Origin: a virus | Direction: 5' to 3' (one strand) | IMG/VR virus record: IMGVR_UViG_3300032214_001462 | Location: 1 to 64,000 of that record | Length of the DNA: 64,000 nucleotides | In this document: one piece after another, positions 1 to 64,000 of the stretch | How the letters are laid out: each line of letters begins with the position of its first letter | How positions within the stretch are numbered: the first letter of the stretch is position 1 | Translations under genes and position numbers: made by a program | Notes under the pieces: generated by a model | What the model was told of the DNA's origin: nothing | Database searches by the model: none | What the model saw: the letters and a program-made list of their open reading frames with translations, nothing else

Positions 1-629
1 CCAAGCCATTCAATATCAAACCAAAGGATCTGAGCCTTGGTGATGTCAAGCGTAAAACCAGATGGACCGTTGCCATCCAGTTTGTCAATGTTCCAATTAG
101 CTTGTGCAACCCGTGTTTCAGCAAGGCTTCCACTCACTGAACTGCGTTCGACCAGTGCCGGACCTGTTGTACCACTAACCTCTAGGTACATACCATTGGC
201 AGCACCGTAGTAACCAATGCGTTGCCGCAGGTTGGCCTTTGCAGGATTCATTACAAAGGTCGACATAAACAACAGGGATTTCCCTGGTTGGTATGAACAA
301 ACCTTGTTGGTTTCCCTGATGATTTCAGAGCCAGATGCCGTAGTTACATTCAGATCAACAAGCCCTTCGTTTGCATTAAATGCAAAGGTAGCACCTGTGC
401 CACTGGAAGTAGACCACAAACCATTGTCGTTATAGCGATGGCTTGAATCAAAGAGAGTTAGAGGTGCTGATACACGCGTACGCCCAAAGGCATCACCTGC
501 CATGCCAGCAGGTTGAACGTAAGTATTAGAACCGCTTGCTGTAGTTACTTCTAATGGTTGTCCACTACATGTCTTTACTTTTATTACTTCATATAAAAGT
601 GGTTCACCTGCTTCTCTATAAATCGGCAT
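1..629 (-). CDS. Phage structural (tail-type) protein, 3' end cut by window
   Basis: The frame opens with MPIYREAGEPLLYE at 629 and stays open to base 1, giving about 209 residues without a stop. The stretch DAFGRTRVSAPLTLFDSSHR followed by NDNGLWS resembles a family of cyanophage and pelagiphage structural proteins in which an FGR-R-S-P-TLFDSSHRY motif begins a beta-rich domain. It is the only structural gene seen in the minus-strand arm, so the genome beyond the left edge probably holds more tail genes on this strand. The C-terminus is missing, and the exact role (fibre, baseplate or adhesin) cannot be read. Confidence 0.7.
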   Translation of the reverse strand, partial: MPIYREAGEPLLYEVIKVKTCSGQPLEVTTASGSNTYVQPAGMAGDAFGRTRVSAPLTLFDSSHRYNDNGLWSTSSGTGATFAFNANEGLVDLNVTTASGSEIIRETNKVCSYQPGKSLLFMSTFVMNPAKANLRQRIGYYGAANGMYLEVSGTTGPALVERSSVSGSLAETRVAQANWNIDKLDGNGPSGFTLDITKAQILWFDIEWL

Positions 630-633
630 TTGA

Positions 634-873
634 CTAATTACTATTTCCTTTCCTTATTATGTCAGCCCTCCACTTTGCATGTAGATGCCCATATTGTTTT
701 GGCTCTGTGACCAGAACATTATTTGCCCCACAAACTTGGCATTCGCCTTGACGATAAGTTGGATAGTTATAAGGCGGCCCAACGTAAGAACCTTTTTTAT
801 ACCAGGTTCCATAGTTTTCACCACAGGATTCACAAATCCATTTTGGATATTCAGGATCACTTTCTCTCAACAT
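634..873 (-). CDS. Small zinc-ribbon protein
   Basis: 79 residues with two CxxC pairs, CESC near residue 14 and CQVC near residue 46, separated by an aromatic-rich linker. This is the usual spacing of a zinc ribbon that binds one zinc ion. It lies 2 nt after the upstream gene and 4 nt before the structural gene, so it is probably co-transcribed. Function unknown; small zinc ribbons of this kind are common in cyanophage early regions. Confidence 0.65.
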   Translation of the reverse strand: MLRESDPEYPKWICESCGENYGTWYKKGSYVGPPYNYPTYRQGECQVCGANNVLVTEPKQYGHLHAKWRADIIRKGNSN

Positions 874-875
874 AT

Positions 876-1223
876 TTATGTAGCTGTGTGATAACGCAAC
901 AAATCAACAAGTTCCCTGGAGCGCTGATATTCTTTTTCAGCTCCTTTCATTTGTTCAGCTGCTGCTTGATAGAAAGCTTTATAAAGGTCTTTACCAGATA
1001 GTTCGTATTGATACTCTGCAAGTGTGTCAGAGAAATGTTCTTTTGCTTTTTCAATCCACATTTCTTTTGCTTTTTGTTCGTCAAACATTTTTGTTGTTTC
1101 ATGCATGTTTTCTCTGGATTCTTTTGTGACCAATGGCTCATCCATGGAAGCAACGACTCTGTTTTTTCTGTACCAATCCTGCCATTCCTTGATTGCGTGA
1201 ACAGGTTCGTGAGTTGTATCCAT
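876..1223 (-). CDS. Hypothetical protein, charged and helical
   Basis: 115 residues, rich in Glu, Lys and Ala, with long predicted helices and no signal peptide or membrane segment. The start ATG at 1223 lies 4 nt after a strong intrinsic terminator, so it needs its own promoter or readthrough. No family recognised. Confidence 0.55.
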   Translation of the reverse strand: MDTTHEPVHAIKEWQDWYRKNRVVASMDEPLVTKESRENMHETTKMFDEQKAKEMWIEKAKEHFSDTLAEYQYELSGKDLYKAFYQAAAEQMKGAEKEYQRSRELVDLLRYHTAT

Positions 1224-1226
1224 GAT

Positions 1227-1258
1227 TAAAAAAGACGTACCACTAGTGTGGCACGTCT
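1227..1258 (-). terminator. Intrinsic terminator
   Basis: On the minus strand an 11-bp stem, AGACGTGCCAC with GTGGTACGTCT (one G-U pair), closes a four-base ACTA loop and runs into TTTTT. It lies after the 1287-1729 gene pair and just before the ATG at 1223. Confidence 0.8.
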
Positions 1259-1286
1259 AAACATAAAAGTGTGTTCAATGTAAACC

Positions 1287-1535
1287 TTAAGAAACAGGCT
1301 CGAGTTTGCCTTCTTCGTAAAGACGGACTGCATCCATCATTTCGAAGTAACGATCACGCATAACGGGACCAGCTTCTCGAACGCAGAACTCTTGCCAAAG
1401 ATTGGTATAGAGACCAACTACACCGGGCCCACCCTTGGCACGACCCGAGCACTGATACATGTGCTCCATGAAATCAGCCTTGCGCTGTTCTGCTTTTGCA
1501 TCCCAGTCAGCAAGGTATTCAGTATTCATTGTCAT
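1287..1535 (-). CDS. Hypothetical protein
   Basis: 82 residues, Met- and Tyr-rich, soluble. Its ATG overlaps the stop of the upstream gene (ATGA, 1532-1535), which indicates translational coupling. The strong terminator lies about 30 nt downstream. No family recognised. Confidence 0.55.
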   Translation of the reverse strand: MTMNTEYLADWDAKAEQRKADFMEHMYQCSGRAKGGPGVVGLYTNLWQEFCVREAGPVMRDRYFEMMDAVRLYEEGKLEPVS

Positions 1536-1729
1536 GAGTCTTCAGTGTCGAGTGAAGTGCATTTAGAGCAGACGCCTTGGACTTGCTCTAGCTCAAATAA
1601 CATATCATGGATCTCATCTTGTAATGAGTCTGCAATTTCATTGGCAGTTTTACCGCCAAATGAATTATATGCAACTTCGACATCAACCTCAAAAGAGAGG
1701 GTTAATTTCGGAACTGCTACTGTTTTCAT
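1532..1729 (-). CDS. Small hypothetical protein with CxxC
   Basis: 65 residues, starting MKTVAVPKLTLSFEVDVEV, a beta-strand-like N-terminus, then an acidic helix and a CSKC pair near residue 55. Coupled to the downstream gene by an ATGA overlap. The leader at 1730-1764 contains TATAAAT on the minus strand, a plausible -10 box. Confidence 0.55.
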   Translation of the reverse strand: MKTVAVPKLTLSFEVDVEVAYNSFGGKTANEIADSLQDEIHDMLFELEQVQGVCSKCTSLDTEDS

Positions 1730-1764
1730 CTAAAGGATTTATAACTTGCTTATATTAACAGCAA

Positions 1765-2109
1765 TTAGAAGAAACCTAAGTATTTACCGGCAATTGCATT
1801 TTCTAAATTTGTGCCGTTATAGTTTCCAAACGATTGTGCCAAAGTACCAAGTGCGCCATCCAGAACCTTCTGGCTTAGGTTTGATTCTTGTGGGGCACCA
1901 AAAGAATTACGGACGTTTTGATAATCTTGAATTGCTTCAGATAATGCATCTATATCAAACGCCCCTGTCCTTGAAGGTATTGGACCAGCTTGTTCAGAAA
2001 TGTTTTCAAATGCTCTCCGATACTTAGCTTGAGAGCTTTGGTCGTAGGCACTTCCACTATTACCCAGGAAGTTCCAGCCAGTTTCCGCGTTGTAACCTAA
2101 GCTATTCAT
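1765..2109 (-). CDS. Hypothetical protein
   Basis: 114 residues, Asn-, Ser- and Gly-rich with alternating helices, no membrane segment. Seven bases separate it from the upstream gene. No family recognised; kept because it is tightly packed in a same-strand cluster. Confidence 0.5.
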   Translation of the reverse strand: MNSLGYNAETGWNFLGNSGSAYDQSSQAKYRRAFENISEQAGPIPSRTGAFDIDALSEAIQDYQNVRNSFGAPQESNLSQKVLDGALGTLAQSFGNYNGTNLENAIAGKYLGFF

Positions 2110-2116
2110 TTGCCTA

Positions 2117-2374
2117 TCACAGTAAACGTTCTAAGGAATGCGCTTGATGGCTCTGGTAATAACCAAGACGTTGTTGAATGATGTTGTAGTAATTAATTGC
2201 AGCATCTACCATTTCTTCTGCATCCATTGACGCAGAAAGATTTTCATTAGCAAGCATTGCTGCTGTCAAGATGACAACACCATGCTCCATCTTGGAACCA
2301 ATGGTTGCAGAAAGAGGAGTTCCATCGTTGGTAAATCCAGCGATTAATTTATTAAGGACTGAATCGCCGCCCAT
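2117..2374 (-). CDS. Hypothetical protein
   Basis: 85 residues. The N-terminus MGGDSVLNKLIAGF is followed by a helical acidic centre with AEEMVDAAINYYN. Closely packed with the gene after it. No family recognised. Confidence 0.5.
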   Translation of the reverse strand: MGGDSVLNKLIAGFTNDGTPLSATIGSKMEHGVVILTAAMLANENLSASMDAEEMVDAAINYYNIIQQRLGYYQSHQAHSLERLL

Positions 2375-2408
2375 GGAACTCCTAATGCTTTAACTATTGT
2401 ACTAGCAC

Positions 2409-2756
2409 TTACTTACTAGCCTTCTCGCGTTGCAGGTAATACCAGTAGGCATTAGATGCATTCTGGTGAAAGCGTTTACCTACCAAAAGCTTAAGCTTTT
2501 TTTCTTCAAGATCACCGTGCTCATCGAGGTGGTAAGGAATAACCTCACCATTTTCTTTAAGCATCTCCAGCTGTAGACCATTCATCTCCAGCTGTAGATC
2601 AAAGTCTTTGATGGCATGATCATGGCAGCTCATCTTGATGCGTGCATCATCTGTATCAGTTGGAGCTGGAATCTTCTCGTAAAAGCTCGCTTGGATACTC
2701 GGATGGTACCACTTCCATCCTTGGCTCTCCAAAGATTCGCTTGGAGCGGACTGCAT
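2409..2756 (-). CDS. Hypothetical protein overlapping the Gp157-like gene
   Basis: The downstream part (KLLVGKRFHQNASNAYWYYL near the C-terminus) looks coding. The start is uncertain: ATG at 2756 gives 115 residues but overlaps the Gp157-like gene by 101 nt, while ATG at 2633 gives 74 residues without overlap. Neither has a clear ribosome binding site. The frame is +1 relative to the upstream gene, so a frameshift product is also possible. No family recognised. Confidence 0.45.
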   Translation of the reverse strand: MQSAPSESLESQGWKWYHPSIQASFYEKIPAPTDTDDARIKMSCHDHAIKDFDLQLEMNGLQLEMLKENGEVIPYHLDEHGDLEEKKLKLLVGKRFHQNASNAYWYYLQREKASK

Positions 2757-3369
2757 ATTCTTGGACGACTTTGACACCGCTAGGGAGTTGTCGACCTTCT
2801 TGATAGGCGTTGCGTATGGCATCGAGGTTAGGGAGGACTTTAGTGGTTGTTTTTGGTTCAGTTCTTTCGTCAAGAACTTCTCCTGACATTGATCGTAATA
2901 CAACTCGCTTGGTTGTGGTTGTTGTTTCTTCAACGCAATAAAGTTCTCTTTCTTTAGTGTGCCAAAACTCTGGGTCCGTGGCGATCTCGACGGTGAGTTC
3001 TTTCTTTTTAACAAGGGTAAACTGGTAATTACGGCCTGTGATTTTATTCGAATCCAAAGGCAGGACTCGACGTAAATAATTTAGCAAGCCTTTTAGTGAT
3101 CTGAGCTGCGCTTCGTGATGACGTTTTGCTTGCGTTACAAGCTCCGTTTCTTTTTTGATGCGCTCCAAAGCATCCTCGTGGGACGCCATTGCGTAATAAA
3201 TTGCATCGACTTTTTCAGATCTAAGATTTGCACATGCTTCCAGCTCTGCTTTAACCAATTCCTCAGATTGAGGAGTGAGAAAAGGCAATGATTTTTCAAG
3301 AGCATTGTAGTGCTCGTAAAGTTTCAGAACATTTAAGCTTTTAAGTTTAACTTGAGTTACTTGGTTCAT
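2656..3369 (-). CDS. Gp157-like (siphovirus Gp157 family) protein
   Basis: 237 residues. A long alpha-helical N-terminal half (residues 10-100, Glu/Lys-rich, coiled-coil-like) is followed by a beta segment NYQFTLVKKKELTVEI and a C-terminal motif LPNLDAIRNAYQEGRQLP then VQEYAVRSKRI. This order matches the phage Gp157 family, where the final motif is the most conserved part. Members sit with SSB and recombination genes in many phages, but their biochemical role is not settled. The start at 3369 lies 2 nt after the stop of the 37-residue membrane protein. Confidence 0.7.
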   Translation of the reverse strand: MNQVTQVKLKSLNVLKLYEHYNALEKSLPFLTPQSEELVKAELEACANLRSEKVDAIYYAMASHEDALERIKKETELVTQAKRHHEAQLRSLKGLLNYLRRVLPLDSNKITGRNYQFTLVKKKELTVEIATDPEFWHTKERELYCVEETTTTTKRVVLRSMSGEVLDERTEPKTTTKVLPNLDAIRNAYQEGRQLPSGVKVVQEYAVRSKRIFGEPRMEVVPSEYPSELLREDSSSN

Positions 3370-3371
3370 GA

Positions 3372-3485
3372 TCAGTTGAATTTTGATTGAAGTTTGTTAA
3401 ACAAATAAGTAAGGGCTATGCCTGCGGCAGCCCACAAAAAGTCTTTAACAATGGGAAGTACGGCAGCAAACAAAGATTCAAACAT
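3372..3485 (-). CDS. 37-residue single-pass membrane protein
   Basis: A short frame, MFESLFAAVLPIVKDFLW followed by AAAGIALTYLFNKLQ, with one hydrophobic helix (about residues 4-30) and a basic C-terminus. The start is preceded by a CAACTC-type spacer and a family A inverted repeat, as at other early genes, which argues that it is real. Its stop is 2 nt before the Gp157-like start. Role unknown; holin-like or inner-membrane anchor are possibilities. Confidence 0.6.
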   Translation of the reverse strand: MFESLFAAVLPIVKDFLWAAAGIALTYLFNKLQSKFN

Positions 3486-3509
3486 GAGTTGAGATGAGAT
3501 GGATTGGTC

Positions 3510-3532
3510 AGTTTTACGTCGTGACCAGGACG
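3510..3532 (-). promoter_or_regulatory. Family A inverted repeat, copy 1
   Basis: Minus-strand reading: CGTC-CTGGTCAC-GACG followed by TAAAACTG, 30 nt before the ATG at 3485. The four-base stem, eight-base loop and AAACTG flank match copies near 6.68, 7.79, 10.72, 16.66 and 21.51 kb. Confidence 0.6.
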
Positions 3533-3569
3533 CCCACACCCCCGTGGAACAGCAAGTCTACCAGCTCTG

Positions 3570-3926
3570 TCAAGCCTTGGCTGTCGGCTTGGTCAACTCA
3601 GAAATGTAGTTGGTAAGAGCTTCGACCTTAGCGTTCACGGATTGAATCTCAGCCATCAGCTCCTCCCTGGAAGGGGTCAAGCCAAAGATGTCATTGTCTT
3701 TGATGGCTTCAGGGTTGTTGCTCTTTTGGTACCGGCGGCAATCATCGTTGGTTGCATAGACAGTCTCTTGATACAAGTCAAGAACTGTTTTGAAATCAAC
3801 GCTACCCGCACCTTCGGCACTAAGTATGTTGCAAGTTTTCAAATAAAGCTGGGCAGCAAAACGAATGTTGTCTTCAAAGAACTCCTCGTACTGTTCAGAA
3901 GGAAGGCCGTAGGTGTCAATCGACAT
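3570..3926 (-). CDS. Hypothetical protein
   Basis: 118 residues starting MSIDTYGLPSEQYEEFFEDN. The frame could extend to 3956 but that would overlap the upstream gene by 41 nt; the inner ATG reduces the overlap to 11 nt. The C-terminal part (residues 85-110) is a heptad-like helix, MAEIQSVNAKVEALTNYISE, so it may oligomerise. No family recognised. Confidence 0.55.
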   Translation of the reverse strand: MSIDTYGLPSEQYEEFFEDNIRFAAQLYLKTCNILSAEGAGSVDFKTVLDLYQETVYATNDDCRRYQKSNNPEAIKDNDIFGLTPSREELMAEIQSVNAKVEALTNYISELTKPTAKA

Positions 3927-4101
3927 AACAATCCAAAGCTTTTCGGAGTGAATCAATAATAAAGGTTTCTTGAGCTTGTGGACCTAAGTCGGTCCACCAC
4001 TGGAGATCAGGATCTGTTTCATCCCAATCTATTTGGATTAATGGGCTACCATCTTCTTCTTCAATAAAATTAATTTTTAATTTGTAAAAAGAATCCTGCA
4101 T
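3916..4101 (-). CDS. Small acidic hypothetical protein
   Basis: 61 residues, with the central motif IQIDWDETDPDLQWW and a helical C-terminus. Similar short acidic proteins with a DWDE motif occur in cyanophages, function unknown. It follows the SWIM-domain gene by 9 nt. Confidence 0.55.
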   Translation of the reverse strand: MQDSFYKLKINFIEEEDGSPLIQIDWDETDPDLQWWTDLGPQAQETFIIDSLRKALDCYVD

Positions 4102-4110
4102 CTGAAGTAA

Positions 4111-5049
4111 TTACTTTTTAATAGCAGCTTTCAACTGAGGCAATGCTGTACCAGGGAATGGGACGTAGCCAGCCTCCATCATGTTGAAGAAGAGATCCCA
4201 TGCATCATGCTGTGTAAAGATCTCCCTTGGTTTGTAAGTACGCCAATGACTCAAAGGTGCTTGTGCACCTGAGTTTGTGTATAGCAATACAAAGCGCCCA
4301 TCGCTGATGTGATCAGACGGTGGTGCATACCACCAGGCAACACACTTTTCAGGTGTGCCACTGGGACTGGAGTTACGTGCTTCTGTCCGCTTACAAAGCA
4401 ATTCCCTGTACTTATTGAACCAAGTCAAGTGGATGCACCATGGCCGGAAGCCTTGGATCTCGGACGCAAAGTCAGATAGGTTGCTGAGCTGACGCTGATA
4501 CGACCCACACGAACACCAAGGGTCACCCATGACAGGTGCTTCTTCCTCAGTCCCCATGTCGCTGTCAAGATCAATGGGCCGATTCGGAAGACGCAAACCG
4601 TCTGGTGCAATGAGATGACCAAGATCTGTTTGATCCGACTGCAGAAGTGCTGTGACTTTTACTGGATCTGACAGATGTATGAATTTGTCAGCCCAATGAG
4701 CCTGAAGCTGGGCATTAGAAGTCAGGTGTCCGAGTGCGTGCGTGTAGTTCCAGCCCTTAAAAAGAATGTAAGCATTGTTATGCCATACACTAGGGCCACG
4801 ATAATTAGGGCCAAGGTAAGAAAAGAAATCTTTGAGACGGTTTGTGTAACTACTATAAGCAGCTTTGATTAACTGCCTGTTGTAAGTCTGCTCGCTACCA
4901 TCAGAACGCACCACAAGGCAATTGTCATCTCGCAGATAAATGCCAGTGATTGAGGTGTCATCAAAATCCTGGAACGCACGACGGATATTAGTCCGTGTGT
5001 AAATCGAGGCTTGAGCTTGGTTGAGTTCGAGTTGAGTTTGGAGTGACAT
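4111..5049 (-). CDS. SWIM-type zinc-finger protein
   Basis: 312 residues. A CxC pair in DPWCSCGSYQ (about residue 180) is followed some 30 residues later by CIH in RPWCIHLTW. This is the CxC-Xn-CxH pattern of the SWIM zinc finger, a domain linked to DNA or protein binding in recombination and chromatin factors. The flanks are not recognised. The start at 5049 is preceded by a CAACTCAACTC spacer rather than a Shine-Dalgarno sequence. Confidence 0.6.
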   Translation of the reverse strand: MSLQTQLELNQAQASIYTRTNIRRAFQDFDDTSITGIYLRDDNCLVVRSDGSEQTYNRQLIKAAYSSYTNRLKDFFSYLGPNYRGPSVWHNNAYILFKGWNYTHALGHLTSNAQLQAHWADKFIHLSDPVKVTALLQSDQTDLGHLIAPDGLRLPNRPIDLDSDMGTEEEAPVMGDPWCSCGSYQRQLSNLSDFASEIQGFRPWCIHLTWFNKYRELLCKRTEARNSSPSGTPEKCVAWWYAPPSDHISDGRFVLLYTNSGAQAPLSHWRTYKPREIFTQHDAWDLFFNMMEAGYVPFPGTALPQLKAAIKK

Positions 5050-5067
5050 GATTGGAGTTGAGTTGAG

Positions 5068-5259
5068 TTAGCGGTTGAGCCAGTAGTCCTGTTGGGCCTT
5101 TTCCTCCTTTGCTTTTTGGTAAGCACCCTTAGCCATCCTATACGATCCATAGATCACGGCAGCCCATGCGGCTGGAGAAGGAAGCAGTAACGCAGCAGCT
5201 GCTGTGACCAGTGCTGTTGCGCCACCTACTTTAAGCGCAGCTTTTTTCTCAGGTTTCAT
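5068..5259 (-). CDS. Small membrane protein
   Basis: 63 residues: basic N-terminus MKPEKKAALK, a hydrophobic Ala/Leu segment (about residues 12-38), then a charged helix. ATG at 5259 was chosen over one 18 nt upstream because AAGGA lies about 12 nt before it. Its role is unknown; one membrane helix is the only clear feature. Confidence 0.55.
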   Translation of the reverse strand: MKPEKKAALKVGGATALVTAAAALLLPSPAAWAAVIYGSYRMAKGAYQKAKEEKAQQDYWLNR

Positions 5260-5339
5260 GTTAGAAATCCTTAACACAAATGGAAACTTTTAATCAAGTT
5301 TAGTAACAGTCTTAGAATAATTTGAAATACTTGGAACTC

Positions 5340-5546
5340 ATGTTGCAATTTGAAATGAGTCCAGAGGAAGCATTCTGGCAGGAGAAGATGATACGTTCAA
5401 TTAATGATTGCAATTCAATGAGTGAGTTAAAGGAAATGGCAATCCTCTTAGCGAAGATTGCCACGATGCGTCAAGTTGCAATCAAAGGATTAGTCAAAGA
5501 TGCTATGGATCTGATGGGTAAACAAGTCCATAGCATCTCAGATTAA
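5340..5546 (+). CDS. Conserved cyanophage-type small helical protein
   Basis: 68 residues, beginning MLQFEMSPEEAFWQEKMI and containing MSELKEMAILLAKIATMRQ. Proteins of this type recur in cyanophages, always short and all-helical, without assigned function. It is a plus-strand gene inside the minus-strand arm and ends 1 nt before the convergent neighbour. A TTG at 5322 could extend it by six residues; the ATG at 5340 has GGA about 7 nt upstream. Confidence 0.6.
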   Translation: MLQFEMSPEEAFWQEKMIRSINDCNSMSELKEMAILLAKIATMRQVAIKGLVKDAMDLMGKQVHSISD

Positions 5547-5547
5547 A

Positions 5548-6648
5548 TCACAGACTGCTGTCTTCACCCGTGAGTTCATCACGTGCAGGCAATGCTTTCA
5601 CATCAACTGCATCTGTGGTACGGGATACGGGAAGAATCTGTACACCATCTTTGATTCCATAAGCACCACCAAGACGTTGTGCGTCTTGACGAGAATGTTG
5701 ATTGATGTAATCTTCAAACATCTCTTGGTACTTCCAAGTCGACTCACGATCTTCATCAGGAATCGAAAGACGATTCAGTGATTCGACCGCATCCTCTTGG
5801 CTGCTGTAAGCAGGAATCTCAAAGGATTCAATTGCACAGATCTCAACGTTGTTTGCACCGCGCATCTCATTAGCAAGCACTGGCACAAATACCGTGGTTG
5901 CATAGAACTTTTCGTTAAAGGCAAGCGGTACTTCGGAATCCAGTGCTTTGCTCAGGCACTTAGACATTTCCTTTTCATACAGCTTAACTTTATCTGAAAC
6001 ATCTGTACCATTAAGACCCTTAAGTGTAAGCACCATCGGGATCTTATGTGCACGCTTGTTATCTTCCGTGAGAATATAAACAAGGTACTTGGTACGTACG
6101 CTGTACTTACGCTTGTACATCTCACCTTTGCTGTTGGCAAGATCAGATGCAATCTTGTCGTTCTCAAACATTGCCTTCACCTCTGGATCTTCAAAGGTGC
6201 CAATCGTTTGACGCATACCAGTTGTTTCTTCCACCATCAGTGGAGAACGCAGCAGGATTTGCACACGAGGCTCAGTGAAATTCAAGCCTTCTTCAATGGA
6301 AGTATTAGGTGCCATACCAAAGGTTTGCTTGTAATCCCAGATGACAGAGCCTTTGGTGAACTGATCTTCAGTTGCATTCCAACCGCAAGTATCTAGATCA
6401 GATTTACGAACAAACCAACCACGTACCTTTGATTTATTTAAAGGCTGGATGGTAACAAGATTCTGGTAGCCAGAGACAAACTCTTTGGCTTGGAAAAGTT
6501 TGAAGGAATCAAGCCCACGAGTTGCAAGGGCAGACGTTTTTTTGGCAGTCATTTTGTTAGATGCTTTCAGAGGAGATGCGGAAGTTAGTTCAGATTCGAG
6601 TTCATCCATCCAGGAATCACTCATCATGTCAGTCGGAGTTGCTGTCAT
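5548..6648 (-). CDS. Hypothetical protein of the replication block
   Basis: 366 residues, mixed alpha/beta, no membrane segment. Recognisable stretches are KVRGWFVRKSDLDTCGW near residue 80 and KYLVYILTEDNKRAHKIP near residue 185. It may belong to the uncharacterised cyanobacterial/cyanophage DUF5895 group, but I recall that family only vaguely. Its place beside SSB and DNA polymerase, and its own family A element upstream, suggest an early DNA-metabolism role. Confidence 0.6.
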   Translation of the reverse strand: MTATPTDMMSDSWMDELESELTSASPLKASNKMTAKKTSALATRGLDSFKLFQAKEFVSGYQNLVTIQPLNKSKVRGWFVRKSDLDTCGWNATEDQFTKGSVIWDYKQTFGMAPNTSIEEGLNFTEPRVQILLRSPLMVEETTGMRQTIGTFEDPEVKAMFENDKIASDLANSKGEMYKRKYSVRTKYLVYILTEDNKRAHKIPMVLTLKGLNGTDVSDKVKLYEKEMSKCLSKALDSEVPLAFNEKFYATTVFVPVLANEMRGANNVEICAIESFEIPAYSSQEDAVESLNRLSIPDEDRESTWKYQEMFEDYINQHSRQDAQRLGGAYGIKDGVQILPVSRTTDAVDVKALPARDELTGEDSSL

Positions 6649-6671
6649 GGTTTTTTCTTAGCAAAGATGGA

Positions 6672-6695
6672 CAGTTTAACGTCATATCCAGGACG
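6672..6695 (-). promoter_or_regulatory. Family A inverted repeat, copy 2
   Basis: Minus-strand reading: CGTC-CTGGATAT-GACG then TTAAACTG, 24 nt before the ATG at 6648. Stem and AAACTG flank are as in the other copies; the loop keeps the CTGG start. Confidence 0.6.
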
Positions 6696-6715
6696 ATCTA
6701 TTTAATTGTTTTATT

Positions 6716-6937
6716 TCATTCAATTTCCAACTTTGTTTTTTGTAACGAATCAAAGTAAGAATCAGATGATTCTCGCATTGCTTCAAAGATAGTGCTTTCG
6801 ATATAGCCACAACCCTTGAGGAAATAAACAAGGCGTTGGACTACATCATCAGCAACTACAGCTTTGAACTCATGCAGTACTTTGTTGTTTTCATCTTCAT
6901 AAAGAAGAGTGAATTGATCGTGAGTTGGGAGTGACAT
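6716..6937 (-). CDS. Hypothetical protein coupled to SSB
   Basis: 73 residues, acidic, with FKAVVADDVVQRLVYFLKG in the middle. Its ATG overlaps the TGA of the SSB gene (6935-6939), so translation is coupled. No family recognised. Confidence 0.55.
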   Translation of the reverse strand: MSLPTHDQFTLLYEDENNKVLHEFKAVVADDVVQRLVYFLKGCGYIESTIFEAMRESSDSYFDSLQKTKLEIE

Positions 6938-7755
6938 CAGAATGGAGGTTCATCAGAGTCAAAGTTGGGAGCACTACCGTATTGACCAGGGAGGTCAGGC
7001 AGGCCACCACCTGAGGTTTGTGTCCAAGGATCCGTTGATTCCTCAACGCTCTTGCCACCCCAAAGGCTAGCAACGCTATCTGTTGATGCCACTGTTGTTT
7101 GCGGTGCCACAGATTTCGTTTGAGACTCAGTGTTCTTTGGTGCCAATGTCATCTGCACCAACTGAATCTTTGTAATACTGCGCCGCTGCTGGGACTCCTT
7201 ATCAGTCCATGCATCAGTAACAAGACGCCCACGAATGGTGATGCCTGTTCCTTTGCGTGTGAAATTAAGAAGAAGTTCAGCTTGATTTAATTTATCTTGT
7301 GCACTATTGATCGCATAGAAGTTAAACAGATCTGCTTGATTGCGACCTGTGTTAACACAGATAGTTTGGTTTGTAATCATCAAACCATCTGCTGTTGTTT
7401 TGAATGCGCGTGAATCAGTTTGGTCAATATCTTTAATGCAACGACCCGTCAAGATCACGTCGTTGAGGACAGGGAATGCTTCAGTAACTTGAGCAATAAC
7501 TCCTCCATGGAGCGAGTACGCTTTTGATTCGAGATCAAACCGTAGCTTGGCGCCGTGAATGTAGACACGGTTTCCTTTGTCAAACTCTTTGAATTTGTCG
7601 CAGGCTTTCCCGTAAACATGGAAGGTCAGAACAGTCGGAGCTTTGTTGCCAACAGGCGGAAGCATAACTTCCGCACAGAGATTAGATGATGTTGCACTGG
7701 TGTATACCTCACGAGGCTTCTCGTTAAGGATGGCGCAAACGTCAACGTAATTCAT
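6937..7755 (-). CDS. ssb: Single-stranded DNA-binding protein, two OB-fold-like halves
   Basis: 272 residues. Two beta-rich segments (about 1-90 and 95-195) contain VLTFHVYGKACDKFKEF and GTGITIRGRLVTDAW, which read like SSB OB-fold strands. A Ser/Thr/Pro linker then leads to the acidic end FDSDEPPF, the analogue of the bacterial SSB tip that recruits partner proteins. It lies directly downstream of the polymerase with a family A element between. It probably coats single-stranded DNA during replication. Length exceeds typical SSB (about 170), consistent with two OB folds. Confidence 0.75.
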   Translation of the reverse strand: MNYVDVCAILNEKPREVYTSATSSNLCAEVMLPPVGNKAPTVLTFHVYGKACDKFKEFDKGNRVYIHGAKLRFDLESKAYSLHGGVIAQVTEAFPVLNDVILTGRCIKDIDQTDSRAFKTTADGLMITNQTICVNTGRNQADLFNFYAINSAQDKLNQAELLLNFTRKGTGITIRGRLVTDAWTDKESQQRRSITKIQLVQMTLAPKNTESQTKSVAPQTTVASTDSVASLWGGKSVEESTDPWTQTSGGGLPDLPGQYGSAPNFDSDEPPF

Positions 7756-7779
7756 GAGATCAAATGTGAAGTGTTAAAG

Positions 7780-7805
7780 CAGTTTAACGTCATGCTTAGG
7801 ACGTT
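7780..7805 (-). promoter_or_regulatory. Family A inverted repeat, copy 3
   Basis: Minus-strand reading: AACGTC-CTAAGCAT-GACGTT followed by AAACTG. The six-base stem is the best copy of the family. It sits between the polymerase stop (7809) and the SSB start (7755). Confidence 0.65.
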
Positions 7806-7808
7806 TCA

Positions 7809-9671
7809 TTAGTGGGTTTGTGACCAGTTGGATCCTACACGAGAATCGCCTTCAATCTCGCATTGAAACCCAAAGAATTTCTGGGCTTGCGGAAAGGCAA
7901 GCATAGCTTGATCACGAATCGCCTCAGTGTATTGAGGCTTACAAACTAGTTGAACTTCGTCATGAACCATCAACACTTGTTCCCAGTTTTGGCCATGGGG
8001 CAGCTTGAGTGCTGATTCAATATTGTTATGAATGTTAATAACAACTTGCTTCATAAGGATTGCACCTGCTGATTGCAACAATACATTCAATCCTTTGAAA
8101 GAAGATCTGCAATGCAAGATACGTTTATCTAAGCCAATTAAATAACCTCTATGCGAAATATTATTTTCAATTTGTTCTTTTAATTTCTTCAATGCAGGCA
8201 CTCCCTTCATGAATGAATTAATTGCAGTTCTTCCTAGCTGTCTAAGAACTTCTTCATCCTTTTCATTTGGATCAACAATTGTGCCGGCTTTTAAATGGCC
8301 AGCACCGTAGAGGACTGCATAAAGTAAACGCTTGCTAATATCCCTGGTCTCAACACCAAAACGTTCTTGGTTATACACGTGGATATCAATCTCTGGATCT
8401 GTAACAACACTTGCGTATTCACCTCGATCCCAGAAAGCCAAGTAACCAGCAAGGCAACGCAACTCTAGTGCTTTGGCATCAATGCCAATCATCTCCCATC
8501 CTTGTGGTGCATGAAACAACGAGCGGCATTCTTTGCCATAAGGTGAATAGCCTGCTGGAACCTGGCCCATATTTGGGTACTTGTGAGCACAACGACCAGT
8601 GATGCAGCCAGAAGTAACAACGTCACCGTGCATTCGACCAGTATCATTGTTAACCAACTTGAGCCAAGAGTTGTTTCCATCTGCGATTTGGCCAAGACGT
8701 TTTTTGATTAGCATGTATTCTGCCAGAGGTTTTGCCTCAGGGAAAGGCAGTTGCTCTAGTACTTCATCATTAAGAATTGGATTTCCTTTCTCAGTTGTTT
8801 TTTCTGGTTGCCATCCGTACTTAACCTTAAGTCGATCAACAATTTGGTCACGAGATCCAGGATTGAATTCTTCGTATCGTACTTTTTCAAATGGTACTCC
8901 TTTGATGTAGCCACGATTTTTATTGTTGACTCTTGGTACAAACCAGGTGCGATGTTCAATTGGTGGAAATATTTCTTTTAGATGTGCTTCAAGTCCTGTT
9001 TGTTTTGTTCGTAGATCATCCACGAGATCAAGACATGCATCCACATCAAAAGGAATACCTGCCCTAATTTGTTTGTTAATCGCAAGAGCAAAGTCGTGTT
9101 CAAGTTTAAGAGCTGATTCGGAATAGTTTTGATTGACGATATGTTCCCAAAGCTTTTTTGTAACTGCAACGTCTTGCTTGCAGTAGTCAAGCATCTCTTG
9201 AGAATATTCTGAGAAGTCCTTGAAGTCGATCTTATGGTCGGCCAATCTCCATCCCCACGCCTTAAGCGATGCGGATCCACGCAGGTTCGGTGGAACCTCC
9301 GGATATTGTTCGATGTCAAGGTCATAGAGTTTTTCCTTAGGCCAAATCAATCGTGTGCAGATGAGTGTGTCAATGATGCGTGTTTTGCAGTCAAATGAAT
9401 GCAGCTTTTGCAGAACAGGACAGTCATAGAAACAAATGTTATGGCCAATCAAAACATCAGCGGTTGCCAGATGAGCAATAGCGTTAGCAATGCTGTCAGG
9501 CCCATAGCTAAAAGTTTGATTGGCTGTGATGTCATGGATGACTAGGCAATGGATTTTAGTGACCTTGTCATAGAGACCATCTGATTCAAGGTCAAATACT
9601 AGGTACCGATCATTTACGGAACCTGGCTTCAGTTTGAATTGAGAGTTCTTTACAGGCAAGGTCTTCGTCAT
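7809..9671 (-). CDS. polA: DNA polymerase I, T7-like family A
   Basis: 620 residues. The N-terminal 3'-5' exonuclease shows LVFDLESDGL (ExoI DxE), IGHNICFYDCP (ExoII) and YCKQDVAVT (ExoIII). The polymerase part has motif A in IGIDAKALELRCLAGYL, motif B region KRLLYAVLYGAGH, and motif C VHDEVQ near residue 560. The motif A sequence is close to T7 gp5 rather than to bacterial Pol I, and there is no 5'-3' exonuclease domain. It is the replicative polymerase of the phage. The first 62 nt overlap the small upstream gene. ATG at 9671 is preceded by AACAACA and no clear Shine-Dalgarno. Confidence 0.95.
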   Translation of the reverse strand: MTKTLPVKNSQFKLKPGSVNDRYLVFDLESDGLYDKVTKIHCLVIHDITANQTFSYGPDSIANAIAHLATADVLIGHNICFYDCPVLQKLHSFDCKTRIIDTLICTRLIWPKEKLYDLDIEQYPEVPPNLRGSASLKAWGWRLADHKIDFKDFSEYSQEMLDYCKQDVAVTKKLWEHIVNQNYSESALKLEHDFALAINKQIRAGIPFDVDACLDLVDDLRTKQTGLEAHLKEIFPPIEHRTWFVPRVNNKNRGYIKGVPFEKVRYEEFNPGSRDQIVDRLKVKYGWQPEKTTEKGNPILNDEVLEQLPFPEAKPLAEYMLIKKRLGQIADGNNSWLKLVNNDTGRMHGDVVTSGCITGRCAHKYPNMGQVPAGYSPYGKECRSLFHAPQGWEMIGIDAKALELRCLAGYLAFWDRGEYASVVTDPEIDIHVYNQERFGVETRDISKRLLYAVLYGAGHLKAGTIVDPNEKDEEVLRQLGRTAINSFMKGVPALKKLKEQIENNISHRGYLIGLDKRILHCRSSFKGLNVLLQSAGAILMKQVVINIHNNIESALKLPHGQNWEQVLMVHDEVQLVCKPQYTEAIRDQAMLAFPQAQKFFGFQCEIEGDSRVGSNWSQTH

Positions 9672-9843
9672 TGTTGTTAATCCAAGTCAATATCTGCTGC
9701 GCACCCGCTCGATAGGGATGAGAGAAGATCTTGTTTAAAGCTACATCTGAATCTAGCGGAATCAATTCGAATTTATTAGTCTCGCTGTTTGCAGTAATGG
9801 CATGTGGTCGGCCCCACTGCCAGCAGGAAATGATGTAACTCAT
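9610..9843 (-). CDS. Hypothetical protein upstream of polymerase
   Basis: 77 residues, starting MSYIISCWQWGRPHAITANS. It overlaps the polymerase gene by 62 nt in another frame, so its C-terminus is dual-coding if the frame is used to the end. A large inverted repeat lies directly before its ATG. No family recognised. Confidence 0.5.
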   Translation of the reverse strand: MSYIISCWQWGRPHAITANSETNKFELIPLDSDVALNKIFSHPYRAGAQQILTWINNNDEDLACKELSIQTEARFRK

Positions 9844-9844
9844 T

Positions 9845-9888
9845 GATCAAATAAAAGACGGATGCATATTATCCGATTTGATTTGATC
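9845..9888 (-). promoter_or_regulatory. Nested inverted repeat before the polymerase unit
   Basis: GATCAAAT at 9845-9852 pairs with ATTTGATC at 9881-9888, and inside it CGGAT pairs with ATCCG. The outer arm ends one base before the ATG at 9843. It may regulate the small gene and polymerase, either as operator or as mRNA structure over the start. Confidence 0.5.
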
Positions 9889-9905
9889 GTCAAGCAGCTA
9901 CAGAT

Positions 9906-10667
9906 TTATTTTCTGTTCTTGATGTTGTATCCAACAAATTTTCCTTCCTTCTTCCGTTGAGTAATGGCTTTCATGGCATCCGACCCAGCACGCTGGGAGC
10001 CATGGACCAAGAGTGCGAAGGGCTTATCACCTAAGCAATGGCTGTCGTCGTGATCTATTTGGAGACCACGCTCTGCCGCTTCCTCTTCTGTGTAAACAAC
10101 ATATGCCACACGCTGGAACACATCAGGATACTTGGGGATCAAGTAGTCGAGTGTGCCGCCTTGTGATGCAGTGAGATAGAAGTTAGGTGGCATGATGTCC
10201 TTAAGGTTTAGCCACATGCCAAGGGACTTGGTGTAGCTGTAGAACTTTTGATCAGGCCTACCTTGAGCGACCATGATCCAAGCACGCATGTAGTTTTCAG
10301 TCCAATAGTCACCAGACTCATGGATGCGCACAAGTTTTTTAGGTGCTTGCATCAAGAGTGATAGATCGATTAGATCACGGAGAAGCATAGCTTGGCTGCC
10401 ATTCATATGAATGGTTTCACGTAGTAGATCCCAGTTATGCCAACGAGCTTCTCTTACTGTTGGCCTGGTCTCGGCCATTGCAGCAAAGCAACGGTATTCA
10501 TCTGCGACTGTGCCAGTGAACTGAGGCAAGTCACGGATTTGACCAGTGACACGATCAGCCATGGTCTTACATACACCAGCGTGCGGACATGAATAACCAG
10601 CTGGGATATTAAAGATCAAACGATTTTTGAGTTTGCCGTTACCAGTGGAAAACTTGAGGAGTTTCAT
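9906..10667 (-). CDS. GP88-family phage protein
   Basis: 253 residues. Diagnostic stretches are FSTGNGKLKNRLIFNIPAG near the start, PHAGVCKTMADRVTG, VREARWHNWDLL, VRIHESGDYW, FYSYTKSLGMW, LTASQGGTLDYLIPK and IDHDDSHCLGDKPFALLVHG. This series matches the GP88 family (gene product 88) found in many phages and some plasmids. The conserved His, Asp and Cys residues suggest a metal-dependent enzyme, but the reaction is not established. Family A copy 4 and a CAACTCAACTC spacer precede the ATG. Confidence 0.85.
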   Translation of the reverse strand: MKLLKFSTGNGKLKNRLIFNIPAGYSCPHAGVCKTMADRVTGQIRDLPQFTGTVADEYRCFAAMAETRPTVREARWHNWDLLRETIHMNGSQAMLLRDLIDLSLLMQAPKKLVRIHESGDYWTENYMRAWIMVAQGRPDQKFYSYTKSLGMWLNLKDIMPPNFYLTASQGGTLDYLIPKYPDVFQRVAYVVYTEEEAAERGLQIDHDDSHCLGDKPFALLVHGSQRAGSDAMKAITQRKKEGKFVGYNIKNRK

Positions 10668-10710
10668 GGTGTTGAGTTGAGTTGAATGATAAAAAAAACT
10701 GATGAGTAGT

Positions 10711-10730
10711 TTAGGGACATGCTCAGGTCC
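10711..10730 (-). promoter_or_regulatory. Family A inverted repeat, copy 4, with compensatory stem
   Basis: Minus-strand reading: GGAC-CTGAGCAT-GTCC followed by CTAAACT. The loop matches copy 5 exactly, but the stem is GGAC/GTCC where the others have CGTC/GACG. Both arms changed together, so pairing is under selection. The start codon it serves is at 10667. Confidence 0.65.
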
Positions 10731-10733
10731 ATC

Positions 10734-10747
10734 TTCCCGTTCGGGAA
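10734..10747. terminator. Short palindrome, possible terminator
   Basis: TTCCCG-TT-CGGGAA is a perfect inverted repeat just after the stop of the GC-rich cassette (10763). There is no T tract directly after it; the nearest T run is about 40 nt further. It may end the cassette transcript or stabilise its 3' end. Confidence 0.4.
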
Positions 10748-10762
10748 TGCTAGTGGGTCTGA

Positions 10763-11233
10763 CTACTGGGCTTCAAGCTCATCAGCAATAGCGAGCAAGC
10801 GGTTCTTAACACCAAGCAGCGCCCAGTGCTCTTCTGGCGTCTGAGCTTTAATTGGTACTGGCACCACCTGATCCGCAGCGGCGCGAAGGGCGGCGGCGGC
10901 TATCTGTCGAGCTTCGTTGAGGCAATCTTCTGGGCCATAGGCGCTGCTGTTGTTGGCGGCATCCAGCACCGCCTGCGCGGCGGGGGAGAGGGGTGCGGTC
11001 ATTGGTGGCCCCCAGCGGGTCAAGGCTTCCGCAATCGCGTTCTCAAAACCAACTTCAGATCCTTCGCCCATGTGGCGATAGAACAACTCGGTCACATCAC
11101 TGTCCCTCGGCCTCTCCCCCGTCTCGGCCAGCAGTGCGCGGGCACGTTCCAGTAAGTCATGGTGCTTCATATCCACTGCGTAGGTGTTAAAGGCAGCGTG
11201 AAGCTCAGCGCACAGTGCTCGGAAGTCAGTCAT
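10763..11233 (-). CDS. Picocyanobacterial-type hypothetical protein, GC-rich cassette gene 3
   Basis: 156 residues, Ala- and Leu-rich, helical, with PLSPAAQAVLDAANN and an ALRAAADQVVP stretch that reads like host chromosomal open reading frames of marine and freshwater Synechococcus. The base composition is clearly richer in G and C than the neighbours. It overlaps the preceding cassette gene by 8 nt. Function unknown; recent acquisition from a host or co-infecting phage is inferred from composition. Confidence 0.65.
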   Translation of the reverse strand: MTDFRALCAELHAAFNTYAVDMKHHDLLERARALLAETGERPRDSDVTELFYRHMGEGSEVGFENAIAEALTRWGPPMTAPLSPAAQAVLDAANNSSAYGPEDCLNEARQIAAAALRAAADQVVPVPIKAQTPEEHWALLGVKNRLLAIADELEAQ

Positions 11234-11753
11234 CGAGTTGCTCCAGTGCGCGGCGGATGGTGTCGGAGTTGCAAGTTCCCATGTTCTCCAATGCGTCTAA
11301 TTCACTGAGTGCACGCTCCTTCAAGCTCGGCGGCTTGGGGCGGCGGACTTCCTCCTCCCAGTTGATAACCTCATCGTCTCGGCCAATAGCGCGGGCTACC
11401 TGATCCACCAGCGAACTATCAACTTGGTTTGAAGTAGAAGTTAGCGTCATACCAACCCTGAAGTTGGGCGTCAGCAATGCCTGTAACTCCGCCTGTTGCT
11501 TTGCAGTAAGTTTCAAAGGCTTGCTGATCTGGTAGATCTTTGATGTTTGGCGTTCAGCAGCTTCCAGAGATTCAACCCGACTACACAAAGCCAAAATGTT
11601 TGCATGGGTTTCGACGATGTGCTTGTGAGCTGCATCTTCTAGCACCTTTACCCTGGCGCGGAGTTCAAGGATGCAGGCTTGAGCGTGGCCGTCCCGACGA
11701 GCCCAATGCTCCGTGTCGGCCCATTGCTCGGGCGTTGCTGTGTGGTCAGTCAT
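11226..11753 (-). CDS. Picocyanobacterial-type hypothetical protein, GC-rich cassette gene 2
   Basis: 175 residues. The N-terminal half is a coiled-coil-like helix. The C-terminus has RRPKPPSLKERALSELDAL and ends IRRALEQLDD. That tail is repeated in the next gene upstream, so the two are paralogues or share a domain. The tail is familiar from hypothetical proteins of Synechococcus/Cyanobium and their phages. Overlaps both neighbours by 8 nt, indicating a coupled operon. Function unknown. Confidence 0.65.
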   Translation of the reverse strand: MTDHTATPEQWADTEHWARRDGHAQACILELRARVKVLEDAAHKHIVETHANILALCSRVESLEAAERQTSKIYQISKPLKLTAKQQAELQALLTPNFRVGMTLTSTSNQVDSSLVDQVARAIGRDDEVINWEEEVRRPKPPSLKERALSELDALENMGTCNSDTIRRALEQLDD

Positions 11754-12072
11754 CGAGGGCCTCCAGTGCGCGGCGGAGAAGGGTCAGATCGCATTGCAGA
11801 TCCCAACGCTTTTCCAAACCAGTTACTACTTCTAGCGCCTGCTCCTTCAAGCTCGGCGGCTTGGGGCGGCGGGCGGCGGTAAGAAACTCTCTGGCGTTGG
11901 AGTCACTCAACTCCAAGAGTTTGCAGCAAGCCTCCAGCTCCTGATCAGATCCCCAGCGGGCGGCTTGGGTGGCGATGTAGTCGTAGTAAGGGCCGAGCTG
12001 ATTATCCGCTTCTCTGTACCACTGCTGCACCAGCTCAGGCGGCGGAGTAATCGGGTGGTTGTTGTCAGTCAT
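11746..12072 (-). CDS. Picocyanobacterial-type hypothetical protein, GC-rich cassette gene 1
   Basis: 108 residues. The N-terminus has ITPPPELVQQWYREA, then YIATQAARWGSDQELEACC, and the C-terminus RRPKPPSLKEQALEVV ending LRRALEALDD. This motif order is typical of a widespread but uncharacterised picocyanobacterial and cyanophage protein. It leads the GC-rich three-gene cassette. Unlike most early genes here it has GAAGAG-type purines before the ATG rather than a CAACTC spacer. Confidence 0.7.
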   Translation of the reverse strand: MTDNNHPITPPPELVQQWYREADNQLGPYYDYIATQAARWGSDQELEACCKLLELSDSNAREFLTAARRPKPPSLKEQALEVVTGLEKRWDLQCDLTLLRRALEALDD

Positions 12073-12175
12073 GAGGAAGAGAAGTGTGTAGAACTAATTG
12101 GTGGTTGTGTTACAGGATGAACGACATCATATACATGAAGCGTCATATACTTTCCGTATAAACCGCTACAGAATA

Positions 12176-12328
12176 ATGACGCTTACATACCGTGGTGTCA
12201 AGTACGAGCAAGAGGATCGTGCTAAGGCAGACAAGGCCTGGTGGAACTTAGCCCATCGTCCATGGCTACGTCTGACGTACCGTAACATCCGCTACAATCC
12301 TTATCTTACTGGAGGTCAAATCAAATGA
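12176..12328 (+). CDS. DUF4278 protein
   Basis: 50 residues. Starts MTLTYRGVKYEQ and repeats the motif as LTYRNIRYNP near the C-terminus. The TYRG-x-x-Y signature is that of DUF4278, a family of small cyanobacterial proteins also carried by cyanophages, without an established function. The frame extends upstream to 12098 but the ATG at 12176 fits the family start. It is on the plus strand against the trend of this arm and overlaps the next gene by four bases. Confidence 0.75.
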   Translation: MTLTYRGVKYEQEDRAKADKAWWNLAHRPWLRLTYRNIRYNPYLTGGQIK

Positions 12329-12441
12329 ACAAAGCATTGATTGTTTACCTGGTAAACCAGAAAAAGAAAGTGGCACGCAAGGATATGGAATCCAAGCATG
12401 CCATCAAAGAGCTAGAAAAACAAACAACCGCGACCTTCTGA
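12325..12441 (+). CDS. 38-residue basic protein
   Basis: Starts with a short hydrophobic stretch, MNKALIVYLV, then a Lys-rich helix, KKKVARKDMESKHAIKEL. GGAGGT lies 8 nt before the ATG, one of the best Shine-Dalgarno sites in this arm, and the ATG overlaps the stop of the DUF4278 gene. Function unknown. Both genes end at the shared terminator just downstream. Confidence 0.6.
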   Translation: MNKALIVYLVNQKKKVARKDMESKHAIKELEKQTTATF

Positions 12442-12459
12442 TCGCCATTGTTGAACCTG

Positions 12460-12485
12460 ATCCCCTGGCTTATCAGCTGGGGGAT
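12460..12485. terminator. Convergent hairpin terminator
   Basis: ATCCCCTGGC-TTATCA-GCTGGGGGAT forms a 10-bp stem with two G-U type pairs. It lies between the plus-strand pair and the minus-strand thyX gene, whose stop codon falls inside the hairpin loop. T tracts are weak on both sides. Confidence 0.6.
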
Positions 12486-13120
12486 TCTGTTTGGAAGGCA
12501 GCTTCTCCAATGATGGGGAACTGTTCGCAAAAGATTCGTTTGATTTCTCTGGCAATTTGTTGGTGTTCAAGTTGTGTTGATTCATGACAACGTAAGTCTA
12601 GGTAGTGAACCCACGACCTAATTGTACCGTTCATGAAGAGACGAGTTTGTGTCGATAGCGGCAGAATGGAGCGAGCACATTCTTTTGCTACACCATTACT
12701 AACCATCTCACGATAGAGATGCTCAGAGTTTTCATAGAGTTCACTGATTCTCCTGTAGTAATTGCTTACTAAATCAGGAGATAGATCATCAATACTGTTC
12801 TGCCTATTCTTGTGATCCTGCCTACGCAGATGTGGAATTACAGCAGAGCCAAGTTCATTGGTATCTGCATAGCGTTGACTAAACTCTTGGAATGAGAATG
12901 AACGATGGCGAATAATCTGCGCAGATATTGCGCGTGTTGTTTCAATTTCAACACAAAGATTAGCCATCTCGTAAGGGCTCCAGTGTTTGTGCTTAATGAG
13001 ATAACGCAACAACCGTGGAGCAGTGTCCATGTTGTCTTGGTTTTTTGGAGCTGATACACGAGCCATGCGTGTGATCATCTCTTCTGCATTGGGCGTTGCC
13101 CAAACCAACTGGACACTCAT
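12473..13120 (-). CDS. thyX: Flavin-dependent thymidylate synthase ThyX
   Basis: 215 residues. The ThyX signature RHRxxSxxxxSxRY is present as RHRSFSFQEFSQRY (about residues 75-88). Near the end, RSWVHYLDLRCHESTQLEHQ supplies the conserved Arg and His/Glu residues of the substrate and FAD sites. The enzyme makes dTMP from dUMP with methylene-tetrahydrofolate and FAD/NADPH. The start at 13120 is one base after the upstream stop; an earlier ATG at 13138 would overlap it. With dCTP deaminase at 53.2 kb it forms a dCTP to dUTP to dTMP supply route, with dUTPase not seen here. Confidence 0.92.
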   Translation of the reverse strand: MSVQLVWATPNAEEMITRMARVSAPKNQDNMDTAPRLLRYLIKHKHWSPYEMANLCVEIETTRAISAQIIRHRSFSFQEFSQRYADTNELGSAVIPHLRRQDHKNRQNSIDDLSPDLVSNYYRRISELYENSEHLYREMVSNGVAKECARSILPLSTQTRLFMNGTIRSWVHYLDLRCHESTQLEHQQIAREIKRIFCEQFPIIGEAAFQTESPS

Positions 13121-13121
13121 C

Positions 13122-13421
13122 TCATTCACCAGGGACAATAAATTCTTTCATCAGACGCTCAAGCTCTGATGCAGGACAGATACGCATCGTAGCGTGTTCT
13201 GTTGGTGAAGACAGATGATCCCACTGGATCACTAAGAACTTTTGCTTACGGCCAAGGCTGTTTGGTTTTTCAACAATGTCTAGTACATTGCCGTATCGCT
13301 GGGTGCGGTATTGCTGAATACGTTCTTTGACTTCATTACGGATAGCAAAGATCCCATGAGTCTTGGGACGTTCAGCAACACGATCACCAACGGTGTAAGT
13401 GAATTGACGTTTAGTTGGCAT
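13122..13421 (-). CDS. Conserved cyanophage-type hypothetical protein
   Basis: 99 residues, starting MPTKRQFTYTVGDRVAERPK. The beta-rich pattern with YGNVLDIVEK and FLVIQWDH suggests a small KOW- or Tudor-like barrel. Related proteins occur in cyanophages without assigned function. A longer frame to 13484 exists, but this ATG overlaps the upstream gene by only 11 nt and fits the conserved start. Confidence 0.6.
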   Translation of the reverse strand: MPTKRQFTYTVGDRVAERPKTHGIFAIRNEVKERIQQYRTQRYGNVLDIVEKPNSLGRKQKFLVIQWDHLSSPTEHATMRICPASELERLMKEFIVPGE

Positions 13422-13770
13422 AGTGATTGCAGTCGAATGAATCAGCTGTGTGGTACTCAGGGAAATCAAATGAGCAGTTGTCATTGATGTTATGAGAACA
13501 AGTCAAGCACTTGATCTCAGGTAGTCTGTCTTCTATTTGATCAACAACACTAGTGCCCATTAGCTTAGATAGTTGTTGATGCAAATGAAGTAGATGTTCG
13601 TACTGTGCATAGGCTTCGGATGAGATTTCATATGTTGTGAAGCGATGTTTACAGTCTTCACATTCTTTACGGCGCCGCTGTCCATGTTGTGCTTTCTTGG
13701 ATTCAAGCACACGAACAGCGGACTTACCGCATTGAGGACAATCAGGGAGCTTGAGTTTCTGGAACCCCAT
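13411..13770 (-). CDS. NrdR-like zinc-ribbon protein
   Basis: 119 residues. The N-terminus has CPQCGKSAVRVLES and then RRRKECEDCKHRFTTYE, the zinc-ribbon pattern of the ribonucleotide reductase repressor NrdR. The ATP-cone domain of true NrdR (about 150 residues) is absent; instead there is a helical segment and a second Cys cluster, CLTCSHNINDNC. It may bind DNA or act on host nrd genes, but without the cone it cannot sense nucleotides in the known way. No ribonucleotide reductase is visible in this window. Confidence 0.6.
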   Translation of the reverse strand: MGFQKLKLPDCPQCGKSAVRVLESKKAQHGQRRRKECEDCKHRFTTYEISSEAYAQYEHLLHLHQQLSKLMGTSVVDQIEDRLPEIKCLTCSHNINDNCSFDFPEYHTADSFDCNHYAN

Positions 13771-14065
13771 CTTCTTTAGATAAGTTCAATGAGTTGAGTA
13801 GTTCAAGACAATTAACTGAACCCATGATTTTAAATGAATCAATAATTAATTCTTCCTTGAAATCAGGAAGTTCATAGTATGCAAATAAGATGGCTTCTGC
13901 TTTATCGAAGTCATCATAAGAGCCTGTTAGTTTTTCAATAACAGAGCCAGGCATGTTGTCAACAAGACAGGTAATAATTGATTGTCTGACTTGTTCCCAA
14001 CAATGATCAGGAACTAGATAAATTGTTTTAGCAACAAGATCAAGGTCAACGTAGTCTTGTGTCAT
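13742..14065 (-). CDS. Hypothetical protein
   Basis: 107 residues, acidic and helical, starting MTQDYVDLDLVAKTIYLVP. Its last 29 nt overlap the zinc-ribbon gene. An intrinsic terminator lies 9 nt before its ATG, so expression would depend on readthrough or processing. No family recognised. Confidence 0.5.
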   Translation of the reverse strand: MTQDYVDLDLVAKTIYLVPDHCWEQVRQSIITCLVDNMPGSVIEKLTGSYDDFDKAEAILFAYYELPDFKEELIIDSFKIMGSVNCLELLNSLNLSKEDGVPETQAP

Positions 14066-14074
14066 ATAGAAAGA

Positions 14075-14092
14075 CCCCCGCCAATGCAGGGG
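14075..14092 (-). terminator. Intrinsic terminator
   Basis: Minus-strand CCCCTGC-ATTG-GCGGGGG (one T-G pair) followed by TCTTTCTAT. It ends the 14113-14475 gene, and its T-rich tail runs into the next start codon at 14065. Confidence 0.65.
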
Positions 14093-14112
14093 CCGAACAT
14101 TCCGGTAGTACC

Positions 14113-14475
14113 TTAGACAGCTGTAGCTTCTGTGTCAATGAGCTTGTCATAAAGACCAGCATCCTTGAGCCGCTCAAGCATGCCACACATCATGGTTGCG
14201 TGGGCTTGAGTGGTCTCCATGAAGTGACGTGCACGTTCAGCTGAGATCACATGAACGTTGCCGTTAGGTTCGACATACTTCCATGAGCCATCAGGCTGAG
14301 GATCACCCTGGAGCGCAAGCTTCTCAGAGTTACGGACGTAACGTAGCTCAAGGTTATGATGATCCTTAAGGCCATCACCATCCGTCCATGTAGCACCGAT
14401 GTTGTAGCGCTTCTCATCATCAGAGTATGCATGGAACTCAGGGATGAGAGATTTGAAAGCAGAAAGGAATTGCAT
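14113..14475 (-). CDS. Hypothetical protein
   Basis: 120 residues. The N-terminal half is beta-rich (NIGATWTDGDGLKDHHNLEL); the C-terminal half is helical with Met-rich HATMMCGMLERL. Preceded by a family B element and a CAATTCAAAACA spacer. No family recognised. Confidence 0.55.
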   Translation of the reverse strand: MQFLSAFKSLIPEFHAYSDDEKRYNIGATWTDGDGLKDHHNLELRYVRNSEKLALQGDPQPDGSWKYVEPNGNVHVISAERARHFMETTQAHATMMCGMLERLKDAGLYDKLIDTEATAV

Positions 14476-14506
14476 TGTTTTGAATTGAGTGTGGGTTGGT
14501 AGCCGA

Positions 14507-14534
14507 CTGGGACTTACACCTTATGGATGCCCAG
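14507..14534 (-). promoter_or_regulatory. Family B inverted repeat, copy 1
   Basis: Minus-strand stem CTGGG/CCCAG encloses CATCCATAAGGTGTAAGT. Copy 2 at 17.15 kb has nearly the same loop but a different, still complementary stem. Inside the loop CC-ATAA-GG can form a second small hairpin. Located 32 nt before the ATG at 14475. Confidence 0.6.
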
Positions 14535-14586
14535 TTATGTGTGTCACATATTTATTGCTTGGCTCATAGTTAAGTAAAGAAAAGAC

Positions 14587-14660
14587 TGCCTGCTGACGGA
14601 TTCGAACCGACACTGAACGAGGCTTAAACTCGTCGCCTCTACCAGTTGGGCTAAGCAGGC
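14587..14660 (-). tRNA. tRNA-Leu (anticodon UAA), short variable arm
   Basis: Acceptor GCCTGCT pairs with AGCAGGC. The D arm is GCC/GGC with AACTGGTAGA; the anticodon stem is ACGAG/CTCGT around TTTAAGC, giving anticodon TAA. The T arm is GTCGG/CCGTC around TTCGAAT, with one T-T mismatch. No CCA is encoded. Decoding UUA would suit an AT-richer phage in a GC-richer host. The variable region has only five bases, unlike the long arm of bacterial tRNA-Leu. The upstream gene's stop codon lies inside the acceptor. Confidence 0.8.
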
Positions 14661-14860
14661 TCGCTTGGACTTACGTCAATTGCATCTGACTGCCAAGTGT
14701 GATCTTGAGGCAGGACTTCCATTCCGTAAGTCCAGCTATCGTAGTCTTCTTCGTTGCGGGGATCGTCTTCAATCAAGATGTACTGTGGTGAATTGTCATG
14801 AATGTAATCGCCGAGATTAGCTAGTGCCATGGCAAGCAACTGCTCATCGGTATGGTCCAT
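14651..14860 (-). CDS. Small acidic protein overlapping the tRNA
   Basis: 69 residues, very acidic (IEDDPRNEEDYDSW). Its last four codons, including the TAG stop, are formed by the first ten bases of the tRNA. RNase P cleavage at the tRNA 5' end would therefore remove the stop codon from the mRNA. No family recognised. Confidence 0.5.
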   Translation of the reverse strand: MDHTDEQLLAMALANLGDYIHDNSPQYILIEDDPRNEEDYDSWTYGMEVLPQDHTWQSDAIDVSPSEPA

Positions 14861-14909
14861 GGTTAAAGAGGCATCCCATTTACGAGGATAGGATGCCCCT
14901 GCTGTGGCT

Positions 14910-16619
14910 TCAGCAATTAGATGCTAGCTGCTTTTCACGGGAGTGCAAGGCCAGCTTGAATGCAGCGGAGTACTGCTCTTGCTGGCAGTCATCCAATCGC
15001 TGGTTGCCAACACCAGCAATTTGTTTGACGTTCATCACACCCATGGATACATCCAGTTGGATGGTGAAGGTTGGTTTGCTATCAATCATGCAGAGCACAA
15101 TGAAGTGCTTGCGTTTCTTGATGTTCTCAGCATACTGAGATGCAGAGCCAACACAGTTGCGAACAGCTTGGCCCCATTGGGCTAGCTGATGCGTATCAAT
15201 GGGTTGGAGGAATGTCCATTCTTGTTCACCCATGTTGACCTTGACAGGCATAGGGAACAAGTCCTGGTACAGAGACTCCTTCTTGTTTGTGATCTTCCAC
15301 GCCTCTGCTTGTACATAGTCATGGAAGTCAGGCATACGCCAGCGCTTGGGTGGTTCAAGCGTCTTACCTTCTTCTAGAATGCGCATGATCATTGAGAATG
15401 TATCATTTAATTCATAGAAACTTTTAAGATGATAATCATAATCAGACATTGAACCAATACGTGCGCCAATGTCAAGTTCGTTATATTTACGCAAGATATT
15501 AAAGAATGAAGCAACAGACATATGTTGGCGTAGCCATTCAATTAATTGAGAATCAGTACGTAAATAGTCAAGACGAATTGAACGTAGCTCATCGTAGTAA
15601 GTACGGTAATGATCGAGTGGGCATTCAGGCCAAATCTTATTTACAAAGTGAATTGAATTAGTGATTTGCTCGAATGCTTTATAGCCATACTTAATTGTTT
15701 TACGTGCTGTATTATCTGGATTGTTATATTCTGCAGTGCAGCGATCAAGTTCTATTTGTAATTGTTTCTTGATATATGGAGTAGTAATGATATGACTGAT
15801 TGCTGTAAGTGTTACATAAGTTGAAGACAAAGTACCATGCTCTTTGCGGAATGATTCCGCAGTATCAAGCATGTTATCTACTGTCAACTTAAAGTTAGCT
15901 TTGTCAGAGATATGGCGAGTCAGTGACGCTGGTATGTCTAGCGCATCAAGTACGTTGTTGCACTTGATGCGATCAAAGATACCACGTGAATCAGACCATG
16001 ATGGTATGGTTGACATCAGCTCTTGCTCAAATTGAGTAATTGCTGCTGCCATATCACGTGACTTTTGGTAGTAATTACCAACGCTTGATTTACGCCAATG
16101 ACGAGAATCATTGCCATTAACAATGTCTTGCTTGGTAATTAATTGAGAGTAAGTAAAGATCTGTACGCCCCGACCAGTGGTGTGCTCAGTGCATTGATCT
16201 TTACTATTCCAGATTTGATGCGGCACCATCTTTGCTGCTGCCGATGTGTTCTTGAATCCATAGGCATAGCCATAGATATAGTCTTCACCTCGTTGAGGGA
16301 GCCATGCTGCGTACCAGCATTGTTCGTAGTGATAGAGAATAGCGATAGGTACAGTGCGTGCTTGCGGAGTTGCCACATCCACAAGCTTGGTAAACAATTG
16401 AAAACGGCCTGGTGCTAGCTCGCTATTGATGCGGTCTATCGCATCTTGCTGCAAGCCACTGCGTACGACATCTTCTGGGATCAGATGTGGGATATTACCC
16501 AGTGGGTACTTAGCTTTCTTAGGAGCCTTAGCAGGTTCCTGTTCTCTGACCAAAGCCTTGAGCTTTGGGTCATAGGCAAGCAGTTCTTGTTGGAGATTGG
16601 AGGGTAGAGCAAAATGCAT
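14910..16619 (-). CDS. PcfJ-like protein
   Basis: 569 residues. The C-terminal region has HQLAQWGQAVRNCVGSASQY then FIVLCMIDSKPTFTIQLDV and VKQIAGVGNQ, the pattern of PcfJ-like proteins (conserved C-V-G-S, then an antiparallel sheet). PcfJ homologues are found on conjugative plasmids and in phages; their role is unknown. The N-terminal 400 residues are helical and not recognised. It is the second longest early gene. The leader carries family A copy 5 and a CAACTC spacer. Confidence 0.65.
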   Translation of the reverse strand: MHFALPSNLQQELLAYDPKLKALVREQEPAKAPKKAKYPLGNIPHLIPEDVVRSGLQQDAIDRINSELAPGRFQLFTKLVDVATPQARTVPIAILYHYEQCWYAAWLPQRGEDYIYGYAYGFKNTSAAAKMVPHQIWNSKDQCTEHTTGRGVQIFTYSQLITKQDIVNGNDSRHWRKSSVGNYYQKSRDMAAAITQFEQELMSTIPSWSDSRGIFDRIKCNNVLDALDIPASLTRHISDKANFKLTVDNMLDTAESFRKEHGTLSSTYVTLTAISHIITTPYIKKQLQIELDRCTAEYNNPDNTARKTIKYGYKAFEQITNSIHFVNKIWPECPLDHYRTYYDELRSIRLDYLRTDSQLIEWLRQHMSVASFFNILRKYNELDIGARIGSMSDYDYHLKSFYELNDTFSMIMRILEEGKTLEPPKRWRMPDFHDYVQAEAWKITNKKESLYQDLFPMPVKVNMGEQEWTFLQPIDTHQLAQWGQAVRNCVGSASQYAENIKKRKHFIVLCMIDSKPTFTIQLDVSMGVMNVKQIAGVGNQRLDDCQQEQYSAAFKLALHSREKQLASNC

Positions 16620-16653
16620 GAGTTGAGTTCGTAGTTGGTTCGTAGTATTGAGC

Positions 16654-16677
16654 AGTTTAGCGTCATGCTCAGGACGT
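16654..16677 (-). promoter_or_regulatory. Family A inverted repeat, copy 5
   Basis: Minus-strand reading: CGTC-CTGAGCAT-GACG followed by CTAAACTG. The loop is identical to copy 4 and the stem to the majority form. The start served is at 16619, about 35 nt on. Confidence 0.6.
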
Positions 16678-16686
16678 ATGACTTAG

Positions 16687-16929
16687 TTAGTCAAGCTCTA
16701 CAAGTTGCCATTGAGGATCGAGGGAATCAAGATAGCTACAGAAGCCGTCTTCATCAAGAGGTATTGGTTCCTCTGGATCCAGTTCAATAGTTGCTTGACA
16801 CAATGCTGGAGCCCACTCTTCAGGTTCGAAGCGAGTCGCCCGATAGAGGAGGCGCATTTCGTCAACAAGAGCTGTAACTGTGACATGAGTATCTGTGAAT
16901 TGAGTATGTTCGATTGCGAGTACAGTCAT
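16687..16929 (-). CDS. Hypothetical acidic protein
   Basis: 80 residues, beginning MTVLAIEHTQFTDTHVTVTA (beta-like), then an acidic Pro-rich part with LDPEEPIPLDEDGF. Its start overlaps the upstream stop at 16929. No family recognised. Confidence 0.5.
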   Translation of the reverse strand: MTVLAIEHTQFTDTHVTVTALVDEMRLLYRATRFEPEEWAPALCQATIELDPEEPIPLDEDGFCSYLDSLDPQWQLVELD

Positions 16930-17114
16930 TAGTCAGGTTCCACAAATGAAACTGTGTTTGATATGAAACACTTGTAACGAGTCCACGCCCTTGCAGTTGT
17001 GTGCTCGCCCATGAAACGATTGTTATCAAGGCAATTTTGATGTGCACGTTCCGATGCACAACGTGCAATGTTGATGCGTTCGAACAAGCTGAGGTTTGTG
17101 TCTCTGTTGTACAT
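16929..17114 (-). CDS. Small hypothetical protein
   Basis: 61 residues, polar, with two Cys. Preceded by CAACTCAACTC directly before the ATG and by a family B element 25 nt upstream, which supports expression. No family recognised. Confidence 0.5.
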   Translation of the reverse strand: MYNRDTNLSLFERINIARCASERAHQNCLDNNRFMGEHTTARAWTRYKCFISNTVSFVEPD

Positions 17115-17138
17115 GAGTTGAGTTGAGTAATTGGATTT

Positions 17139-17172
17139 GATCTAGGACTTACACCTTACGGATGCCTAGATC
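17139..17172 (-). promoter_or_regulatory. Family B inverted repeat, copy 2
   Basis: GATCTAGG pairs with CCTAGATC (8 bp). Minus-strand loop CATCCGTAAGGTGTAAGT differs from copy 1 by one base, while the stem differs at several paired positions. The inner CC-GTAA-GG is a GNRA-type tetraloop hairpin. It starts 2 nt after the stop of the upstream gene. Confidence 0.65.
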
Positions 17173-17173
17173 T

Positions 17174-17371
17174 TTAGATTAATTTAATGTTTGGAATGCT
17201 CAATCCTGTGCCAGGAACACTGAGTGATCCTTTGACACCATTTGGATTGGCATTGAGAGTTAGTTGGAATGGACCAAGCTTAATCGCTTTGGTCATTGAT
17301 TTAATTCCGTGTTCAGTTATGTTGACACCATGGATGGTGCGATCAAAACTGATGAGTGATTTCTTAGTCAT
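17174..17371 (-). CDS. Small DUF4236-like protein
   Basis: 65 residues. The end, GVKGSLSVPGTGLSIPNIKL, recalls the DUF4236 pattern (repeated short strands ending in PGTGLS). Only this part is similar, so the assignment is tentative. Overlaps the upstream gene by 4 nt. Confidence 0.5.
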   Translation of the reverse strand: MTKKSLISFDRTIHGVNITEHGIKSMTKAIKLGPFQLTLNANPNGVKGSLSVPGTGLSIPNIKLI

Positions 17372-17577
17372 TTGAGGTCTTCAGGTAGGAGTGCATTGGC
17401 ATCATCGTCATCCATATTTGTCATGACGAATTTCTGTCCATCGGGGGATATAAAGCCACCGATGAAACCGATGCCATGTTTATCTGCTGATTCTTTCATC
17501 TTTGCTACAAGCTGCATAGCTTGAAGTCTTTGCATATCCAGAGAGTCTGGTATGCGAGGAGTGTTTGGTGTTGGCAT
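17368..17577 (-). CDS. Small hypothetical protein
   Basis: 69 residues, with a helical centre and GFIGGFISPDGQKFVMTNMD. Preceded by a CAACTCAACATCA spacer and, further up, a small hairpin CTGAT/ATCAG. Coupled to the DUF4236-like gene. No family recognised. Confidence 0.5.
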   Translation of the reverse strand: MPTPNTPRIPDSLDMQRLQAMQLVAKMKESADKHGIGFIGGFISPDGQKFVMTNMDDDDANALLPEDLK

Positions 17578-17680
17578 TGATGTTGAGTTGATTAACTGAT
17601 GAAGTCTATCAGGGTTGTAAAGGGTTGATTGATGTATTAAAAGATATTACTTATAGATAGTACTTATATAAACCATAGAT

Positions 17681-17703
17681 CCCCCCTGGTACTCCACTGG
17701 GGG
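17681..17703 (-). terminator. G/C-rich hairpin after 17740-18210 gene
   Basis: Minus-strand CCCCC and TGG pair with CCA and GGGGG around AGTA, with two bulged bases. ATCTATGGTTTATATAAG follows, only moderately T-rich. Probably ends the transcript of the upstream gene. Confidence 0.45.
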
Positions 17704-17739
17704 AGTGTGAGGGGGGGAATACATGTGTACTACCTGATG

Positions 17740-18210
17740 TTACCGATGCATCTCCTGGTGTTCTTTCCATGCAGCTGCATGCATTTCTGCTGCAGTGATG
17801 GGTGGTTCACCAGGTTCGTTAGGTGTTGGATCGTAGTCGATCTCATCTTCCAACATGCCGATGACCTCATCGACAATGTTACGCATGTGCGGATCAAGAT
17901 GCTCGTCCATTTGATGACGCTTATCTTCGCGAGCACAAATGGCTTTAAGTGCATCAACTACTAGCTTTAGTTGATGGTACTCATTCTTGGTCCAATCAAT
18001 TGCTGGATACTTCTTGGTTTGTTCCATGGTTGAGTTAAGGTTGAGGTTGGGTTGTAGATACCAATCGTGTTTGTTTACCATTGCTTCACAGTGGTAACAC
18101 TGAAGTGCTGTCCACTGGAAGTGATAAACAGTTGTCCGATTGTTGCACTGTGGGCAGTAAATAGATTTACCACCTTGCGATGCACGTGTTGAGTCTGTTA
18201 CTTGTGTCAT
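17740..18210 (-). CDS. Zinc ribbon fused to a helical acidic protein
   Basis: 156 residues that look like two small proteins joined. Residues 1-55 hold a zinc ribbon: YCPQCNNRT then LQCYHCEAMVNKHDW. Residues 62-156 start MEQTKKYPAIDWTKNEY and are helical and acidic. The junction (LNLNST) is encoded by a CAACCTCAACCTTAACTCAACC-like spacer of the kind that normally lies before start codons here. Either the two open reading frames fused by loss of a stop, or translation also starts at the internal ATG near 18027. Confidence 0.55.
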   Translation of the reverse strand: MTQVTDSTRASQGGKSIYCPQCNNRTTVYHFQWTALQCYHCEAMVNKHDWYLQPNLNLNSTMEQTKKYPAIDWTKNEYHQLKLVVDALKAICAREDKRHQMDEHLDPHMRNIVDEVIGMLEDEIDYDPTPNEPGEPPITAAEMHAAAWKEHQEMHR

Positions 18211-18228
18211 TGACAGATCACAGTAAAT

Positions 18229-18269
18229 CCTGGGACTTACACACCGTACTTACGTAGGTGAAGCCCAGG
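18229..18269 (-). promoter_or_regulatory. Family B inverted repeat, copy 3
   Basis: CCTGGG at 18229 pairs with CCCAGG ending 18269. The loop keeps the GTGTAAGT element of copies 1 and 2 but is longer, with an inner CACC/GGTG pairing. It begins 19 nt before the ATG at 18210. Confidence 0.5.
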
Positions 18270-18338
18270 TGTGGACTGATGTATTGGCATGTATTCGCTA
18301 TTTGCGAATAGCAAATATATAACGGAAGTGTTATGGAG

Positions 18339-18593
18339 TCATAGCCCGGTCTTAGGTTCGAGCATGATCCAGCCAGTGTAGTTAGCACTGGTTCGATCAA
18401 CGCGTAGTAATCCGTATTGTTCTAGTTTGATCAATGCGTTGAGATATTGATCAAGCCTTGATATTTGGGTTGAACACCGTGGCACATAGCACGGAGTGTT
18501 CTTATGCTTCTTCTTGTGATTCAAGAAGTAGAGATATAGATTTCGCTGATTGATTGTCAGGCCTGGTGCTAGGCCCAGTACTTCTGTTGTCAT
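18339..18593 (-). CDS. Winged-helix-like small protein
   Basis: 84 residues. Helical N-terminus LTINQRNLYLYFLNHKKKHK, then LDQYLNALIKLEQYGLLRVD, a pattern seen in winged-helix DNA-binding folds. The first codon overlaps the previous stop (TGATG at 18593). Possible transcriptional regulator of the early arm; this is an inference from pattern only. Confidence 0.45.
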   Translation of the reverse strand: MTTEVLGLAPGLTINQRNLYLYFLNHKKKHKNTPCYVPRCSTQISRLDQYLNALIKLEQYGLLRVDRTSANYTGWIMLEPKTGL

Positions 18594-18961
18594 CAGCAGT
18601 AGTGTGGTTTGATTTCGGGATAGACTTTAGCGTATCCGTTGTCAAAGTTGACTTCGTAGTTCGAGTACGTCGTTGAGAGGCCAAGGCTTGGCTGCTCTTG
18701 GATCTCGTACTCGTCGAAGTATTGGATGAAGGTTTGGACTGCTTGCTTCTTGGAGAAGATGCAGTGGGTAAGGACTGGGTATCCTGCTTGGTAGTACCAA
18801 CCACCTTCCTCTGGACCACCGTAGTTGAGTGTGGTTTCGTGGATGGTGATTGTCGTTGGGGTTTCGTATTCCCATTCAAGGTGTGTGTTGTAGCGCTGGA
18901 GGGCGTAACGCACTTTGTAAGTTCTGGGGTAGAACTTTTGGAGCTCACTGAGATAAGACAT
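18593..18961 (-). CDS. Hypothetical protein
   Basis: 122 residues, aromatic-rich and beta-like, with TLNYGGPEEGGWYYQAGYP near the middle. The GGPEEGGWYY stretch recurs in phage hypothetical proteins of unknown role. The leader is purine-poor with many TCATC repeats and no structure. Confidence 0.55.
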   Translation of the reverse strand: MSYLSELQKFYPRTYKVRYALQRYNTHLEWEYETPTTITIHETTLNYGGPEEGGWYYQAGYPVLTHCIFSKKQAVQTFIQYFDEYEIQEQPSLGLSTTYSNYEVNFDNGYAKVYPEIKPHYC

Positions 18962-19036
18962 TGAATTGAATCGATGAGTGTTGTGATGAGAATGGAGATG
19001 AGGGTAATGATGACAATGACGATGTCATCTTCGTGA

Positions 19037-19165
19037 TTACGATTCGTCATCATAGCCCTCCCATTCTTCTTCAGTTGTTTCACGCATAGCTTGCTCTTGT
19101 TGATATGCAATGTCAGCCATTGCATCAAGCAAGTCTGCGTTGAAGTTGTTATCGAGGTTAGTCAT
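19037..19165 (-). CDS. 42-residue acidic protein
   Basis: Reads MTNLDNNFNADLLDAMAD then a Gln/Glu-rich helix and EEEWEGYDDES at the end. Helped by a CAACTCAAACC spacer before the ATG at 19165. A larger overlapping frame on the same strand covers this area but looks non-coding. Function unknown. Confidence 0.5.
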   Translation of the reverse strand: MTNLDNNFNADLLDAMADIAYQQEQAMRETTEEEWEGYDDES

Positions 19166-19197
19166 GGTTTGAGTTGAGGTAAGTGGATAAGTGGACA

Positions 19198-19425
19198 CTA
19201 GCCGTGGGGTACGAAGTCAGAGTCGCTGAGCAATTGGTGGACTGACAGGCAGTCCTCTGCAATCTCATCTCTGGTGCAGCCGTCCCAATCATCAGATTGA
19301 TCTTCGATCACTTCGCAGCCAATGTCTTCGAGTTGATCGACGAATTGATTCCAGGTACGTGCTTGGCCCCAGACGTGGGCATAACGCCCAGTGAGGTCAG
19401 CGACTAGTGCGATGTGGAGTCCCAT
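19198..19425 (-). CDS. Hypothetical acidic protein
   Basis: 75 residues, starting MGLHIALVADLTGRYAHVWG and becoming acidic with several Cys. The ATG at 19425 was preferred over one at 19455, which would overlap the upstream gene more. It overlaps that gene by 29 nt. No family recognised. Confidence 0.5.
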   Translation of the reverse strand: MGLHIALVADLTGRYAHVWGQARTWNQFVDQLEDIGCEVIEDQSDDWDGCTRDEIAEDCLSVHQLLSDSDFVPHG

Positions 19426-19600
19426 TGTTCTGTGGTGTGATGTTGGTGATGTCAACGCCTAACAGTGCAGGCACTGTGAATGAGGCGATGATGATGGCAA
19501 AGGTTGCGACCAGTACATTCCCTAGTCGATTCTCATGAGTCTCACCATAAGAATCAAGGGTGATGTACTTGCCTTTGCCCATGGAGTAAATAGTTCGCAT
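19397..19600 (-). CDS. Small single-pass membrane protein
   Basis: 67 residues: basic N-terminus with MGKGKYITL, then a hydrophobic helix NVLVATFAIIIASFTVPALL (about residues 27-46). The ATG at 19600 follows a family C leader and CACACAACACC. Function unknown. Confidence 0.5.
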   Translation of the reverse strand: MRTIYSMGKGKYITLDSYGETHENRLGNVLVATFAIIIASFTVPALLGVDITNITPQNNGTPHRTSR

Positions 19601-19631
19601 GGTGTTGTGTGCAGTTGCTGCAGGAGGTGAG

Positions 19632-19690
19632 TCCTGCAGTAAACCCACCACCGATACGGATCCGTATCAATGGAAGGGTTAAGAGCAGGA
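19632..19690 (-). promoter_or_regulatory. Family C leader with nested inverted repeats, copy 1
   Basis: TCCTGC/GCAGGA and AACCC/GGGTT flank a perfect 16-base palindrome, GATACGGATCCGTATC (19653-19668). On the minus strand, TTTACTGCAGGACTCA follows. CTGCAGGA can pair instead with TCCTGCAG nearer the gene, so two exclusive structures are possible. The palindrome recurs at 21645. Confidence 0.55.
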
Positions 19691-19695
19691 GTCTG

Positions 19696-20079
19696 TCAGA
19701 AAGGAATTTCTTCCAGTGTAGGTTCTACCTGGAGTGTTGGTTCAACCGTTGCCTTGGGCTTAGGTGCTGAACCAATGGTTGCCCTTACGTTTGTAAGAGC
19801 GATCTCTGGGTAGCGAAGAGGAAGTAGTTGTTCATCCTTGGTGTAGTGCGTACGAATACTTGCGATCCGTACGTCCCACTGGCTAAGGATGAGTTGCTGT
19901 CCGACAACGAATGTACCGTTGCGGTAAGCAGTTAACAATCCGTTGGAATTGTTAAATTTAATCCGACAAGACTTGTCGTATGCATCATTGACTGCAACTG
20001 TGATTGCAAGGAATTCACGTCCTTCATAGGTCGCGACTTCCATGTAAGTAACGTTGCCAATGATGGTGTTAGAGAACAT
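19696..20079 (-). CDS. Second SSB-like OB-fold protein
   Basis: 127 residues. A beta-rich N-terminal domain (IIGNVTYMEVATYEGREFLA, then ITVAVND and RNGTFVVGQQLILSQWDV) reads like an OB fold. A Pro/Thr/Glu linker leads to LEEIPF, the typical acidic-aromatic tip of SSB. It is shorter than the 6.9 kb SSB and in a different unit, so the phage seems to carry two. It may serve another step such as recombination. Confidence 0.6.
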   Translation of the reverse strand: MFSNTIIGNVTYMEVATYEGREFLAITVAVNDAYDKSCRIKFNNSNGLLTAYRNGTFVVGQQLILSQWDVRIASIRTHYTKDEQLLPLRYPEIALTNVRATIGSAPKPKATVEPTLQVEPTLEEIPF

Positions 20080-20117
20080 GGTTGGTATGAAGTTGAGTTG
20101 ATGTACAGGATGTTGAG

Positions 20118-20175
20118 TCCTGCAGTAAACCTACCGTCGTAGTACATACGTACTGACGGCAGGGCTTAGAGCAGG
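20118..20175 (-). promoter_or_regulatory. Family C leader, copy 2
   Basis: TCCTGC/GCAGG enclose a hairpin with arms CCGTC/GACGG and AGTAC/GTACT. The gene-proximal block, CAGGATGTTGAGTCCTGCAG and TAAA, is identical to copy 3. CAGGA/TCCTG can form an alternative stem. About 39 nt before the ATG at 20079. Confidence 0.55.
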
Positions 20176-20177
20176 GA

Positions 20178-20381
20178 TCAGTTTAGATACTTTGCATTAA
20201 TGCAGTAGTAGCTATCACCAAGGAAGCTCTTGGTGTAGATCAGGTTATGTCCTGGTCTGTTGTTGCATGTCTTCTTGTAGTGTTGGTTGAGTAGCTTCTG
20301 GCCTCCAGCAGAAAGGAATAAGCCACAACCAACGCCGAGAACAAGAGCAACACAGGAATCGATAAAGTGATTGTTTGTCAT
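20178..20381 (-). CDS. Small membrane protein
   Basis: 67 residues. After MTNNHFIDS a hydrophobic helix CVALVLGVGCGLFLSAGG (about residues 10-27) is followed by a basic, Cys- and Tyr-containing tail. The ATG at 20381 was chosen because a purine-poor spacer precedes it; a start at 20411 is possible. Function unknown. Confidence 0.5.
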   Translation of the reverse strand: MTNNHFIDSCVALVLGVGCGLFLSAGGQKLLNQHYKKTCNNRPGHNLIYTKSFLGDSYYCINAKYLN

Positions 20382-20407
20382 GGTGTTATGTAGTGTGTTA
20401 AGAACGC

Positions 20408-20680
20408 TCACATCATTTGCATGATGCGTTCTTGTTCCATGTCGATGCTGTACTCGTAGTACTCATGCATCTCCATGAGCATGTCTTTCATTGAGCTTGG
20501 TAATCCACCGCCGAGAGTACGGACATCACGCTCCAACCATTCCTGGTATGTAGCATTGGTATCGGCGTCGAATGTATTCCATAGCTTCTCGAAGTGAAGC
20601 ATGGTTGATTCACCGCCGTACCATGTGATGCGATACTGATGTTCGCCGGATGGTTTGTAGACCAGTGCAGGTGTTGTCAC
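20408..20680 (-). CDS. Hypothetical protein, GTG start
   Basis: 90 residues, starting at GTG with MTTPALVYKPSGEHQYRITW and ending in Met-rich helices (MEQERIMQMM). The longer frame to 20758 would read through the family C leader; the GTG directly after CAACTCAACA is the natural start. No family recognised. Confidence 0.5.
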   Translation of the reverse strand: MTTPALVYKPSGEHQYRITWYGGESTMLHFEKLWNTFDADTNATYQEWLERDVRTLGGGLPSSMKDMLMEMHEYYEYSIDMEQERIMQMM

Positions 20681-20717
20681 TGTTGAGTTGAGGTAGTGTT
20701 GATGACAGGATGTTGAG

Positions 20718-20752
20718 TCCTGCAGTAAAGGCCCGTAGGCCCTTAGTGCAGA
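20718..20752 (-). promoter_or_regulatory. Family C leader, copy 3
   Basis: CCTGC/GCAG-type outer arms enclose GGCC-CGTA-GGCC. The gene-proximal CAGGATGTTGAGTCCTGCAG block matches copy 2 exactly. It follows the stop of the 20755 gene by two bases and lies about 38 nt before the GTG at 20680. Confidence 0.55.
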
Positions 20753-20754
20753 AG

Positions 20755-20928
20755 TCAAAGTTCAGTCTTGGGAGTAATGACAAATGCCATATCGTTAGGC
20801 ATCAGCAGGGCTGCTGCACGTATACGGTATTCATTTAGCTTGGTGCTGACATACTCCTTAGATTTGTCACTCTCCAGCATTGCTGCTGTTGAGATAAGTG
20901 CATTGGCTAGTCCTTTGCGGATACCCAT
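20755..20928 (-). CDS. Small hypothetical protein
   Basis: 57 residues, starting MGIRKGLANALISTAAMLES, helical, with a beta-like end MAFVITPKTEL. The frame extends to 21096 but would then cross two hairpins; the ATG at 20928 is preferred. No family recognised. Confidence 0.45.
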   Translation of the reverse strand: MGIRKGLANALISTAAMLESDKSKEYVSTKLNEYRIRAAALLMPNDMAFVITPKTEL

Positions 20929-20943
20929 ATTGTGTAGTGTAGA

Positions 20944-20989
20944 TGCCACGGGATTGTGGCAATAACTGGGCAGGGGTTTGCACCCTGCC
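20944..20989 (-). promoter_or_regulatory. Two tandem hairpins in the leader of the 20928 gene
   Basis: TGCCAC-GGGATT-GTGGCA (20944-20961) and GGCAGGG-GTTTGCA-CCCTGCC (20969-20989) are perfect stems in the 76-nt gap between two minus-strand genes. The second could terminate the upstream gene, the first could control the downstream one. Confidence 0.5.
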
Positions 20990-21004
20990 ACCCGCTTTAA
21001 CGGA

Positions 21005-21208
21005 TCAGCTAGTTTGGAAGGCTGACCTGAACATTGAGTCATACACCTTATGTGTAACCTCGCGGTTCGGATCGTTAATCGCAACAAAGCGATCAACCAT
21101 TTCAGCTAGGCAGACTTCATAGTCAACCATTCTCTGACAACAATCTTCAATTGCTGCCTCACGAAGTGAGATCAGCACTTCAAGAGTGTGAGCAAGAGCT
21201 TGGTCCAC
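21005..21208 (-). CDS. Small helical protein, GTG start
   Basis: 67 residues, all-helical, containing LREAAIEDCCQRMVDYEVCL. GTG at 21208 has AGGAG 7 nt upstream, a normal Shine-Dalgarno site and rare in this region; the longer frame to 21274 lacks one. No family recognised. Confidence 0.5.
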   Translation of the reverse strand: MDQALAHTLEVLISLREAAIEDCCQRMVDYEVCLAEMVDRFVAINDPNREVTHKVYDSMFRSAFQTS

Positions 21209-21293
21209 AGGAATCTCCTGTTGTGTGCGGTGCCTATCTCCGCTGGAGGCAATGACCAGAGCCAGGCATTGCACCTGGCTTGGGAGCTATAAC

Positions 21294-21473
21294 TCACCTG
21301 GCCTGAAGCTGACGTACGAACTTACGTGCGTTGTTAACTGACATCGTGGTGCTGCAGTCGTAACCCTTCTGGCTCTTACGAACCAGCTTGGTGATACGAG
21401 CTAAGCCCACTTGCTTGTTAACCACGAAGTGATACGTTGCTTGCTTGGTTGAGATTGTGAAGAAGATGTCCAT
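21294..21473 (-). CDS. Small basic protein, first gene of the leftward arm
   Basis: 59 residues, starting MDIFFTISTKQATYHFVVNK and ending VNNARKFVRQLQAR, strongly basic, so nucleic-acid binding is possible. The spacer CTCAAATCA and a family A element precede its ATG. As the first gene after the divergent region it should be among the earliest expressed. No family recognised. Confidence 0.5.
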   Translation of the reverse strand: MDIFFTISTKQATYHFVVNKQVGLARITKLVRKSQKGYDCSTTMSVNNARKFVRQLQAR

Positions 21474-21504
21474 TGATTTGAGATGGATTGAAGGTTGCTG
21501 CGTT

Positions 21505-21522
21505 TAACGTCCAGCTCGACGT
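21505..21522 (-). promoter_or_regulatory. Family A inverted repeat, copy 6 (divergent)
   Basis: Minus-strand ACGTC-GAGCTG-GACGT followed by TTAAACG. Stem and flank fit the family; the loop is six bases and not conserved. About 33 nt before the ATG at 21473. Confidence 0.45.
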
Positions 21523-21940
21523 AGCTATCAAAGTAGATAGATAAGAATCAAGTGCTGAACTGCGTTCTCACCCTTGGTCCTCCCTTGAAAGCTACTGTCT
21601 TATATGGACGAGAGCGGGGCGGGGCGCAGATTATACCCATGTGCGATACGGATTCGTATCAAAATCAAGGTAAATGTATCAAATTATACAGTTCTAAGGG
21701 TGTTTAGTGAGCGCAGCGAGCGCTCCCTTCGTGAACGAAGTGAACTCTACATGCTTCTAAGCATTTATACTCACTTCCTCACAGGTAACACCCTATCCTT
21801 TCTTTTTTTCTATACGTAATCCACTACGCGTAGGGTATATAAGAAGCGTCAGCAAATTTTTTATCCTTTTTTGACCTCTATAGGAGCCGATTTTTGTAAA
21901 GAATGTAAGGTTATACTTGCTTTTGCCCAAGAAAACACAC
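21523..21940. other. Non-coding divergent control region
   Basis: Apart from a low-quality plus-strand frame (21604-21819) rich in Arg-Ser-Glu repeats, no gene is seen. The region holds a GC-rich block (21610-21628), the 21645 palindrome, a GAGCG-type inverted repeat with TTCG-TGAA-CGAA (about 21710-21745), and AT-rich stretches after 21780. It separates leftward and rightward arms, so it is the natural place for early promoters and possibly an origin; neither is proven. Confidence 0.45.
21630..21660 (-). promoter_or_regulatory. Candidate leftward promoter with palindromic operator
   Basis: On the minus strand, GATACGAATCCGTATC (one mismatch from perfect) is followed after 9 nt by TATAAT. 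The palindrome would cover the -35 region. A perfect copy of the same palindrome at 19653-19668 is also followed after 9 nt by a box, TTTACT. Confidence 0.5.
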
Positions 21941-21965
21941 AAAAAAGCCGGGTTTTTACCCCGGC
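21941..21965 (-). terminator. Intrinsic terminator
   Basis: Minus-strand GCCGGG and CCCGGC arms around TAAAAA, followed by TTTTTTGTGTGTTTTC. It lies about 30 nt after the stop of the 21995-22204 gene. Confidence 0.8.
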
Positions 21966-21994
21966 GTTACCAAAATTTATTTTTAATTTTTTAT

Positions 21995-22204
21995 TCAGAG
22001 GTTTTGTTTACCCCATTTTGCTGCAGCTGAAGAAGCCTTTGCGTAAGCTTCGGGATCTGGACGCTCTGAAGAGAGTTTATTCCGTGCCCCAATAATAAAT
22101 TGCTGGACTTCTGTATCGCTAGTCCCTTCTTTTTTTAATTTATCCGCTGCATCAGCAATTGCATTGAGTGCAATCGCTTTTTCAATGCGATTTTTTGGGT
22201 TCAT
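21995..22204 (-). CDS. Small helical hypothetical protein
   Basis: 69 residues, Ala- and Lys-rich (IALNAIADAADKLKKEG), soluble. It stands alone between the divergent promoter area and its own terminator. No family recognised. Confidence 0.55.
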   Translation of the reverse strand: MNPKNRIEKAIALNAIADAADKLKKEGTSDTEVQQFIIGARNKLSSERPDPEAYAKASSAAAKWGKQNL

Positions 22205-22322
22205 AAGCCCAATTCCCGTTTTCTTGACTTATTTTCTTGTCAATAGTCTAGCGTATTCGCATTTTTCTTAAATTCTTCGAAGTAAAATACACATAACAAA
22301 GATACAAAAAAATAAATTAACC
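22205..22322 (+). promoter_or_regulatory. Presumed promoter of the late arm
   Basis: 118 nt, AT-rich. TTGACTTATTTTCTTGTCAA is an imperfect inverted repeat containing a TTGACT hexamer, and TAAAAT lies about 40 nt before the ATG at 22323. The two are too far apart for one classical promoter. The gap must also drive the divergent small gene. Confidence 0.35.
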
Positions 22323-24020
22323 ATGGCGCTAGCACCTGCTGATTTTTACGCCTACAGCCAGGCCACTGGTACGCCATACCCAGAAGATCCGGAAGAACGT
22401 GCAGCTCTAGCCCCACAGGTCGCTGCTTTCCGCCGTAGTCAGCTTCAGCCTGCCCAGGAGCAGTCCAACCTTCCAGGCATTCTTGGCGCCGCAGCCCTTG
22501 GCTTAGGTGCCTTAGCCGGTGGTGCAGTACTTGCTAGACGTTTCGCCGGAAAGAAACCTACTTCTACTGTTGGGCTGACAGCTGAAGGAGCACAGAACGT
22601 ACAAAATATTGGAACAATGGCACGGCAAGCAGCAAATGAAGCTGCTGTAATCCAAGCTCGCGCAGAACGTCCACAAGGAATTCAACAAGTTGACCTGTCT
22701 GCTGTCAATAAACTTTTAAATGACAAATCTTTGTTAGCTGCCGTTGAAGCACAAGAAGCTGTTGAGTCTTTAACGCCGCAACAACTATCTGAATTCCGTG
22801 GTGCTGAGTCACGTGCACGTAATGAATATCGTGGTGCAATCACCGCAATAGGTGATGAGATCATTGCACAAGAAAGAGCAGCTGCAAAGATTCCTGTTGT
22901 CAACCAAACGTTAGGTGCATTGGAATCTGGTGAAGACCAGGTGACTGGTCGTATCTTGCGTGGTGTACAGAGAAATGAAGATCTTGATTCTTCCGTTGTT
23001 AACGCAGTTGCTAAACAAACTGGTAATGCAGAAGTTGCAGCATCTTTAACACCTGATGGTGTACCTAAAGATCAGCTGGAACTTAATCAACCCTACACAG
23101 CTCAAGAACTTGTTGAGGTAGCAAAGCAAGAAATGCTTTCGCGTCGCCAGTCTTTAGAGCAAGCTGGGATGCGTCCAGGAACCGTAAGGTTTGAAAGGGC
23201 ACTCGCTCAGCCTTTCCGCACATCACAAAACGCTGTTGTCACTGGTACAGCACCCGTTGGTCTTGCCTTACCGGCAGGAGCAATTCGTCAGACCGTTGAA
23301 TCAGTTGGTGCCGGTGAACCGTTAATTGAAAAGGCTGTTCTTAACATTGGCCCACAAGCAGTTTTAACATCTACAGCGGCAGGCACCGCAATCCGTGGTG
23401 CATCACCCAGCTATTACGAGGCGCTTCCCAAACAAGAGCTTCGTCAGCTTTACGGAGCGGCTGATCCCTTGGTGCCAGGTGCACCTGATGAATTAGTGCC
23501 AGATCTTCCTGCTTCCTTGCGCATCCGCGGAGGTGTCGCACCAGATGTGGAGCCAGAACTTCTTTCCAAACAAGAAATTCAATATAGTGTTTTAGATAGG
23601 CCCCAAGTTGCTGGCCCTGCGGGTGGCTCTGCAGGCATCGGCATTTACGGTATCGAACCAGGCTTCGTACCCGGAGCAGTTACAAAATCAACTGGCGAGT
23701 ACAGTGAAGCGTCTTCTCGTAAGCCAAGCTATGTTCCAGGTTGGCTGCAACGCAAAGCAGGACGTACCGGTTTTGAGAATCTAAATACTGCACAGCTTGC
23801 GACCGCTGCCGAGAACGCAAAGGCACCTAAGATTCAAGCTGCGTTAGAGAACGAACTAGGCAAAAGAAAAGCCGCTCAAGAGAGTATAGAATTATCAGAA
23901 GAAATGCGTCGAACTAGAATGGAAAGACCAGATGCACAAAATTTCTTGGCAGAAAAAATGCAGCAATTAGGCATTTCTGCCATTGGTGAGTATTCACCCT
24001 TACCTCGCCGCTATCGTTGA
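22323..24020 (+). CDS. Putative internal virion / ejection protein
   Basis: 565 residues, first gene of the late arm. A hydrophobic Gly/Ala segment, GILGAAALGLGALAGGAVLA (residues 52-71), is followed by basic residues. The rest is helical with Gln/Ala/Glu-rich stretches and Pro-rich parts. It opens a series of similar proteins up to 28.9 kb. Such membrane-segment proteins before the terminase are often internal virion proteins that enter the cell with the DNA; that role is inferred. Confidence 0.5.
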   Translation: MALAPADFYAYSQATGTPYPEDPEERAALAPQVAAFRRSQLQPAQEQSNLPGILGAAALGLGALAGGAVLARRFAGKKPTSTVGLTAEGAQNVQNIGTMARQAANEAAVIQARAERPQGIQQVDLSAVNKLLNDKSLLAAVEAQEAVESLTPQQLSEFRGAESRARNEYRGAITAIGDEIIAQERAAAKIPVVNQTLGALESGEDQVTGRILRGVQRNEDLDSSVVNAVAKQTGNAEVAASLTPDGVPKDQLELNQPYTAQELVEVAKQEMLSRRQSLEQAGMRPGTVRFERALAQPFRTSQNAVVTGTAPVGLALPAGAIRQTVESVGAGEPLIEKAVLNIGPQAVLTSTAAGTAIRGASPSYYEALPKQELRQLYGAADPLVPGAPDELVPDLPASLRIRGGVAPDVEPELLSKQEIQYSVLDRPQVAGPAGGSAGIGIYGIEPGFVPGAVTKSTGEYSEASSRKPSYVPGWLQRKAGRTGFENLNTAQLATAAENAKAPKIQAALENELGKRKAAQESIELSEEMRRTRMERPDAQNFLAEKMQQLGISAIGEYSPLPRRYR

Positions 24021-24022
24021 TC

Positions 24023-24247
24023 ATGGCTGAAGAAAAGAAAGACAAAAAATGGATTCAAGGCATGGAGATGAAGGAAGGCGCCTTTACACGTAAGGCAAAA
24101 CGTAAGGGCATTACCTCTGCTCAGCTTCAGCAGAACGTTCTTGCAAATCCTGACAATTATGATGAAAAAACAGTAAAGCAAGCGCAGCTGCGTAAAACTC
24201 TTGTAGGGTTAAAAAAGGATAAAGACAAAAAGAAAGCTGAAAGCTGA
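24023..24247 (+). CDS. Small basic conserved protein (KKWIQ type)
   Basis: 74 residues, starting MAEEKKDKKWIQGMEMKEGA and containing FTRKAKRKGITSAQ and LRKTLVGLKK. This KKWIQ...GAFTRKAK...LRKTL pattern recurs in small proteins of many phages and viruses, function unknown. The ATG at 24023 is 2 nt after the upstream stop; a TTG at 24017 is also possible. Its basic character suggests DNA or virion packaging. Confidence 0.6.
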   Translation: MAEEKKDKKWIQGMEMKEGAFTRKAKRKGITSAQLQQNVLANPDNYDEKTVKQAQLRKTLVGLKKDKDKKKAES

Positions 24248-24813
24248 TGGCAAAAGATTATCGTCTTGACCTTGGCCGTTATATCGATTACACAGCCGAT
24301 ATCTTTGCCAAAAAAAAGAAACTTAATTTTGATGACTTATTTTCATCAAAGCCATCTTCTGGCACATCTCCATGGATGCCAAGTCGTTTTGAAGGAAATG
24401 ACCTGGTACGTAAACTGCAGACTCGTAAATTACAGCTAAACCCAGGTCTTAACTTTGTTGGCGAACAGCCTGAGGAGTATGAAGTATTTGCTGGGCTTGG
24501 GCGCTTCAAGCGCCAAGAGGATTACGACTTTCAAACAGGTAGGCCAAATACAAAACTTCGTCCAGAAGAACAACCTGGCTACACACCTTTGTGGAAAGAA
24601 GCTTACGAATTAAGTCCTACCCTAAATCCAGGTCAACGCATTTCCAATCCAATGCCACGTGCCACAAACCCAGATCCCAAGGGATACTTGATGTCTATGG
24701 CTGAAAGAAAAGTGGAGAATGAAATGGAAGGAAATATGTCAGTTGCCCAATTGTTGGAAGACAAGAAAACTTCTGACAAAGATAAAGATAAAAAAACAGA
24801 AGAGGCTAAATAA
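24247..24813 (+). CDS. Hypothetical virion-region protein
   Basis: 188 residues, basic and Pro-rich, with LQTRKLQLNPGLNFVGEQPE and a Lys/Asp-rich end (DKDKDKKTEEAK). The start overlaps the previous stop (TGATG). No family recognised. Confidence 0.5.
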   Translation: MAKDYRLDLGRYIDYTADIFAKKKKLNFDDLFSSKPSSGTSPWMPSRFEGNDLVRKLQTRKLQLNPGLNFVGEQPEEYEVFAGLGRFKRQEDYDFQTGRPNTKLRPEEQPGYTPLWKEAYELSPTLNPGQRISNPMPRATNPDPKGYLMSMAERKVENEMEGNMSVAQLLEDKKTSDKDKDKKTEEAK

Positions 24814-24850
24814 AAAAAGCTTAGCGTTTATAATAAAAAGAAAAGATACC

Positions 24851-25417
24851 ATGGCAATCGGCGGTGGTGCTTTCCAGGGCATCTTAAATTTAATCAAAAA
24901 AAATCCTGATGTCATTAAAGAAGCAGGGATGAGCGCTGCTTTGACGACAGGCATTGGTGCGTTGACTGGAGATATTCCTGGGGCATTGAAATATGGTCTT
25001 GCCGACTTTGCTCTTTCTTATCCAGCAACACTTGCTGTTAGAGGTTTACGCCCAAAACCAGCTACGCGTGTAATGGATGTTAATACAGGAAAGATAGTTG
25101 AAAAACCTGGTAGAAGCTCTTTAGAAGTACCTGCGAATATTGGTGCATCCGTCTTATCTGGCATTGCGGTTTCTTCTTTAGATTCACCTGCCGTCATGGG
25201 GCAACAGCAACAGATGGCGCAACAGATTGAACAACGTTCAATGATGAATCAACTCCCTTTACCGGAACAAAATTTATCGCCAGGAACACAGTTTCAAATG
25301 ACTGGACTTCCTCCTATTGATGGCTTTCAAAACTTATTAAATAAAAGAAATAATTGGACGCAATACCTAAGCCCGCAAGATCAAGCTTTAATTCAACAAA
25401 CTTTAGGAGCGCAATAA
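24851..25417 (+). CDS. Putative membrane-inserting virion protein
   Basis: 188 residues, starting MAIGGGAFQGILNLIKKNPD. Two hydrophobic segments (about 25-60 and 105-125) and a Gln/Met-rich end. A TATAAT box lies at 24829-24834, 16 nt before the ATG. Part of the probable ejection-protein block. No family recognised. Confidence 0.5.
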   Translation: MAIGGGAFQGILNLIKKNPDVIKEAGMSAALTTGIGALTGDIPGALKYGLADFALSYPATLAVRGLRPKPATRVMDVNTGKIVEKPGRSSLEVPANIGASVLSGIAVSSLDSPAVMGQQQQMAQQIEQRSMMNQLPLPEQNLSPGTQFQMTGLPPIDGFQNLLNKRNNWTQYLSPQDQALIQQTLGAQ

Positions 25418-25418
25418 A

Positions 25419-26354
25419 ATGGCATTCCAAGATCTTTTAAATAAAGTAAGTAATGTCAAGGAAAAACTTGCAAGTGGTGCAAGAGCTAGTGCAGAGGCAA
25501 GCAAACGCGCTTCTGGCGTCGAATATTATCCAACTGCTTTAAATCTAAAAGGACGTTATTCAGAAGAACTTCGTTCACTTGGTGTTTCTTTTAAAGAAAC
25601 CCCTGTAGAAGCGTTAGGTGCTCTTGGCACGCGTATCATGACTGATGTAACCAATGATGGAACGCGTGGCATCTACTGGCGCTACAACAGCCCACTTGCA
25701 ATGCTTGAAACAGGTATACAAAAAGCAATTGGTAAAGAAGCATACAAAGAATTAGGTCCAGCAAAAACTGGATTGATCGGTGCCGCAATCAGCATCCCAG
25801 TAACAGCTGCCGCTGGTGCATACAACATTCTTAATCCACAAGAGCAATTCAGGCCAAAAGGCTTTGCACAAAGTTATGCAGAGGAAGGTTCAGAAGATCG
25901 CAGGGAAACATCTCAACCTGGTCCAGAGTTATTTGAACGCTTTTTCTTAGGTAGGACTGGAAGACCTCTTAATTACGAAACAGCAAAACAAGATATTCCT
26001 TCTTTGACGCCAGAACGCTATGGCAATTATTTAAGAGATTATTATCAAGACAAAGGATTCCTGGGAATTGTAAAAGGAACAACTGAAAACTTAGAGGGCG
26101 TGCCAGAAGTCCGCGTTCTTGGCTATCCGGTTACAATTCCTGCTGTTACCGCAGCAGCGGGTGGTATCGCTGGCGCAGCAACCGCAATACGTACAGCACC
26201 AACTGTTAAAAATTCTTTCAGGCGCGGATTAGCCGGCGCTGCGCTGGGATCTGGAGCGGGTGTGATTGTTGGTAACTTAGCAAACGCTGTACTTGCATCG
26301 AAAGCTACAGAGCAAACATTGCCAACTTCAGCTCAATATGAAATGCTGCAATGA
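25419..26354 (+). CDS. Putative membrane-inserting virion protein
   Basis: 311 residues. Hydrophobic segments TGLIGAAISIPVTAAAGAY (about residue 117) and a Gly/Ala region after 235 (VTAAAGGIAGAATAI, then AGAALGSGAGVIVGNLANA). The soluble centre has SLTPERYGNYLRDYYQDKGF. One base separates it from the previous stop. Likely an ejection or internal virion protein; inferred from composition. Confidence 0.5.
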   Translation: MAFQDLLNKVSNVKEKLASGARASAEASKRASGVEYYPTALNLKGRYSEELRSLGVSFKETPVEALGALGTRIMTDVTNDGTRGIYWRYNSPLAMLETGIQKAIGKEAYKELGPAKTGLIGAAISIPVTAAAGAYNILNPQEQFRPKGFAQSYAEEGSEDRRETSQPGPELFERFFLGRTGRPLNYETAKQDIPSLTPERYGNYLRDYYQDKGFLGIVKGTTENLEGVPEVRVLGYPVTIPAVTAAAGGIAGAATAIRTAPTVKNSFRRGLAGAALGSGAGVIVGNLANAVLASKATEQTLPTSAQYEMLQ

Positions 26355-26384
26355 TAGAATTTATTTAAATAAGGTTATTTATAA

Positions 26385-27296
26385 ATGCAACCTCCTATTC
26401 CTGGACTTGAATCTTATTTATCTTCCGGCGCTGGTGGCGGTATGTCCGGAGGAGCAGGCAATTACGACCCCAGGATTAGGGAGTTACTTGCCAAAGGCGT
26501 AGATCCACGTGTCATTCGTACGCTTGGCACTGAAAATGCAGGACGAACCGTCCAAGGTGCAAAGGGCACACAAGAGTTTCTTGGTAATTTTGTAAGTGGT
26601 TTAGGCGCCCTTCCTGTTGGCCGCTTATCGCTTGTTGGCGGCCTTGTTGGTCCTGCAATGACTGCTGTAGAAGAAGCACAGGCTGGACGTCCAACCGGCG
26701 CCGTAGGTGCATTAGGCGGCGGTGCCCTTGGCGCAGCTGGCGGCTTAGCTTTGGGACGAGTTGCCTTAGGTGGTCTTGCAAAAACAGGCGGTTTACCCGG
26801 ACTTATTGGTAAAGTTGGTCAGGCAGCACTTCCTGCTATCGGTGGCCTTTTAGGCGCTCCTGTTGGCGCACAGGCAGCTGAATCTTTCCGTCAGAAAGCA
26901 ACAGGTGAGCCCACAAAAGGAAAAGAAGGTGAGTTCAGTACTCAACTTGCCATGGCAGGGCAGATCAATGAGCTTGGCGCTACACAATACCGTGATCAGC
27001 TTGGCACCTACACAGGAGCAGTGCGTGATCTCCAACGTGATATTTCCAACCAACAGTTTTTAGATCTCCAGCGCAATATTCCTCTTATCGAGAAGATGAA
27101 GAATAATGAGCTGATTCGTCAGCAAGCTCTTCTCAATACCCAAGGTCAGCTGCAAAGCCAGCTTGGTGTTCTTGCAACAGCAGGTGCCCTGGCCCAAGGT
27201 GCACAGGCTGAAACAGGCGCAACGCTGCGTTCTGCTTTAACCTCTGCTCCTTACGCTGGCTCCGTACTTCAGGCTCCCCAAATTCGCTTCGGGTGA
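26385..27296 (+). CDS. Gly/Ala-rich putative virion protein
   Basis: 303 residues. Long Gly/Ala/Leu stretches (residues 65-170), for example GALGGGALGAAGGLALGRVA, are followed by a Gln-rich helical half (YRDQLGTYTGAVRDLQRD). GxxxG patterns suggest packed membrane helices. No family recognised; same class as neighbours. Confidence 0.5.
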   Translation: MQPPIPGLESYLSSGAGGGMSGGAGNYDPRIRELLAKGVDPRVIRTLGTENAGRTVQGAKGTQEFLGNFVSGLGALPVGRLSLVGGLVGPAMTAVEEAQAGRPTGAVGALGGGALGAAGGLALGRVALGGLAKTGGLPGLIGKVGQAALPAIGGLLGAPVGAQAAESFRQKATGEPTKGKEGEFSTQLAMAGQINELGATQYRDQLGTYTGAVRDLQRDISNQQFLDLQRNIPLIEKMKNNELIRQQALLNTQGQLQSQLGVLATAGALAQGAQAETGATLRSALTSAPYAGSVLQAPQIRFG

Positions 27297-27301
27297 TAGC
27301 A

Positions 27302-27784
27302 ATGCAAAAGTATAATTTTCCGAATTATTCGGCAGCAGCATTTAAGGGCGGCCCAGTCATGGGTACCACTCAGCCCATGCAGGCAATGCAGCCAGTACCC
27401 CTTGCTGGAAGGTACGGGGAAGTGATGCCAGAAAAGACTAAATCCCAAGAAGTAAAAGAACAGCTTTCAGAGCTTGGTATTGATACTTCCACTCCAATCG
27501 GCAGCGCATTAGCTGTCAATCTTTTCCAACGTGCCCAAGAAAACGATATTGGAAAAGTTAAAGAGCAAGGCGAGTACTTTAAAGGTTTAATGAATGAGAT
27601 GGCAGATGCCGCTCAAAAACGTGCGATGGAAGCAAATGTTTTTGCTGGCATCATCAACCTACCTAACCAATTCTCTCGTGCAATGGCAGAGAAATATAGG
27701 TACTTCCCTGAGACAATGGAAGTGGTAGCGCAAGGCATCCGTCCAGGTACCTCGTTTGCTAACCGCCAATACATCAATCTTTAA
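27302..27784 (+). CDS. Hypothetical virion-region protein
   Basis: 160 residues, starting MQKYNFPNYSAAAFKGG, with a Met/Pro/Gln-rich N-terminus and helical remainder. A GTG at 27293 could add three residues but overlaps the previous stop. No family recognised. Confidence 0.5.
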   Translation: MQKYNFPNYSAAAFKGGPVMGTTQPMQAMQPVPLAGRYGEVMPEKTKSQEVKEQLSELGIDTSTPIGSALAVNLFQRAQENDIGKVKEQGEYFKGLMNEMADAAQKRAMEANVFAGIINLPNQFSRAMAEKYRYFPETMEVVAQGIRPGTSFANRQYINL

Positions 27785-27796
27785 TAGGTAAACGTC

Positions 27797-28198
27797 ATGT
27801 CTTTATTTGGCTTTGATCTTGCTTCTCAAGGAATTAATCTTGCACCTGGTGCAGCAGGCGCATTATCTGGCGGTGGAAGCGGCGGTTTTGGCAGCTTCTT
27901 TAGCGGTGGTAACGGCCTTGGCTTTTTAACTGCTGCTAATTCGGCATTATCTGGTTTAGCGCAAGCGAATGCAAACCAATCTGCCGAAAACCAACTTGCT
28001 GCTGCAAATGCAGTATTTGATGCAAACTTTGGTAAGGATATATTCTCTTCTAACTTAGATTACTTCCGGCAAAAGGAAGCTCCTGCCTGGGCCGCCAAGT
28101 TTGCGGTGAATGATCCTTTCTATCGTCAGCAACGTACGATGCAAGGTCTTCCTGAACTTGCGGGACGTTATGGCCGTTTCGGCGCATTTGTATCGTAA
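27797..28198 (+). CDS. Hypothetical virion-region protein
   Basis: 133 residues. Gly/Ser/Phe-rich first third (GGSGGFGSFFSGGNGLGF), then a helical Ala/Asn-rich part and an aromatic end. Composition resembles structural or ejection proteins. No family recognised. Confidence 0.5.
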   Translation: MSLFGFDLASQGINLAPGAAGALSGGGSGGFGSFFSGGNGLGFLTAANSALSGLAQANANQSAENQLAAANAVFDANFGKDIFSSNLDYFRQKEAPAWAAKFAVNDPFYRQQRTMQGLPELAGRYGRFGAFVS

Positions 28199-28247
28199 GT
28201 TCTCTTCCGCTAAAATAAAAAACAAGAGCAATAATAGGTCGTTTTAG

Positions 28248-28877
28248 ATGGCATTTCCTTTAGCTGCTGTTGCGGGAGGCCTTGCAACTAGCCTTGGTGG
28301 ATCCCTGGCAGGATCTCTTTTTGGTGGCGGTGGGACAGAGTTCCAGCCGTCTGAAACGATGCAAGCCCTAAGTGATTACGGCTTGGGACAACTTAAGGCA
28401 AGTAAAGCGCAGAAAAAGAGCCTTAAATCTCAATTTAGAAATCTAATTGAAGAAGGTAATAGAGGTGGCGCAGAAGCATTTCTATCTTCTTATAGGGATC
28501 GCTTTGCTAATCCAAAGTTTATTGATAAAGCATTAGGAAAAAGCTATAAGCAAGATGTTAATTACGACACCAGCCAATTCTTTAATGTGGCTGATCGTGT
28601 GTTTAATCAAGCAGGCGTAGGCTTCTCTGGTGAAGACTATCAAAACTTTGCAGAACAAGCAAAGGCCTTTGGTATCCGCAGCCCCCAAGCTTTCCAAGAC
28701 ATGTTAAAGCAAGACTTGATTGCTTCCGGTAAGATCATGACTCCGGAGCAAGAAAGGCTTTCTTATATGTTTGGCATGCCATCTCGTGATGCATCAGGCA
28801 TGATTACAAACATGTACAAGCCGTTGCGTCGTATTGATGGCAACGCAATTGCACAAGGCGTACCCGGCACCTTTTAA
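28248..28877 (+). CDS. Hypothetical virion-region protein with hydrophobic N-terminus
   Basis: 209 residues. The first 30 are hydrophobic and Gly-rich (AAVAGGLATSLGGSLAGSLF), then a soluble helical domain with QARNL-like basic patches. A TAAAAT box at 28211-28216 lies 31 nt before the ATG. No family recognised. Confidence 0.5.
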   Translation: MAFPLAAVAGGLATSLGGSLAGSLFGGGGTEFQPSETMQALSDYGLGQLKASKAQKKSLKSQFRNLIEEGNRGGAEAFLSSYRDRFANPKFIDKALGKSYKQDVNYDTSQFFNVADRVFNQAGVGFSGEDYQNFAEQAKAFGIRSPQAFQDMLKQDLIASGKIMTPEQERLSYMFGMPSRDASGMITNMYKPLRRIDGNAIAQGVPGTF

Positions 28878-28908
28878 TATTTAAATAGTATTTAATGAGA
28901 GCGTAAAA

Positions 28909-29964
28909 ATGGCTAAAGACAATAAGAAAAATAATCAAGCAGTTAATCCTTTGATTGCCTACGCTCAGCAAATGGCTGGCGGCGGTGGCAATAAAGGAGG
29001 CGGTGGCGGTGGCGGCAATAAAGGCGGTGGCGGTGGCAATAAGAATAATGGTGGCGGTGGCAATAAGAATAATGGTGGCGGTGGCGGTAACAAAGGAGGC
29101 GGTGGCGGCAATAAAGGCGGTGGCGGTGGCGGCAATAAAGGAGGTGGAGGAGGCAATAAAAACAACGAACAGACAAAAGCAGAGTCACGAGAAAGAATCA
29201 AACAGAAAGCTGCAGCTGGTATCTCTTTAGCTCAGATTAAACAAAGTAAAGCAGGACAAAACGTTAATCCTGGCAAAGTAAAGGAGCTTTTTAATGCGTT
29301 CACTACCATCGAAGGTGGTGGCGGTGGCGGTGGCGGTGGCGGTGGAGGAGGAAACAGAGGCGGCGGTGGCGGAAACAGAGGTGGTGGCGGCGGTCGCAAT
29401 AATGGCGGTGGCGGCGGCGGTGGTGGCGGTGGTGGTACCCCTGTTGACACCTCAGGTGGTGGCGGCGCAACAGGTGGCGGTGGAGCTGCAGGAACTGATT
29501 TTGCGACCATCTTTGAAAACTTAAGTACAGCTCAAGAAAACCTTGCTAATATTCAAGGTGGCTTTAGTGTTCAAGCCGCACAGATTGGCGCTGATGCTAC
29601 CGTTGCATCTGCTGGTTTAAGAGCTGATGCTGATAAAGAAGTAGCTAAAGCGTACGCTGATGCTCAGAAGTTTTCCGCTGACCGTGGCCTGGAAGGCACC
29701 AAATATGTTGCCGACCGTGAGTCTGAGTGGCGCCAAGCAGTCGCTAACATTGAAGTAAAAGGTCGCCTGGATCTCCAACCAATCATTAATGCGGGTATCC
29801 AACGAGTGGCCGAGATTGAAGGCGCTACTCAGCGTGATGTCGCTGATATCACTGGTAAATTCAACCTGGCATCTACAAAGGCTCGTACTGATGCGGATGA
29901 AAGAATCAGCAAGGTACAGCTTGCCGGTAACTTATATGGCCTGATTAATTCCGTATTTGGATAA
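28909..29964 (+). CDS. Low-complexity poly-Gly protein with helical C-terminus
   Basis: 351 residues. Residues 24-86 and 138-196 are Gly blocks broken by NK, NN, NR pairs, encoded by GGN triplet repeats. Between them lies a Lys/Gln helix (AAAGISLAQIKQSKAGQN). From 205 on the protein is a regular helix, with ATVASAGLRADADKEVAKAY typical. The C-terminal rod could assemble as a coiled coil, with Gly-rich flexible arms. Its role is unknown; a virion internal or adhesive protein is plausible. Confidence 0.55.
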   Translation: MAKDNKKNNQAVNPLIAYAQQMAGGGGNKGGGGGGGNKGGGGGNKNNGGGGNKNNGGGGGNKGGGGGNKGGGGGGNKGGGGGNKNNEQTKAESRERIKQKAAAGISLAQIKQSKAGQNVNPGKVKELFNAFTTIEGGGGGGGGGGGGGNRGGGGGNRGGGGGRNNGGGGGGGGGGGTPVDTSGGGGATGGGGAAGTDFATIFENLSTAQENLANIQGGFSVQAAQIGADATVASAGLRADADKEVAKAYADAQKFSADRGLEGTKYVADRESEWRQAVANIEVKGRLDLQPIINAGIQRVAEIEGATQRDVADITGKFNLASTKARTDADERISKVQLAGNLYGLINSVFG

Positions 29965-30001
29965 TATTGTTTAAAATATAAGGAGACGGATTGATCTAAC
30001 T

Positions 30002-30181
30002 ATGACTAGTAGCGTACCCACTGGCCAAAGCGGTGCTGATGACTTTTTTGACATCGATAAGTTTCAGCAGCTTCTCGATCGATTAGAAGGCTCTAAAGGC
30101 CGTCAGCGTCGTCAAGAAGGCCTTGAGGGCCGGCGTAATATCTTTACGCAGGGTCTCGCCAGCATGATGAGCAACTTCTGA
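30002..30181 (+). CDS. Tandem paralogue 1 (MTSSVP family)
   Basis: 59 residues, starting MTSSVPTGQSGADDFFDIDK and ending GLASMMSNF. The next frame encodes a near copy. GGAGAC lies 12-17 nt before the ATG. Basic middle GSKGRQRRQEGLEGRR. Short virion-region protein of unknown role; perhaps a peptide that binds portal or terminase. Confidence 0.65.
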   Translation: MTSSVPTGQSGADDFFDIDKFQQLLDRLEGSKGRQRRQEGLEGRRNIFTQGLASMMSNF

Positions 30182-30201
30182 TCTTTTAAAAGGTTTTAAC
30201 A

Positions 30202-30381
30202 ATGACTAGTAGCGTACCCGCCGGACAAAGCGGCGCAGATGACTTTTTTGATATCAACAAGTTCCAGCAGCTTCTTGATCGTCTCGAGGGATCAAAAGGT
30301 CGTCAGCGTCGTCAAGAAGGTCTTGAGAGCCGCCGTGACATTTTTGCTCAAGGCCTTTCAAGCATGATGAGCAACTTCTGA
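30202..30381 (+). CDS. Tandem paralogue 2 (MTSSVP family)
   Basis: 59 residues, about 86% identical to paralogue 1 by direct reading (differences at about eight positions). Starts MTSSVPAGQSGADDFFDINK and ends GLSSMMSNF. The two genes are 20 nt apart and clearly arose by duplication. Function unknown. Confidence 0.65.
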   Translation: MTSSVPAGQSGADDFFDINKFQQLLDRLEGSKGRQRRQEGLESRRDIFAQGLSSMMSNF

Positions 30382-30405
30382 TTTACTATTGGAGAATAAA
30401 AAGCC

Positions 30406-30654
30406 ATGACTAGCAGCGTACCTGCAGGTCAATCTGATCTAGACGATTATTTTGACCTAGACAAATACAAACAAGCTGCTGAAGTGGCTTATAGTTTTTC
30501 CAAGAAAAAAATCGAAGATGCTGGAACCCAAGAACGTGAAACTATCGGCAAAGGGGCCCAAGAACAAAGGACCTCTGCCGAGCAAGCACAGCGGTTCCGA
30601 GATACAGACGAAGCAAGGGATTCAGCTCAGGCCCAACGAGCGTATCGATATTGA
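30406..30654 (+). CDS. Tandem paralogue 3, longer, possible frameshift donor
   Basis: 82 residues. The first 20 (MTSSVPAGQSDLDDYFDLDK) match the two paralogues; afterwards it becomes a Gln/Glu/Arg helix. It ends CGA TAT TGA. The following frame (+1) encodes a coding-like domain with no start codon near, so a +1 frameshift at this stop would fuse the two. Confidence 0.6.
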   Translation: MTSSVPAGQSDLDDYFDLDKYKQAAEVAYSFSKKKIEDAGTQERETIGKGAQEQRTSAEQAQRFRDTDEARDSAQAQRAYRY

Positions 30655-31144
30655 GATATTTGACCAGTGGGTCGATAACTTAACATCTGCAGAACAAGAA
30701 GCATTCAATATTTTTGCCGAAGAAAATTATTCGGTAATTGAGTGCTTCTTATATGCGCGTTTCCTTGGTTACAACGGAAGTATTATCCCATGTGAACTAT
30801 GGGTTAAACAGCTGTACCCAAAGCCAGATCATCGCAAAACACTTCTATATGAAGTGGAAGAGATGCAAGAAGATATCCGTAAGTTACGTGAAGACGTTGA
30901 TAACGGTGTTGTAAAAAGAGATGCGGGCGTTGCACGTATTGCCTCTATGCAGAAAGAGCTACGTGGAACGATTGCTCAGATAGAACAGGCGACAGCTGGT
31001 CGTGATCGCAAAGGCTTGTTAATGGCTGGTGCAGATAGAGCCATACGTGAATTAATGTCTGTCTTTAAGGATGATCCCATTGAACTCCCCCTTGAAGAAG
31101 CGTCAATGAGTGTCTGGGCTAAAATGCAGTTTGAAGAAGGTTAG
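30518..31144 (+). CDS. Helical protein before terminase (possible small terminase)
   Basis: The good coding sequence begins at about 30646 (EIFDQWVDNLTSAEQEAF) and continues for some 165 residues, helical, with a coiled-coil (LLYEVEEMQEDIRKLREDVD). The only upstream ATG, at 30518, gives an N-terminus that looks like a shadow of paralogue 3. The real product may be a frameshift fusion with 30406-30654. Its position upstream of the large terminase and helical make-up suit a small terminase subunit, but no motif proves it. Confidence 0.5.
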   Translation: MLEPKNVKLSAKGPKNKGPLPSKHSGSEIQTKQGIQLRPNERIDIEIFDQWVDNLTSAEQEAFNIFAEENYSVIECFLYARFLGYNGSIIPCELWVKQLYPKPDHRKTLLYEVEEMQEDIRKLREDVDNGVVKRDAGVARIASMQKELRGTIAQIEQATAGRDRKGLLMAGADRAIRELMSVFKDDPIELPLEEASMSVWAKMQFEEG

Positions 31145-31154
31145 TTAATTAAAA

Positions 31155-31508
31155 ATGGATTTAAATCAACAAGCTATTCCCGCAGGTGATGAGCGTCTCG
31201 CTGGTAGCTTGATGAATGTTGTTTTAACATTACAAAAAAACCGTCGACGTGGTATTGATAGTTCAACGCCAAGTCTTAAAGGATCGCCGCAAGAAGGCGC
31301 AGAAGTATTAGGCGCTGTGCGCGATCAAAAACAAAATGAACAAAAAGAAAATGCCACCGGAACTCCTGGAGCACTTCCGCAAGAACGAGGCCAAGAGGGA
31401 GGACGGCAGCGAGATGTCGGACAAGGAGAAGAGGAAAGCGGCATTGGACAAAGCTCGCAAGTACAAGGAGCAGACAAAATGAGGCAATATGGAAGAAAAA
31501 TGATGTAG
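31155..31508 (+). CDS. Hypothetical protein overlapping a small basic gene
   Basis: 117 residues. The first 60 read like a protein (LAGSLMNVVLTLQKNRRRG); the rest is Gly/Gln/Glu-rich and coincides with the 31336-31482 gene in another frame. The true C-terminus may be shorter in function. No family recognised. Confidence 0.4.
   Translation: MDLNQQAIPAGDERLAGSLMNVVLTLQKNRRRGIDSSTPSLKGSPQEGAEVLGAVRDQKQNEQKENATGTPGALPQERGQEGGRQRDVGQGEEESGIGQSSQVQGADKMRQYGRKMM
31336..31482 (+). CDS. 48-residue basic protein (MPPELLEHF type)
   Basis: Starts MNKKKMPPELLEHFRKNEAK and ends KAALDKARKYKEQTK. The motif K-M-P-P-E-L-L-E-H-F followed by Lys-rich sequence is familiar from short phage-encoded basic proteins near the packaging genes. 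It lies wholly inside the previous gene in another frame. The motif makes this frame more credible than its host frame here. Confidence 0.55.
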   Translation: MNKKKMPPELLEHFRKNEAKREDGSEMSDKEKRKAALDKARKYKEQTK

Positions 31509-31538
31509 CATTCAGTAACTAATTAGATAGTTAATCAA

Positions 31539-33065
31539 GTGCCGTCTTATCAACACCTTGCTTACCGTCGTAACGCTAGGGCAGCGGCACAAAAACAACA
31601 GTTACGTCCCCCCAAGAATGCTGCGAGTATTCAGAAAGCTCGCGATGATTTTGGTTTCTTTTGTGAGTATGTAGCCGATAAGCCACCTGCTGAACACCAT
31701 CAACATTGGCATCGCCATTTCATTACAGATCAAGATAGTACTTGCCTCATAAAAATTGCAGGTCCCAATGTTGACTTGCTTGCTCCACGGGGTTCTGCAA
31801 AATCTACAGTCCTTGGACTTTTAACTGCATGGGCAATTGGAGTTCATACACATGCCAGGATGCCACTGCAGATCCTGTATCTCTCCTATACCGTTGACAT
31901 TGCTCGATCAAAGTCCGCAACAATTAAAAGGATCATTGAAAGCAAGCGCTATCAAGAAGTTTTCCCAAAAGTAAGGCTTTTGAAAAATGTCACCAGTAAT
32001 GAGTACTGGTCCATTGATCACAAGTTTGCTGGTATTGATACTACAGGTGAAGAGCAGTTCACCCTTTGCGCTGCTGGTCTAAAAGGATCTGTGACTTCGA
32101 AGCGTTCTCATCTTGTCATGATCGATGACGCCATTAAGTCTGCAGCTGATATTGCTAATCCTGATATCAGGAAGCAGATGCAAGAAAACTGGAATGCAGT
32201 GATTGCACCAACAATGTTTGAAGGGGCCAGGGCCATCTGCCTTGGTACGCGCTTTAGACATGATGATATTCATGCAACAACTTTTAACGAGCAAAATAAT
32301 TGGCAGCAGATCGTTCTTTCTGCAATCCTTAATGATCCAAAAACAGGAGATGAAAAATCATACTGGCCCGAGATGTGGTCACTTGATTACCTAAAAGAAA
32401 AGAAGAGGCAAGCACCTATTGCTTTTTCTTTCCAATATATGAATCAAGTGATTAGGCAAAATGAGCTGTCACTTGCACCTGAACTAATTGTTAAAGCTGA
32501 AATTGCAACTGAGTTTGACACGCTTGGAATAGGTGTTGACTTGTCTGCTGGCACCAAGGAGAAGAATGACTATACGGTGATGATTCTTGGCGGACGCATC
32601 GGAGATCAGATTCATATTATTGATTACCGACGTATACGCGTCATGGGAAATCTAGAAAAACTTGATCAATTAAAAGAACTTCTCAATGATTGGTCAATTC
32701 TTGGAAAGGATGAAAACGGTCTTTACTACCCAACACACTCAACGTGTGACATTTGGAGTGAAGCAGTCCAATACCAAGCATCTCTGGAAGCCGACTTTAA
32801 GAGAGTGTGTCTTAACGGAGAGGGACTCTGGAATTTGATCTGGCACCCTGTCAAAGGATTCCGTGCGGATAAGCTTGCACGTTTTCGTGGTTGCATGGGC
32901 TTATTTGAAGAAAGAAAAATTATTTTTAATCGTTATCGCAATTTCACAGCCATGTTTGAAGAGCTGACTAACTTTGGAGTCAGTAGTCATGATGACACGG
33001 TGGATGCTTTGGTTTGGTTAATTACAGGTCTAATGAGAAAAGGACAGCTTCACATTGATTACTAA
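31539..33065 (+). CDS. terL: Terminase large subunit
   Basis: 508 residues, GTG start. ATPase domain: Walker A APRGSAKST (about residue 83), Walker B HLVMIDDAI (about 192), coupling motif in ICLGTRFRHDD. Nuclease domain: IGVDLSAGT (first Asp), a central region HSTCDIW, and HDDTVDALVW near the end. It cuts concatemeric DNA and drives it into the procapsid through the portal. Length fits the family. Walker A has RGSAKST rather than the commoner GK[ST] with Gly, a variant known in phage terminases. Confidence 0.95.
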   Translation: MPSYQHLAYRRNARAAAQKQQLRPPKNAASIQKARDDFGFFCEYVADKPPAEHHQHWHRHFITDQDSTCLIKIAGPNVDLLAPRGSAKSTVLGLLTAWAIGVHTHARMPLQILYLSYTVDIARSKSATIKRIIESKRYQEVFPKVRLLKNVTSNEYWSIDHKFAGIDTTGEEQFTLCAAGLKGSVTSKRSHLVMIDDAIKSAADIANPDIRKQMQENWNAVIAPTMFEGARAICLGTRFRHDDIHATTFNEQNNWQQIVLSAILNDPKTGDEKSYWPEMWSLDYLKEKKRQAPIAFSFQYMNQVIRQNELSLAPELIVKAEIATEFDTLGIGVDLSAGTKEKNDYTVMILGGRIGDQIHIIDYRRIRVMGNLEKLDQLKELLNDWSILGKDENGLYYPTHSTCDIWSEAVQYQASLEADFKRVCLNGEGLWNLIWHPVKGFRADKLARFRGCMGLFEERKIIFNRYRNFTAMFEELTNFGVSSHDDTVDALVWLITGLMRKGQLHIDY

Positions 33066-33096
33066 CTTTTAGAATTAGGAAAAGCATTTTTTTCTG

Positions 33097-33393
33097 GTGG
33101 GACCTGAATACGTTGCCATTGGCTTAACAGCTATTATTTCATCTATTACCGGCGGCGGTTGGGCCGCCTCAAAAATACTTAGCCGCTACAACGATCAAGT
33201 ACAACAAGCCTTCAGCTATATTGGATCACAGAAACGAAGGATTGATGTTTTGGAAGAAGATCTTAAGCGCCTCCCAATGGACTATGTACTTAAGGTTGAT
33301 TTCTTAAGAGAAATTCAAGACATGCACAATAATTTTCGTGAGATCAACAATAAACTTGATAAACTAATCGAAAAGATGTTATCAAGCAAATGA
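33097..33393 (+). CDS. Conserved cyanophage membrane / coiled-coil protein
   Basis: 98 residues, GTG start. N-terminal hydrophobic helix MGPEYVAIGLTAIISSITGG, then a Lys/Glu/Asp coiled coil with MDYVLKVDFLREIQDMHNNF and REINNKLDKLIEKML. I recognise this sequence type as recurring in cyanophages. Function unknown; holin- or spanin-like and virion-membrane roles are both possible. Confidence 0.65.
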   Translation: MGPEYVAIGLTAIISSITGGGWAASKILSRYNDQVQQAFSYIGSQKRRIDVLEEDLKRLPMDYVLKVDFLREIQDMHNNFREINNKLDKLIEKMLSSK

Positions 33394-33572
33394 GTTACGT
33401 TCTCGAAGTCCAAGAAGATACGAACGGAGATCAGTACATTATTTTGCCAGACGAGATAACCGAAGATCTTGGTTGGCAAGAAGGTGACCTATTGAACTGG
33501 GATGTTCGAAGCAATGGAATTATCCTGAGTAAAGTTAACGACATCTCTGGTTACGAAGTTATAGAAGATTAG
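33390..33572 (+). CDS. AbrB-like small protein
   Basis: 60 residues: YIILPDEITEDLGWQEGDLL followed by NWDVRSNGIILSKV is the swapped-hairpin AbrB/MazE pattern. Usually DNA-binding; in cyanophages such proteins recur near structural genes. Start overlaps the previous stop by 4 nt. Confidence 0.6.
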   Translation: MSYVLEVQEDTNGDQYIILPDEITEDLGWQEGDLLNWDVRSNGIILSKVNDISGYEVIED

Positions 33573-33596
33573 AATAAACAAATTGAAGTAAGTGAA

Positions 33597-34025
33597 ATGA
33601 CTCAAGGTTTTTACGGTGGTTACATGGGTAACGCAGGTGCCATTGATGATTTGGTATACCGAGGAGAGCCTAGGCAGATGATGCCAATGCCGTATTACGG
33701 TGGTGGTATGAATATGCAGCAACTCGCTGGCTTTTATGGGCCAGGGCAGATGTCGACTGATGTGATTAAGGCGAACATCCCAATGGGCCAAATGGCTGGC
33801 GCACCAAGCTTTGATATCAACCGTCGTCCCGGCGCTCTTGGCGAACGCTCTGGTGAACAGCTCAAAAGGATTTATGAAGGCGGCACGCAAGATAATCGGA
33901 AACTAAACGAGGAGTTAATGCGTCGTGGCATTATGCCCGGTGGCCCTAGCTTGCCTATGGCGATGGGTTCACAAATGGGAATGCAGAGCATGCCTGCAGG
34001 TTTCCAAAATAAAATGGTTTATTGA
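33597..34025 (+). CDS. Met/Gly-rich structural-region protein
   Basis: 142 residues with many Met, Gly, Pro and Tyr (MMPMPYYGGGMNMQQLAGFY). Disordered composition; sits between the AbrB-like gene and the portal. No family recognised. Confidence 0.5.
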   Translation: MTQGFYGGYMGNAGAIDDLVYRGEPRQMMPMPYYGGGMNMQQLAGFYGPGQMSTDVIKANIPMGQMAGAPSFDINRRPGALGERSGEQLKRIYEGGTQDNRKLNEELMRRGIMPGGPSLPMAMGSQMGMQSMPAGFQNKMVY

Positions 34026-34041
34026 TTACTAGTTAACTAAA

Positions 34042-34221
34042 ATGGAACCGGAAATCGCAGGCCGCTTTATGTCTGACCTAGAAGCTTTGCAGGCTGTAAG
34101 AGCTCCTCAGTTTCCATTGGAACCTTTTACTACACAAGGAGACATCACTTCTCGACGTCCCTCACGTGTTCCATCGCCAGCAGTATTCGTATCACCTGGA
34201 CCCAAGGGCCCCGGCTTCTAA
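34042..34221 (+). CDS. 59-residue Pro-rich protein
   Basis: Starts MEPEIAGRFMSDLEALQAVR and ends VFVSPGPKGPGF; Pro- and Arg-rich second half. Tight spacing with both neighbours and good codon use support it. No family recognised; candidate packaging or portal-associated peptide. Confidence 0.55.
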   Translation: MEPEIAGRFMSDLEALQAVRAPQFPLEPFTTQGDITSRRPSRVPSPAVFVSPGPKGPGF

Positions 34222-34265
34222 ATAGTAAAAACTGCTAACATAATTAAAAGTATCAAAGGGGATAG

Positions 34266-36545
34266 ATGTCTGACGCAAAGGCCCGCTTAAAGGAAATAAT
34301 CAATTCCTATCTCGACAAAGATAGTGACATTGTTGTTGACACAGGCGTTGTTGCGTCACATATTGCACAGATGAAATTATTTGGCATCCGTCAGGGTGTT
34401 GAATTTTTCCCTTCTCAAGACAACTTCGGTGCGCAGCGCAAGGATTTTCTTGATCGCGTATTGAAATACAACAAGATGGATACGCGCCTGGATTCTATCT
34501 GGGAGTATTTTCTTTGTGATGGTAAAGGGCTTTTCTATATTCGTCCCACTAAGCAAAGCTATCGTCTTTACTATTTTCGTGAACACGAATACAGAAGCTA
34601 TTACAACGTAGATGGTGAGCTCGACGAAGTTGTGATCATCTATAGCTATAAAGTGCGTCGTGGCAACGGGTTTGGTGATCAAATAAATGTCGCTAATTTA
34701 AGCGGCATGAAAAATAGTTACGGCCCAGGTGCTAAACGCTATATCCGTTTATCTATCAAGAATAGTCAAATCGAAGAGACTCATTCTGATAGTGACATGT
34801 CCTTCGACATGCCCAGTTATTCCTATGGAACTAACACCAAAAAATTCAAGAACACTTTAGGCTTCATTCCTTGTGTTGAGATCGTCAATAATCCACAAGG
34901 CTTTTCAACAGAAGGCAGTGGTGAATTTGATGCGATGGCAAATCATATTTGCACGCACGATGATTTGATGCGTACGATTCGTAAAAATATTAATTTCTTT
35001 GGTAACCCCACACTCCTTTCTTCCAGGCCTAAAACAGACTTGATGGAAGCAGGTGGGGATATGTCCATCCAGCGTCCTTCCATCGCGGCCAACTCAGGTT
35101 TCACAAGCGCTTCTCCCTTGAGCCGTTCCATGTTCAAGGCTGATCCCGTCAGTCGCGGCATGGATGGCCAGCTGCGAGTACCAAGGGTTATTGCAAACCT
35201 GGAGCCTAATGACCGAGTTGGTTACATTGTTCCCGATGCAATCACAGGCGACCAAAACTCTTTTGCTCGTCAGTATCGCGAAGAGATTCGCACTGCTCTT
35301 GGTGGTGTAGATGAACTTTCGATTTCAGCTGGTGTTACTGCGACTGAATATAAGTCTTTGTTTGGACGAGTATCTGCAACTTCAAAGAAAAAAGCAAATG
35401 CTATCTATACACATGGCATTTCTCGTTGCTTGGAATTGATCATTTACCAAGAAGAACAGCTATTTAAATCAACACTTGCAGCTGCTGCTGGCATCGAAAA
35501 GCCAGTAGATTTGGGACCTAACGCCCCTCCGGAAGAAGAGCAGGCCTATAAGCAAGCACTTGATCAATACAACGAAAAGATCAAGAGCATCATGATGGCC
35601 TGTATCGAAACACAGATGATTCCACCTGGAGTAATGGGACTTATTCCAGATGGAGACATCACTGTGCTTTGGCGCTGGATGGGCCCTGTTTATGAAGATT
35701 CCACTCAAGATATCTTGAATAACTCAATTGTGGTTAGGAATCTTCAAGAATTAGGTGTTGATAGCATTGAAGCACTGAAGTACCTCTTTCCGTCCAAAAC
35801 GGATGAGGAAAGAGCCGAGATGTTATCTGGGTTCCCGTTCAGGATGGTTAACGAATTGCAGGGTGCTTATTCTGCATTCGCTAAACTAGTGGGGGGAATG
35901 ATGCAGACTCCCCACCCGCAAGCACCGGATCTTCCGATGGCTGCGGATCCAAGATTGGATTTAACGCCATATCTGTATCGAACTTTAGAAGCTCTACAAA
36001 AGGAGATGAGTTATGCAGGACGCTACCGTCCAATCGATCCCACAGACGAGCCAAGTTCCGGCAGCGGTGGCTCCGAGCAGCTACGTGGCACCGGCACCCA
36101 GCAATTACCAGGCGGCTCCGGGTCCAGTGGCGTATCAAGTGGGTACCAACTACCCTCAAGCAGTTCCACAGGCGGTCCCCAATTACCAATCCGCCCCTAC
36201 TCAGTACGCCCCCCAATCCCCATCGGAGGCGACGAGCAGCCCATGGGAATCGGCGTTCAACAAGGTGGTGAATCTGCTGAGCGCACCAGTTCAATCCCCG
36301 TTCCAGGGTCAGTCCTCAGCGACGACGACTCAGTACGCCCCGGCGAACTACGGCCAGCAAGTAAACCCAGCTACGCAACAATCGGCTCAGCAGACCTGGT
36401 CTCCCAACCAGATCTCGTCGCCCAGCTCTTCCCAAACCTTCTCGGTTCAATCCTTGGGGGACGTGGCGGATCTGCTCCAGTGGAGTCCGGAGACGCGCCA
36501 CGTGGTAAGCGCGTACGGAGTAGAGGCTCCCGCAATCCTAAATAA
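34266..36545 (+). CDS. Portal protein with overlapping C-terminal extension
   Basis: 759 residues. Residues 1-585 look like a portal: alpha/beta start, clip-like centre, and IPDGDITVLWRWMGPVYEDS then helical LDLTPYLYRTLEALQKEMSY. It forms the dodecameric channel for DNA at the capsid vertex. After about 583 the frame continues for 176 Ser/Gly/Pro-rich residues, exactly where another gene overlaps in the +1 frame. No stop occurs before 36545, so this tail is either real and disordered or an accident of the other frame. It follows the large terminase, as usual. Confidence 0.8.
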   Translation: MSDAKARLKEIINSYLDKDSDIVVDTGVVASHIAQMKLFGIRQGVEFFPSQDNFGAQRKDFLDRVLKYNKMDTRLDSIWEYFLCDGKGLFYIRPTKQSYRLYYFREHEYRSYYNVDGELDEVVIIYSYKVRRGNGFGDQINVANLSGMKNSYGPGAKRYIRLSIKNSQIEETHSDSDMSFDMPSYSYGTNTKKFKNTLGFIPCVEIVNNPQGFSTEGSGEFDAMANHICTHDDLMRTIRKNINFFGNPTLLSSRPKTDLMEAGGDMSIQRPSIAANSGFTSASPLSRSMFKADPVSRGMDGQLRVPRVIANLEPNDRVGYIVPDAITGDQNSFARQYREEIRTALGGVDELSISAGVTATEYKSLFGRVSATSKKKANAIYTHGISRCLELIIYQEEQLFKSTLAAAAGIEKPVDLGPNAPPEEEQAYKQALDQYNEKIKSIMMACIETQMIPPGVMGLIPDGDITVLWRWMGPVYEDSTQDILNNSIVVRNLQELGVDSIEALKYLFPSKTDEERAEMLSGFPFRMVNELQGAYSAFAKLVGGMMQTPHPQAPDLPMAADPRLDLTPYLYRTLEALQKEMSYAGRYRPIDPTDEPSSGSGGSEQLRGTGTQQLPGGSGSSGVSSGYQLPSSSSTGGPQLPIRPYSVRPPIPIGGDEQPMGIGVQQGGESAERTSSIPVPGSVLSDDDSVRPGELRPASKPSYATIGSADLVSQPDLVAQLFPNLLGSILGGRGGSAPVESGDAPRGKRVRSRGSRNPK

Positions 36546-36969
36546 TTATGCTCTCCAGCTTGAGAATATGCTGGATAGCGCAGTTGCTTGGGGAAGCCAG
36601 GCCAAAGGTTTGATCGAAGGATACGCAACGTTTGCTGTTAACGAGCATTCCGAGAATCTTTCCTATAACGAGATTCTGACGAATCCTGATGTACTGAGCG
36701 ATTACACGCTTAAGTTCTTTGGTCCTGAAGGTCCTTATCCTGTTTACGAAAGTGAGCAGGAACTTGATAACTACGGTTATCGCACTGAGGCTGTTGATCC
36801 TTACATGGGTCAGTTCCCTGCCCCTCCTGTTGCTGAAGCACCTCAACAGCCTGAGAACTTCTGGGGTTCCTTCAAGCAGCAAATGGATCTCGATCCCGCT
36901 AACGCTTGGCGCCTTTTAAATCAGGCTCAACCTCAAGTTGTTGCTAACAAACTGTTAGTCATGGAGTGA
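36013..36969 (+). CDS. Putative scaffold / structural protein overlapping portal
   Basis: 318 residues. The first 150 are Pro/Ala/Gln/Ser/Tyr-rich with repeats of TQYAP, then a helical domain (NNYALQLENMLDSAVAW, then an acidic stretch NEHSENLSYNEIL). It precedes the major capsid gene, where scaffold genes often lie. Its first 533 nt lie inside the portal frame (+1). The 5' part is noticeably G/C-rich. Function inferred from position and composition. Confidence 0.6.
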   Translation: MQDATVQSIPQTSQVPAAVAPSSYVAPAPSNYQAAPGPVAYQVGTNYPQAVPQAVPNYQSAPTQYAPQSPSEATSSPWESAFNKVVNLLSAPVQSPFQGQSSATTTQYAPANYGQQVNPATQQSAQQTWSPNQISSPSSSQTFSVQSLGDVADLLQWSPETRHVVSAYGVEAPAILNNYALQLENMLDSAVAWGSQAKGLIEGYATFAVNEHSENLSYNEILTNPDVLSDYTLKFFGPEGPYPVYESEQELDNYGYRTEAVDPYMGQFPAPPVAEAPQQPENFWGSFKQQMDLDPANAWRLLNQAQPQVVANKLLVME

Positions 36970-36973
36970 TGCC

Positions 36974-37516
36974 ATGCGTGGCGCTCTTAAATACGGCGTA
37001 CCCATCGCTGCCGGCTTAGGCACTGGTGCGTACGCCCTTTCTCAAGGTGAAGATATTGGCTCTGCTGCTCTTGCGGCAGGTGCCGGTGCATTAGGCGGTG
37101 CAGGTGGTTTGCTTGCAGGTCGTTTGGCTGGCAAGTATTCCCCGCAGCTTCTTGAAGTGATTCAAGAAAAGGCAGTAGTTCCCGTTGGCAATATTGTCGG
37201 TGATATTGGCCGCAATATTCCACAGGGATCTACAAAGCGTGCTGGCGTCGTTGGTAAAGCAGCTGATATTCTTGCCGCCGCAGAAGGTGCTGCAATGAAT
37301 CCGGCCGCACAACGTACAGTCGGCAAAGCAGCTGCTGGCCTAGGTGTTCCACTTGGAGCATTAACTGCCGGACTTGGTGGAGTTGCTCTTGGAGCTATTC
37401 CAGGCTCATTGGGCGTACCTGGCTTTGTTCAGGATCCTTCCATTGATCCCGAGTCTTACGGCTCCAGCAACTCAATGGGTGCTCGCTATAAAGAGCCCAC
37501 TATGCAGTACATGTGA
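36974..37516 (+). CDS. Gly/Ala-rich hydrophobic virion protein
   Basis: 180 residues. Hydrophobic Gly/Ala segments at residues 8-50 (AAGLGTGAYALSQGEDIG, ALGGAGGLLAGRLAGKY) and 118-150. Similar in style to the 22-29 kb block, so likely the same class of internal or membrane-inserting protein. It ends about 20 nt before the capsid leader. Confidence 0.5.
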   Translation: MRGALKYGVPIAAGLGTGAYALSQGEDIGSAALAAGAGALGGAGGLLAGRLAGKYSPQLLEVIQEKAVVPVGNIVGDIGRNIPQGSTKRAGVVGKAADILAAAEGAAMNPAAQRTVGKAAAGLGVPLGALTAGLGGVALGAIPGSLGVPGFVQDPSIDPESYGSSNSMGARYKEPTMQYM

Positions 37517-37537
37517 ACATATAAGTTCACTACCTGC

Positions 37538-37605
37538 TAAAATTTGTGTTAGATAAGACACGTGTGTCTTTATCTTTCACCCGATAAAAACACTGACACT
37601 GGAGG
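37538..37605 (+). promoter_or_regulatory. Promoter box, 5' stem-loop and SD of the capsid gene
   Basis: TAAAAT at 37538-37543 is followed by AAGACAC-GT-GTGTCTT extended to AGATAAG and TATCT arms with one bulge (37551-37575), then GGAGG at 37601-37605. A transcript beginning after the box would start with the stem-loop, a known way of stabilising abundant capsid mRNA. The hairpin may also end upstream transcripts. Confidence 0.5.
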
Positions 37606-37629
37606 ATAAACCAAGGTGTTTATTGATAG

Positions 37630-38184
37630 CTAGTTCAGATCCTGGTAGGTATGACCCTTCAAGATTTGGTAAATAGCTCCGTGATTGCAATCAAATTTTT
37701 CGGCAATTTTTCTATAAGAAAGACCAGCCTCTTTTAAAGATTTGATTTGATTCACGTCACCCGAAGAAAACTTTCTCAAAGACTTCTTCGGTTTTCCTTT
37801 ACTGGCAAAGCCATTGTTTTTATAACAACCACTTTCCCAGGCTCTTGTTAAATTCTCTTGTTTGGTAACAATCTCAAGATTGTCAAGATAATTATTTCTC
37901 TTGTCATTATCTTTGTGATCAACTTGCAAGGAAAAGTTACTGGTTCCATGAGAACGCAGATCTAATCCTAAAAATGCAACTGCCATCAAGACATGAAGAT
38001 GAAAACGCTTTCTCTTCCCGTCAACAAGAACTGAGATGCGGTCGTAAACACTGGTTGAACTGATTGGAATCTCTAAAAAATATTCTTGATTATCGGGATC
38101 AAGTTGTTTTTCAAAAGCTTTTCCTTCTTCAGTTAAGTAAAGATTACCAAATCCTGGAACAAGTTTTGGATTCATGTTGTTCAT
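37630..38184 (-). CDS. HNH homing endonuclease, antisense to the capsid gene
   Basis: 184 residues from ATG at 38184 (38175 or 38208 also possible). HNH motif: LQVDHKDNDKRNNYLDNLEI with His, Asn and Asn positions, followed by VTKQENLTRAWESG. The C-terminus is a helix-turn-helix: INQIK-like helix, then GLSYRKIAEKFDCNHGAIYQ. This pairing of HNH_3-type nuclease with an HTH is typical of phage homing endonucleases. It lies on the opposite strand next to a group I intron core, so it may drive that intron's mobility. Confidence 0.8.
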   Translation of the reverse strand: MNNMNPKLVPGFGNLYLTEEGKAFEKQLDPDNQEYFLEIPISSTSVYDRISVLVDGKRKRFHLHVLMAVAFLGLDLRSHGTSNFSLQVDHKDNDKRNNYLDNLEIVTKQENLTRAWESGCYKNNGFASKGKPKKSLRKFSSGDVNQIKSLKEAGLSYRKIAEKFDCNHGAIYQILKGHTYQDLN

Positions 38185-38230
38185 AAACAAGTTTCCAAAT
38201 AGTAACATGCCTCAACTGAACGCTCAACGT

Positions 38231-38469
38231 TGTCACCTCACCGAGCAATCGATGAGTGCAAACCGGATGAATTCAGGGAAGCCCTAACGTAAAGACGAGG
38301 GTAATCCTGAGCCAAGCCAATCAAGCGTGATTGGAAGGTGCAGAGACTAGGCGGCTGGTGACGCTTCACCTGTAATACGCCATTAGCGTCCGGCATCCCA
38401 CAGGGATGAAGAGATAGTCCACCCCTCTAAGAAACTAGAGACCAGGAGAACGATTTTCCAAAAATCTTG
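38231..38469 (+). ncRNA. Group I intron (IA type) in the major capsid gene
   Basis: Paired elements can be drawn: P3 CCGGATG (38263) with CGTCCGG (38387); P4 TCAGG with CCTGA; P6 CCAAT with ATTGG; P7 GACTA (38345) with TAGTC (38415); P7.1 GGCG with CGCC; P7.2 GGTGA with TCACC; P8 CATCCC with GGGATG; P9 CTCTA with TAGAG. P7.1/P7.2 indicate subgroup IA. The 3' end is probably after TTG at 38469 (terminal G). The 5' end is uncertain: it may be at about 38230, or near 37627, which would place the HNH gene inside the intron. Confidence 0.8.
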
Positions 38470-39600
38470 GGTGCGGAACTTTATCGCCCCCACCCTGCTT
38501 ACATCGCAGAAATGGCAGTCGAGCCTGTGGTCGTTCACGACTTCACTCGTCAGCCCGGTCAAACTGTTCAGTTAGATCGCTATAAGTTCTGGGGTACCCC
38601 TGGTACTAAGGACAGCCGTGAGCGTATTGCCGATCAAACCATCGGTACCGCTAACAGCCGCAACATCACGAAGGAGAAAGTCCTTGTGGTGCTGAAGGAG
38701 TACACTGGCCCTGCAGACCCGGGTGATCCGACTCAGCCTTCTACCTTCAAGATTGCACGTGAAACTCTGATTACCGCCCAGCGTCTTCTGCTGGACACCG
38801 GTAACCTGAATATGTTCCACCAGTCGATCGGTAGCCTGACGCTGCTTGACGACTATCGCCGTTGGCGTGATCGCGTGTTCATTGATGAACTCGCCAAAGC
38901 AGAAGCCAATGGTGCTGCCTCTACTACCCAAGGCGGTTACTACTTCCCTGGTGCTAAGACCAAGAACGCTTCTGGTCAGATCACCTATACCTCTGATGAG
39001 TACACCGCAGAAACTCAGCAGTTCCAAGTGCGCACCGATCTTCTGACTGTGGTCAAGGATCTCCGTAAGCGCAACACTCCTACCTTCGCTGATGGTCTGT
39101 ATCGCTGTATTTGCGATCCAACCTTCATGATGCACCTGCGTCGTGATCCTGACTTCCGCGAAATCGCACGTTACTCCGGTAACCCTGGCCAAGGCATGTA
39201 CATGGGCAACCCCATGATGCCTAACAACGCCAGCTTCTACATGGGTCCCCAGGCTGGTCAAGGTTACTTCCTGGCTGGCGAACCTGTAATGCCTACTGGC
39301 GTGCAGTTCGAAGGTGTTAAGTTCTTCGAGTCGACCAACTTCCCGACCAAGAACGTCAGCGCTTCGTTCAACAACGGTTCTACCTACACCTCCCAGGAAG
39401 TTGCACAAGGCTACTTCTTTGGTCCTCAGTCCATCGGTGTTGGCATCGGCGGCCCTAATGCCCAGGTGCTCATCAACAACAACGATGACTTCAGCCGTTT
39501 CATCATCCTGATCTGGCAACTGTATGCAGGCTTCGAGATCCTGAACAAGGACTTCGTGACCACCGCATTCAGCTTCGTTCAAGACGACGGCAACATCTGA
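38467..39600 (+). CDS. Major capsid protein (downstream exon)
   Basis: About 377 residues of capsid protein begin GAELYRPHPAYIAEMAVEPV. It is the gene with the strongest C-ending codon bias of the late arm, fitting a very highly expressed product. The true N-terminus lies upstream of the intron. One option is GTG 37616 (VFID, SD GGAGG at 37601); another is ATG 38207 (MPQLNAQR, no SD). Both join in frame to GGT at 38470. Identification as capsid rests on position after portal/scaffold, size, codon bias and the downstream decoration-like gene. Confidence 0.8.
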   Translation: MGAELYRPHPAYIAEMAVEPVVVHDFTRQPGQTVQLDRYKFWGTPGTKDSRERIADQTIGTANSRNITKEKVLVVLKEYTGPADPGDPTQPSTFKIARETLITAQRLLLDTGNLNMFHQSIGSLTLLDDYRRWRDRVFIDELAKAEANGAASTTQGGYYFPGAKTKNASGQITYTSDEYTAETQQFQVRTDLLTVVKDLRKRNTPTFADGLYRCICDPTFMMHLRRDPDFREIARYSGNPGQGMYMGNPMMPNNASFYMGPQAGQGYFLAGEPVMPTGVQFEGVKFFESTNFPTKNVSASFNNGSTYTSQEVAQGYFFGPQSIGVGIGGPNAQVLINNNDDFSRFIILIWQLYAGFEILNKDFVTTAFSFVQDDGNI

Positions 39601-39636
39601 TAACTATTAATAGTTCCAAAACATAAGGAAAGATAA

Positions 39637-40428
39637 ATGACCTATTTGTCCTCTAAGAAGATCTATCCAGGTAACTGGGCAGAGCCTCTGAATGGTTGGT
39701 ACAAGAATATTGATACCAACTATGATTCCACTAACAATGGTTCCAAGGGCGGCCCCACTTCTGTGCTGGCTGTCCCTGGCTATCGTTACTTCCAGCAGCG
39801 TGGTTACGTAGCTGTTACCACCGCCTCTGGCGCAGGTGCAGTTGCTTCTGGCAGCGTGATCGTTCCTTCCCCTTATCGGAATGACGACACTCGTACTGAT
39901 ATCACCGGCATGGTGATCTCTGGCAGCACCACCCTGCCTGCCTATGTGTATCGCGCAGCAGTTTCTGTCGCTTCTGGTTGGGGCGACGGCCGTGTTGCTT
40001 CTGGTATCTACGCTGCTACCGGCAACGTGATCACCTTTGGTCCTGGCCTCACCTCCACCGGCAACGCTGGTGAAGCTGTGGCACAAGCCAACCTGACCTC
40101 CACTACTTCTGGTTCTCAGCCTGGTGAAATCTTATTCACCGCTGGTACCGCCGCCTATAGCGCTAACGCTTTCCTCACCGCTACTGGTGCTGCTGGTGTA
40201 AGCGTCAATAAGGTTTACAAGGAAGTCACTACGGCTACTACCTATACCGTCCAGGCTCGTGAGTCGCAAACCGCTACCTCCACCTCTGGTGGCTGGTACA
40301 TCTCCAGCGGTGATGCAACTGCCGGCCGTATTGGTTACTTTGTGGTTGAAGTGTGCTACATCCAACCTGATGAAGCACCTGGCTACGAAGATATCGATGG
40401 CTATCTTCTTGGCCGCACTGTTAGCTGA
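39637..40428 (+). CDS. Putative capsid decoration / structural protein
   Basis: 263 residues, Ser/Thr/Gly/Ala-rich beta protein (VITFGPGLTSTGNAGEAVAQ). Codon bias is as strong as in the capsid gene. The end VCYIQPDEAPGYEDIDGYLL is conserved in style with phage structural proteins. Position after the capsid gene suggests a head decoration or fibre-like role. Confidence 0.55.
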   Translation: MTYLSSKKIYPGNWAEPLNGWYKNIDTNYDSTNNGSKGGPTSVLAVPGYRYFQQRGYVAVTTASGAGAVASGSVIVPSPYRNDDTRTDITGMVISGSTTLPAYVYRAAVSVASGWGDGRVASGIYAATGNVITFGPGLTSTGNAGEAVAQANLTSTTSGSQPGEILFTAGTAAYSANAFLTATGAAGVSVNKVYKEVTTATTYTVQARESQTATSTSGGWYISSGDATAGRIGYFVVEVCYIQPDEAPGYEDIDGYLLGRTVS

Positions 40429-40463
40429 ATAAGTTAAACTAGGACCAGACAACATCTGGTTCT

Positions 40464-40892
40464 ATGACATTTACTCCAGCAATGCTTTATCAGCATAAAA
40501 AAACCGGCGCAAGAGTAAAGGTTGTAAGCGAATGGGATAATGGCGATTGGTTCATGGTCGAAGATCAGGACGGTCGCCTTTACACCGCTTATAAAACCGA
40601 GCTTTGCCCTGATGAAGCTGCTACTAAAACAGTAAAAACTCTTCAGGTAAAAGATAAAGCAGCCAAAGAAGAGCCCCGTACTTTTCCCCCGGACCATCGT
40701 TTAAATATCAATTCAGCTACCGCACAAATGATCGCTGATCATATTAAAGGTATTGGATTGAAGACAGCCCGAGAGATTAAAGATCTTCAGATGTCCTTAT
40801 CGGGTGAAAGGTTCAACAATCTCGAACAGTTAAAACAGATTAAACGTGTGGATTGGGAAGCGGTTCTAGCGGCTGACCTTATCCGAGTTTGA
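40464..40892 (+). CDS. Helix-hairpin-helix protein
   Basis: 142 residues. A beta-rich N-terminal part (GARVKVVSEWDNGDWFMVED) is followed by a linker and a ComEA-like HhH unit: LNINSATAQMIADHIKGIGL with KTAREIKDL. HhH units bind DNA backbone without sequence specificity. In phages such proteins may act in head-tail joining. Ends before a strong terminator. Confidence 0.6.
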   Translation: MTFTPAMLYQHKKTGARVKVVSEWDNGDWFMVEDQDGRLYTAYKTELCPDEAATKTVKTLQVKDKAAKEEPRTFPPDHRLNINSATAQMIADHIKGIGLKTAREIKDLQMSLSGERFNNLEQLKQIKRVDWEAVLAADLIRV

Positions 40893-40909
40893 TAGATAAC
40901 ATAAATACA

Positions 40910-40933
40910 CCCCTGGGAAACCAGGGGTTTTTT
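40910..40933 (+). terminator. Strong intrinsic terminator
   Basis: CCCCTGG-GAAA-CCAGGGG followed by TTTTTT. Perfect 7-bp stem with a GNRA-like loop. Ends the capsid transcription unit. Confidence 0.92.
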
Positions 40934-40961
40934 AGTCCTAAAATTAAAAATAAAACATAAG

Positions 40962-41600
40962 ATGGCGGAAAGATCTATTGTTGATGTGGGCAAATACCTA
41001 CAACGCGTTGGTTTGCGTGTAGGAGAAAACCCTGCGTTTGGTGGTGTAGGTGGCGGCCATTCCCCCACTGGCTACCACCCAAAAGGCATGGCAATCGACG
41101 TGACGGACTGGCGTCCTGATGTCGCACCAGCATATGCAGGAGGTAAAGCAATTCCCTGGCAACAACGCACAGGTGAATTGAGCTGGCGTGCAAAGCAGTT
41201 AGGACTGTTCAATGAAGCTTTAGGGCCTGGCGACCCAGGTCACCCTACACACGTACACCTGGCACTAGGGGGCAAAAAATTTATTACAGACCCACAGCTC
41301 GAATGGCTCGCCACCGGACGCTATAAAACTCCTGATGGCAAATTGACTGATGTCATGCCGACTGCAAGCATGCCCATGGGTGGTATGGTAGCCAATAATA
41401 TGCAGCAAGATATTGTTCAGCCAGAGGTAAAGAAAGATGCAGATAAATTCTTGAATGATTACATGAATGAGTATGCGCAATCTGCGATTATTGCAAGTGC
41501 ATTAAGCCCTTCGTCGCCAGCGGCAAATCCAATGGCCCAGTTCCAGCAGATGTATCAGCAGATGGCACAAACAAATATTCCAAATCCATTGCTTGGTTGA
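40962..41600 (+). CDS. Peptidase M15-like cell-wall hydrolase
   Basis: 212 residues. GYHPKGMAIDVTDW supplies a zinc-binding His and Asp, and HPTHVHLAL the second His, as in DD-carboxypeptidase / VanY-like M15 enzymes. The C-terminal 90 residues are Met/Gln/Ala-rich and disordered-looking. It would cut peptide stems of peptidoglycan. The place among head-neck genes suggests a virion-associated hydrolase. TAAAAT box at 40939-40944. Confidence 0.7.
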   Translation: MAERSIVDVGKYLQRVGLRVGENPAFGGVGGGHSPTGYHPKGMAIDVTDWRPDVAPAYAGGKAIPWQQRTGELSWRAKQLGLFNEALGPGDPGHPTHVHLALGGKKFITDPQLEWLATGRYKTPDGKLTDVMPTASMPMGGMVANNMQQDIVQPEVKKDADKFLNDYMNEYAQSAIIASALSPSSPAANPMAQFQQMYQQMAQTNIPNPLLG

Positions 41601-41635
41601 GTTCATTTATAATGAAAAACATACGGAAATAAGCT

Positions 41636-42097
41636 GTGCAACTCAGCGACTTTGATAAAAGTAGAGTCCGGTATCACCTGGGCTACTTCACGGTTTCCGT
41701 GCCGGCAGGTGATTACGCTCGTCTTGAAGAGAGTATGAATACCATTCCGGATTCATACTTCTACGACAAGATCTCTATTCAGATTGGTCGCTGTGACACT
41801 GCTGAAAAGAAGACAGAGGTTGCTACCTCTCCTTCTACTCGGCTAGAAAGCATCGCTGGTGATGTCGACCGTACGATCCGGTCTAGCAACGCCAAAGAAG
41901 CTCTCAAGGTTTGGGATGAGATTTATCTCTACGAAACCAACCGTCTGGCTCAAATCCTTTACGTTCCCAACTATAAGGATCCTTTCCAAGCTCGTTATCG
42001 TTACGAGCGTTCAGGCGCTGAGTTTATTCAGGCGCTTCCAGGACCCGCTGATGTTTCAGTGGGCACACGCATTTATCTGAATATTAATTGGAGGTAG
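41636..42097 (+). CDS. Conserved neck / structural protein
   Basis: 153 residues, GTG start. SDFDKSRVRYHLGYFTVSVP, then PAGDYARLEESMNTIPDSYF and, near the end, ERSGAEFIQALPGPADVSVG. This sequence type recurs between capsid and tail genes of cyanophages. Probable head-tail connector component; the exact role is inferred. TATAAT box at 41608-41613. Confidence 0.65.
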   Translation: MQLSDFDKSRVRYHLGYFTVSVPAGDYARLEESMNTIPDSYFYDKISIQIGRCDTAEKKTEVATSPSTRLESIAGDVDRTIRSSNAKEALKVWDEIYLYETNRLAQILYVPNYKDPFQARYRYERSGAEFIQALPGPADVSVGTRIYLNINWR

Positions 42098-42099
42098 TT

Positions 42100-42816
42100 A
42101 TGCCAACAGGACCCTTTTCTCGTCAGACTTGGCAAACAATTGAGGCGCTGCCCGGCAGACTGCTGGGTGGTCTTGGAAGGCTAGGTAATTATCTCGGTTC
42201 AGAAAGAGCTGCTCAAGACTATGCCAACATGCTATCTGGCACCAGACCAGCCAATGCCGCAGGCTTACCGAAACGAGGTGTGCCCTTAACTCCAGCAGAG
42301 CGGCAATCTCAGATGAATGCAATCAGAGCTTTTGAAGCTGCTCCAGGTATGCAAACAGGAGTTTCCTACGCCATGGGCTCTGGTTCGCCTGCCGTAGAAC
42401 GTGCCTACCAACAAGAAAAAGCACGTGTTGCACAGATGACGGCACAGGATCCCGAGCTTCAGCGTTATGAAAAAGCCCGTATTGGAGCTAAGACACAAGA
42501 TGAAATGAACGCAGCACGTGATATTGGCATGGAGATTTGGGCTAAAGCAAATCCTCAATTAGCCGCAAAAGTAAGTGCTGGTCAGTCAGGCTACGACACT
42601 ATTCAAGGTGTGTTAGCTGGGCAAGCTGTTAATCAAGGCTATGGTTATCAGATGCCGCAGCAAATTATCGGCACACCAGCTATGGGGATGAATGCCCCAC
42701 AAGGACTCCCAGCTGTGCAGTCAATGGGAGCGGCAGATACCTATGGACCACAAGGCATCGAATTTGATCCGGAAATGGTGAACAAGTTCCAGGCCTTACT
42801 GAACCTTAAAAAATAA
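42100..42816 (+). CDS. Hypothetical virion protein
   Basis: 239 residues, Met/Gln/Gly/Pro-rich, starting MPTGPFSRQTWQTIEALPGR. GGAGG lies 6-7 nt before the ATG at 42100, which decides the start over 42088. Central Ala/Gln helices. No family recognised. Confidence 0.5.
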   Translation: MPTGPFSRQTWQTIEALPGRLLGGLGRLGNYLGSERAAQDYANMLSGTRPANAAGLPKRGVPLTPAERQSQMNAIRAFEAAPGMQTGVSYAMGSGSPAVERAYQQEKARVAQMTAQDPELQRYEKARIGAKTQDEMNAARDIGMEIWAKANPQLAAKVSAGQSGYDTIQGVLAGQAVNQGYGYQMPQQIIGTPAMGMNAPQGLPAVQSMGAADTYGPQGIEFDPEMVNKFQALLNLKK

Positions 42817-43033
42817 ATACCTTGGCGTTGCTGAGCATGTAAGTCCAACCAACTGGATACGAATCTTTTGATTCATGGAGGCCAGTGTAGTTGCTTTAAA
42901 CCAATGATTCTCTGCCCTAAGTACGTCAAGCGAACTCTGCTGTCTTTGTCGACACTCCTCGCATTACAAACAGTCTTCGTTCCTGGTCTTAGGGCAAGTT
43001 CAAATTGGGTAGGAGAATAAAGAGAATAAAGAA
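42817..43033 (+). other. 217-nt non-coding gap with a possible structured RNA
   Basis: No frame of value is present. GCCCTAAG (42914-42921) is fully complementary to CTTAGGGC (42988-42995), closing an 82-nt domain. Upstream, GAATC-TTTT-GATTC forms a small hairpin at about 42865. The last 25 nt (GTAGGAGAATAAAGAG) provide an AGGAG ribosome site for the lysozyme gene. I checked for a tRNA and did not find one. Confidence 0.45.
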
Positions 43034-43684
43034 ATGTCTCTAAATCCAAATGCTATCGCTGTAGCAAAACGCTTACAGGGCCTTGGTTTATCCACTGCAC
43101 AAATTGCCGGTGTTCTTGGTAATTTTCAGTTGGAATCAGGGTTCAATCCACGCATCAATGAAGGCGGTAAAGTAGGCGCTCCTGCAGGCGCAGGTGGCTT
43201 TGGATTGGCACAATGGACGGGAGGCAGACAGAATGCACTCGTTAATTTTGCTAAGAAAAAAAAGCTTGATCCCGGCTCCATAGAAGCCCAAGCTGACTTC
43301 TTGGCTTATGAATTGCAGGGCCCTGAGAAACGTGCATTTGAATCCCTGAAAGGAGCTGTGTCTCCAGAGGAATCGGCAAGGCGTTTCTTGGTTGATTTTG
43401 AACGTGCTGGTGTTCCCAAAACGGATCAACGCCAGAAAGCAGCACGTTCTATTTACGAAAAGCTTGGGCAATTAGACCTTAATGCACAAGGTCAACAGCA
43501 GCAAAATCCACCCGCTGGGGCCGCACAAAAACCACAGAACACGCAACTTGCTGGCGAAAAAGACCCCGTTCTTTTGATGATGGCACAACAGTTGGCTGCA
43601 CCATTGATACAATCTTTGGTTCAGCCACAGCAAGCATCTCCGTTCAGTAAGTTCATGAACATATTTGGAATGGTGGGCCAATAA
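43034..43684 (+). CDS. Tail lysozyme (phage_lysozyme2-like)
   Basis: 216 residues. LGLSTAQIAGVLGNFQLESG with FNPRINEGG, then GGFGLAQWTGGRQNALVNFA, is the core of the phage tail lysozyme family, with the catalytic Glu in LESGF. A Gln/Pro-rich linker and a hydrophobic C-terminus follow. Probably mounted on the tail tip to open peptidoglycan at entry. Confidence 0.8.
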   Translation: MSLNPNAIAVAKRLQGLGLSTAQIAGVLGNFQLESGFNPRINEGGKVGAPAGAGGFGLAQWTGGRQNALVNFAKKKKLDPGSIEAQADFLAYELQGPEKRAFESLKGAVSPEESARRFLVDFERAGVPKTDQRQKAARSIYEKLGQLDLNAQGQQQQNPPAGAAQKPQNTQLAGEKDPVLLMMAQQLAAPLIQSLVQPQQASPFSKFMNIFGMVGQ

Positions 43685-43717
43685 GTTCTATAATGTAAAC
43701 AAATAGGAAGTAGAAAA

Positions 43718-44497
43718 TTGTCCTCCACCAGCTCGAACAAGCAGCCACTGTTAATTGATCGCCCGTTATTTGACTCTGTTCGAGTAACGACGCAGACGGT
43801 TGGTAGCGCTAGCGCAAGCACTATCTTTGTGCAAGGCGGACAAGCTCCATCAATCCTGGTGGACATGGACGCTGATTTAAGTGAAGACAACAATAGTGGT
43901 GGCATTGTAGATTCCATTACGATTACTCGTAACGATTTCTATCGTGCTGCTGACTACACGGTGAATAGCGGCACATCTGGAACCGTTATTTCTCTCACCA
44001 GTGGTCAAATTGTTTTTGTTCAGCAGCCAGGCGTTGTTTCTCCTACACCAGCAAACGGTTACGGTTATTACATCTACACAGGTGTTACAACACTGACAGG
44101 TGTTAATACTGCATTTAACTACAGCGGTGGCACTGCAACAGGCTTCCTCTACAACGGTTCTAATTACGGCACTCAACCAGCAGTGACCTTTGTGTTTTAC
44201 CACACCCGTGGCAAGACCGTACCTATTCCTGCATCTGGTGATTACCGCGTACTGTTCGCAAAAACAGTTCCAGCAAATAGTGGTACTGTCGATTGTTCCG
44301 ACTTGATGCCGCAACTTGCAGCACCTGTTGCACAAGCAGGTAATACAAATGGCTTAGGTCCTACTGCTCCGCTGCGTAATAAAGGCATCTACTTGGAGCG
44401 GGGCGACCGCATTTACGTTGGTGTATTCCCAGATGGTCCAAACGTCTCTGGCTATACACCAGGTGCTCACGTCATTGCACAAGGCGGCTTCTTCTAA
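43718..44497 (+). CDS. Putative tail structural protein
   Basis: 259 residues, TTG start with AGGAAG 7-12 nt upstream. Beta-rich and Thr/Ser/Gly-rich (NSGTSGTVISLTSGQIVFVQ). Ends GAHVIAQGGFF. TATAAT box at 43689-43694. No family recognised. Confidence 0.5.
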   Translation: MSSTSSNKQPLLIDRPLFDSVRVTTQTVGSASASTIFVQGGQAPSILVDMDADLSEDNNSGGIVDSITITRNDFYRAADYTVNSGTSGTVISLTSGQIVFVQQPGVVSPTPANGYGYYIYTGVTTLTGVNTAFNYSGGTATGFLYNGSNYGTQPAVTFVFYHTRGKTVPIPASGDYRVLFAKTVPANSGTVDCSDLMPQLAAPVAQAGNTNGLGPTAPLRNKGIYLERGDRIYVGVFPDGPNVSGYTPGAHVIAQGGFF

Positions 44498-44499
44498 AA

Positions 44500-46017
44500 A
44501 TGGCACCAAAAAGAGGAAGCTCTTTTGGTAATTTTGTTCAGTCGCCTGTAAATCCTCCTAATGGAGTGAAGCCAATCACGACTGAATTCTCTAAGGGTTC
44601 AGTACCTGATTCGATCTATTCTGCAAATAGAGAATCAGCCTGGTCCCGGTGGCGACGTGGTTACGAAATAGCAACAGCTACGTTTTACGACAACAGTTAC
44701 GAATATCCTTTTCAATATGAGCTTCCAGCTAATTTTGGAAGCGGTGATGGAATGCCAGTGGTTTCTGGTACTTTTGTTGGGTTTCCGACAAAGAATAAAG
44801 AGATGGGAATGCACTGGGCAGGCTGGCGTTTTGCCGGTGCAATGCGCAGTGATCAATTGGTAGATCCAATCACTTCCGAAAGACTTTATATTGAATCCGT
44901 AACAGAAGATAAAGATAATTGGTATGTAAAGCTTGCTGGATCCTGGAGCGAATCAAATCCATTGCCACCTTTGTTTTATGTGGAAGATCCGAACGTACCT
45001 GGTGGATTAACTCCGTTAAATTCTGAAATACTGGAAGATCGGGTTATCACACCTGGCGGTGAGATCATTGATAAAGATACGCTTAATCCAGAGACACAAA
45101 GAAGATATGGATACGTACAAGCTGTTCTCACTAACACAAATCAAACAACTGGCGTTTTAACTTTAATAAAAGCAGGCTCAATTCAAGTTACGCCTGACCA
45201 AGAGTATTTAACACCGTCACCAATAGGCTTTACACCAGGTCGTTATCTTATTACCGGCTCCAGGTTTTGCTGTTCTTGCCAGGACTTCACTCATCGTGAT
45301 TACGCATTTATGCGTGACATCTCGAAAGGCAATAGAAAAATATTCCCTAGGAATAAAGTCTCCTACATAAAACCAGGTCGTTTTGAGTTAACACGTCGTG
45401 ATGGCATATTAGATAACAATGCAATGACACCTGGGGATGTCAATAGAACTATGGAGGTTTATGCACCCCCTGGCTACCAACTTCCACCAAATACTGCTAA
45501 TAGTTTTGTAAAAGACAACATAGCAAGAGATAGCCCTGGCATCTATGCAGACTTTGGTGCAACTTATATTAGGAGCACAACCGACCCTGGAACGCTTGGA
45601 GCAAAAGCAGAAGGCATGCCCAAGTTTGGCGACTACTCTTCTAATCAAGGAGAGATTACAGCATTGACAGATAACTGGGAACCACTTCTTGATGAGTTGC
45701 GATACTGCAAACACATCTATGCACTTAAATTTGCAGATAATACATTCCCTCCTGAGCCTTCCGATTTCCCAGTTGGAAGAGATAGTATGGCTGATTGGGA
45801 GCAACGACTAGTAGATCAAACTGAAAATGAACAGCAATCACTTAAGGCAGCAAACTTAAATAGATTTTCTTTGTCCCAAATGGATGTGCCTCCATATAAC
45901 TGCCAGACACCAATGATGATGCCAATGATGCAAAAACTGTTTAATGTTCCAACTGATTTAATTCAGATGCAAGGTTTTACAATGTTTGACAAAGAAGGAA
46001 GACCTTACAAACCATAA
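44500..46017 (+). CDS. Large structural protein with CCSC motif
   Basis: 505 residues. The middle has SRFCCSCQDFTHRDYAFM, an unusual Cys cluster in a virion protein, followed by KPGRFELTRRDG. Other parts are aromatic-rich. It starts 2 nt after the previous stop. Likely tail component; ends at a hairpin. No family recognised. Confidence 0.55.
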   Translation: MAPKRGSSFGNFVQSPVNPPNGVKPITTEFSKGSVPDSIYSANRESAWSRWRRGYEIATATFYDNSYEYPFQYELPANFGSGDGMPVVSGTFVGFPTKNKEMGMHWAGWRFAGAMRSDQLVDPITSERLYIESVTEDKDNWYVKLAGSWSESNPLPPLFYVEDPNVPGGLTPLNSEILEDRVITPGGEIIDKDTLNPETQRRYGYVQAVLTNTNQTTGVLTLIKAGSIQVTPDQEYLTPSPIGFTPGRYLITGSRFCCSCQDFTHRDYAFMRDISKGNRKIFPRNKVSYIKPGRFELTRRDGILDNNAMTPGDVNRTMEVYAPPGYQLPPNTANSFVKDNIARDSPGIYADFGATYIRSTTDPGTLGAKAEGMPKFGDYSSNQGEITALTDNWEPLLDELRYCKHIYALKFADNTFPPEPSDFPVGRDSMADWEQRLVDQTENEQQSLKAANLNRFSLSQMDVPPYNCQTPMMMPMMQKLFNVPTDLIQMQGFTMFDKEGRPYKP

Positions 46018-46038
46018 CAATTACTGTATACTTATATT

Positions 46039-46054
46039 AAGTCTCACGAGACTT
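46039..46054 (+). terminator. Hairpin after the 46017 stop
   Basis: AAGTCT-CACG-AGACTT with ATTAAGCTTTCCTTT downstream. Perfect six-base arms but weak T tract; it could also act as an operator for the following integrase-like gene. Confidence 0.45.
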
Positions 46055-46128
46055 ATTAAGCTTTCCTTTACCCCTTGCGAGCAGAACCCACCGTTGGATA
46101 TGGTGCGGTTACTTAGCTCATACCAAAC

Positions 46129-46551
46129 ATGAACCACCAACCGCCCCTGGATCAGCGGATTGTGGATGAGTATTTCCGCTTGGCATCTAGCAGAAAAACA
46201 AAAGACATTGCATGGCTTTATGCAATGGTAGCCACCTACGGCTTGACCCCAGAAGAATTGTCATCTTTCGAATGGAGTGCCGAATACTCCATTTCAGTCC
46301 CAACTAAAAAAAGAGCAGTGCGCCCACTACATCCACAGTGGGTATTTTTGTTTAGCCTAAAAGAAAAGCAGCCCCGCGACCTGCAGAGCTGCTATGTACC
46401 CCTTTGTTCACACCTTTATGAAGCAATGGCTTTTCAGAATGTTGAACTCAACATTACTGATTTAATCCTTGCTCATAAGCTCCGGAAAAAGCACTACAAG
46501 CAAATCAAGCAGCCATCGGAATCATGCCTTGTTTTTGCAGGTGCTTTTTAA
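46129..46551 (+). CDS. Degenerate tyrosine-recombinase-like protein
   Basis: 140 residues. DIAWLYAMVATYGLTPEELS and SVPTKKRAVRPLHPQWVFLF follow the layout of the start of an integrase catalytic domain, but the catalytic Arg of the GLRxxE motif is Thr here, and no HxxR or Tyr nucleophile follows. It is therefore a remnant or a repurposed DNA-binding fold. The last 47 nt overlap the antisense excisionase-like gene. Confidence 0.5.
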   Translation: MNHQPPLDQRIVDEYFRLASSRKTKDIAWLYAMVATYGLTPEELSSFEWSAEYSISVPTKKRAVRPLHPQWVFLFSLKEKQPRDLQSCYVPLCSHLYEAMAFQNVELNITDLILAHKLRKKHYKQIKQPSESCLVFAGAF

Positions 46552-46723
46552 CAGCTGCTACATTCCACTTGTAGCTGTCCCTGGACATGGTCCCAGGAAA
46601 TGCCGCGAAATGGGGTCCAAGCTTTAAAGTGCCGTCATCACGGTACTTAAAGAGCGTTTTGCGTTCAATGCCAAGAAGTTCTTCTGCTTGCTGAGCAGAG
46701 ACCCAGCCTGGATGCTTAGCCAT
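46505..46723 (-). CDS. Excisionase / MerR-like HTH protein
   Basis: 72 residues. GWVSAQQAEELLGIERKTLF with KYRDDGTLKLG is the helix-turn-helix and wing of excisionase-type proteins. In its upstream region TTGACA is present. Paired convergently with the integrase-like gene, it recalls an int/xis module. Confidence 0.65.
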   Translation of the reverse strand: MAKHPGWVSAQQAEELLGIERKTLFKYRDDGTLKLGPHFAAFPGTMSRDSYKWNVAAVKKHLQKQGMIPMAA

Positions 46724-46859
46724 TGGAGTGGCGTTGATTACTCATACAACCTAACGCGAGTCAAGGCCCTGTCAATAGGTTTAATAAAGTTTTTATCTCT
46801 TTACTATGATCTTGTAGATATGTGGGGAAATTAGAATAAATTAACGGCAATCGAAGAGT

Positions 46860-47198
46860 ATGTTTTGCAACGAGCACGAGCCTCTCGCCCTGCTAGTTGA
46901 ATTAACTCCAAAGCTTGCCAAGAAACGTTTTAGAGAAAGTATATATCAATCCTGGAACAATAAGTGTGGTTATTGTGGAGACAACGCAACAAGCCTTGAT
47001 CACATCATTCCACGCTTTAAGTCGGGCTCATCTAATCGACATAATCTAATCCCTTGTTGCAGGAGGTGCAACGCACATAAGGGATCAGAAGAAATGCGGA
47101 GTTGGTTTGAAAAACAACCCTTCTTTTCTTCTGAAAACCTTGATAGGATTGAAGCCTGGATAAAGCAAGAATCCTTTTTTATTTTTGGTGAGTGTTAA
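46860..47198 (+). CDS. HNH endonuclease (McrA type)
   Basis: 112 residues. CGYCGDNATSLDHIIPRFKS, then NRHNLIPCCRRCNAHKGS: two CxxC zinc pairs and the H-N-H residues, as in McrA-type HNH proteins. Small genes of this kind sit between late genes of cyanophages, either as homing endonucleases or packaging helpers. Here it stands just before the longest gene. Confidence 0.85.
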   Translation: MFCNEHEPLALLVELTPKLAKKRFRESIYQSWNNKCGYCGDNATSLDHIIPRFKSGSSNRHNLIPCCRRCNAHKGSEEMRSWFEKQPFFSSENLDRIEAWIKQESFFIFGEC

Positions 47199-47204
47199 AG
47201 AAAA

Positions 47205-50200
47205 ATGGCATTTTGGAATCCTCAGCAAGGCTGGCAAACTTACAACCTACCCGCCAACTTTAGGGTTGATTTTACGCCCGCTGAATTTGCTGGTGAGTTT
47301 CCTGCTAACTTCCCAACAAACTTTAAAGTCAATTTTACTCCTGGCGAATTTGCATCTGAGTTCCCTGCAGACTTAGCGACCAATTTAAAAACAAATTTTG
47401 TAGCTAATGATTTTGTTGCTCAGTTTCCAGCGGATAAACCAGATAAGCAAGTCGTTTACGTAACTTTTACTGATAATGGTAATTCGGCAAGTATTAGCAA
47501 AGATAGCAGCCCTGGTTCAAAGGCAGTCACAATCAACGGTAACGCCCTTAATGCCGAACAAGCAATTGGCTCTGATACCTTTAAAAAATTAAAGGGATCC
47601 AACCCATTCATATTGCAGGGTATTTTTAATACAGTACAAAAGGCTGCAATTTCAAACCAGCAAGATATTGTTAAAAGATCAACAGAAGCAACTAAACAAA
47701 ATAATACAAACAAAAAAACAAACGAGGACAACAAAGCGCTGAATGATCAAAACATTCAGAAAAGACAAGATAAAGCAAATCAATTAAATACTGAGAACCA
47801 GCAAAAGAACGAAGAGAACCAATTTAAAAACCAAGAAGCAACAAAGTTACAACAGCAAAAAGTTGATGAATTAAATGCAGAAGGAAGAGAGTTAAATGAA
47901 AAGAATACTGCAATTAATAGGTGGAGTCAGAACACTGTCAATCGCTTATCCATAGCACAAGACGGCACTTATAAAAACAACGCAAATGCAATTGAGTCTG
48001 AAGAGCTAAGAGAGATTTTATCTCCAGAAGAATATTCAACTTATATCAATACTGCAAGTGATTCATTTGATGGTTTTTATACTGCAAAAGTAATTACCAA
48101 GTGGGACCCAAAAACACAAGGTGCTCAGCCACCTGTTGGTGGTTTTGATCCGACTTATTATCGGACACAAACGCAAGGTGGTACTATTGCAGATGAGCAA
48201 TGGAATGAAGCTTTAACAGCGGTCTCAATTAACGGTAGAGATAAACCAGATCTTGACATTGTAGGCAAATACGGAAATACAGATAACTATGCTTTCTTCT
48301 ATTACACAACACAGGGCAAAGCCGCAGGTGATCGAGGCAATGCAGCGCAAAGGGCTGGTATTGCAGAGGACTACAGCGAAGCCCTAACCGATGCCGATTT
48401 CCAGCTTTATAGAGATAAAGTCCTCGGTTTATCGGATCGCTTTGATGACCTTCAAGATTGGATCGACGCACAGGATCCGACAATCCTGGCAGAGTGGGTA
48501 AATAGCTTACCAGCGGATCAAAGGAGAGCTTTTAATGATGGAACTTTGCCCGTTCCAACCTTAGATAGCGTACCCGATCGTTTAAGAGGAAGAATTGTAC
48601 TTGAGAAAGAAAAAACAATTTTAGAAGGAGAACTTGGCGCTGTTATTAACGCAAAAGATAAGCAACAGCAGCAGACTTTTGGCTCTTTAACCAGTGATTC
48701 GCTTAAGCAAGCGGCAGCTGAATTACAACGCGTACAAGCAAGCCAAACTCAGTTTGATTTCCTCAGTGGTCTTGAAGGCTTTAACGAAGTATTTTCAATC
48801 AATGAAAGTATTTCTAATTCAATCCTTGGTGATTCGGGAATCGGCGGCGTTCTCGGATTTGTAGCAAATACTGAACGTACCTCAGAAGGCTTAGAAAAAT
48901 CCCTGGGAAACGTTACAGGCATTCCCAGTAGAAGCAATGCTGTTTATAACTGGCAGAAATGGTTCGATGATCAGCTATTAACACGTTACGGTGAAGGTGC
49001 TACTTTTCAAGATCCAACAGATCCCAACAACAAATTTACATTAGATGCGGAATTTGCTAAAGATTATATTGAGCGTTATTTAAAGCCGCGTTTTGATAAC
49101 TCAAAATCATTAACTGAGTTCATCAGCTATCTAGATGTAAAGCAAAACGAACAAAACATTTTCCAAACTCAAAGTGCATTGGATTCTTTGAGAGATATTG
49201 CAGACTTACGTGCACGTGCATTCCTTGATGGCGTTCGTGGACAAGATCCTTTAAACTTTGACACAAAGTTTTATTTTGATCCCACAGGCAACTTCTCGGC
49301 TGATGATCCTAAATTTGCAAGGTACGCAGAACAAAAATCTGAAGTCGCTAAAGATTGGGAAGACGCCAGAACAAGAGGGGATACTGTAAAAGTTGACGGG
49401 CTTACCTGGAACCAATGGGCATACTTTTACGGACTTGACGTAAATGATCCAGATCAATTTGCAAAGCTTAATTACCAAGTCAAAGGTGCAGCAAAAGGTT
49501 TTGACCCTGCAAAAGATTTGATTACATTAAAAGACGCAGAGGACTATATTCAGAACACAATTATTCCTGAAATTGCCAATGAAAAATTAAACATTGGCGA
49601 TATTAGTTTTTTAAACTTTGTCACACCTGAAGAGTTTGCCGACAATCTACTCGAAGGTATTGACCCAGAGAAACAAAAAGAAGAGTTCGATAAAGTACTT
49701 GAATCTCTGGGCTTAGGCGGTCAACAGTTAGGCATCGACGAAGTTAAGCAGTATATTGTTGAGGCATTTAGAACAGGTGCTGCAGAAAAGATCAGAGAAT
49801 CAATCAAGTTCTTAAATGAAAAAAAACTAAAACCTACACAAGAAAGGCTTGGCGTTGATTACATTGAACGACCAGAAGATTTCAAACCAACCTCATCTCC
49901 GAACGAGACAGAGCTCTATAAGATATTCAGAAACGCTGGTTATCAAGGTAGCGAGGATGAGTTCTTTGATTCTTTCTTAACAGATGTAGATAGAGGTGAA
50001 GTTCAGTTATTAACACAAGGTCAAAAGGGTTTACAGCTTGGCGGAGCCTTTGCTGGGCTAACAAGCAGAGATCCTTTTAAAGCCTTGTCTTCTATTGAAA
50101 CTCTATTTCCAGATGACAAGCCGACAGGATTAAGTAGTAGAAGAGAAGCTGCTGCGCCTAGTTATTTTAGTATATTTACAGACAACAATAGAGCAGAAGA

Positions 50201-50267
50201 CTTCAAGAGTGAAAGCGGCAAAAAGATACTTGGTGAATTCACTGCATTATTTAAAGGTGTTGACTAA
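47205..50267 (+). CDS. 1020-residue virion protein with N-terminal repeats
   Basis: Residues 15-74 contain three degenerate repeats of about 21: PANFRVDFTPAEFAGEF, PANFPTNFKVNFTPGEFASE, PADLATNLKTNFVANDFVAQ. Residues 150-240 are Asn/Gln/Lys-rich coiled coil. The rest is helical with many Asp/Gln-rich stretches (for example SLPADQRRAFNDGTLPVP) and no signal peptide. The size and place suggest a tail-hub, tape-measure-like or internal protein, but membrane helices usual in tape measures are absent. Confidence 0.6.
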   Translation: MAFWNPQQGWQTYNLPANFRVDFTPAEFAGEFPANFPTNFKVNFTPGEFASEFPADLATNLKTNFVANDFVAQFPADKPDKQVVYVTFTDNGNSASISKDSSPGSKAVTINGNALNAEQAIGSDTFKKLKGSNPFILQGIFNTVQKAAISNQQDIVKRSTEATKQNNTNKKTNEDNKALNDQNIQKRQDKANQLNTENQQKNEENQFKNQEATKLQQQKVDELNAEGRELNEKNTAINRWSQNTVNRLSIAQDGTYKNNANAIESEELREILSPEEYSTYINTASDSFDGFYTAKVITKWDPKTQGAQPPVGGFDPTYYRTQTQGGTIADEQWNEALTAVSINGRDKPDLDIVGKYGNTDNYAFFYYTTQGKAAGDRGNAAQRAGIAEDYSEALTDADFQLYRDKVLGLSDRFDDLQDWIDAQDPTILAEWVNSLPADQRRAFNDGTLPVPTLDSVPDRLRGRIVLEKEKTILEGELGAVINAKDKQQQQTFGSLTSDSLKQAAAELQRVQASQTQFDFLSGLEGFNEVFSINESISNSILGDSGIGGVLGFVANTERTSEGLEKSLGNVTGIPSRSNAVYNWQKWFDDQLLTRYGEGATFQDPTDPNNKFTLDAEFAKDYIERYLKPRFDNSKSLTEFISYLDVKQNEQNIFQTQSALDSLRDIADLRARAFLDGVRGQDPLNFDTKFYFDPTGNFSADDPKFARYAEQKSEVAKDWEDARTRGDTVKVDGLTWNQWAYFYGLDVNDPDQFAKLNYQVKGAAKGFDPAKDLITLKDAEDYIQNTIIPEIANEKLNIGDISFLNFVTPEEFADNLLEGIDPEKQKEEFDKVLESLGLGGQQLGIDEVKQYIVEAFRTGAAEKIRESIKFLNEKKLKPTQERLGVDYIERPEDFKPTSSPNETELYKIFRNAGYQGSEDEFFDSFLTDVDRGEVQLLTQGQKGLQLGGAFAGLTSRDPFKALSSIETLFPDDKPTGLSSRREAAAPSYFSIFTDNNRAEDFKSESGKKILGEFTALFKGVD

Positions 50268-50566
50268 TGTCTGATAAAAGAAAGAAAGCTGTAAAAGCAT
50301 CAAAGATTGCCAAGGACTCAATGCAATGCAATAAACCCCGCCGTACTCCCGGTCATCCAACAAAGAGCCATGTCGTGAAGGCTTGCGAAGGTGGTAAAGA
50401 AAAGATTATTCGTTTTGGCCAGCAAGGTGTAGAAGGTGCTGGTAAAAACCCAACAACAGCCAAGGACAAAGCACGCAAGAAGTCATACTACGCGCGACAC
50501 AATGCTCAAGATGCTAATCCTGACAAGATGTCGGCAAGATACTGGTCCCATAAAGTAAAATGGTAG
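50267..50566 (+). CDS. DUF5872-like basic protein
   Basis: 99 residues. KSHVVKACEGGKEKIIRFGQ, then TAKDKARKKSYYARHNAQDA and SARYWSHKVKW. The K(A)CEGGKEKIIRFG...ARH...YW...KW pattern is shared by DUF5872-type proteins of phages and giant viruses. Basic and probably DNA-associated in the virion; role unknown. Start overlaps the previous stop. Confidence 0.75.
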   Translation: MSDKRKKAVKASKIAKDSMQCNKPRRTPGHPTKSHVVKACEGGKEKIIRFGQQGVEGAGKNPTTAKDKARKKSYYARHNAQDANPDKMSARYWSHKVKW

Positions 50567-50582
50567 ATAAAACCAAACAGTA

Positions 50583-50834
50583 ATGGAATTAGCCGGAAAG
50601 TACACAGATTTAAAAAAATGGTCCGAAACGCCAGAAGCAACTGGAGGCGAGTACCCAACGTTAAAACAAGAATTGAATCGGCAATTAAACATTTTAAAAA
50701 CATCGATTCCCGGATCAAAAGAAGCAGCACAAGCCATGATCACAATCAGTGAACTTCAAAACACAATTGCAATCGTTAAACAAAACACAAGTGCAATCCT
50801 TAAATCTGAAAACGGACTAAAAAATTATCTCTAA
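50583..50834 (+). CDS. Small helical protein
   Basis: 83 residues, helical and Gln/Asn/Lys-rich (LKQELNRQLNILKTSI). Sits 16 nt after the DUF5872-like gene. No family recognised. Confidence 0.5.
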   Translation: MELAGKYTDLKKWSETPEATGGEYPTLKQELNRQLNILKTSIPGSKEAAQAMITISELQNTIAIVKQNTSAILKSENGLKNYL

Positions 50835-50877
50835 GCCCGATAGGCTGCTAGACTGCGTGGGCTGATTTCTTACCAGA

Positions 50878-51000
50878 ATGGCAAAAACCAAAGCAACAGC
50901 TCTTCTAATCGAATCGAAGCCCAAAAAGACACGTCAAGGAGATGGCAAGCATTCACGTCCTAATCACGGACGCAAACTATCTCGCGGTCAAGGTAAGTAA
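50878..51000 (+). CDS. 40-residue basic protein (KKTRQG type)
   Basis: Reads MAKTKATALLIESKPKKTRQ then GDGKHSRPNHGRKLSRGQGK. The KKTRQGxGKHSxxxxGRKxxRGQG pattern is familiar from tiny basic phage proteins. Probably virion or DNA-binding. An AGCCC/GGGCT hairpin lies just upstream. Confidence 0.6.
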   Translation: MAKTKATALLIESKPKKTRQGDGKHSRPNHGRKLSRGQGK

Positions 51001-51015
51001 TTTTTATGTATGATT

Positions 51016-51037
51016 GGGGGTAATAATATTTGCCCCC
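51016..51037 (+). promoter_or_regulatory. Hairpin abutting the endolysin start
   Basis: GGGGG and CCCCC close a 12-base AT-rich loop and end directly at the ATG (51038). It would hide the initiation region in mRNA. An upstream TTG at 51014 in the same frame could bypass it. Confidence 0.5.
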
Positions 51038-51703
51038 ATGTCAGATTTTTCTGCCGCAATCAATATCATTAGAAAATACGAAGGCTTTAGCGAAAAGGCA
51101 TACCCAGATCCTTGCACTGGAGGAGAACCTTATACGATCGGGTATGGCAGTCAATACTATCCAGACGGTGCGCCAGTACGTAAAGGACAGCTTTGCAGCA
51201 AACAAAAAGCATTGGAATATTTATTTCATGAAGTTAACGTCATTGATACTCAACTCGCAAAATTAAATCTGGGCATTGACCACTCTATGCACCAGGCACT
51301 GATCTCATTCATTCATTCGATTGGGTGGGAGCCGTTCCTTTACAGCAACATTGTTGATTGTTTGGAAAGAGAAGACTTTTGCAGTGCCACAGAAGAGATG
51401 GGACGCTGGATCTTTGATGAAGACCATAAAGCTATTGGTGGCCTCCTGGATCGCAGGCGGGAAGAGATCACCTTATTCTTGCTGGATGTTGACGCAAACC
51501 CTTGGTCTTCTACAGAAGTCCTTCTGAAGGCTTTCCGGAACTACACTGCAGCACCCCATCAGGTACGTGCAATCCGGGCACTGGAAGAAAACATCAATCC
51601 CTATGTTCTTTCCGAATTTGCAAACAGTTTTTTAATTGGCCAAGAAACATGGGATTCTTTTTGGGATAACGAAGCAGAGTGTTTGTTTGATAGCTACGAT
51701 TAG
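51038..51703 (+). CDS. Endolysin, GH24 lysozyme
   Basis: 221 residues. IIRKYEGFSEKAYPDPCTGG and EPYTIGYG give the Glu, Asp, Thr arrangement of T4/P22-type lysozymes (E-x8-D/C-x5-T). It hydrolyses the glycan strand and should lyse the cell at the end of infection. The C-terminal 70 residues, after LLDVDANPWSS, are an extra hel-rich extension not usual in the family. No signal peptide or SAR helix is seen, so a holin is needed. Confidence 0.85.
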   Translation: MSDFSAAINIIRKYEGFSEKAYPDPCTGGEPYTIGYGSQYYPDGAPVRKGQLCSKQKALEYLFHEVNVIDTQLAKLNLGIDHSMHQALISFIHSIGWEPFLYSNIVDCLEREDFCSATEEMGRWIFDEDHKAIGGLLDRRREEITLFLLDVDANPWSSTEVLLKAFRNYTAAPHQVRAIRALEENINPYVLSEFANSFLIGQETWDSFWDNEAECLFDSYD

Positions 51704-51721
51704 AATAATTTCATCGAAAAC

Positions 51722-52021
51722 ATGCAAAGCGGAATGGAACGATCTGTCGAACCAAGGGAATTTGAGCTCCCACTTGAGCTTCAGTTTTCTATGCGCAAAG
51801 CAGAGCTTGCAGCCAAAGAGCTAACATGGGACGAACTCTATTGTGCACTTCTTAACCTGTACCACCAGCGATTGATGGAGTGGTACGCAGTGAAAGCTTT
51901 GATGGAAGAGGAGAATGTTTCTATTGACTTTGATATGCCAACAGATTTGGAGCTAGCAGAACTCGCCGCCGCATGTGCATACGACGACGAGGATGAGGAA
52001 GACGATCTTCAGCCGTTCTGA
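51722..52021 (+). CDS. NblA-like phycobilisome degradation protein
   Basis: 99 residues. FELPLELQFSMRKAELAAKE then LTWDELYCALLNLYHQRLME follows NblA: E-L-x-L-E-x-Q-F-S-x-R, a helix break, then L-x-x-L-Y-x-Q. Host NblA (about 60 residues) bridges phycobilisomes to Clp protease; phage copies are known from Microcystis phages. A second part, after residue 65, is very acidic (DDEDEEDD) and has no counterpart in NblA. If real, it frees amino acids for phage growth. Confidence 0.6.
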   Translation: MQSGMERSVEPREFELPLELQFSMRKAELAAKELTWDELYCALLNLYHQRLMEWYAVKALMEEENVSIDFDMPTDLELAELAAACAYDDEDEEDDLQPF

Positions 52022-52119
52022 GCCTCGTCTAATTCAATAAGGCGGTTCAGATACCACTGTGCTTTCTTCAGTGATTCTGTGCCGCCTTTGTGGCGTTCAC
52101 GCCAATTTAAGCAGACCAA
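52009..52119 (-). pseudogene. Partial second DUF3310 copy
   Basis: A short frame encoding GNLVCLNWRERHKGGTESLK followed by KAQWYLNRLIELDEAQNG. It matches the C-terminal half of DUF3310, parallel to the gene directly upstream (CIKYLWRCNLKG, CEWYLKRLI). There is no ATG; TTG at 52119 has AAGGA five bases before it. Either a remnant of a duplication or a tiny gene. It overlaps the NblA-like gene's end on the other strand. Confidence 0.5.
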
Positions 52120-52135
52120 GTTTCCTTGGATACTG

Positions 52136-52429
52136 TTAGTACGTTTGAATCAGCCTCTTTAGGTACCATTCGCATTTTTGCAAGTCCTCTTTCGAGTTTC
52201 CTTTGAGATTACAACGCCAGAGGTACTTAATGCAATTTCCTTTGCAGTAACCACGAAATTCTTCGTTTGTTAAAGCTGCCTCAATAGCTTCAATGCACTC
52301 AATACTTCCATCTGCGTAGTGAGAAGGGCGATTGACAGCATCCCCCTGGATCACAGGAATTTGTTCTTTAGTGGCCCAGGGAACCGGGCACACGCCTCCA
52401 GGGCAATCACTGATTACTTCGTCAGTCAC
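52136..52429 (-). CDS. DUF3310 protein
   Basis: 97 residues from GTG at 52429. VNRPSHYADGSIECIEAIEA, then CIKYLWRCNLKGNSKEDLQ and EWYLKRLI are the DUF3310 core, a phage family sometimes called nucleotide kinase but not proven. The open frame extends to 52633, where it is a shadow of the upstream gene. The GTG is 8 nt after that gene's stop. Confidence 0.8.
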   Translation of the reverse strand: MTDEVISDCPGGVCPVPWATKEQIPVIQGDAVNRPSHYADGSIECIEAIEAALTNEEFRGYCKGNCIKYLWRCNLKGNSKEDLQKCEWYLKRLIQTY

Positions 52430-52437
52430 AGATAGAT

Positions 52438-52779
52438 CTATCGGATCAAACCACGACGTTTTGCTGACAGCATCATCTCCTCCTCGTCCGGCTCTTCCAG
52501 TTCGATCACTAAGTTCTTCGGTCGCGGAGACGCTCCCATCGACAAGCCCTGCTCCATCGAAGGAATGTAACCCGTCGCTCCAAGTCGTGAGCCCTCGAGA
52601 TTCAGTGGATTCCGCTCCAGCCCTTGTTCGCATGCAACTAAGCCTCTGTTATACAGGTCATATAAGGGTACATCATTTTCTTGATTTGCGAGAGGTTGAC
52701 CAAAGTCTTCCTCATCAAGACAACGACACTTAAGCTCATCTTGAACAAAGCTATCTAAGAAACCAGCTGCTGAGTGCAT
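52438..52779 (-). CDS. Hypothetical acidic protein
   Basis: 113 residues, starting MHSAAGFLDSFVQDELKCRC, acidic in the centre, ending in KRRGLIR after LEEPDEEEMML. An ATG at 52824 is an alternative start but would enter the divergent promoter. No family recognised. Confidence 0.5.
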   Translation of the reverse strand: MHSAAGFLDSFVQDELKCRCLDEEDFGQPLANQENDVPLYDLYNRGLVACEQGLERNPLNLEGSRLGATGYIPSMEQGLSMGASPRPKNLVIELEEPDEEEMMLSAKRRGLIR

Positions 52780-52817
52780 CACGTTTTTGATCGATTTACT
52801 ACTTCTACAATAATAAG

Positions 52818-53189
52818 ATGGCAAATATCTTTACACCTACATACGATCCAAGGCAAGATTCTGGTACTTCAGGAGCAGAAGTATCTGATCTAAACCCCGA
52901 ACAGGCGTACGACACTGACTTACGTCGTCTTAGTCAAGATGAAAGGGGTTCAGCGCAATCAGTTAATAATTTACAAAACCGTGTTGCTAAGTTTATGCGA
53001 GCGGCAAAGAGTGCTGGTGCCTACCAACAAAGGGCTGGCATCGATGAGCCAACAATTCGTGGAAAGACTCCACGCACTCAAGCTGTGATTGCAGGTACTG
53101 AACTACCATCAACTGGTGATTCCGGAGGGCGTACCGGTGCTGTTGGCTACGCCCGCAAACCAGGAGCTCAGTTCGGTAAAGGTTTCTAG
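52818..53189 (+). CDS. Hypothetical structural-type protein
   Basis: 123 residues, polar and Gly/Ser/Arg-rich, starting MANIFTPTYDPRQDSGTSGA. Alone on the plus strand between minus-strand genes; its stop overlaps the dcd stop by 4 nt. No family recognised. Confidence 0.5.
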   Translation: MANIFTPTYDPRQDSGTSGAEVSDLNPEQAYDTDLRRLSQDERGSAQSVNNLQNRVAKFMRAAKSAGAYQQRAGIDEPTIRGKTPRTQAVIAGTELPSTGDSGGRTGAVGYARKPGAQFGKGF

Positions 53190-53773
53190 ACCTGAGAGAA
53201 GACAACGTTATTTGGTTGGTCTTGATACTTACCTTTCCTATCCTGGTAAGTTGTTTTACAAGGATTACCGCGATAGAAAAGAAGTTGCGTAATTCCTTCG
53301 TTCGCATAGATGCGATTGAAGAGACCAGTGCAATTACTAATCTCAAGTGTTAGATAGCCTTCCCACCCACTTTCTGCTGGTGTAATATTGACCAAAATTC
53401 CAGAACGTGCATAAGTAGATTTCCCCACCGCAACAACAGTGACATCTCTGGGGAGCTTCAGACGTTCTTGCGCAACACCAAGGCAATAACCATACGGAGG
53501 AAGAAGGAAATATTCACCGCGCTCATCTTCTAGTAAGTCTGCGGGCTTCAGGATATCAGGATCAAAGTCCTTTGGATCGCAATCCCCTGCTTGCACTTTA
53601 CCAAAAATCAAGCACTGACTTGGTGACAAACGAATGTCATAACCATAAGAACTAAGTCCATAGCTGAGCAACTTGCGTTTTCCTTCTTTACTGACCAAGT
53701 GGTCAACAAAAGGAGAAATCATCTCCTCCTTTTCGGCAAGCTCTTTGATTTCCCAGTCGGCCAGAACGCTCAT
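53186..53773 (-). CDS. dcd: dCTP deaminase
   Basis: 195 residues. SYGLSSYGYDIRLSP near residue 40 and VVAVGKSTYARSGILVNITP with AESGWEGYLTLEISN are the Dcd signature, including the catalytic Glu and the Ser-x-x-Arg nucleotide-binding residues. It turns dCTP into dUTP, supplying dUMP for ThyX. Length fits the family. The ATG at 53773 starts a leftward unit separated from the next minus gene by 33 nt. Confidence 0.92.
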   Translation of the reverse strand: MSVLADWEIKELAEKEEMISPFVDHLVSKEGKRKLLSYGLSSYGYDIRLSPSQCLIFGKVQAGDCDPKDFDPDILKPADLLEDERGEYFLLPPYGYCLGVAQERLKLPRDVTVVAVGKSTYARSGILVNITPAESGWEGYLTLEISNCTGLFNRIYANEGITQLLFYRGNPCKTTYQDRKGKYQDQPNNVVFSQV

Positions 53774-53806
53774 GGACCCTTTTAATCGTTCTTCAGTATA
53801 CAGAAT

Positions 53807-54394
53807 TCAACAAAGAACACGCCCTTTTTCTGAGTAAATAGCAATAAAGTTTTCAATAGCTTTCTCGGTATTGTGCTTGGGAGGCAGATAGACCAAAAAA
53901 GAAGTACAGGTTTTATGTGTCTTTACTTCGTTTTCTACCCTGCGCAATAAAAAGGGTGCGGTTTTTAAAATGCACATGGGGAAATCAAATATCTTTTGTT
54001 CGTAACGAATCATGTCAGGGCAGTTGCTGAAATAAAGACCTTGCTCTACTTCTCCTGCTAGCCATTCACGATACAAACGACGAAACCAAACTGCATGCGA
54101 TGAGGTCAACGTAATAGCAGATGAACGTGTCATCTTCCATCGTTCAGTTTTTTTGTCCCAGAAATAACATCCACTGGGAGGAAAAAGATAAACTTTCCCA
54201 AACCAAGGTTGGCAGTTCAAGCCGTCATCAGAAGGTGTATAGAAATTTTCGGCGCCGACGTACTCGTTTGCAAGCTTTGAACTGGCAACATCAAGATCAA
54301 TGCCACCAAGCAATTCGTTTGCAGCAGTTGCAAGGTCAGTACTGGTGATCATTTCAGTGTCTTCTCGCCTGGCACCAACGGCAAAGACTGTCAT
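53807..54394 (-). CDS. Degenerate N6-adenine methyltransferase-like protein
   Basis: 195 residues. It follows the phage Dam-type layout: IDLDVASSKLANEYVGAENF, YTPSDDGLNCQPWFGKVY, then LFPPSGCYFWDKK where the catalytic NPPY/DPPY motif is expected. Asn/Asp is replaced by Phe and Tyr by Ser. It probably does not methylate in the usual way. Start overlaps the previous stop by ATGA. Confidence 0.55.
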   Translation of the reverse strand: MTVFAVGARREDTEMITSTDLATAANELLGGIDLDVASSKLANEYVGAENFYTPSDDGLNCQPWFGKVYLFPPSGCYFWDKKTERWKMTRSSAITLTSSHAVWFRRLYREWLAGEVEQGLYFSNCPDMIRYEQKIFDFPMCILKTAPFLLRRVENEVKTHKTCTSFLVYLPPKHNTEKAIENFIAIYSEKGRVLC

Positions 54395-54780
54395 TTGTTT
54401 TCGGCTACCTTGTTGTAATCGACTTCAAAATAACGCATACCCGCTTCGTCGTTAATAAGGTATCCCGCTTTTTCTTGCGGATCTATTTTTTGAGCGGCAG
54501 ACAAGATGCGACGAAAGCTTTCAGCCATATCACCGTCTCTATTGCGTTCGCACTCTTCCTGTGCTGAGTGCATCTCCTTCAATGTCATAAAAAACATTGA
54601 ACGTTCTTTGTTCTCCGGCTGAAACACAAGTACACCAGGGCCCTCTGCTTGCCAAAACTTGGAATATTGCTGCCCCATGTCGCCAAGAATTAGGCGCACG
54701 GTGGCATCAAGCATCTTCGCTTTCGTCTTGTCCATCTCTGGACCGATCACCGAAGCAATTAGTTTTTCCCGCCTGTCCAT
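54391..54780 (-). CDS. Hypothetical protein
   Basis: 129 residues, helical, with MDKTKAKMLDATVRLILGDM near the start and Glu/Arg-rich middle. Overlaps the upstream gene by 74 nt in another frame and is coupled to the methyltransferase-like gene. No family recognised. Confidence 0.5.
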   Translation of the reverse strand: MDRREKLIASVIGPEMDKTKAKMLDATVRLILGDMGQQYSKFWQAEGPGVLVFQPENKERSMFFMTLKEMHSAQEECERNRDGDMAESFRRILSAAQKIDPQEKAGYLINDEAGMRYFEVDYNKVAENK

Positions 54781-55234
54781 TTTCTAGTAATCCTTGACGT
54801 TTAAGTGATTCTAAAAGCTTTGGCATAGGTTTGTATAGTACAACAAGCTTGCCAAGGACTCCTCGTTTTTTTACTAACTTACCTTTATCGTCCCTTACCT
54901 TATCGAATTCACCTGATCGAATCAGATATTCGGCCACACACCTAAGCCTTCTTTTAAGGGGAAGCTCTGCCTGAGGAAATTTACCACAAATTGTGTCCTG
55001 ACTCATGTCTTTGAAGGCCAATCGCAATCTATTGGCCAAAGTCATGCCAGAATTTGCGTCTTCTTCCTCGTAATTTTTTACGTTCTCTAGATAGCGACGC
55101 AGGCAAGCATCATCAAAAGAGCCTTCGGGAGGCAAAAAGAATAGGACCTGCTTACTTAAAGATTCAGGCAAAAATTCTTTGTAGTTTTCGATCGTGATGA
55201 TTTCTATATTCACCCCCTTAAAACGATGTGACAT
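54707..55234 (-). CDS. Hypothetical, possible winged-helix protein
   Basis: 175 residues. The middle, LPLKRRLRCVAEYLIRSGEF with KVRDDKGKLVKKRG, looks like a basic DNA-binding segment. Its last 74 nt overlap the next gene. Shares one base with the HTH gene before it. No family recognised. Confidence 0.5.
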   Translation of the reverse strand: MSHRFKGVNIEIITIENYKEFLPESLSKQVLFFLPPEGSFDDACLRRYLENVKNYEEEDANSGMTLANRLRLAFKDMSQDTICGKFPQAELPLKRRLRCVAEYLIRSGEFDKVRDDKGKLVKKRGVLGKLVVLYKPMPKLLESLKRQGLLENGQAGKTNCFGDRSRDGQDESEDA

Positions 55235-55659
55235 TATCCAATCCTTCCAAAGGTGCGGTTTTTATACATCTTGTCGACAACACCTTCTTTGCCCCTGGTA
55301 TCGGTCTGATCGATCTCCTTGTTTTTTGCAAAAGATTGCACTAATTGATTCCAGGGAATCCTCAAAACTGCTTTCTTTTTGTGATCTGGGGAAATGTTGA
55401 CGTAATGGATACCCTCTACCCAGCCCTTTTCTGGATTTTTACGCCCAATTGCAATCCAATTACGCACGGTTTGATCCGAGACACCTAAACGTCTACCACA
55501 TTCTTCTGTCGAAATGTACTCGTCGCAGTAAGCCTCAGGATTTAATACGTCAGTCTCACCGCTTGAATAGCGACTATGCCACATAGAGGCAAGGATGTTC
55601 TTGATACCCTTCAATTCGTGGGCAACATCTTCAAATCCTTTTCTTATCCCGTAATTCAT
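55234..55659 (-). CDS. HTH (excisionase-type) DNA-binding protein
   Basis: 141 residues. EYISTEECGRRLGVSDQTVR with NWIAIGRKNPEKG is a MerR/excisionase-type helix-turn-helix plus wing. It heads the minus-strand block 53.8-55.7 kb, so it may regulate it. A TTTAAAAAACTG stretch lies directly upstream. Confidence 0.6.
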   Translation of the reverse strand: MNYGIRKGFEDVAHELKGIKNILASMWHSRYSSGETDVLNPEAYCDEYISTEECGRRLGVSDQTVRNWIAIGRKNPEKGWVEGIHYVNISPDHKKKAVLRIPWNQLVQSFAKNKEIDQTDTRGKEGVVDKMYKNRTFGRIG

Positions 55660-55707
55660 AGCAGAACAGTTTTTTAAATGCTAGTGTGTGAGAAAGTTTT
55701 TTGCGTT

Positions 55708-56019
55708 ATGGAAGAGCAAATCCCACCCAGCCAAGCAATACCTAGCTTTGAAGGTAAGATCACGCCGGAGCAGCTGGCAGAAATGAAGGCAAGAGCACGT
55801 GAGCTTGCAATTCAACAAACCTTGGCGCAACAGGCGGCACTACAGGCAAGCCAGCCACAGCAACCACAACAACCACAGTTTGTTTACGTAAGGCGCAACT
55901 TAACAGTTGCTGAAATTCTGTTGGTATTCCTCATTTCTTTGGGAATTGTAACAGGAATTCAATGGTCTTGGAACATGCTTTCAAATGTATTGCCAAGGAT
56001 TGAAGTAAAGGTTCGTTAA
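55708..56019 (+). CDS. Conserved cyanophage single-pass membrane protein
   Basis: 103 residues, starting MEEQIPPSQAIPSFEG, with ITPEQLAEMKARARELAIQQ, a Gln/Pro linker and a C-terminal helix LTVAEILLVFLISLGIVTGI. The combination recurs in cyanophages near fibre genes. Could be a holin or a virion membrane protein; unresolved. The frame extends to 55678 but this ATG matches the conserved start. Confidence 0.6.
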   Translation: MEEQIPPSQAIPSFEGKITPEQLAEMKARARELAIQQTLAQQAALQASQPQQPQQPQFVYVRRNLTVAEILLVFLISLGIVTGIQWSWNMLSNVLPRIEVKVR

Positions 56020-56064
56020 ATAAGACGAACTATAATTAGGAGAAAGAGTTGCGCAGTAAAGTAG

Positions 56065-57369
56065 GTGTCAAACAGGAGAATTTCTGAATTTCCGTCAATT
56101 AACGGAATTCAAATTGTTGATCAGGATCTTCTGACCTTGGTTGACGTTTTCGAAGCGGACCCTACGCTGCGCAATAAAAAAATTACGTTTACTGAATTTA
56201 GAAATTACCTAGATCAATACTATACAAATACATCAGGAACAACTTTCAATGGTAATGTCGTCATCAATGGCGACCTTACGGTAACAGGTACTACCTCTAT
56301 TGGTGATATCACCTTTACGGATCTTGTAACCTTTAGTGGCGTTATTGTACAAAACAGTTTATACGCCTCTGGTACCGTAGGTGCATCTAGCGTTACAGGC
56401 GACAGTGCAATCTTTACAAACTTTGTTGCTGGTACCGGGCGCTTTTTAAACGAGGTATCAGGACAAGTCATAACAGGCAATACGATCAGGGCAACAAACA
56501 TAACAGGAGTATCTGGGGTATTTACCACTTCTGTTACAAGCTCACTCGTTAATGCCACAACAGTTCAGGCGAACGTTGTTAACAGCGTCTCCGGCATTTT
56601 CACATCACAAATCTCTGGCGCCACCGTTACAGGAGATACGGTCAGAGCAACTAGCATAACTGGCGTATCAGGCGTCTTTACTCAAAACCTATTCGGTGCC
56701 ACAGTAACCGGAAATACGGTTGCTGCTACAACCGGTACATTTAGGAACGTAACCACCAGTGGTCAAGTAGTACAAGATACATTAACAGTATCAGGGTTTC
56801 TTAATGTACCAGGCTCGGGTCAGTTTAATACACTCACAGGCACTAGCGCAGGCTTTGCAACTGTTACTGGTCAAGTAGTAACAGGAATAACTGCAAACTT
56901 TGTTTCAGGTATTTTTACAAATTCTTTATCTGGCACAACTGTAACTGGAAACGTAATCAATGCAGCGACATTAAACGCAGTTAGCGGTGTATTTACCACG
57001 CGTGTTTCAGGAACAACTGTCACTGGTAATCAACTGTACTTCACTTCTGGAACGTTCCAGAATCTTAATGCCACCAACATGACGTTCGGTGGGGACCAAA
57101 CAATTAGCGGTTCTTTTACAGTTCTTGGAGCCGGCTCTTATGGATCTGGGCTTTTAATTACGGGTGGCATCAGTGGAGATTCAGCTAGTTTTACAACGGT
57201 ATCCGGACAGACAGTAACCGGAGAGACTGGTTTATTTACAAATATAACTGGAAGTACAGTCACAATTACAACTCCATCTGGAGCAACGCCAGCACTTATC
57301 TGCTCAGGTGTGGTATCAGGAAGCACAAGTGGTTTTGTAATTAAAGGCCCACTAATTGTTCTTCCTTGA
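56065..57369 (+). CDS. Tail fibre with VTG/SGVF repeats
   Basis: 434 residues, GTG start. The N-terminal 60 residues (ISEFPSINGIQIVDQDLLTL, FRNYLDQYY) are an attachment-like domain. From about 65 to 420 the protein is made of short repeats of the form SGVFT-x(2-5)-SG-x-TVTGN, typical of trimeric beta-helical fibres. TATAAT at 56031. It shares the repeat type with the next gene, so both may belong to one fibre. Probably host recognition. Confidence 0.75.
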   Translation: MSNRRISEFPSINGIQIVDQDLLTLVDVFEADPTLRNKKITFTEFRNYLDQYYTNTSGTTFNGNVVINGDLTVTGTTSIGDITFTDLVTFSGVIVQNSLYASGTVGASSVTGDSAIFTNFVAGTGRFLNEVSGQVITGNTIRATNITGVSGVFTTSVTSSLVNATTVQANVVNSVSGIFTSQISGATVTGDTVRATSITGVSGVFTQNLFGATVTGNTVAATTGTFRNVTTSGQVVQDTLTVSGFLNVPGSGQFNTLTGTSAGFATVTGQVVTGITANFVSGIFTNSLSGTTVTGNVINAATLNAVSGVFTTRVSGTTVTGNQLYFTSGTFQNLNATNMTFGGDQTISGSFTVLGAGSYGSGLLITGGISGDSASFTTVSGQTVTGETGLFTNITGSTVTITTPSGATPALICSGVVSGSTSGFVIKGPLIVLP

Positions 57370-57409
57370 GTTAATGGAATCCATTTAAAATAATAAAAAG
57401 GGTAACAAA

Positions 57410-59425
57410 ATGAATTACGGTACCATCAAAGTTGATCAAATTACATTTACTAATGCTGGCGTCGACGATACGTTGACTGTTTCTGGCATCATGCAGTCGA
57501 TGTCAGGCAGCATGACTGTAACTGGCACCGTTCAAGGCGAGACAATTATTGGTACGAGTACTGTTTCAGGTGCAACTGTAACTGGAAATATAGGTCAGTT
57601 TACTGTAATTACGGGAGGCTCTGCTGGCTTTACCACAATTACAGGTACTACCGTAACGGGAACGACTGCTAATTTTGTTAGTGGTGTTTTTTCAGCTGAG
57701 GTATCTGGATTAACAGTAAGGGGAACAACTGTTTCTGGTGCAACAGTCACAGGCGATGTAGGAAGTTTTGCCACCCTTACTGGTGGCGTCGTAACGTTAA
57801 CTTCTGGCGTTTTTGGTGCAGGCACTGCAGCCCTGCCAAGTATCTCATTTAGTGGTGATCCCAACACTGGAATCTATAGCCCTGGTGCAGACCAAGTAGC
57901 CATCAGCACTGCTGGGTCTGGCAGGTTTTTTGTCAGCGACACAAAAGTTCAAGTCAGTAATCCGGGTAATACTGCTGAGTTTGATGTAGGTGCTGGTGCA
58001 ACTGGAAATAACTTTGCGGTTGTCAACCTAATTGGAGATACAACCTATCCAACCTTTGGTTTACGAATAATACGTATTAACGCAGGAGCAAATGCAGATA
58101 GTCAAATCAACCATAGGGGAACTGGCCCGCTTGCGCTAAATGCAATAGACGCTGGAAATATCCAATTCAAGACAACCAACACCGAACGCCTGCGCATCAC
58201 CTCGGCAGGGCTTGTAGGCATAGGGACCAGTTCGCCTGATAACCTACTATCCGTTCGGTCTACATCTGAAGTCATTAATTACACAGCCGCAGACTTTAGA
58301 AGCAACGCTGCGGGAACCGGACTATCCAACACTTATATAAAACTAGAAAAGGGGAGCGGCTTTGGCGGAGCAATCGGCGGTTTTATTGAGCAAGGTGTTG
58401 GCTCCGGCCTAAAACTTTCGACATTAAACTCTGGAACGATTTCAGATGTAGTTGTTATACGAGATACAGGCCGTGTAGGGATTGGCACTACGAGCCCTGG
58501 CAATACACTAGACATCTCGCCCGGCTCAGCAGGAGATGTACTGCGCATCCGTGGTGGTACTGGCGGTACATCTATTGTTCAATTTACTGATAATACGGCA
58601 TCGGCTCAATGGGGTACTATTGCTACTACCTCTAGCTCTGCTGATTTAACGCATAGTTCTGTCGTTCGATTTTTAACGGCATCCTCCGAACGCGCCCGCA
58701 TCGACAGCTCCGGCAGGCTCTTAGTTGGTACGTCTACTAGCACCAACGTTATCGGTGTTGAGTCTGGACTACAGGTTCAAGGAACAGGAGCAGGCTCTTT
58801 TATCACCTCAGCAAGGTGGGCAAACAGCGCAGATAACCCAGGCTTCTTATTCGCAAAATCCCGTGGAGCTTCGGTCGGCACAAGAGGCGTTGTATCAAAT
58901 GGAGACGCTCTTGGCATTCTTTATTTCACTGGTGACGATGGTACAAACTTTGTCCAAGCAGCAACTATTCAAGCCAGTGTAGACGGCACCCCTGGCGCTA
59001 ATGACATGCCAGGCCGACTAGTGTTCTCCACTACTGCGGATGGGGCGAGTTCTCCGACGGAGCGGATGCGCATTGCACAAAATGGTGTTATCACGATTCA
59101 AAATGGTGCTGTTGCTGTTATCGGTACACTTACAGATGCAGCTACAATCACACCAGACCTAGCAGCAGATTGTAATTTTACAGTCACACTCGGTGGTAGT
59201 CGTACCATTGCTAACCCCACTAATATCACAGCTGGTCAAAGTGGTTCTATCTTCATTGTGCAAGATGCCACTGGATCACGTACACTGAGCTGGGGTAGCT
59301 ATTGGGATTTCCCTGGTGGTACAGCTCCTACACTATCAACAGCTGCTAATGCTATTGATCGTGTGGATTATATTGTTCGCAGTGCTACATCAATTCACAC
59401 TGTCTTTACTGCTAATTATTCCTGA
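57410..59425 (+). CDS. Tail fibre protein
   Basis: 671 residues. Residues 20-130 carry the same TVTG repeats as the previous fibre. The middle has two GIGTSSP/GIGTTSP motifs and RARIDSSGRLLVGTS, a pattern common in cyanophage fibres. The C-terminal domain (DLAADCNFTVTLGGSRTIAN, then GSRTLSWGSYWDF) is a well known fibre tip. Probably a receptor-binding or distal fibre subunit. Confidence 0.8.
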   Translation: MNYGTIKVDQITFTNAGVDDTLTVSGIMQSMSGSMTVTGTVQGETIIGTSTVSGATVTGNIGQFTVITGGSAGFTTITGTTVTGTTANFVSGVFSAEVSGLTVRGTTVSGATVTGDVGSFATLTGGVVTLTSGVFGAGTAALPSISFSGDPNTGIYSPGADQVAISTAGSGRFFVSDTKVQVSNPGNTAEFDVGAGATGNNFAVVNLIGDTTYPTFGLRIIRINAGANADSQINHRGTGPLALNAIDAGNIQFKTTNTERLRITSAGLVGIGTSSPDNLLSVRSTSEVINYTAADFRSNAAGTGLSNTYIKLEKGSGFGGAIGGFIEQGVGSGLKLSTLNSGTISDVVVIRDTGRVGIGTTSPGNTLDISPGSAGDVLRIRGGTGGTSIVQFTDNTASAQWGTIATTSSSADLTHSSVVRFLTASSERARIDSSGRLLVGTSTSTNVIGVESGLQVQGTGAGSFITSARWANSADNPGFLFAKSRGASVGTRGVVSNGDALGILYFTGDDGTNFVQAATIQASVDGTPGANDMPGRLVFSTTADGASSPTERMRIAQNGVITIQNGAVAVIGTLTDAATITPDLAADCNFTVTLGGSRTIANPTNITAGQSGSIFIVQDATGSRTLSWGSYWDFPGGTAPTLSTAANAIDRVDYIVRSATSIHTVFTANYS

Positions 59426-59440
59426 TTAGAGAGAAATATC

Positions 59441-61864
59441 ATGGCCCTTTTTCACGACAGTGCAATCGTTGGTGCAAGCGGACAAGCTGGTGGTGCACAA
59501 TATAAAATTGAGCGCAGCCTGAGGTTTAACTCAGCGGACTCGGCGTACCTCAACCGCACACCAGCATCAGCGGGCAACAGGAAGACGTGGACTTGGAGTG
59601 GGTGGGTCAAAAGAAGTGCGGTTGGCTCCGGCGACCAAATGCTTTTTTCGACTGGCACTACTGGGGCTACCACATCGGCCGTCATCTTTTTTAGAAACGA
59701 TGCTTTTGTATTCTCTACTCTTTCCGCCGACATCTTAGCCACATCTGCTCTGTTTCGTGACCCTTCCGCTTGGTATCACTTCGTTGTCTTATTTGATTCT
59801 ACGCAAGCTGCTGCCTCGGCTCGGCTTCGCTTTTTTGTGAACGGATCAGAAATTAGCCAGTTCTCCATCGATGCTCGGTTGACGCAAATCTCTCAAAATA
59901 CGGATTACGGGTTTAATCTTAATCAAGTGCACGAGATAGGTCGTTTTACATTTGATAGCTCTCGCTATTTGAACGGTTACCTCGCGGACGTTCACTTCAT
60001 CGACGGCCAAGCCCTAACTCCCACGAGCTTCGGCGAGTTTGATACCAATAACATCTGGCAGCCCAAGGCATACACCGGCACCTACGGCACTAACGGGTTC
60101 CAACTTAAGTTTGCTGATAACAGCAACAACACTGCCACCACACTCGGTAAAGACACCAGCGGCAACGGCAATAACTGGACACCAAATAACCTCAGCGTGA
60201 CGGCTGGTGCTGGTAACGATTCGCTGGTAGATAGCCCGACGAACTACGGCACCGACACAGCCGCTGGCGGTGAGGTGAGGGGGAATTATTGCACTCTGAA
60301 TCCGCTTGCAAAAGGTTCTGCACTGACGCTATCAAATGGCAATCTAGACTTAAGTGATAGCGGCAGCGCGTCTCCAGTAGTAGGCAGTACGTTTGCTGTA
60401 AACTCCGGCAAATGGTATTATGAAGTCACGCTTGGAAACCAATTTTCATATATTGGTTTATCTGCGCCTACAGTTTTATCTACCTCTGTAAGTTTTCTTG
60501 GTGCTATATCTGGTCAGATAGTATTTAACACTGGCACAACCTCATTTAGTTGGATAGATGGGGTTGTGTATAACTACTCAACTGCATCATCATGTACTAC
60601 AGGTGATGTAATAGGTGTGGCGTTAAACTTTGATACCGGCGTACTTACATTTTACAAGAACGGTGTAAGTCAAGGACAATTTGGAACAAATGTATTAACT
60701 GGTCGGACATTAACTCCAGCATTTAAATCGAATACGTCTACATCCGCGTCATTTAATTTCGGCCAACGCACCTTCGCCTACCCGCTAAGCGGATTCAAAG
60801 CACTCTGCACACAAAACCTGCCCACACCCACCATCACCAATGGTGCCACCGTCTTTGACGCCAAGCTCTACACCGGAAACGGCAGCACGCAAACCATTAG
60901 TGGGCTAGGGTTCTCGCCGGATTTTGTATGGCTAAAAGCACGAAATAACAGTTTTGTTCACGGCTTATTTGACACGGTGAGAGGGGCTTCAAGGTTCCTT
61001 GTTTCAAACAGTACAGTCGCAGAGCTTGTTAACGAGGTAGATGGATTCCTGTCTGCTTTTAACTCTGACGGATTCACTCTTTCTGCGGGCACCAACTCTT
61101 CAAATACGTTCAACTCAAATGCAGGCACACAAGTTGCCTGGTGCTGGGACGCGGGCAGCTCTACCGTCACCAACACACAAGGCAGCATCACTAGTCAGGT
61201 GAGGGCAAATGCTAGTGCGGGGTTTTCGATTGCTACTTTTACAGGACCAACATCAGGCACAAGCACTGTTGGGCATGGATTAAATATTGCTCCAGGGCTG
61301 ATCATTACCAAAGTAAGAAACTTAACCGGAGGTGGTTGGGTTGTCTACCACTCAAGCATCGGAGCAACCGGCTCGTTGGCATTAAATTCAACAGCTGCAA
61401 CTGACACAAACATTGGTTATTACAACAACACTGCGCCCACGTCTTCTGTTTTCAGTCTTGGAAGTTTCTACGCAATTTCTCCTACTCCTTATGACTTTCT
61501 TGCCTACTGCTTCGCCCCAGTAGCCGGGTACTCTAGTTTCGGCAGCTACACCGGCAACGGCAGCACAGATGGGCCGTTTGTTTATACCGGATTTAGGCCG
61601 AAGTTTGTGCTCGTGAAAGGCAGCTCTACTGTTTCTGAATGGTGGATAAACGACTCAGTGAGGAGTGCCTACAACCAAACCGCAAACAATCTGGTGCCCA
61701 ATAGCTCTGCGGCAGAATACACGGCAAATGATTTTAATTCCATTGATATCCTGTCAAACGGATTCAAGATGCGAAATACCAACAACAGTTCAAATGCCAA
61801 TGGCAATACCTACATCTACGCCGCCTTCGCCGAATCACCCTTCCAGTTTTCTAGGGCGCGCTAG
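59441..61864 (+). CDS. LamG / SPRY-like tail adhesin
   Basis: 807 residues. Residues 25-190 form a concanavalin/LamG-like domain (TWTWSGWVKRSAVGSGDQ, LNGYLADVHFIDGQALTP). Residues 285-440 are SPRY-like (GKWYYEVTLGNQFSYIGL, GVLTFYKNGVSQGQFG). The final 330 residues hold repeated FDTVRGA- and AWCWDAG-type blocks seen in phage adhesins. Likely carbohydrate-binding on the host surface. Confidence 0.75.
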   Translation: MALFHDSAIVGASGQAGGAQYKIERSLRFNSADSAYLNRTPASAGNRKTWTWSGWVKRSAVGSGDQMLFSTGTTGATTSAVIFFRNDAFVFSTLSADILATSALFRDPSAWYHFVVLFDSTQAAASARLRFFVNGSEISQFSIDARLTQISQNTDYGFNLNQVHEIGRFTFDSSRYLNGYLADVHFIDGQALTPTSFGEFDTNNIWQPKAYTGTYGTNGFQLKFADNSNNTATTLGKDTSGNGNNWTPNNLSVTAGAGNDSLVDSPTNYGTDTAAGGEVRGNYCTLNPLAKGSALTLSNGNLDLSDSGSASPVVGSTFAVNSGKWYYEVTLGNQFSYIGLSAPTVLSTSVSFLGAISGQIVFNTGTTSFSWIDGVVYNYSTASSCTTGDVIGVALNFDTGVLTFYKNGVSQGQFGTNVLTGRTLTPAFKSNTSTSASFNFGQRTFAYPLSGFKALCTQNLPTPTITNGATVFDAKLYTGNGSTQTISGLGFSPDFVWLKARNNSFVHGLFDTVRGASRFLVSNSTVAELVNEVDGFLSAFNSDGFTLSAGTNSSNTFNSNAGTQVAWCWDAGSSTVTNTQGSITSQVRANASAGFSIATFTGPTSGTSTVGHGLNIAPGLIITKVRNLTGGGWVVYHSSIGATGSLALNSTAATDTNIGYYNNTAPTSSVFSLGSFYAISPTPYDFLAYCFAPVAGYSSFGSYTGNGSTDGPFVYTGFRPKFVLVKGSSTVSEWWINDSVRSAYNQTANNLVPNSSAAEYTANDFNSIDILSNGFKMRNTNNSSNANGNTYIYAAFAESPFQFSRAR

Positions 61865-61928
61865 TAGTGACCACCTCTTCTCTTGCTTAAAAGGGATAAG
61901 TTAAAATAAAGAAAATAGTCCTATAAAT

Positions 61929-62426
61929 ATGTTCATCCTGGATGGAAAGCCACTCTCTCCTGATGTGGCTTTTACACATGACGATATACAATATCCCGCT
62001 AATTGGTTACGTTTAAGTACACCAGAAGAGCGGGAAGCCATTGGCATCACAGAAGTTCCTGATCCCGCTCCCTACGATCAGCGTTTCTACTGGGGCTATG
62101 ACAGTGATGGGAACCTCATCCCTAAGGACCACACCCAGCTGGTGGAGCAGTGGACGCAACAAACACGCCAAACTGCTAATACACTTCTGTTCCCAAGTGA
62201 TTGGATGATCATTCGAGAAGCTGATAACGGCATCGCTGTTGATCCAAACTGGCGCACCTGGCGGGAAAACGTACGTTTAGCAGCAGGCAGCAAGAATTTT
62301 GAAATTGAAGCAACAACTGCAACAGATGAGTTGGCTGCTTACATTACGGGCGTTGATTATCCCACCTGGCCGCCAAGTCCAGATGCACCTGTTGTAGAAG
62401 AACCTACCGTCACGACAGAGAACTAA
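61929..62426 (+). CDS. Tail-fibre-linked protein, possible chaperone
   Basis: 165 residues. The second half has LLFPSDWMIIREADNGIAVD and WRTWRENVRLAAG, a pattern of proteins encoded directly after tail fibres (fibre assembly type). Such proteins may trim or chaperone fibres. TAAAAT at 61902. Confidence 0.6.
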   Translation: MFILDGKPLSPDVAFTHDDIQYPANWLRLSTPEEREAIGITEVPDPAPYDQRFYWGYDSDGNLIPKDHTQLVEQWTQQTRQTANTLLFPSDWMIIREADNGIAVDPNWRTWRENVRLAAGSKNFEIEATTATDELAAYITGVDYPTWPPSPDAPVVEEPTVTTEN

Positions 62427-62471
62427 AAACACTTATTGAATATTGTCGTAAAATAATAAAAAACATTAGCC

Positions 62472-62795
62472 ATGGCTAACACACTTTGGGATATTGCTCA
62501 GCTTGAGCGTCATCTTCCTGATGGTGATACCTGTCCAGATGGTGCTGTCTACACTGCACACTGGACGGCATCCCTGGAAGAAAACGGTGAATCAGCCAGT
62601 TGTTATGGCTCCGTTGGTTTTAGTGCTCCTGATCCGGATACCTTTGTACCTTTCAGCCAGCTCACCAAAGAAGAAGTCATCAACTGGGTATTTGAAGCCT
62701 TGGGACCAGATCAAATTGTTACCATTGAAGAAGGTCTTTACAACCAAATCCAACAAAAGATCAACCCAACTTCAGAAACTGGTGTACCTTGGTAA
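62472..62795 (+). CDS. Conserved cyanophage hypothetical protein
   Basis: 107 residues: ANTLWDIAQLERHLPDG, AHWTASLEENGESASCYGSV, TFVPFSQLTKEEVINWVFEA. A typical cyanophage protein of unknown function found near fibres. TAAAAT at 62449-62454. Confidence 0.65.
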   Translation: MANTLWDIAQLERHLPDGDTCPDGAVYTAHWTASLEENGESASCYGSVGFSAPDPDTFVPFSQLTKEEVINWVFEALGPDQIVTIEEGLYNQIQQKINPTSETGVPW

Positions 62796-62829
62796 TTTTT
62801 GTTATACTTTTTGAAGTTATTTGTTCGTT

Positions 62830-63015
62830 ATGGCTTGCAAAAAGTCTGAGTTAGTGAGCGCCATCAATTCATTTGGCTCTGCACGTGCTACCGGTGACGG
62901 TAACCTCATTGCTTTCTCTGCTAATCTCATCGGTCAATTGATTGATACGATTGAGTTTGCCCCAGAAGAGGAAGCAGTAGAAGACGCAGAAGTCAAAGAA
63001 GCCGTACCTGCTTGA
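62830..63015 (+). CDS. Small conserved protein (MACKKSELV type)
   Basis: 61 residues, beginning MACKKSELVSAINSFGSARA, with DGNLIAFSANLIGQLIDTIE and an acidic end. Familiar from cyanophage late regions; function unknown. Confidence 0.65.
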   Translation: MACKKSELVSAINSFGSARATGDGNLIAFSANLIGQLIDTIEFAPEEEAVEDAEVKEAVPA

Positions 63016-63025
63016 TTATTTAGTT

Positions 63026-63054
63026 GACCTAGAGTAATACAAAGGCTCTAGGTC
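63026..63054 (+). promoter_or_regulatory. Hairpin before the GH73/C39 lysin
   Basis: GACCTAGAG pairs with CTCTAGGTC (9 bp). The loop, TAATACAAAGG, displays AAAGG, the only Shine-Dalgarno-like sequence, 12 nt before the ATG. The hairpin could end upstream transcripts or gate translation. Confidence 0.5.
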
Positions 63055-63057
63055 GAT

Positions 63058-64000
63058 ATGGCAATCAAACTTAAGGATGCTGCTAAGTTTTTTGTAGAAG
63101 AAACACATCAAATCGCAGCATGGGATTGGCTCCAGTCTCGGGTTTCCACCGAAGACCTGGAGCTTTTTGCTGACAAATATCGCAATAAAGAAAAACCAAA
63201 CGCAGAATTAGCTAATACATGGGAAGGAGTTGTTGCAGCTGCTAAACAAGCAGGTAGCAAATGGCCCGAATGTGTTGCTGCCCAATGGGCACTTGAATCA
63301 GGGTGGGGTAAACACACCTCAGGTAAAAATAACTACTTTGGTTTGAAAGGATCAGGATCAGAAGTCAGTACACAAGAATTTATTAATGGCAAGTGGGTAA
63401 CAATCAAAGCTGGCTTCCTTGATTTTCCCGACTTACAAACCTGTGTTTGCTACTTAGTTGATCGCTGGTATAAAGATTTTGGTCGATTTAAAGGTGTCAA
63501 TCGCGCAACCAGTAGGAATGAATGCGCTCAGTTATTGGTCAAGGAAGGCTACGCCACTGATCCAGCTTATAGTACAAAATTAATACAGATCCTTGACAAT
63601 AAACTAGGCACACCTGGTGCCAACAGCAATGATGTAATCAATGAAAAAATACTTTCAGTTCCATATGAATATCAATTAGACAATAAATCTGGCAAGGGAT
63701 ACAGAGAGTGTTTTTCATCTACTTGCGCAATGATTGCTAAATATTATGGAAAAGTTAAATCAGACGATGAATACAATCAAATTCGCTCCAAGTATGGAGA
63801 CACAACTTCAAAAGATGCACAGCTAGCTGCACTGAGATCCTTGGGACTGAATGCAAAATTTATTACGAATGGCAATCCCGCGTTACTTGAAAATGAAATT
63901 AGGAACGGTAGACCAGTTGCAGTTGGTTGGTTACATCAAGGAGTAGTATCAAAACCAATTGGCGGTGGTCACTGGACTTGCTGCATTGGCTTTACGCCAA
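63058..64000 (+). CDS. Bifunctional lysin: GH73 glucosaminidase plus C39-type peptidase, 3' cut
   Basis: At least 314 residues; the frame runs off the window. Residues 60-190: KWPECVAAQWALESGWGKHT then SGKNNYFGLKG is the glucosaminidase (FlgJ-like GH73) core with catalytic Glu in LESGWG. Residues 205-314: VPYEYQ, then ECFSSTCAMIAKYYG with the likely catalytic Cys and GGHWTCC with the His is a C39-like peptidase. The enzyme would cut both glycan and peptide bonds. The placement after fibres suggests a virion-associated or second lysis enzyme. Confidence 0.75.
   Translation, partial: MAIKLKDAAKFFVEETHQIAAWDWLQSRVSTEDLELFADKYRNKEKPNAELANTWEGVVAAAKQAGSKWPECVAAQWALESGWGKHTSGKNNYFGLKGSGSEVSTQEFINGKWVTIKAGFLDFPDLQTCVCYLVDRWYKDFGRFKGVNRATSRNECAQLLVKEGYATDPAYSTKLIQILDNKLGTPGANSNDVINEKILSVPYEYQLDNKSGKGYRECFSSTCAMIAKYYGKVKSDDEYNQIRSKYGDTTSKDAQLAALRSLGLNAKFITNGNPALLENEIRNGRPVAVGWLHQGVVSKPIGGGHWTCCIGFTP

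Follow-up and report, generated by a model that had tools for sequence, protein, structure and literature searches.

The window analysed here, a stretch of 64,000 nucleotides, belongs to a virus record of 80,662 bases, from a freshwater cyanobacterial virus related to Synechococcus phage S-EIV1 (KJ410740). Within it, three copies of a leader element, hereafter family C, sit in a leftward-oriented cluster of small genes, close to where gene direction diverges. Read along the minus strand, the locus is composed as follows.

20755–20928, minus strand: small ORFan gene before copy 3, with a probable start at 20928 (open frame to 21096) and a stop that abuts the element
20705–20754, minus strand: copy 3, short form (75.2 bits), the preceding gene's TGA ending at 20755; 5′ arm 20753–20748, hairpin H1 20745–20726 with a UACG loop, middle arm 20723–20718, 3′ arm 20710–20705
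20408–20680, minus strand: small gene after copy 3, GTG start at 20680, 90 aa
20178–20381, minus strand: small gene before copy 2, 67 aa, its stop abutting the element
20105–20177, minus strand: copy 2, long form (57.7 bits), the preceding gene's TGA ending at 20178; 5′ arm 20176–20171, central arm region 20168–20126, middle arm 20123–20118, 3′ arm 20110–20105
19696–20079, minus strand: gene after copy 2 and before copy 1, 127 aa, with homologues in relatives
19620–19691, minus strand: copy 1, long form with a 16-base palindrome (52.2 bits), the preceding gene's TGA at 19698–19696; 5′ arm 19690–19685, central arm region 19682–19640, middle arm 19637–19632, 3′ arm 19625–19620
19397–19600, minus strand: small gene after copy 1, ATG at 19600, 67 aa

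The flanking genes gave no informative Pfam or PHROG match, the gene before copy 3 being searched as a stop-less translation.

An earlier note on this DNA had described a sequence shared by three minus-strand leaders. Specifically, an exact 16-mer, reading TTTACTGCAGGACTCA on the minus strand, lies at 19628–19643, 20114–20129 and 20714–20729, its only three sites in the whole record; a search allowing 3 mismatches found 3 sites, all exact, where shuffling predicted 0.61. The positions that the note had reported (19632, 20118 and 20718) are the last base of each copy's middle arm. On the RNA strand, the element runs from a 5′ arm (YYCYUGC) through a short strip, the hairpin H1 and a second short strip to the middle arm GCAGGA, followed by CUCA... 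and a 3′ arm (UCCUGY), about 20 bases after which the start codon is found. The 5′ arms of copies 1, 2 and 3 are TCCTGC, CCCTGC and TTCTGC and the 3′ arms TCCTGC, TCCTGT and TCCTGT, with GCAGGA between them in all three. As the note had proposed, the middle arm can pair upstream (stem P1) or downstream (stem P3), never both. Its further observations hold as well: the central hairpin differs in each copy, being the 16-base palindrome GATACGGATCCGTATC, a long stem or GGCC-TACG-GGCC, and the three following genes are unrelated, falling into three separate blastp clusters.

In the short copies H1 has the form UAAGGGCC-UNCG-GGCCUUUA, and in the others a longer variable arm takes its place. UUCG and UACG loops closed by a C–G pair are typical of stable RNA hairpins, and their presence argues for an element acting at the RNA rather than the DNA level. 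In the window copies, P1 and H1 together form an imperfect duplex of about 15–23 pairs with an internal loop. Forced P1 and P3 folds gave −38.4 and −35.9 kcal/mol for copy 1, −32.5 and −29.0 for copy 2, and −21.5 and −17.4 for copy 3, so that P1 is favoured by 2.5, 3.5 and 4.1 kcal/mol, respectively. The palindrome of copy 1, GATACGNATNCGTATC at 19653–19668, recurs at 21645–21660 (2 found, 0.06 expected). There it stands where the leftward operon probably starts, separated by 9 bases from a TATAAT that follows on the minus strand. The RNA element could have borrowed a protein site, or the borrowing could have gone the other way.

Scanning IMG/VR with the exact 16-mer retrieved 33 stretches, 23 of which have the same leader anatomy by reading, while 10 are unrelated. 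A covariance model built from 24 family C copies matches 33 of the 33 records scored, a rate that is not independent, since every one apart from S-EIV1 and the record of the window itself was picked through a match to a DNA pattern or to the protein of a neighbouring gene. Most records hold 2–4 strong matches inside about 2 kb; it is the weaker ones that carry the information, as their middle arm differs. Among 34 records examined for a relative of the window's first rightward gene, nearly all of which carry the element, 30 encode one, the window's own record and S-EIV1 included, which indicates that the element-bearing phages form one loose lineage. Elsewhere, a scan of bacterial genomes returned 105 matches from mixed taxa; the best of the 80 listed reached 22.2 bits, compared to 25–78 for most phage copies, and we take the bacterial matches to be chance. 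Blastn against other phages gave weak matches only (E 0.4), in coding genes.

The comparison of relatives bears directly on whether both folds matter. In 50 distinct curated elements from S-EIV1-like phages, P3 is complete in 50 and P1 in 40, with at least 5 of the 6 P1 pairs present in all 50; when the 9 middle-arm types were permuted, none of 5000 permutations reached the observed pairing for either stem. A second sample was drawn from IMG/VR with H1 patterns only, thereby avoiding selection by the arms. Its 61 distinct elements show a full P3 in 59 cases and a full P1 in 48 (at least 5 of 6 P1 pairs in 60), and, over 11 middle-arm types, 0 of 20000 permutations matched the observed pairing of either stem. 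In the union of 86 copies, standard pairs account for 499 of 516 positions in P1 and 515 of 516 in P3, including 41 and 22 G–U pairs, respectively; these counts refer to sequences, near relatives included, and not to independent events. P3 is thus the tighter stem, while P1 is more often weakened by wobble pairs.

A change in the middle arm is often accompanied by a change in both of its partners. Given as 5′, middle and 3′ arm, such three-way changes include GUUUGC/GCAGAC/GUCUGC, GACUGC/GCAGUC/GACUGC, CUCAGC/GCUGGG/CCCAGC and GUUCUC/GAGGAC/GUCCUC, and further AUCUGC/GCAGGU/ACCUGC, GACUAC/GUAGUC/GGCUAC and CUCUGC/GCAGGG/CCCUGC. In some types the 5′ arm does not track the middle arm (GCAGGC, with one mismatch in 6 of 6). 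In the model-fitted alignment, which itself leans to this structure, 11 of the 14 pairs of P1 and H1 have changes on both sides. A basal UGA:UCA pairing, complete in 54 of 86 elements, was dropped as a covarying stem, its total being reached in 297 of 5000 shuffles. Outside the arms, the P3 loop varies between 3 and 9 bases and the apical part is fully variable; the strips between P1 and H1 are alike in most copies and altered in the CCAGGA and ACAGGA variants, which keep the arms. All together, these comparative data show that both pairings are maintained by compensatory change and give good support to the view that family C is a bistable RNA. An integron attC site or an insertion target duplication, either of which the direct repetition of the outer arms might suggest, was rejected, since outer and middle arms change together.

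The earlier note had read this layout as that of an attenuator or a ligand switch. The exclusive stems that it postulated are borne out and are conserved in relatives, two stems sharing an arm as in an attenuator; the two specific functions are not supported. No terminator-like site was found at any of the three window copies, and the U run comprises just 3–4 bases after H1, with none after P3, which leaves a terminator-type attenuator unsupported. Likewise, little constant sequence lies outside the pairing arms, so that a ligand switch lacks support. A riboswitch was rejected on the same kind of evidence: conservation is mainly in the pairing, the loops vary around no constant core, and Rfam yielded no match at the gathering score and no believable one up to E 5. 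Sequestration of the Shine-Dalgarno or start region was also rejected, the start region being equally open in both folds and Shine-Dalgarno-like sites being few; the sequence leading up to the starts holds little G (7%), and GGAG, GAGG or AGGA occurs in 11 of 86.

What best hints at the trigger of the switch, and had been missed in the earlier note, is the placement of the preceding stop codon. We searched from −12 to +2 of the 5′ arm for a stop closing an open frame of 45 codons or more, and 82 of the 86 elements had one (4 had none); in 63 of these 82 the stop ends exactly one base before the 5′ arm (offset −1). With a wider window and the longest frame, the same offset was found in 37 of 50 curated and 40 of 61 H1-selected elements. 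The sensing (5′) arm hence lies where a ribosome ends, as in a ribosome-responsive attenuator. Short gaps are to be expected to some degree in compact genomes, and the stop may abut the element merely as part of the base of P1 (UGA with UCA), an outer pairing that is weakly supported. As UGA precedes a hairpin, a SECIS element or stop readthrough was also considered. On the other side of the element, counting from where the middle arm begins, the next start lies 27–55 bases away in 86 of 86 elements, and 35–47 bases away in 84; from the end of P3 to the next start there are 19, 25 and 24 bases in window copies 1, 2 and 3.

Another leader type of the same phages, family A, offers a comparison: a stop was found for 22 of 27 of these pseudoknot leaders, scattered from −5 to −70, which indicates that family A is without the stop-codon constraint of family C. 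In the window, family A lies on the minus strand at 3507–3533, 6670–6696, 7778–7804, 10705–10731 and 16651–16677, and it is present in S-EIV1 and relatives too. Its sequence (CGUC..AGCA..GACG UUAAAC UGCU) has the reading of an H-type pseudoknot, and inspection by eye shows apparent compensatory changes in both stems.

The constrained distance between stop and arm makes the ribosome of the preceding gene the simplest candidate for the trigger. The footprint of a terminating ribosome reaches about 9–12 bases past the stop codon. We suggest that H1 and P1 would fold first as the RNA emerges, and that a ribosome ending on the stop of the preceding gene would cover the 5′ arm, undo P1 and let P3 form; the element would in this way record translation of the preceding gene and pass the signal on to the next. 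Computed folding agrees with such a course. Left free, 41 of 50 copies have P1 above P3 (mean probabilities 0.83 and 0.16), and under a mask that starts ahead of the stop codon and runs 6 bases into the 5′ arm P1 is ahead in 0 of 50 and P3 averages 0.98; in window copy 3, P3 attains just 0.63 with nine bases masked. As P3 is a perfect stem, its appearance under the mask is a consistency check and not proof.

How the signal would be read is the least certain part. We favour initiation at the next gene as the output: P3 ends 19–25 bases before the start, at the edge of the reach of 30S subunit binding, and P1 leaves that stretch single-stranded. The computed accessibility of the start region is nearly unchanged (0.67 free vs 0.68 masked, 50 copies), which speaks against simple occlusion of the start, and either P1 or P3 could be the "on" state. 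In conclusion, the most likely reading, to which we give about an even chance, is that family C is an intercistronic, ribosome-gated bistable element of S-EIV1-like cyanophages, probably reading the translation of the preceding gene.

The main alternative for the output, mRNA processing or decay, is also a serious rival to the reading as a whole. According to it, RNase III-type host enzymes, of the kind that cut intergenic sites in T7, would cleave the P1 and H1 duplex, and P3 would then shield the new 5′ end as a protective hairpin, the two folds being successive states rather than a sensed switch. The intercistronic place, the long imperfect duplex with its internal loop, the variable apex and the location of P3 near the would-be 5′ end are all as expected from such a site, which would in addition account for P3 being better conserved than P1. 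Nevertheless, processing alone leaves the one-base distance to the stop unexplained and gives no reason for P1 to use the arm of P3, and we hold it to be possible but rather doubtful.

We consider it improbable that an RNA-binding protein, of phage or host, or a small molecule operates the switch by preferring P1 or P3. The likeness of the strips between P1 and H1 in most copies speaks for it; yet they are altered in the two variant types that keep their arms, the P3 loop changes in length, no believable Rfam relative exists within the E value searched, and the genes that follow the elements fall into 14 blastp clusters of small proteins.

The gene order around the elements is itself variable. 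The genes before the 86 elements form 10 clusters, and upstream cluster 0 precedes downstream clusters 1, 2, 3, 4 and 6; counting pairs with an unassigned neighbour, there are 26 different neighbour pairs. Since one preceding cluster meets varied following ones, the elements stand at the joints of a reshuffled gene set. This pattern would suit a mainly DNA-level joint, a repeat at which small gene cassettes swap by recombination. On the other hand, homology-driven exchange needs no joint change of three arms, and the element yielded neither promoter nor terminator (for promoters, a sigma-70 consensus scan of 19300–22300 gave none); as the main explanation it is hardly likely, although it may be true in addition to the switch. 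Returning to the ribosome-gated element, a tentative extension, which we think the less probable outcome, is that of a relay, in which switches at successive early-gene joints would sense termination and set the next gene, allowing cassettes to reshuffle without losing their coupling.

Further elements were noted in the window. A third leader element, at 20958–21008 on the minus strand, consists of UGAUCCGUYAAAGCGGGU and a hairpin whose loop is GUGCAAAC-like; it is seen twice in S-EIV1 by eye, and Synechococcus phage S-SBP1 and an uncultured marine phage have a 51-base stretch that is 90% identical to it. A fourth, CUGGGCAUCCAUAAGGUGUAAGUCCCAG, is repeated at 14507–14534 and 17142–17169 (minus strand), and S-EIV1 has stretches that look similar by eye. 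In addition, a group I intron (95.5 bits) lies in the late region at 38203–38441 on the plus strand, and a 569-aa protein encoded at 14910–16619 on the minus strand has a PcfJ-like domain (E 1.1e-6, above its cut-off).

These data depict an RNA family outside Rfam in which three-way compensatory changes show both exclusive folds to be under selection. The placement of the stop codon yields a clear and testable claim, namely that ribosome termination itself is the signal. If true, it would show how neighbouring genes are coupled in a virus that makes little use of Shine-Dalgarno sites, and would provide a small, transferable part for work on RNA refolding driven by translation. Among the titles and, for the most part, abstract openings searched, no description of the element was found.

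The closest known systems share parts of this architecture. In the trp and erm leaders, alternative stems share an arm and the position of the ribosome decides between them, as proposed for family C; here, however, the ribosome would stand at the stop of an ordinary preceding gene and not in a leader peptide, and the element has three arms, no terminator, no hidden Shine-Dalgarno and several copies per operon. RepY–RepZ coupling in IncI-type plasmids, which involves a pseudoknot and an antisense RNA, is similar in that termination of the upstream frame refolds the RNA before the next start, whereas neither a pseudoknot nor an antisense RNA was seen in family C. Structured leader RNAs are also present in phages of cyanobacteria: the manA, wcaG and PhotoRC-II RNAs, according to passages of PMC2864571, precede metabolic or photosynthesis genes and, unlike family C, are represented in Rfam. 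Finally, the promoter early stem-loops (PeSLs) of T4-type phages are likewise placed between small early genes and linked to gene shuffling, as a passage of PMC4503421 relates, citing Arbiol 2010 and Comeau 2014; there they carry promoters and terminators, whereas family C, with neither by scan, has two mutually exclusive stems.

Follow-up and report, generated by a model that had tools for sequence, protein, structure and literature searches.

The window, that is, the whole 64,000-nt stretch analysed here, is part of an 80,662-base (80.7 kb) IMG/VR virus record and carries a major capsid gene whose start is interrupted by a predicted group I intron with a homing endonuclease gene on the opposite strand (Table 1). 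The capsid protein shares 87% identity with the capsid of Synechococcus phage S-EIV1, its sole match among 50,697 phage records, and it also matches the major head protein family phrog_1357 (E 1e-16); the virus is an S-EIV1-like cyanophage. The leader hairpin, the GGAGG box, the GTG at 37616 and the antisense HNH-HTH reading frame described in the initial annotation are all confirmed in the sequence. Rfam finds a single group I intron in the window, as a 239-nt match to RF00028 at 38203-38441 on the plus strand (95.5 bits, E 2.3e-23; gathering score 50), and these 239 nt correspond to the 239-nt intron of the initial annotation. The only other match to an Rfam RNA family in the window is a tRNA gene at 14587-14660 on the minus strand (RF00005, 53 bits).

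Table 1. Features of the capsid gene start and its intron, with one feature of a sister-lineage locus (positions are those of the window unless another locus is named; a slash marks a splice site).
Feature	Position	Strand	Basis
Capsid leader hairpin, AGATAAGACACGTGTGTCTTTATCT	37551..37575	+	sequence and predicted fold
Shine-Dalgarno sequence of the capsid gene, GGAGG	37601..37605	+	sequence; conserved in relatives
Exon 1, GTG TTT ATT GAT (MFID), last U at the 5' splice site	37616..37627	+	intron-less relatives
P1, 5' strand UGAU/AGC, predicted to pair with 38229-38235	37624..37630	+	predicted fold; U-A to C-G compensatory change
Group I intron (predicted), 821 nt	37628..38448	+	intron-less alleles; RF00028 match
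HNH-HTH homing endonuclease gene, 181 aa, ATG 38175 to TAG 37632-37630	37630..38175	-	wholly inside the intron
P1 extension, 5' strand GUUCAG, pairing with 38216-38221 across the ORF	37633..37638	+	covariation
Extended -10-like motif TGTTACTAT, candidate own promoter of the HNH gene	38199..38207	-	conservation
P1 extension, 3' strand CUGAAC	38216..38221	+	covariation
Internal guide sequence, CGUUGUCA	38228..38235	+	invariant in 54 introns; compensatory changes between lineages
Catalytic core from P2 through P9; possible IA-like extra stems separate P7 from P3'	38236..38441	+	RF00028 alignment
Exon 2, starting NDFPKILGAELY...	38449..39600	+	phrog_1357 match; spliced frame
Free-standing endonuclease of the sister lineage, locus L424	1675-2136	-	phrog_3377 match

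The extent of the intron can be read from relatives that lack it. S-EIV1 has a continuous capsid start, as do 57 of the 80 closest IMG/VR capsid loci, and there the empty site reads GTGTT[TC]ATTGAT/AACGA[CT]TT[CT]CC or a close variant, and the remaining 23 loci carry an intron exactly between GAT and AAC. Because these intron-less relatives give an uninterrupted gene start, the splice sites are fixed exactly at 37628-38448, in the context GTG TTT ATT GAT, intron, AAC GAT TTT CCA, between codons 4 and 5. The intron-less alleles thus place the end at 38448, so that the position first given, 38469, lies 21 nt too far; the idea of one intron of about 840 nt with an antisense endonuclease, the first of two layouts considered at that stage, is borne out at 821 nt by the same alleles and by covariation in the extension of P1. 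The hallmarks of group I introns are present, namely the U37627.G38232 pair, the terminal G38448 and a P10 of AACG with CGUU. A 35-nt insert lies between P7 and P3' in the RF00028 alignment, in the place of P7.1/P7.2, which would make subgroup IA a candidate assignment. Two other placements were discarded: the P1 that Rfam itself sets at 38203 (AUGCCUCAA with UUGUCACCU) contains many non-standard pairs, and the exon-based P1 was used instead, while an insertion placed at GTG TTT ATT GAT AGC T/, for which G38452 would be the 3' site, keeps the frame but is contradicted by the empty alleles.

Splicing at 37628-38448 is predicted to create the junction ...TTTATTGAT-AACGATTTTCC (GAT/AAC) and an in-frame capsid protein of 387 aa beginning MFIDNDFPKILGAELY... 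(MFID/NDFPKILGAELY), the N-terminal peptide of which would then be MFIDNDFPK; unspliced reading from the GTG gives MFIDS and then a stop. The annotation of such phages is corrected by this, in that their capsid genes start four codons upstream of an intron overlooked by gene callers. In the S-EIV1 record KJ410740.1, a hypothetical protein annotated on the minus strand (60784-61545) covers the beginning of the capsid gene, and the forward capsid CDS is annotated from 61540; this is probably a misannotation.

Pairing at the 5' end of the intron reaches across the endonuclease gene. The guide GUCA is predicted to pair with UGAU of exon 1 to form P1, with a U.G pair at the splice site, and the guide CGUU with AACG of exon 2 to form P10. 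In P1, a U-A pair is replaced by C-G between lineages, and in the P10 of locus L449 a C-G pair is replaced by U-A, a change mirrored in exon 2 (AAT with AUU). The 5' strand of the P1 extension overlaps the final HNH codons, and the helix is rebuilt in other contigs as ACUCAG with CUGAGU, GCUUAG with CUAAGC, GCUCAG with CUGAGC, and GCUCCA with UGGAGC; five of its six pairs are altered on both strands, pairing is kept in all aligned variants, and the covariation score was matched by none of 500 shuffles. This pairing across the ORF places the antisense HNH gene within the loop that the extended P1 closes. Free folding of the P1 region of the ORF-less intron L046 favoured another fold, and single-sequence folding was therefore given no weight.

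The second layout considered in the initial annotation, a short intron of about 239 nt beside a free-standing antisense HNH gene and spread by collaborative homing, is rejected for the window. The empty alleles miss all of 37628-38448 together, HNH gene included, the two strands of the P1 extension covary with the ORF between them, and ORF-less versions of the intron retain the same ends. The Rfam match does start at 38203, as a short intron would, but a local 5' exon matching the guide is absent at 38200, and the exact layout, although known in a sister lineage, is formed there by other genes.

The endonuclease gene was initially listed as a 192-aa frame from ATG 38208, a start that shows no conservation, whereas ATG 38175 is kept in 53 of 54 introns. 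Its product matches Pfam HNH_3 (E 7e-9) and the HNH endonuclease family phrog_59 (E 6e-26), and the C-terminal HTH is weakly detected (HTH_38, E 1e-4, a sub-gathering score only). I-HmuI (1U3E) is both its sole solved sequence relative (E 3e-5) and the sole significant fold match of its AlphaFold model (E 3e-7), with TM-scores of about 0.5 for a model of moderate confidence (pLDDT 80, pTM 0.61). Three copies in other contigs (L300, L301, L329) read VNH instead of VDH in the HNH motif, and their enzymes are possibly altered or inactive. The ORF is intact in all 54 distinct full-length introns of the first set, its stop in each case being the same TAG, two bases into the intron. On average, dN is 0.054 and dS 0.537 (ratio 0.10), third codon positions vary most, and the other five frames over the region contain 5 to 17 stops on average; judged from these comparisons, the HNH gene is under strong purifying selection.

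That ratio, together with the finding of no broken copy among the 54 distinct full-length introns, argues against the intron being an inactive relic with a dead HNH gene and vertical inheritance. ORF-deleted introns and the VNH variants would fit such a relic, but the HNH motif of the window is intact and the occurrence of the intron on the capsid tree is patchy, which leaves this explanation very unlikely. The arrangement itself is constant among close HNH loci: the capsid leader lies on the expected side in 80 of 80, and the gene is antisense within the same intron in all 74 that extend to the 3' end. Relatives as distant as 54% identity (L526) share the antisense placement. In four annotated phage relatives of the HNH gene at about 30% identity (Vibrio JSF38, Erwinia VL73, E. 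coli W70 and Alicyclobacillus KKP_3916), the gene has the same orientation as those around it, and an annotated antisense intron gene is absent in the phages that share the intron core (Vibrio, Klebsiella, S-SRM01 and S-CBWM1).

Between the guide and the HNH start codon, at a nearly constant distance, the extended -10-like motif TGnTAYnnT occurs in 57 of 83 distinct ORF-bearing introns, versus 5.5% in shuffled regions, and is absent from the other 26. The motif is suggestive of a possible HNH promoter; a stricter promoter and terminator scan, with counts near the shuffled expectation, found nothing at the HNH start. An RNA made from the HNH gene would overlap the 5' P1 strand and could extend into the leader, and the gene might accordingly be kept as a regulator, through antisense RNA over the 5' splice and ribosome sites. 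It might also be kept as a weapon that cuts the capsid genes of co-infecting competitor phages, in the manner of the exclusion by an intron endonuclease known in nucleus-forming jumbo phages. Either role in place of homing is improbable, since purifying selection at the codon level shows that the protein itself matters, and exclusion and homing can coexist.

The mobility of the intron was assessed on a FastTree phylogeny of 193 distinct capsid genes that used sequence no closer than 200 nt to the intron site. Intron presence changes state at least 40 times on this 193-tip tree, against a mean of 65 for shuffled labels, and the count is approximate, as some FastTree branches are weakly supported. 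The distribution is patchy and at odds with vertical descent, pointing to repeated gain or loss. Capsid divergence between the intron-bearing and intron-less classes is no greater than within each class. The two classes do differ in the leader upstream of the site, intron-bearing phages having a distinct type, and leader type tracks the intron 15:0 in supported independent contrasts where the leader differs. The simplest reading of this linkage is homing with co-conversion on the 5' side; it could instead reflect selection for a leader that matches. Exon 2 gave no signal of co-conversion. The contigs were chosen by pattern, so that their counts are not population frequencies, and metagenome contigs, in which assembly of mixed populations could blend intron states, supply most of the evidence. 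Three intron-less loci (L045, L077, L079) have GAC instead of GAT before the site, which may represent resistant sites or intron loss, and two of them, L077 and L079, carry the intron-type leader.

It is very probable that the locus holds a mobile group I intron after capsid codon 4, with an antisense I-HmuI-like HNH-HTH gene in the loop of the P1 extension, and that the element probably homes. The ribozyme, comprising P1 with the guide, the core, P9 and the terminal G, would excise 821 nt and join GAU to AAC. The HNH enzyme would probably nick or cut intron-less capsid genes near GAT/AAC during mixed infection, and repair would copy the intron plus part of the upstream leader. With the HNH gene placed antisense to a highly expressed late gene, the question arises of how its enzyme comes to be produced; transcription probably starts at a promoter of its own within the intron.

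Natural ORF-less introns, including L046, measure 268-325 nt, keep both ends and in some cases contain ORF remnants; by these sequence features, they are deletion derivatives of the ORF-bearing intron. A different ORF-less intron, of 233 nt, occupies the same capsid site in 4 of 80 loci (L424, L449, L451, L454) of a sister lineage with the gene start ATG TTC/TTT ATC GAT, where the slash separates alternative codons. All four loci carry a free-standing antisense endonuclease unrelated to the HNH gene (phrog_3377 HNH family, E 3e-35), the open frame of which stops 73-92 nt short of the 5' splice site on its upstream side. In L447, L448, L457 and L466 this endonuclease is present and the intron absent. 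The collaborative-homing layout suggested at the outset, with the endonuclease outside the intron, is found in L424, L449, L451 and L454, with other genes, and does not apply to the window, where the ORF lies inside 37628-38448.

Public contigs from this one phage group thus show, at a single site, the empty allele, an endonuclease alone, an intron next to an endonuclease gene, a composite intron and introns from which the ORF has been lost. Most stages expected under collaborative homing are represented there, and the relatives form a good natural series for the assembly and loss of mobile introns, bearing on the old question of how a ribozyme and a separate endonuclease gene come to form such an intron. 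Two unrelated endonuclease families lie antisense at this capsid start, one inside the intron and one upstream of an ORF-less intron. The antisense orientation, reached independently by both, could be an adaptation, with early expression of the HNH gene from a host-type promoter, late expression of the core and capsid, and antisense RNA delaying capsid translation or splicing until late infection; this proposal is tentative and unlikely. If it holds, an intron and an antisense endonuclease gene would have been joined step by step at this site into a composite mobile intron.

Introns of the I-HmuI or SPO1 type resemble that of the window, itself of putative IA type, in encoding an enzyme with HNH and C-terminal HTH domains inside a phage intron, and differ from it in that the HNH gene of the SPO1 intron is sense-oriented. 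Among the closest published layouts is that of mycobacteriophage LittleE, whose major capsid gene is interrupted by a group I-like intron of 819 bp; this intron contains a bottom-strand endonuclease gene and is spliced according to RT-PCR and N-terminal sequencing (PMC3706429). The insertion, at first called remarkable, is less so, since capsid introns, including one with a bottom-strand endonuclease, had already been published (PMC3706429). In LittleE (L536), a weak core match at 459-662 precedes the ORF at 665-1198; its ORF therefore follows the core, its enzyme is described as LAGLIDADG-like and its site lies within the capsid gene, whereas in the window the core comes after the ORF, which lies in P1, the enzyme belongs to the I-HmuI-like HNH type and the site is at codon 4/5. 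Myxomycete rDNA introns (I-DsqI) likewise carry a homing gene opposite to the intron strand, separately expressed, but these are group IE introns of nuclear rDNA with His-Cys enzymes, the gene lies in P9.2 and the transcript is made by RNA polymerase II (PMC9548176).

Among cyanophages, the psbA intron with the free-standing F-CphI, an example of collaborative homing (cited in PMC3428280; PMC2988022), combines an intron with an adjoining endonuclease in the layout of L424 and L449; the endonuclease of the window differs in being intron-internal and antisense, and its host gene is the capsid gene, not psbA. I-PfoP3I, from a group IA2 intron in the DNA polymerase gene of the freshwater cyanophage Pf-WMP3, is also a cyanophage intron-encoded HNH enzyme, with a different host gene and no antisense gene reported in the consulted portion of its source (PMC3428280). 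In T4, segD adjoins the capsid gene in antisense (PMC2988022), and a review of bacterial group I introns leaves antisense genes unmentioned (PMC3984707). Judged against the open literature, the combination seen here, an HNH gene placed antisense within P1 of an intron that splits a cyanophage capsid gene at codon 4/5, is well supported and, among known arrangements of this sort, new.

Further group I introns occur downstream in some capsid genes, with two Rfam matches in L526 (reverse complement) and three in L523, and in L519, L527, L528 and L529 a sense LAGLIDADG-like ORF breaks the capsid gene at QLDR/Y; from these sequences, the capsid gene gives the impression of a hot spot for introns. 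Antisense ORFs beside group I introns were also observed near the starts of other phage genes: an AP2-like ORF in L415 (about 11157-11670, minus strand), a LAGLIDADG-like ORF in L520 and an endonuclease-like or unassigned ORF in L525. In two further contigs (L163, L165), Vibrio phage terminase genes are split by three or four consecutive group I introns.
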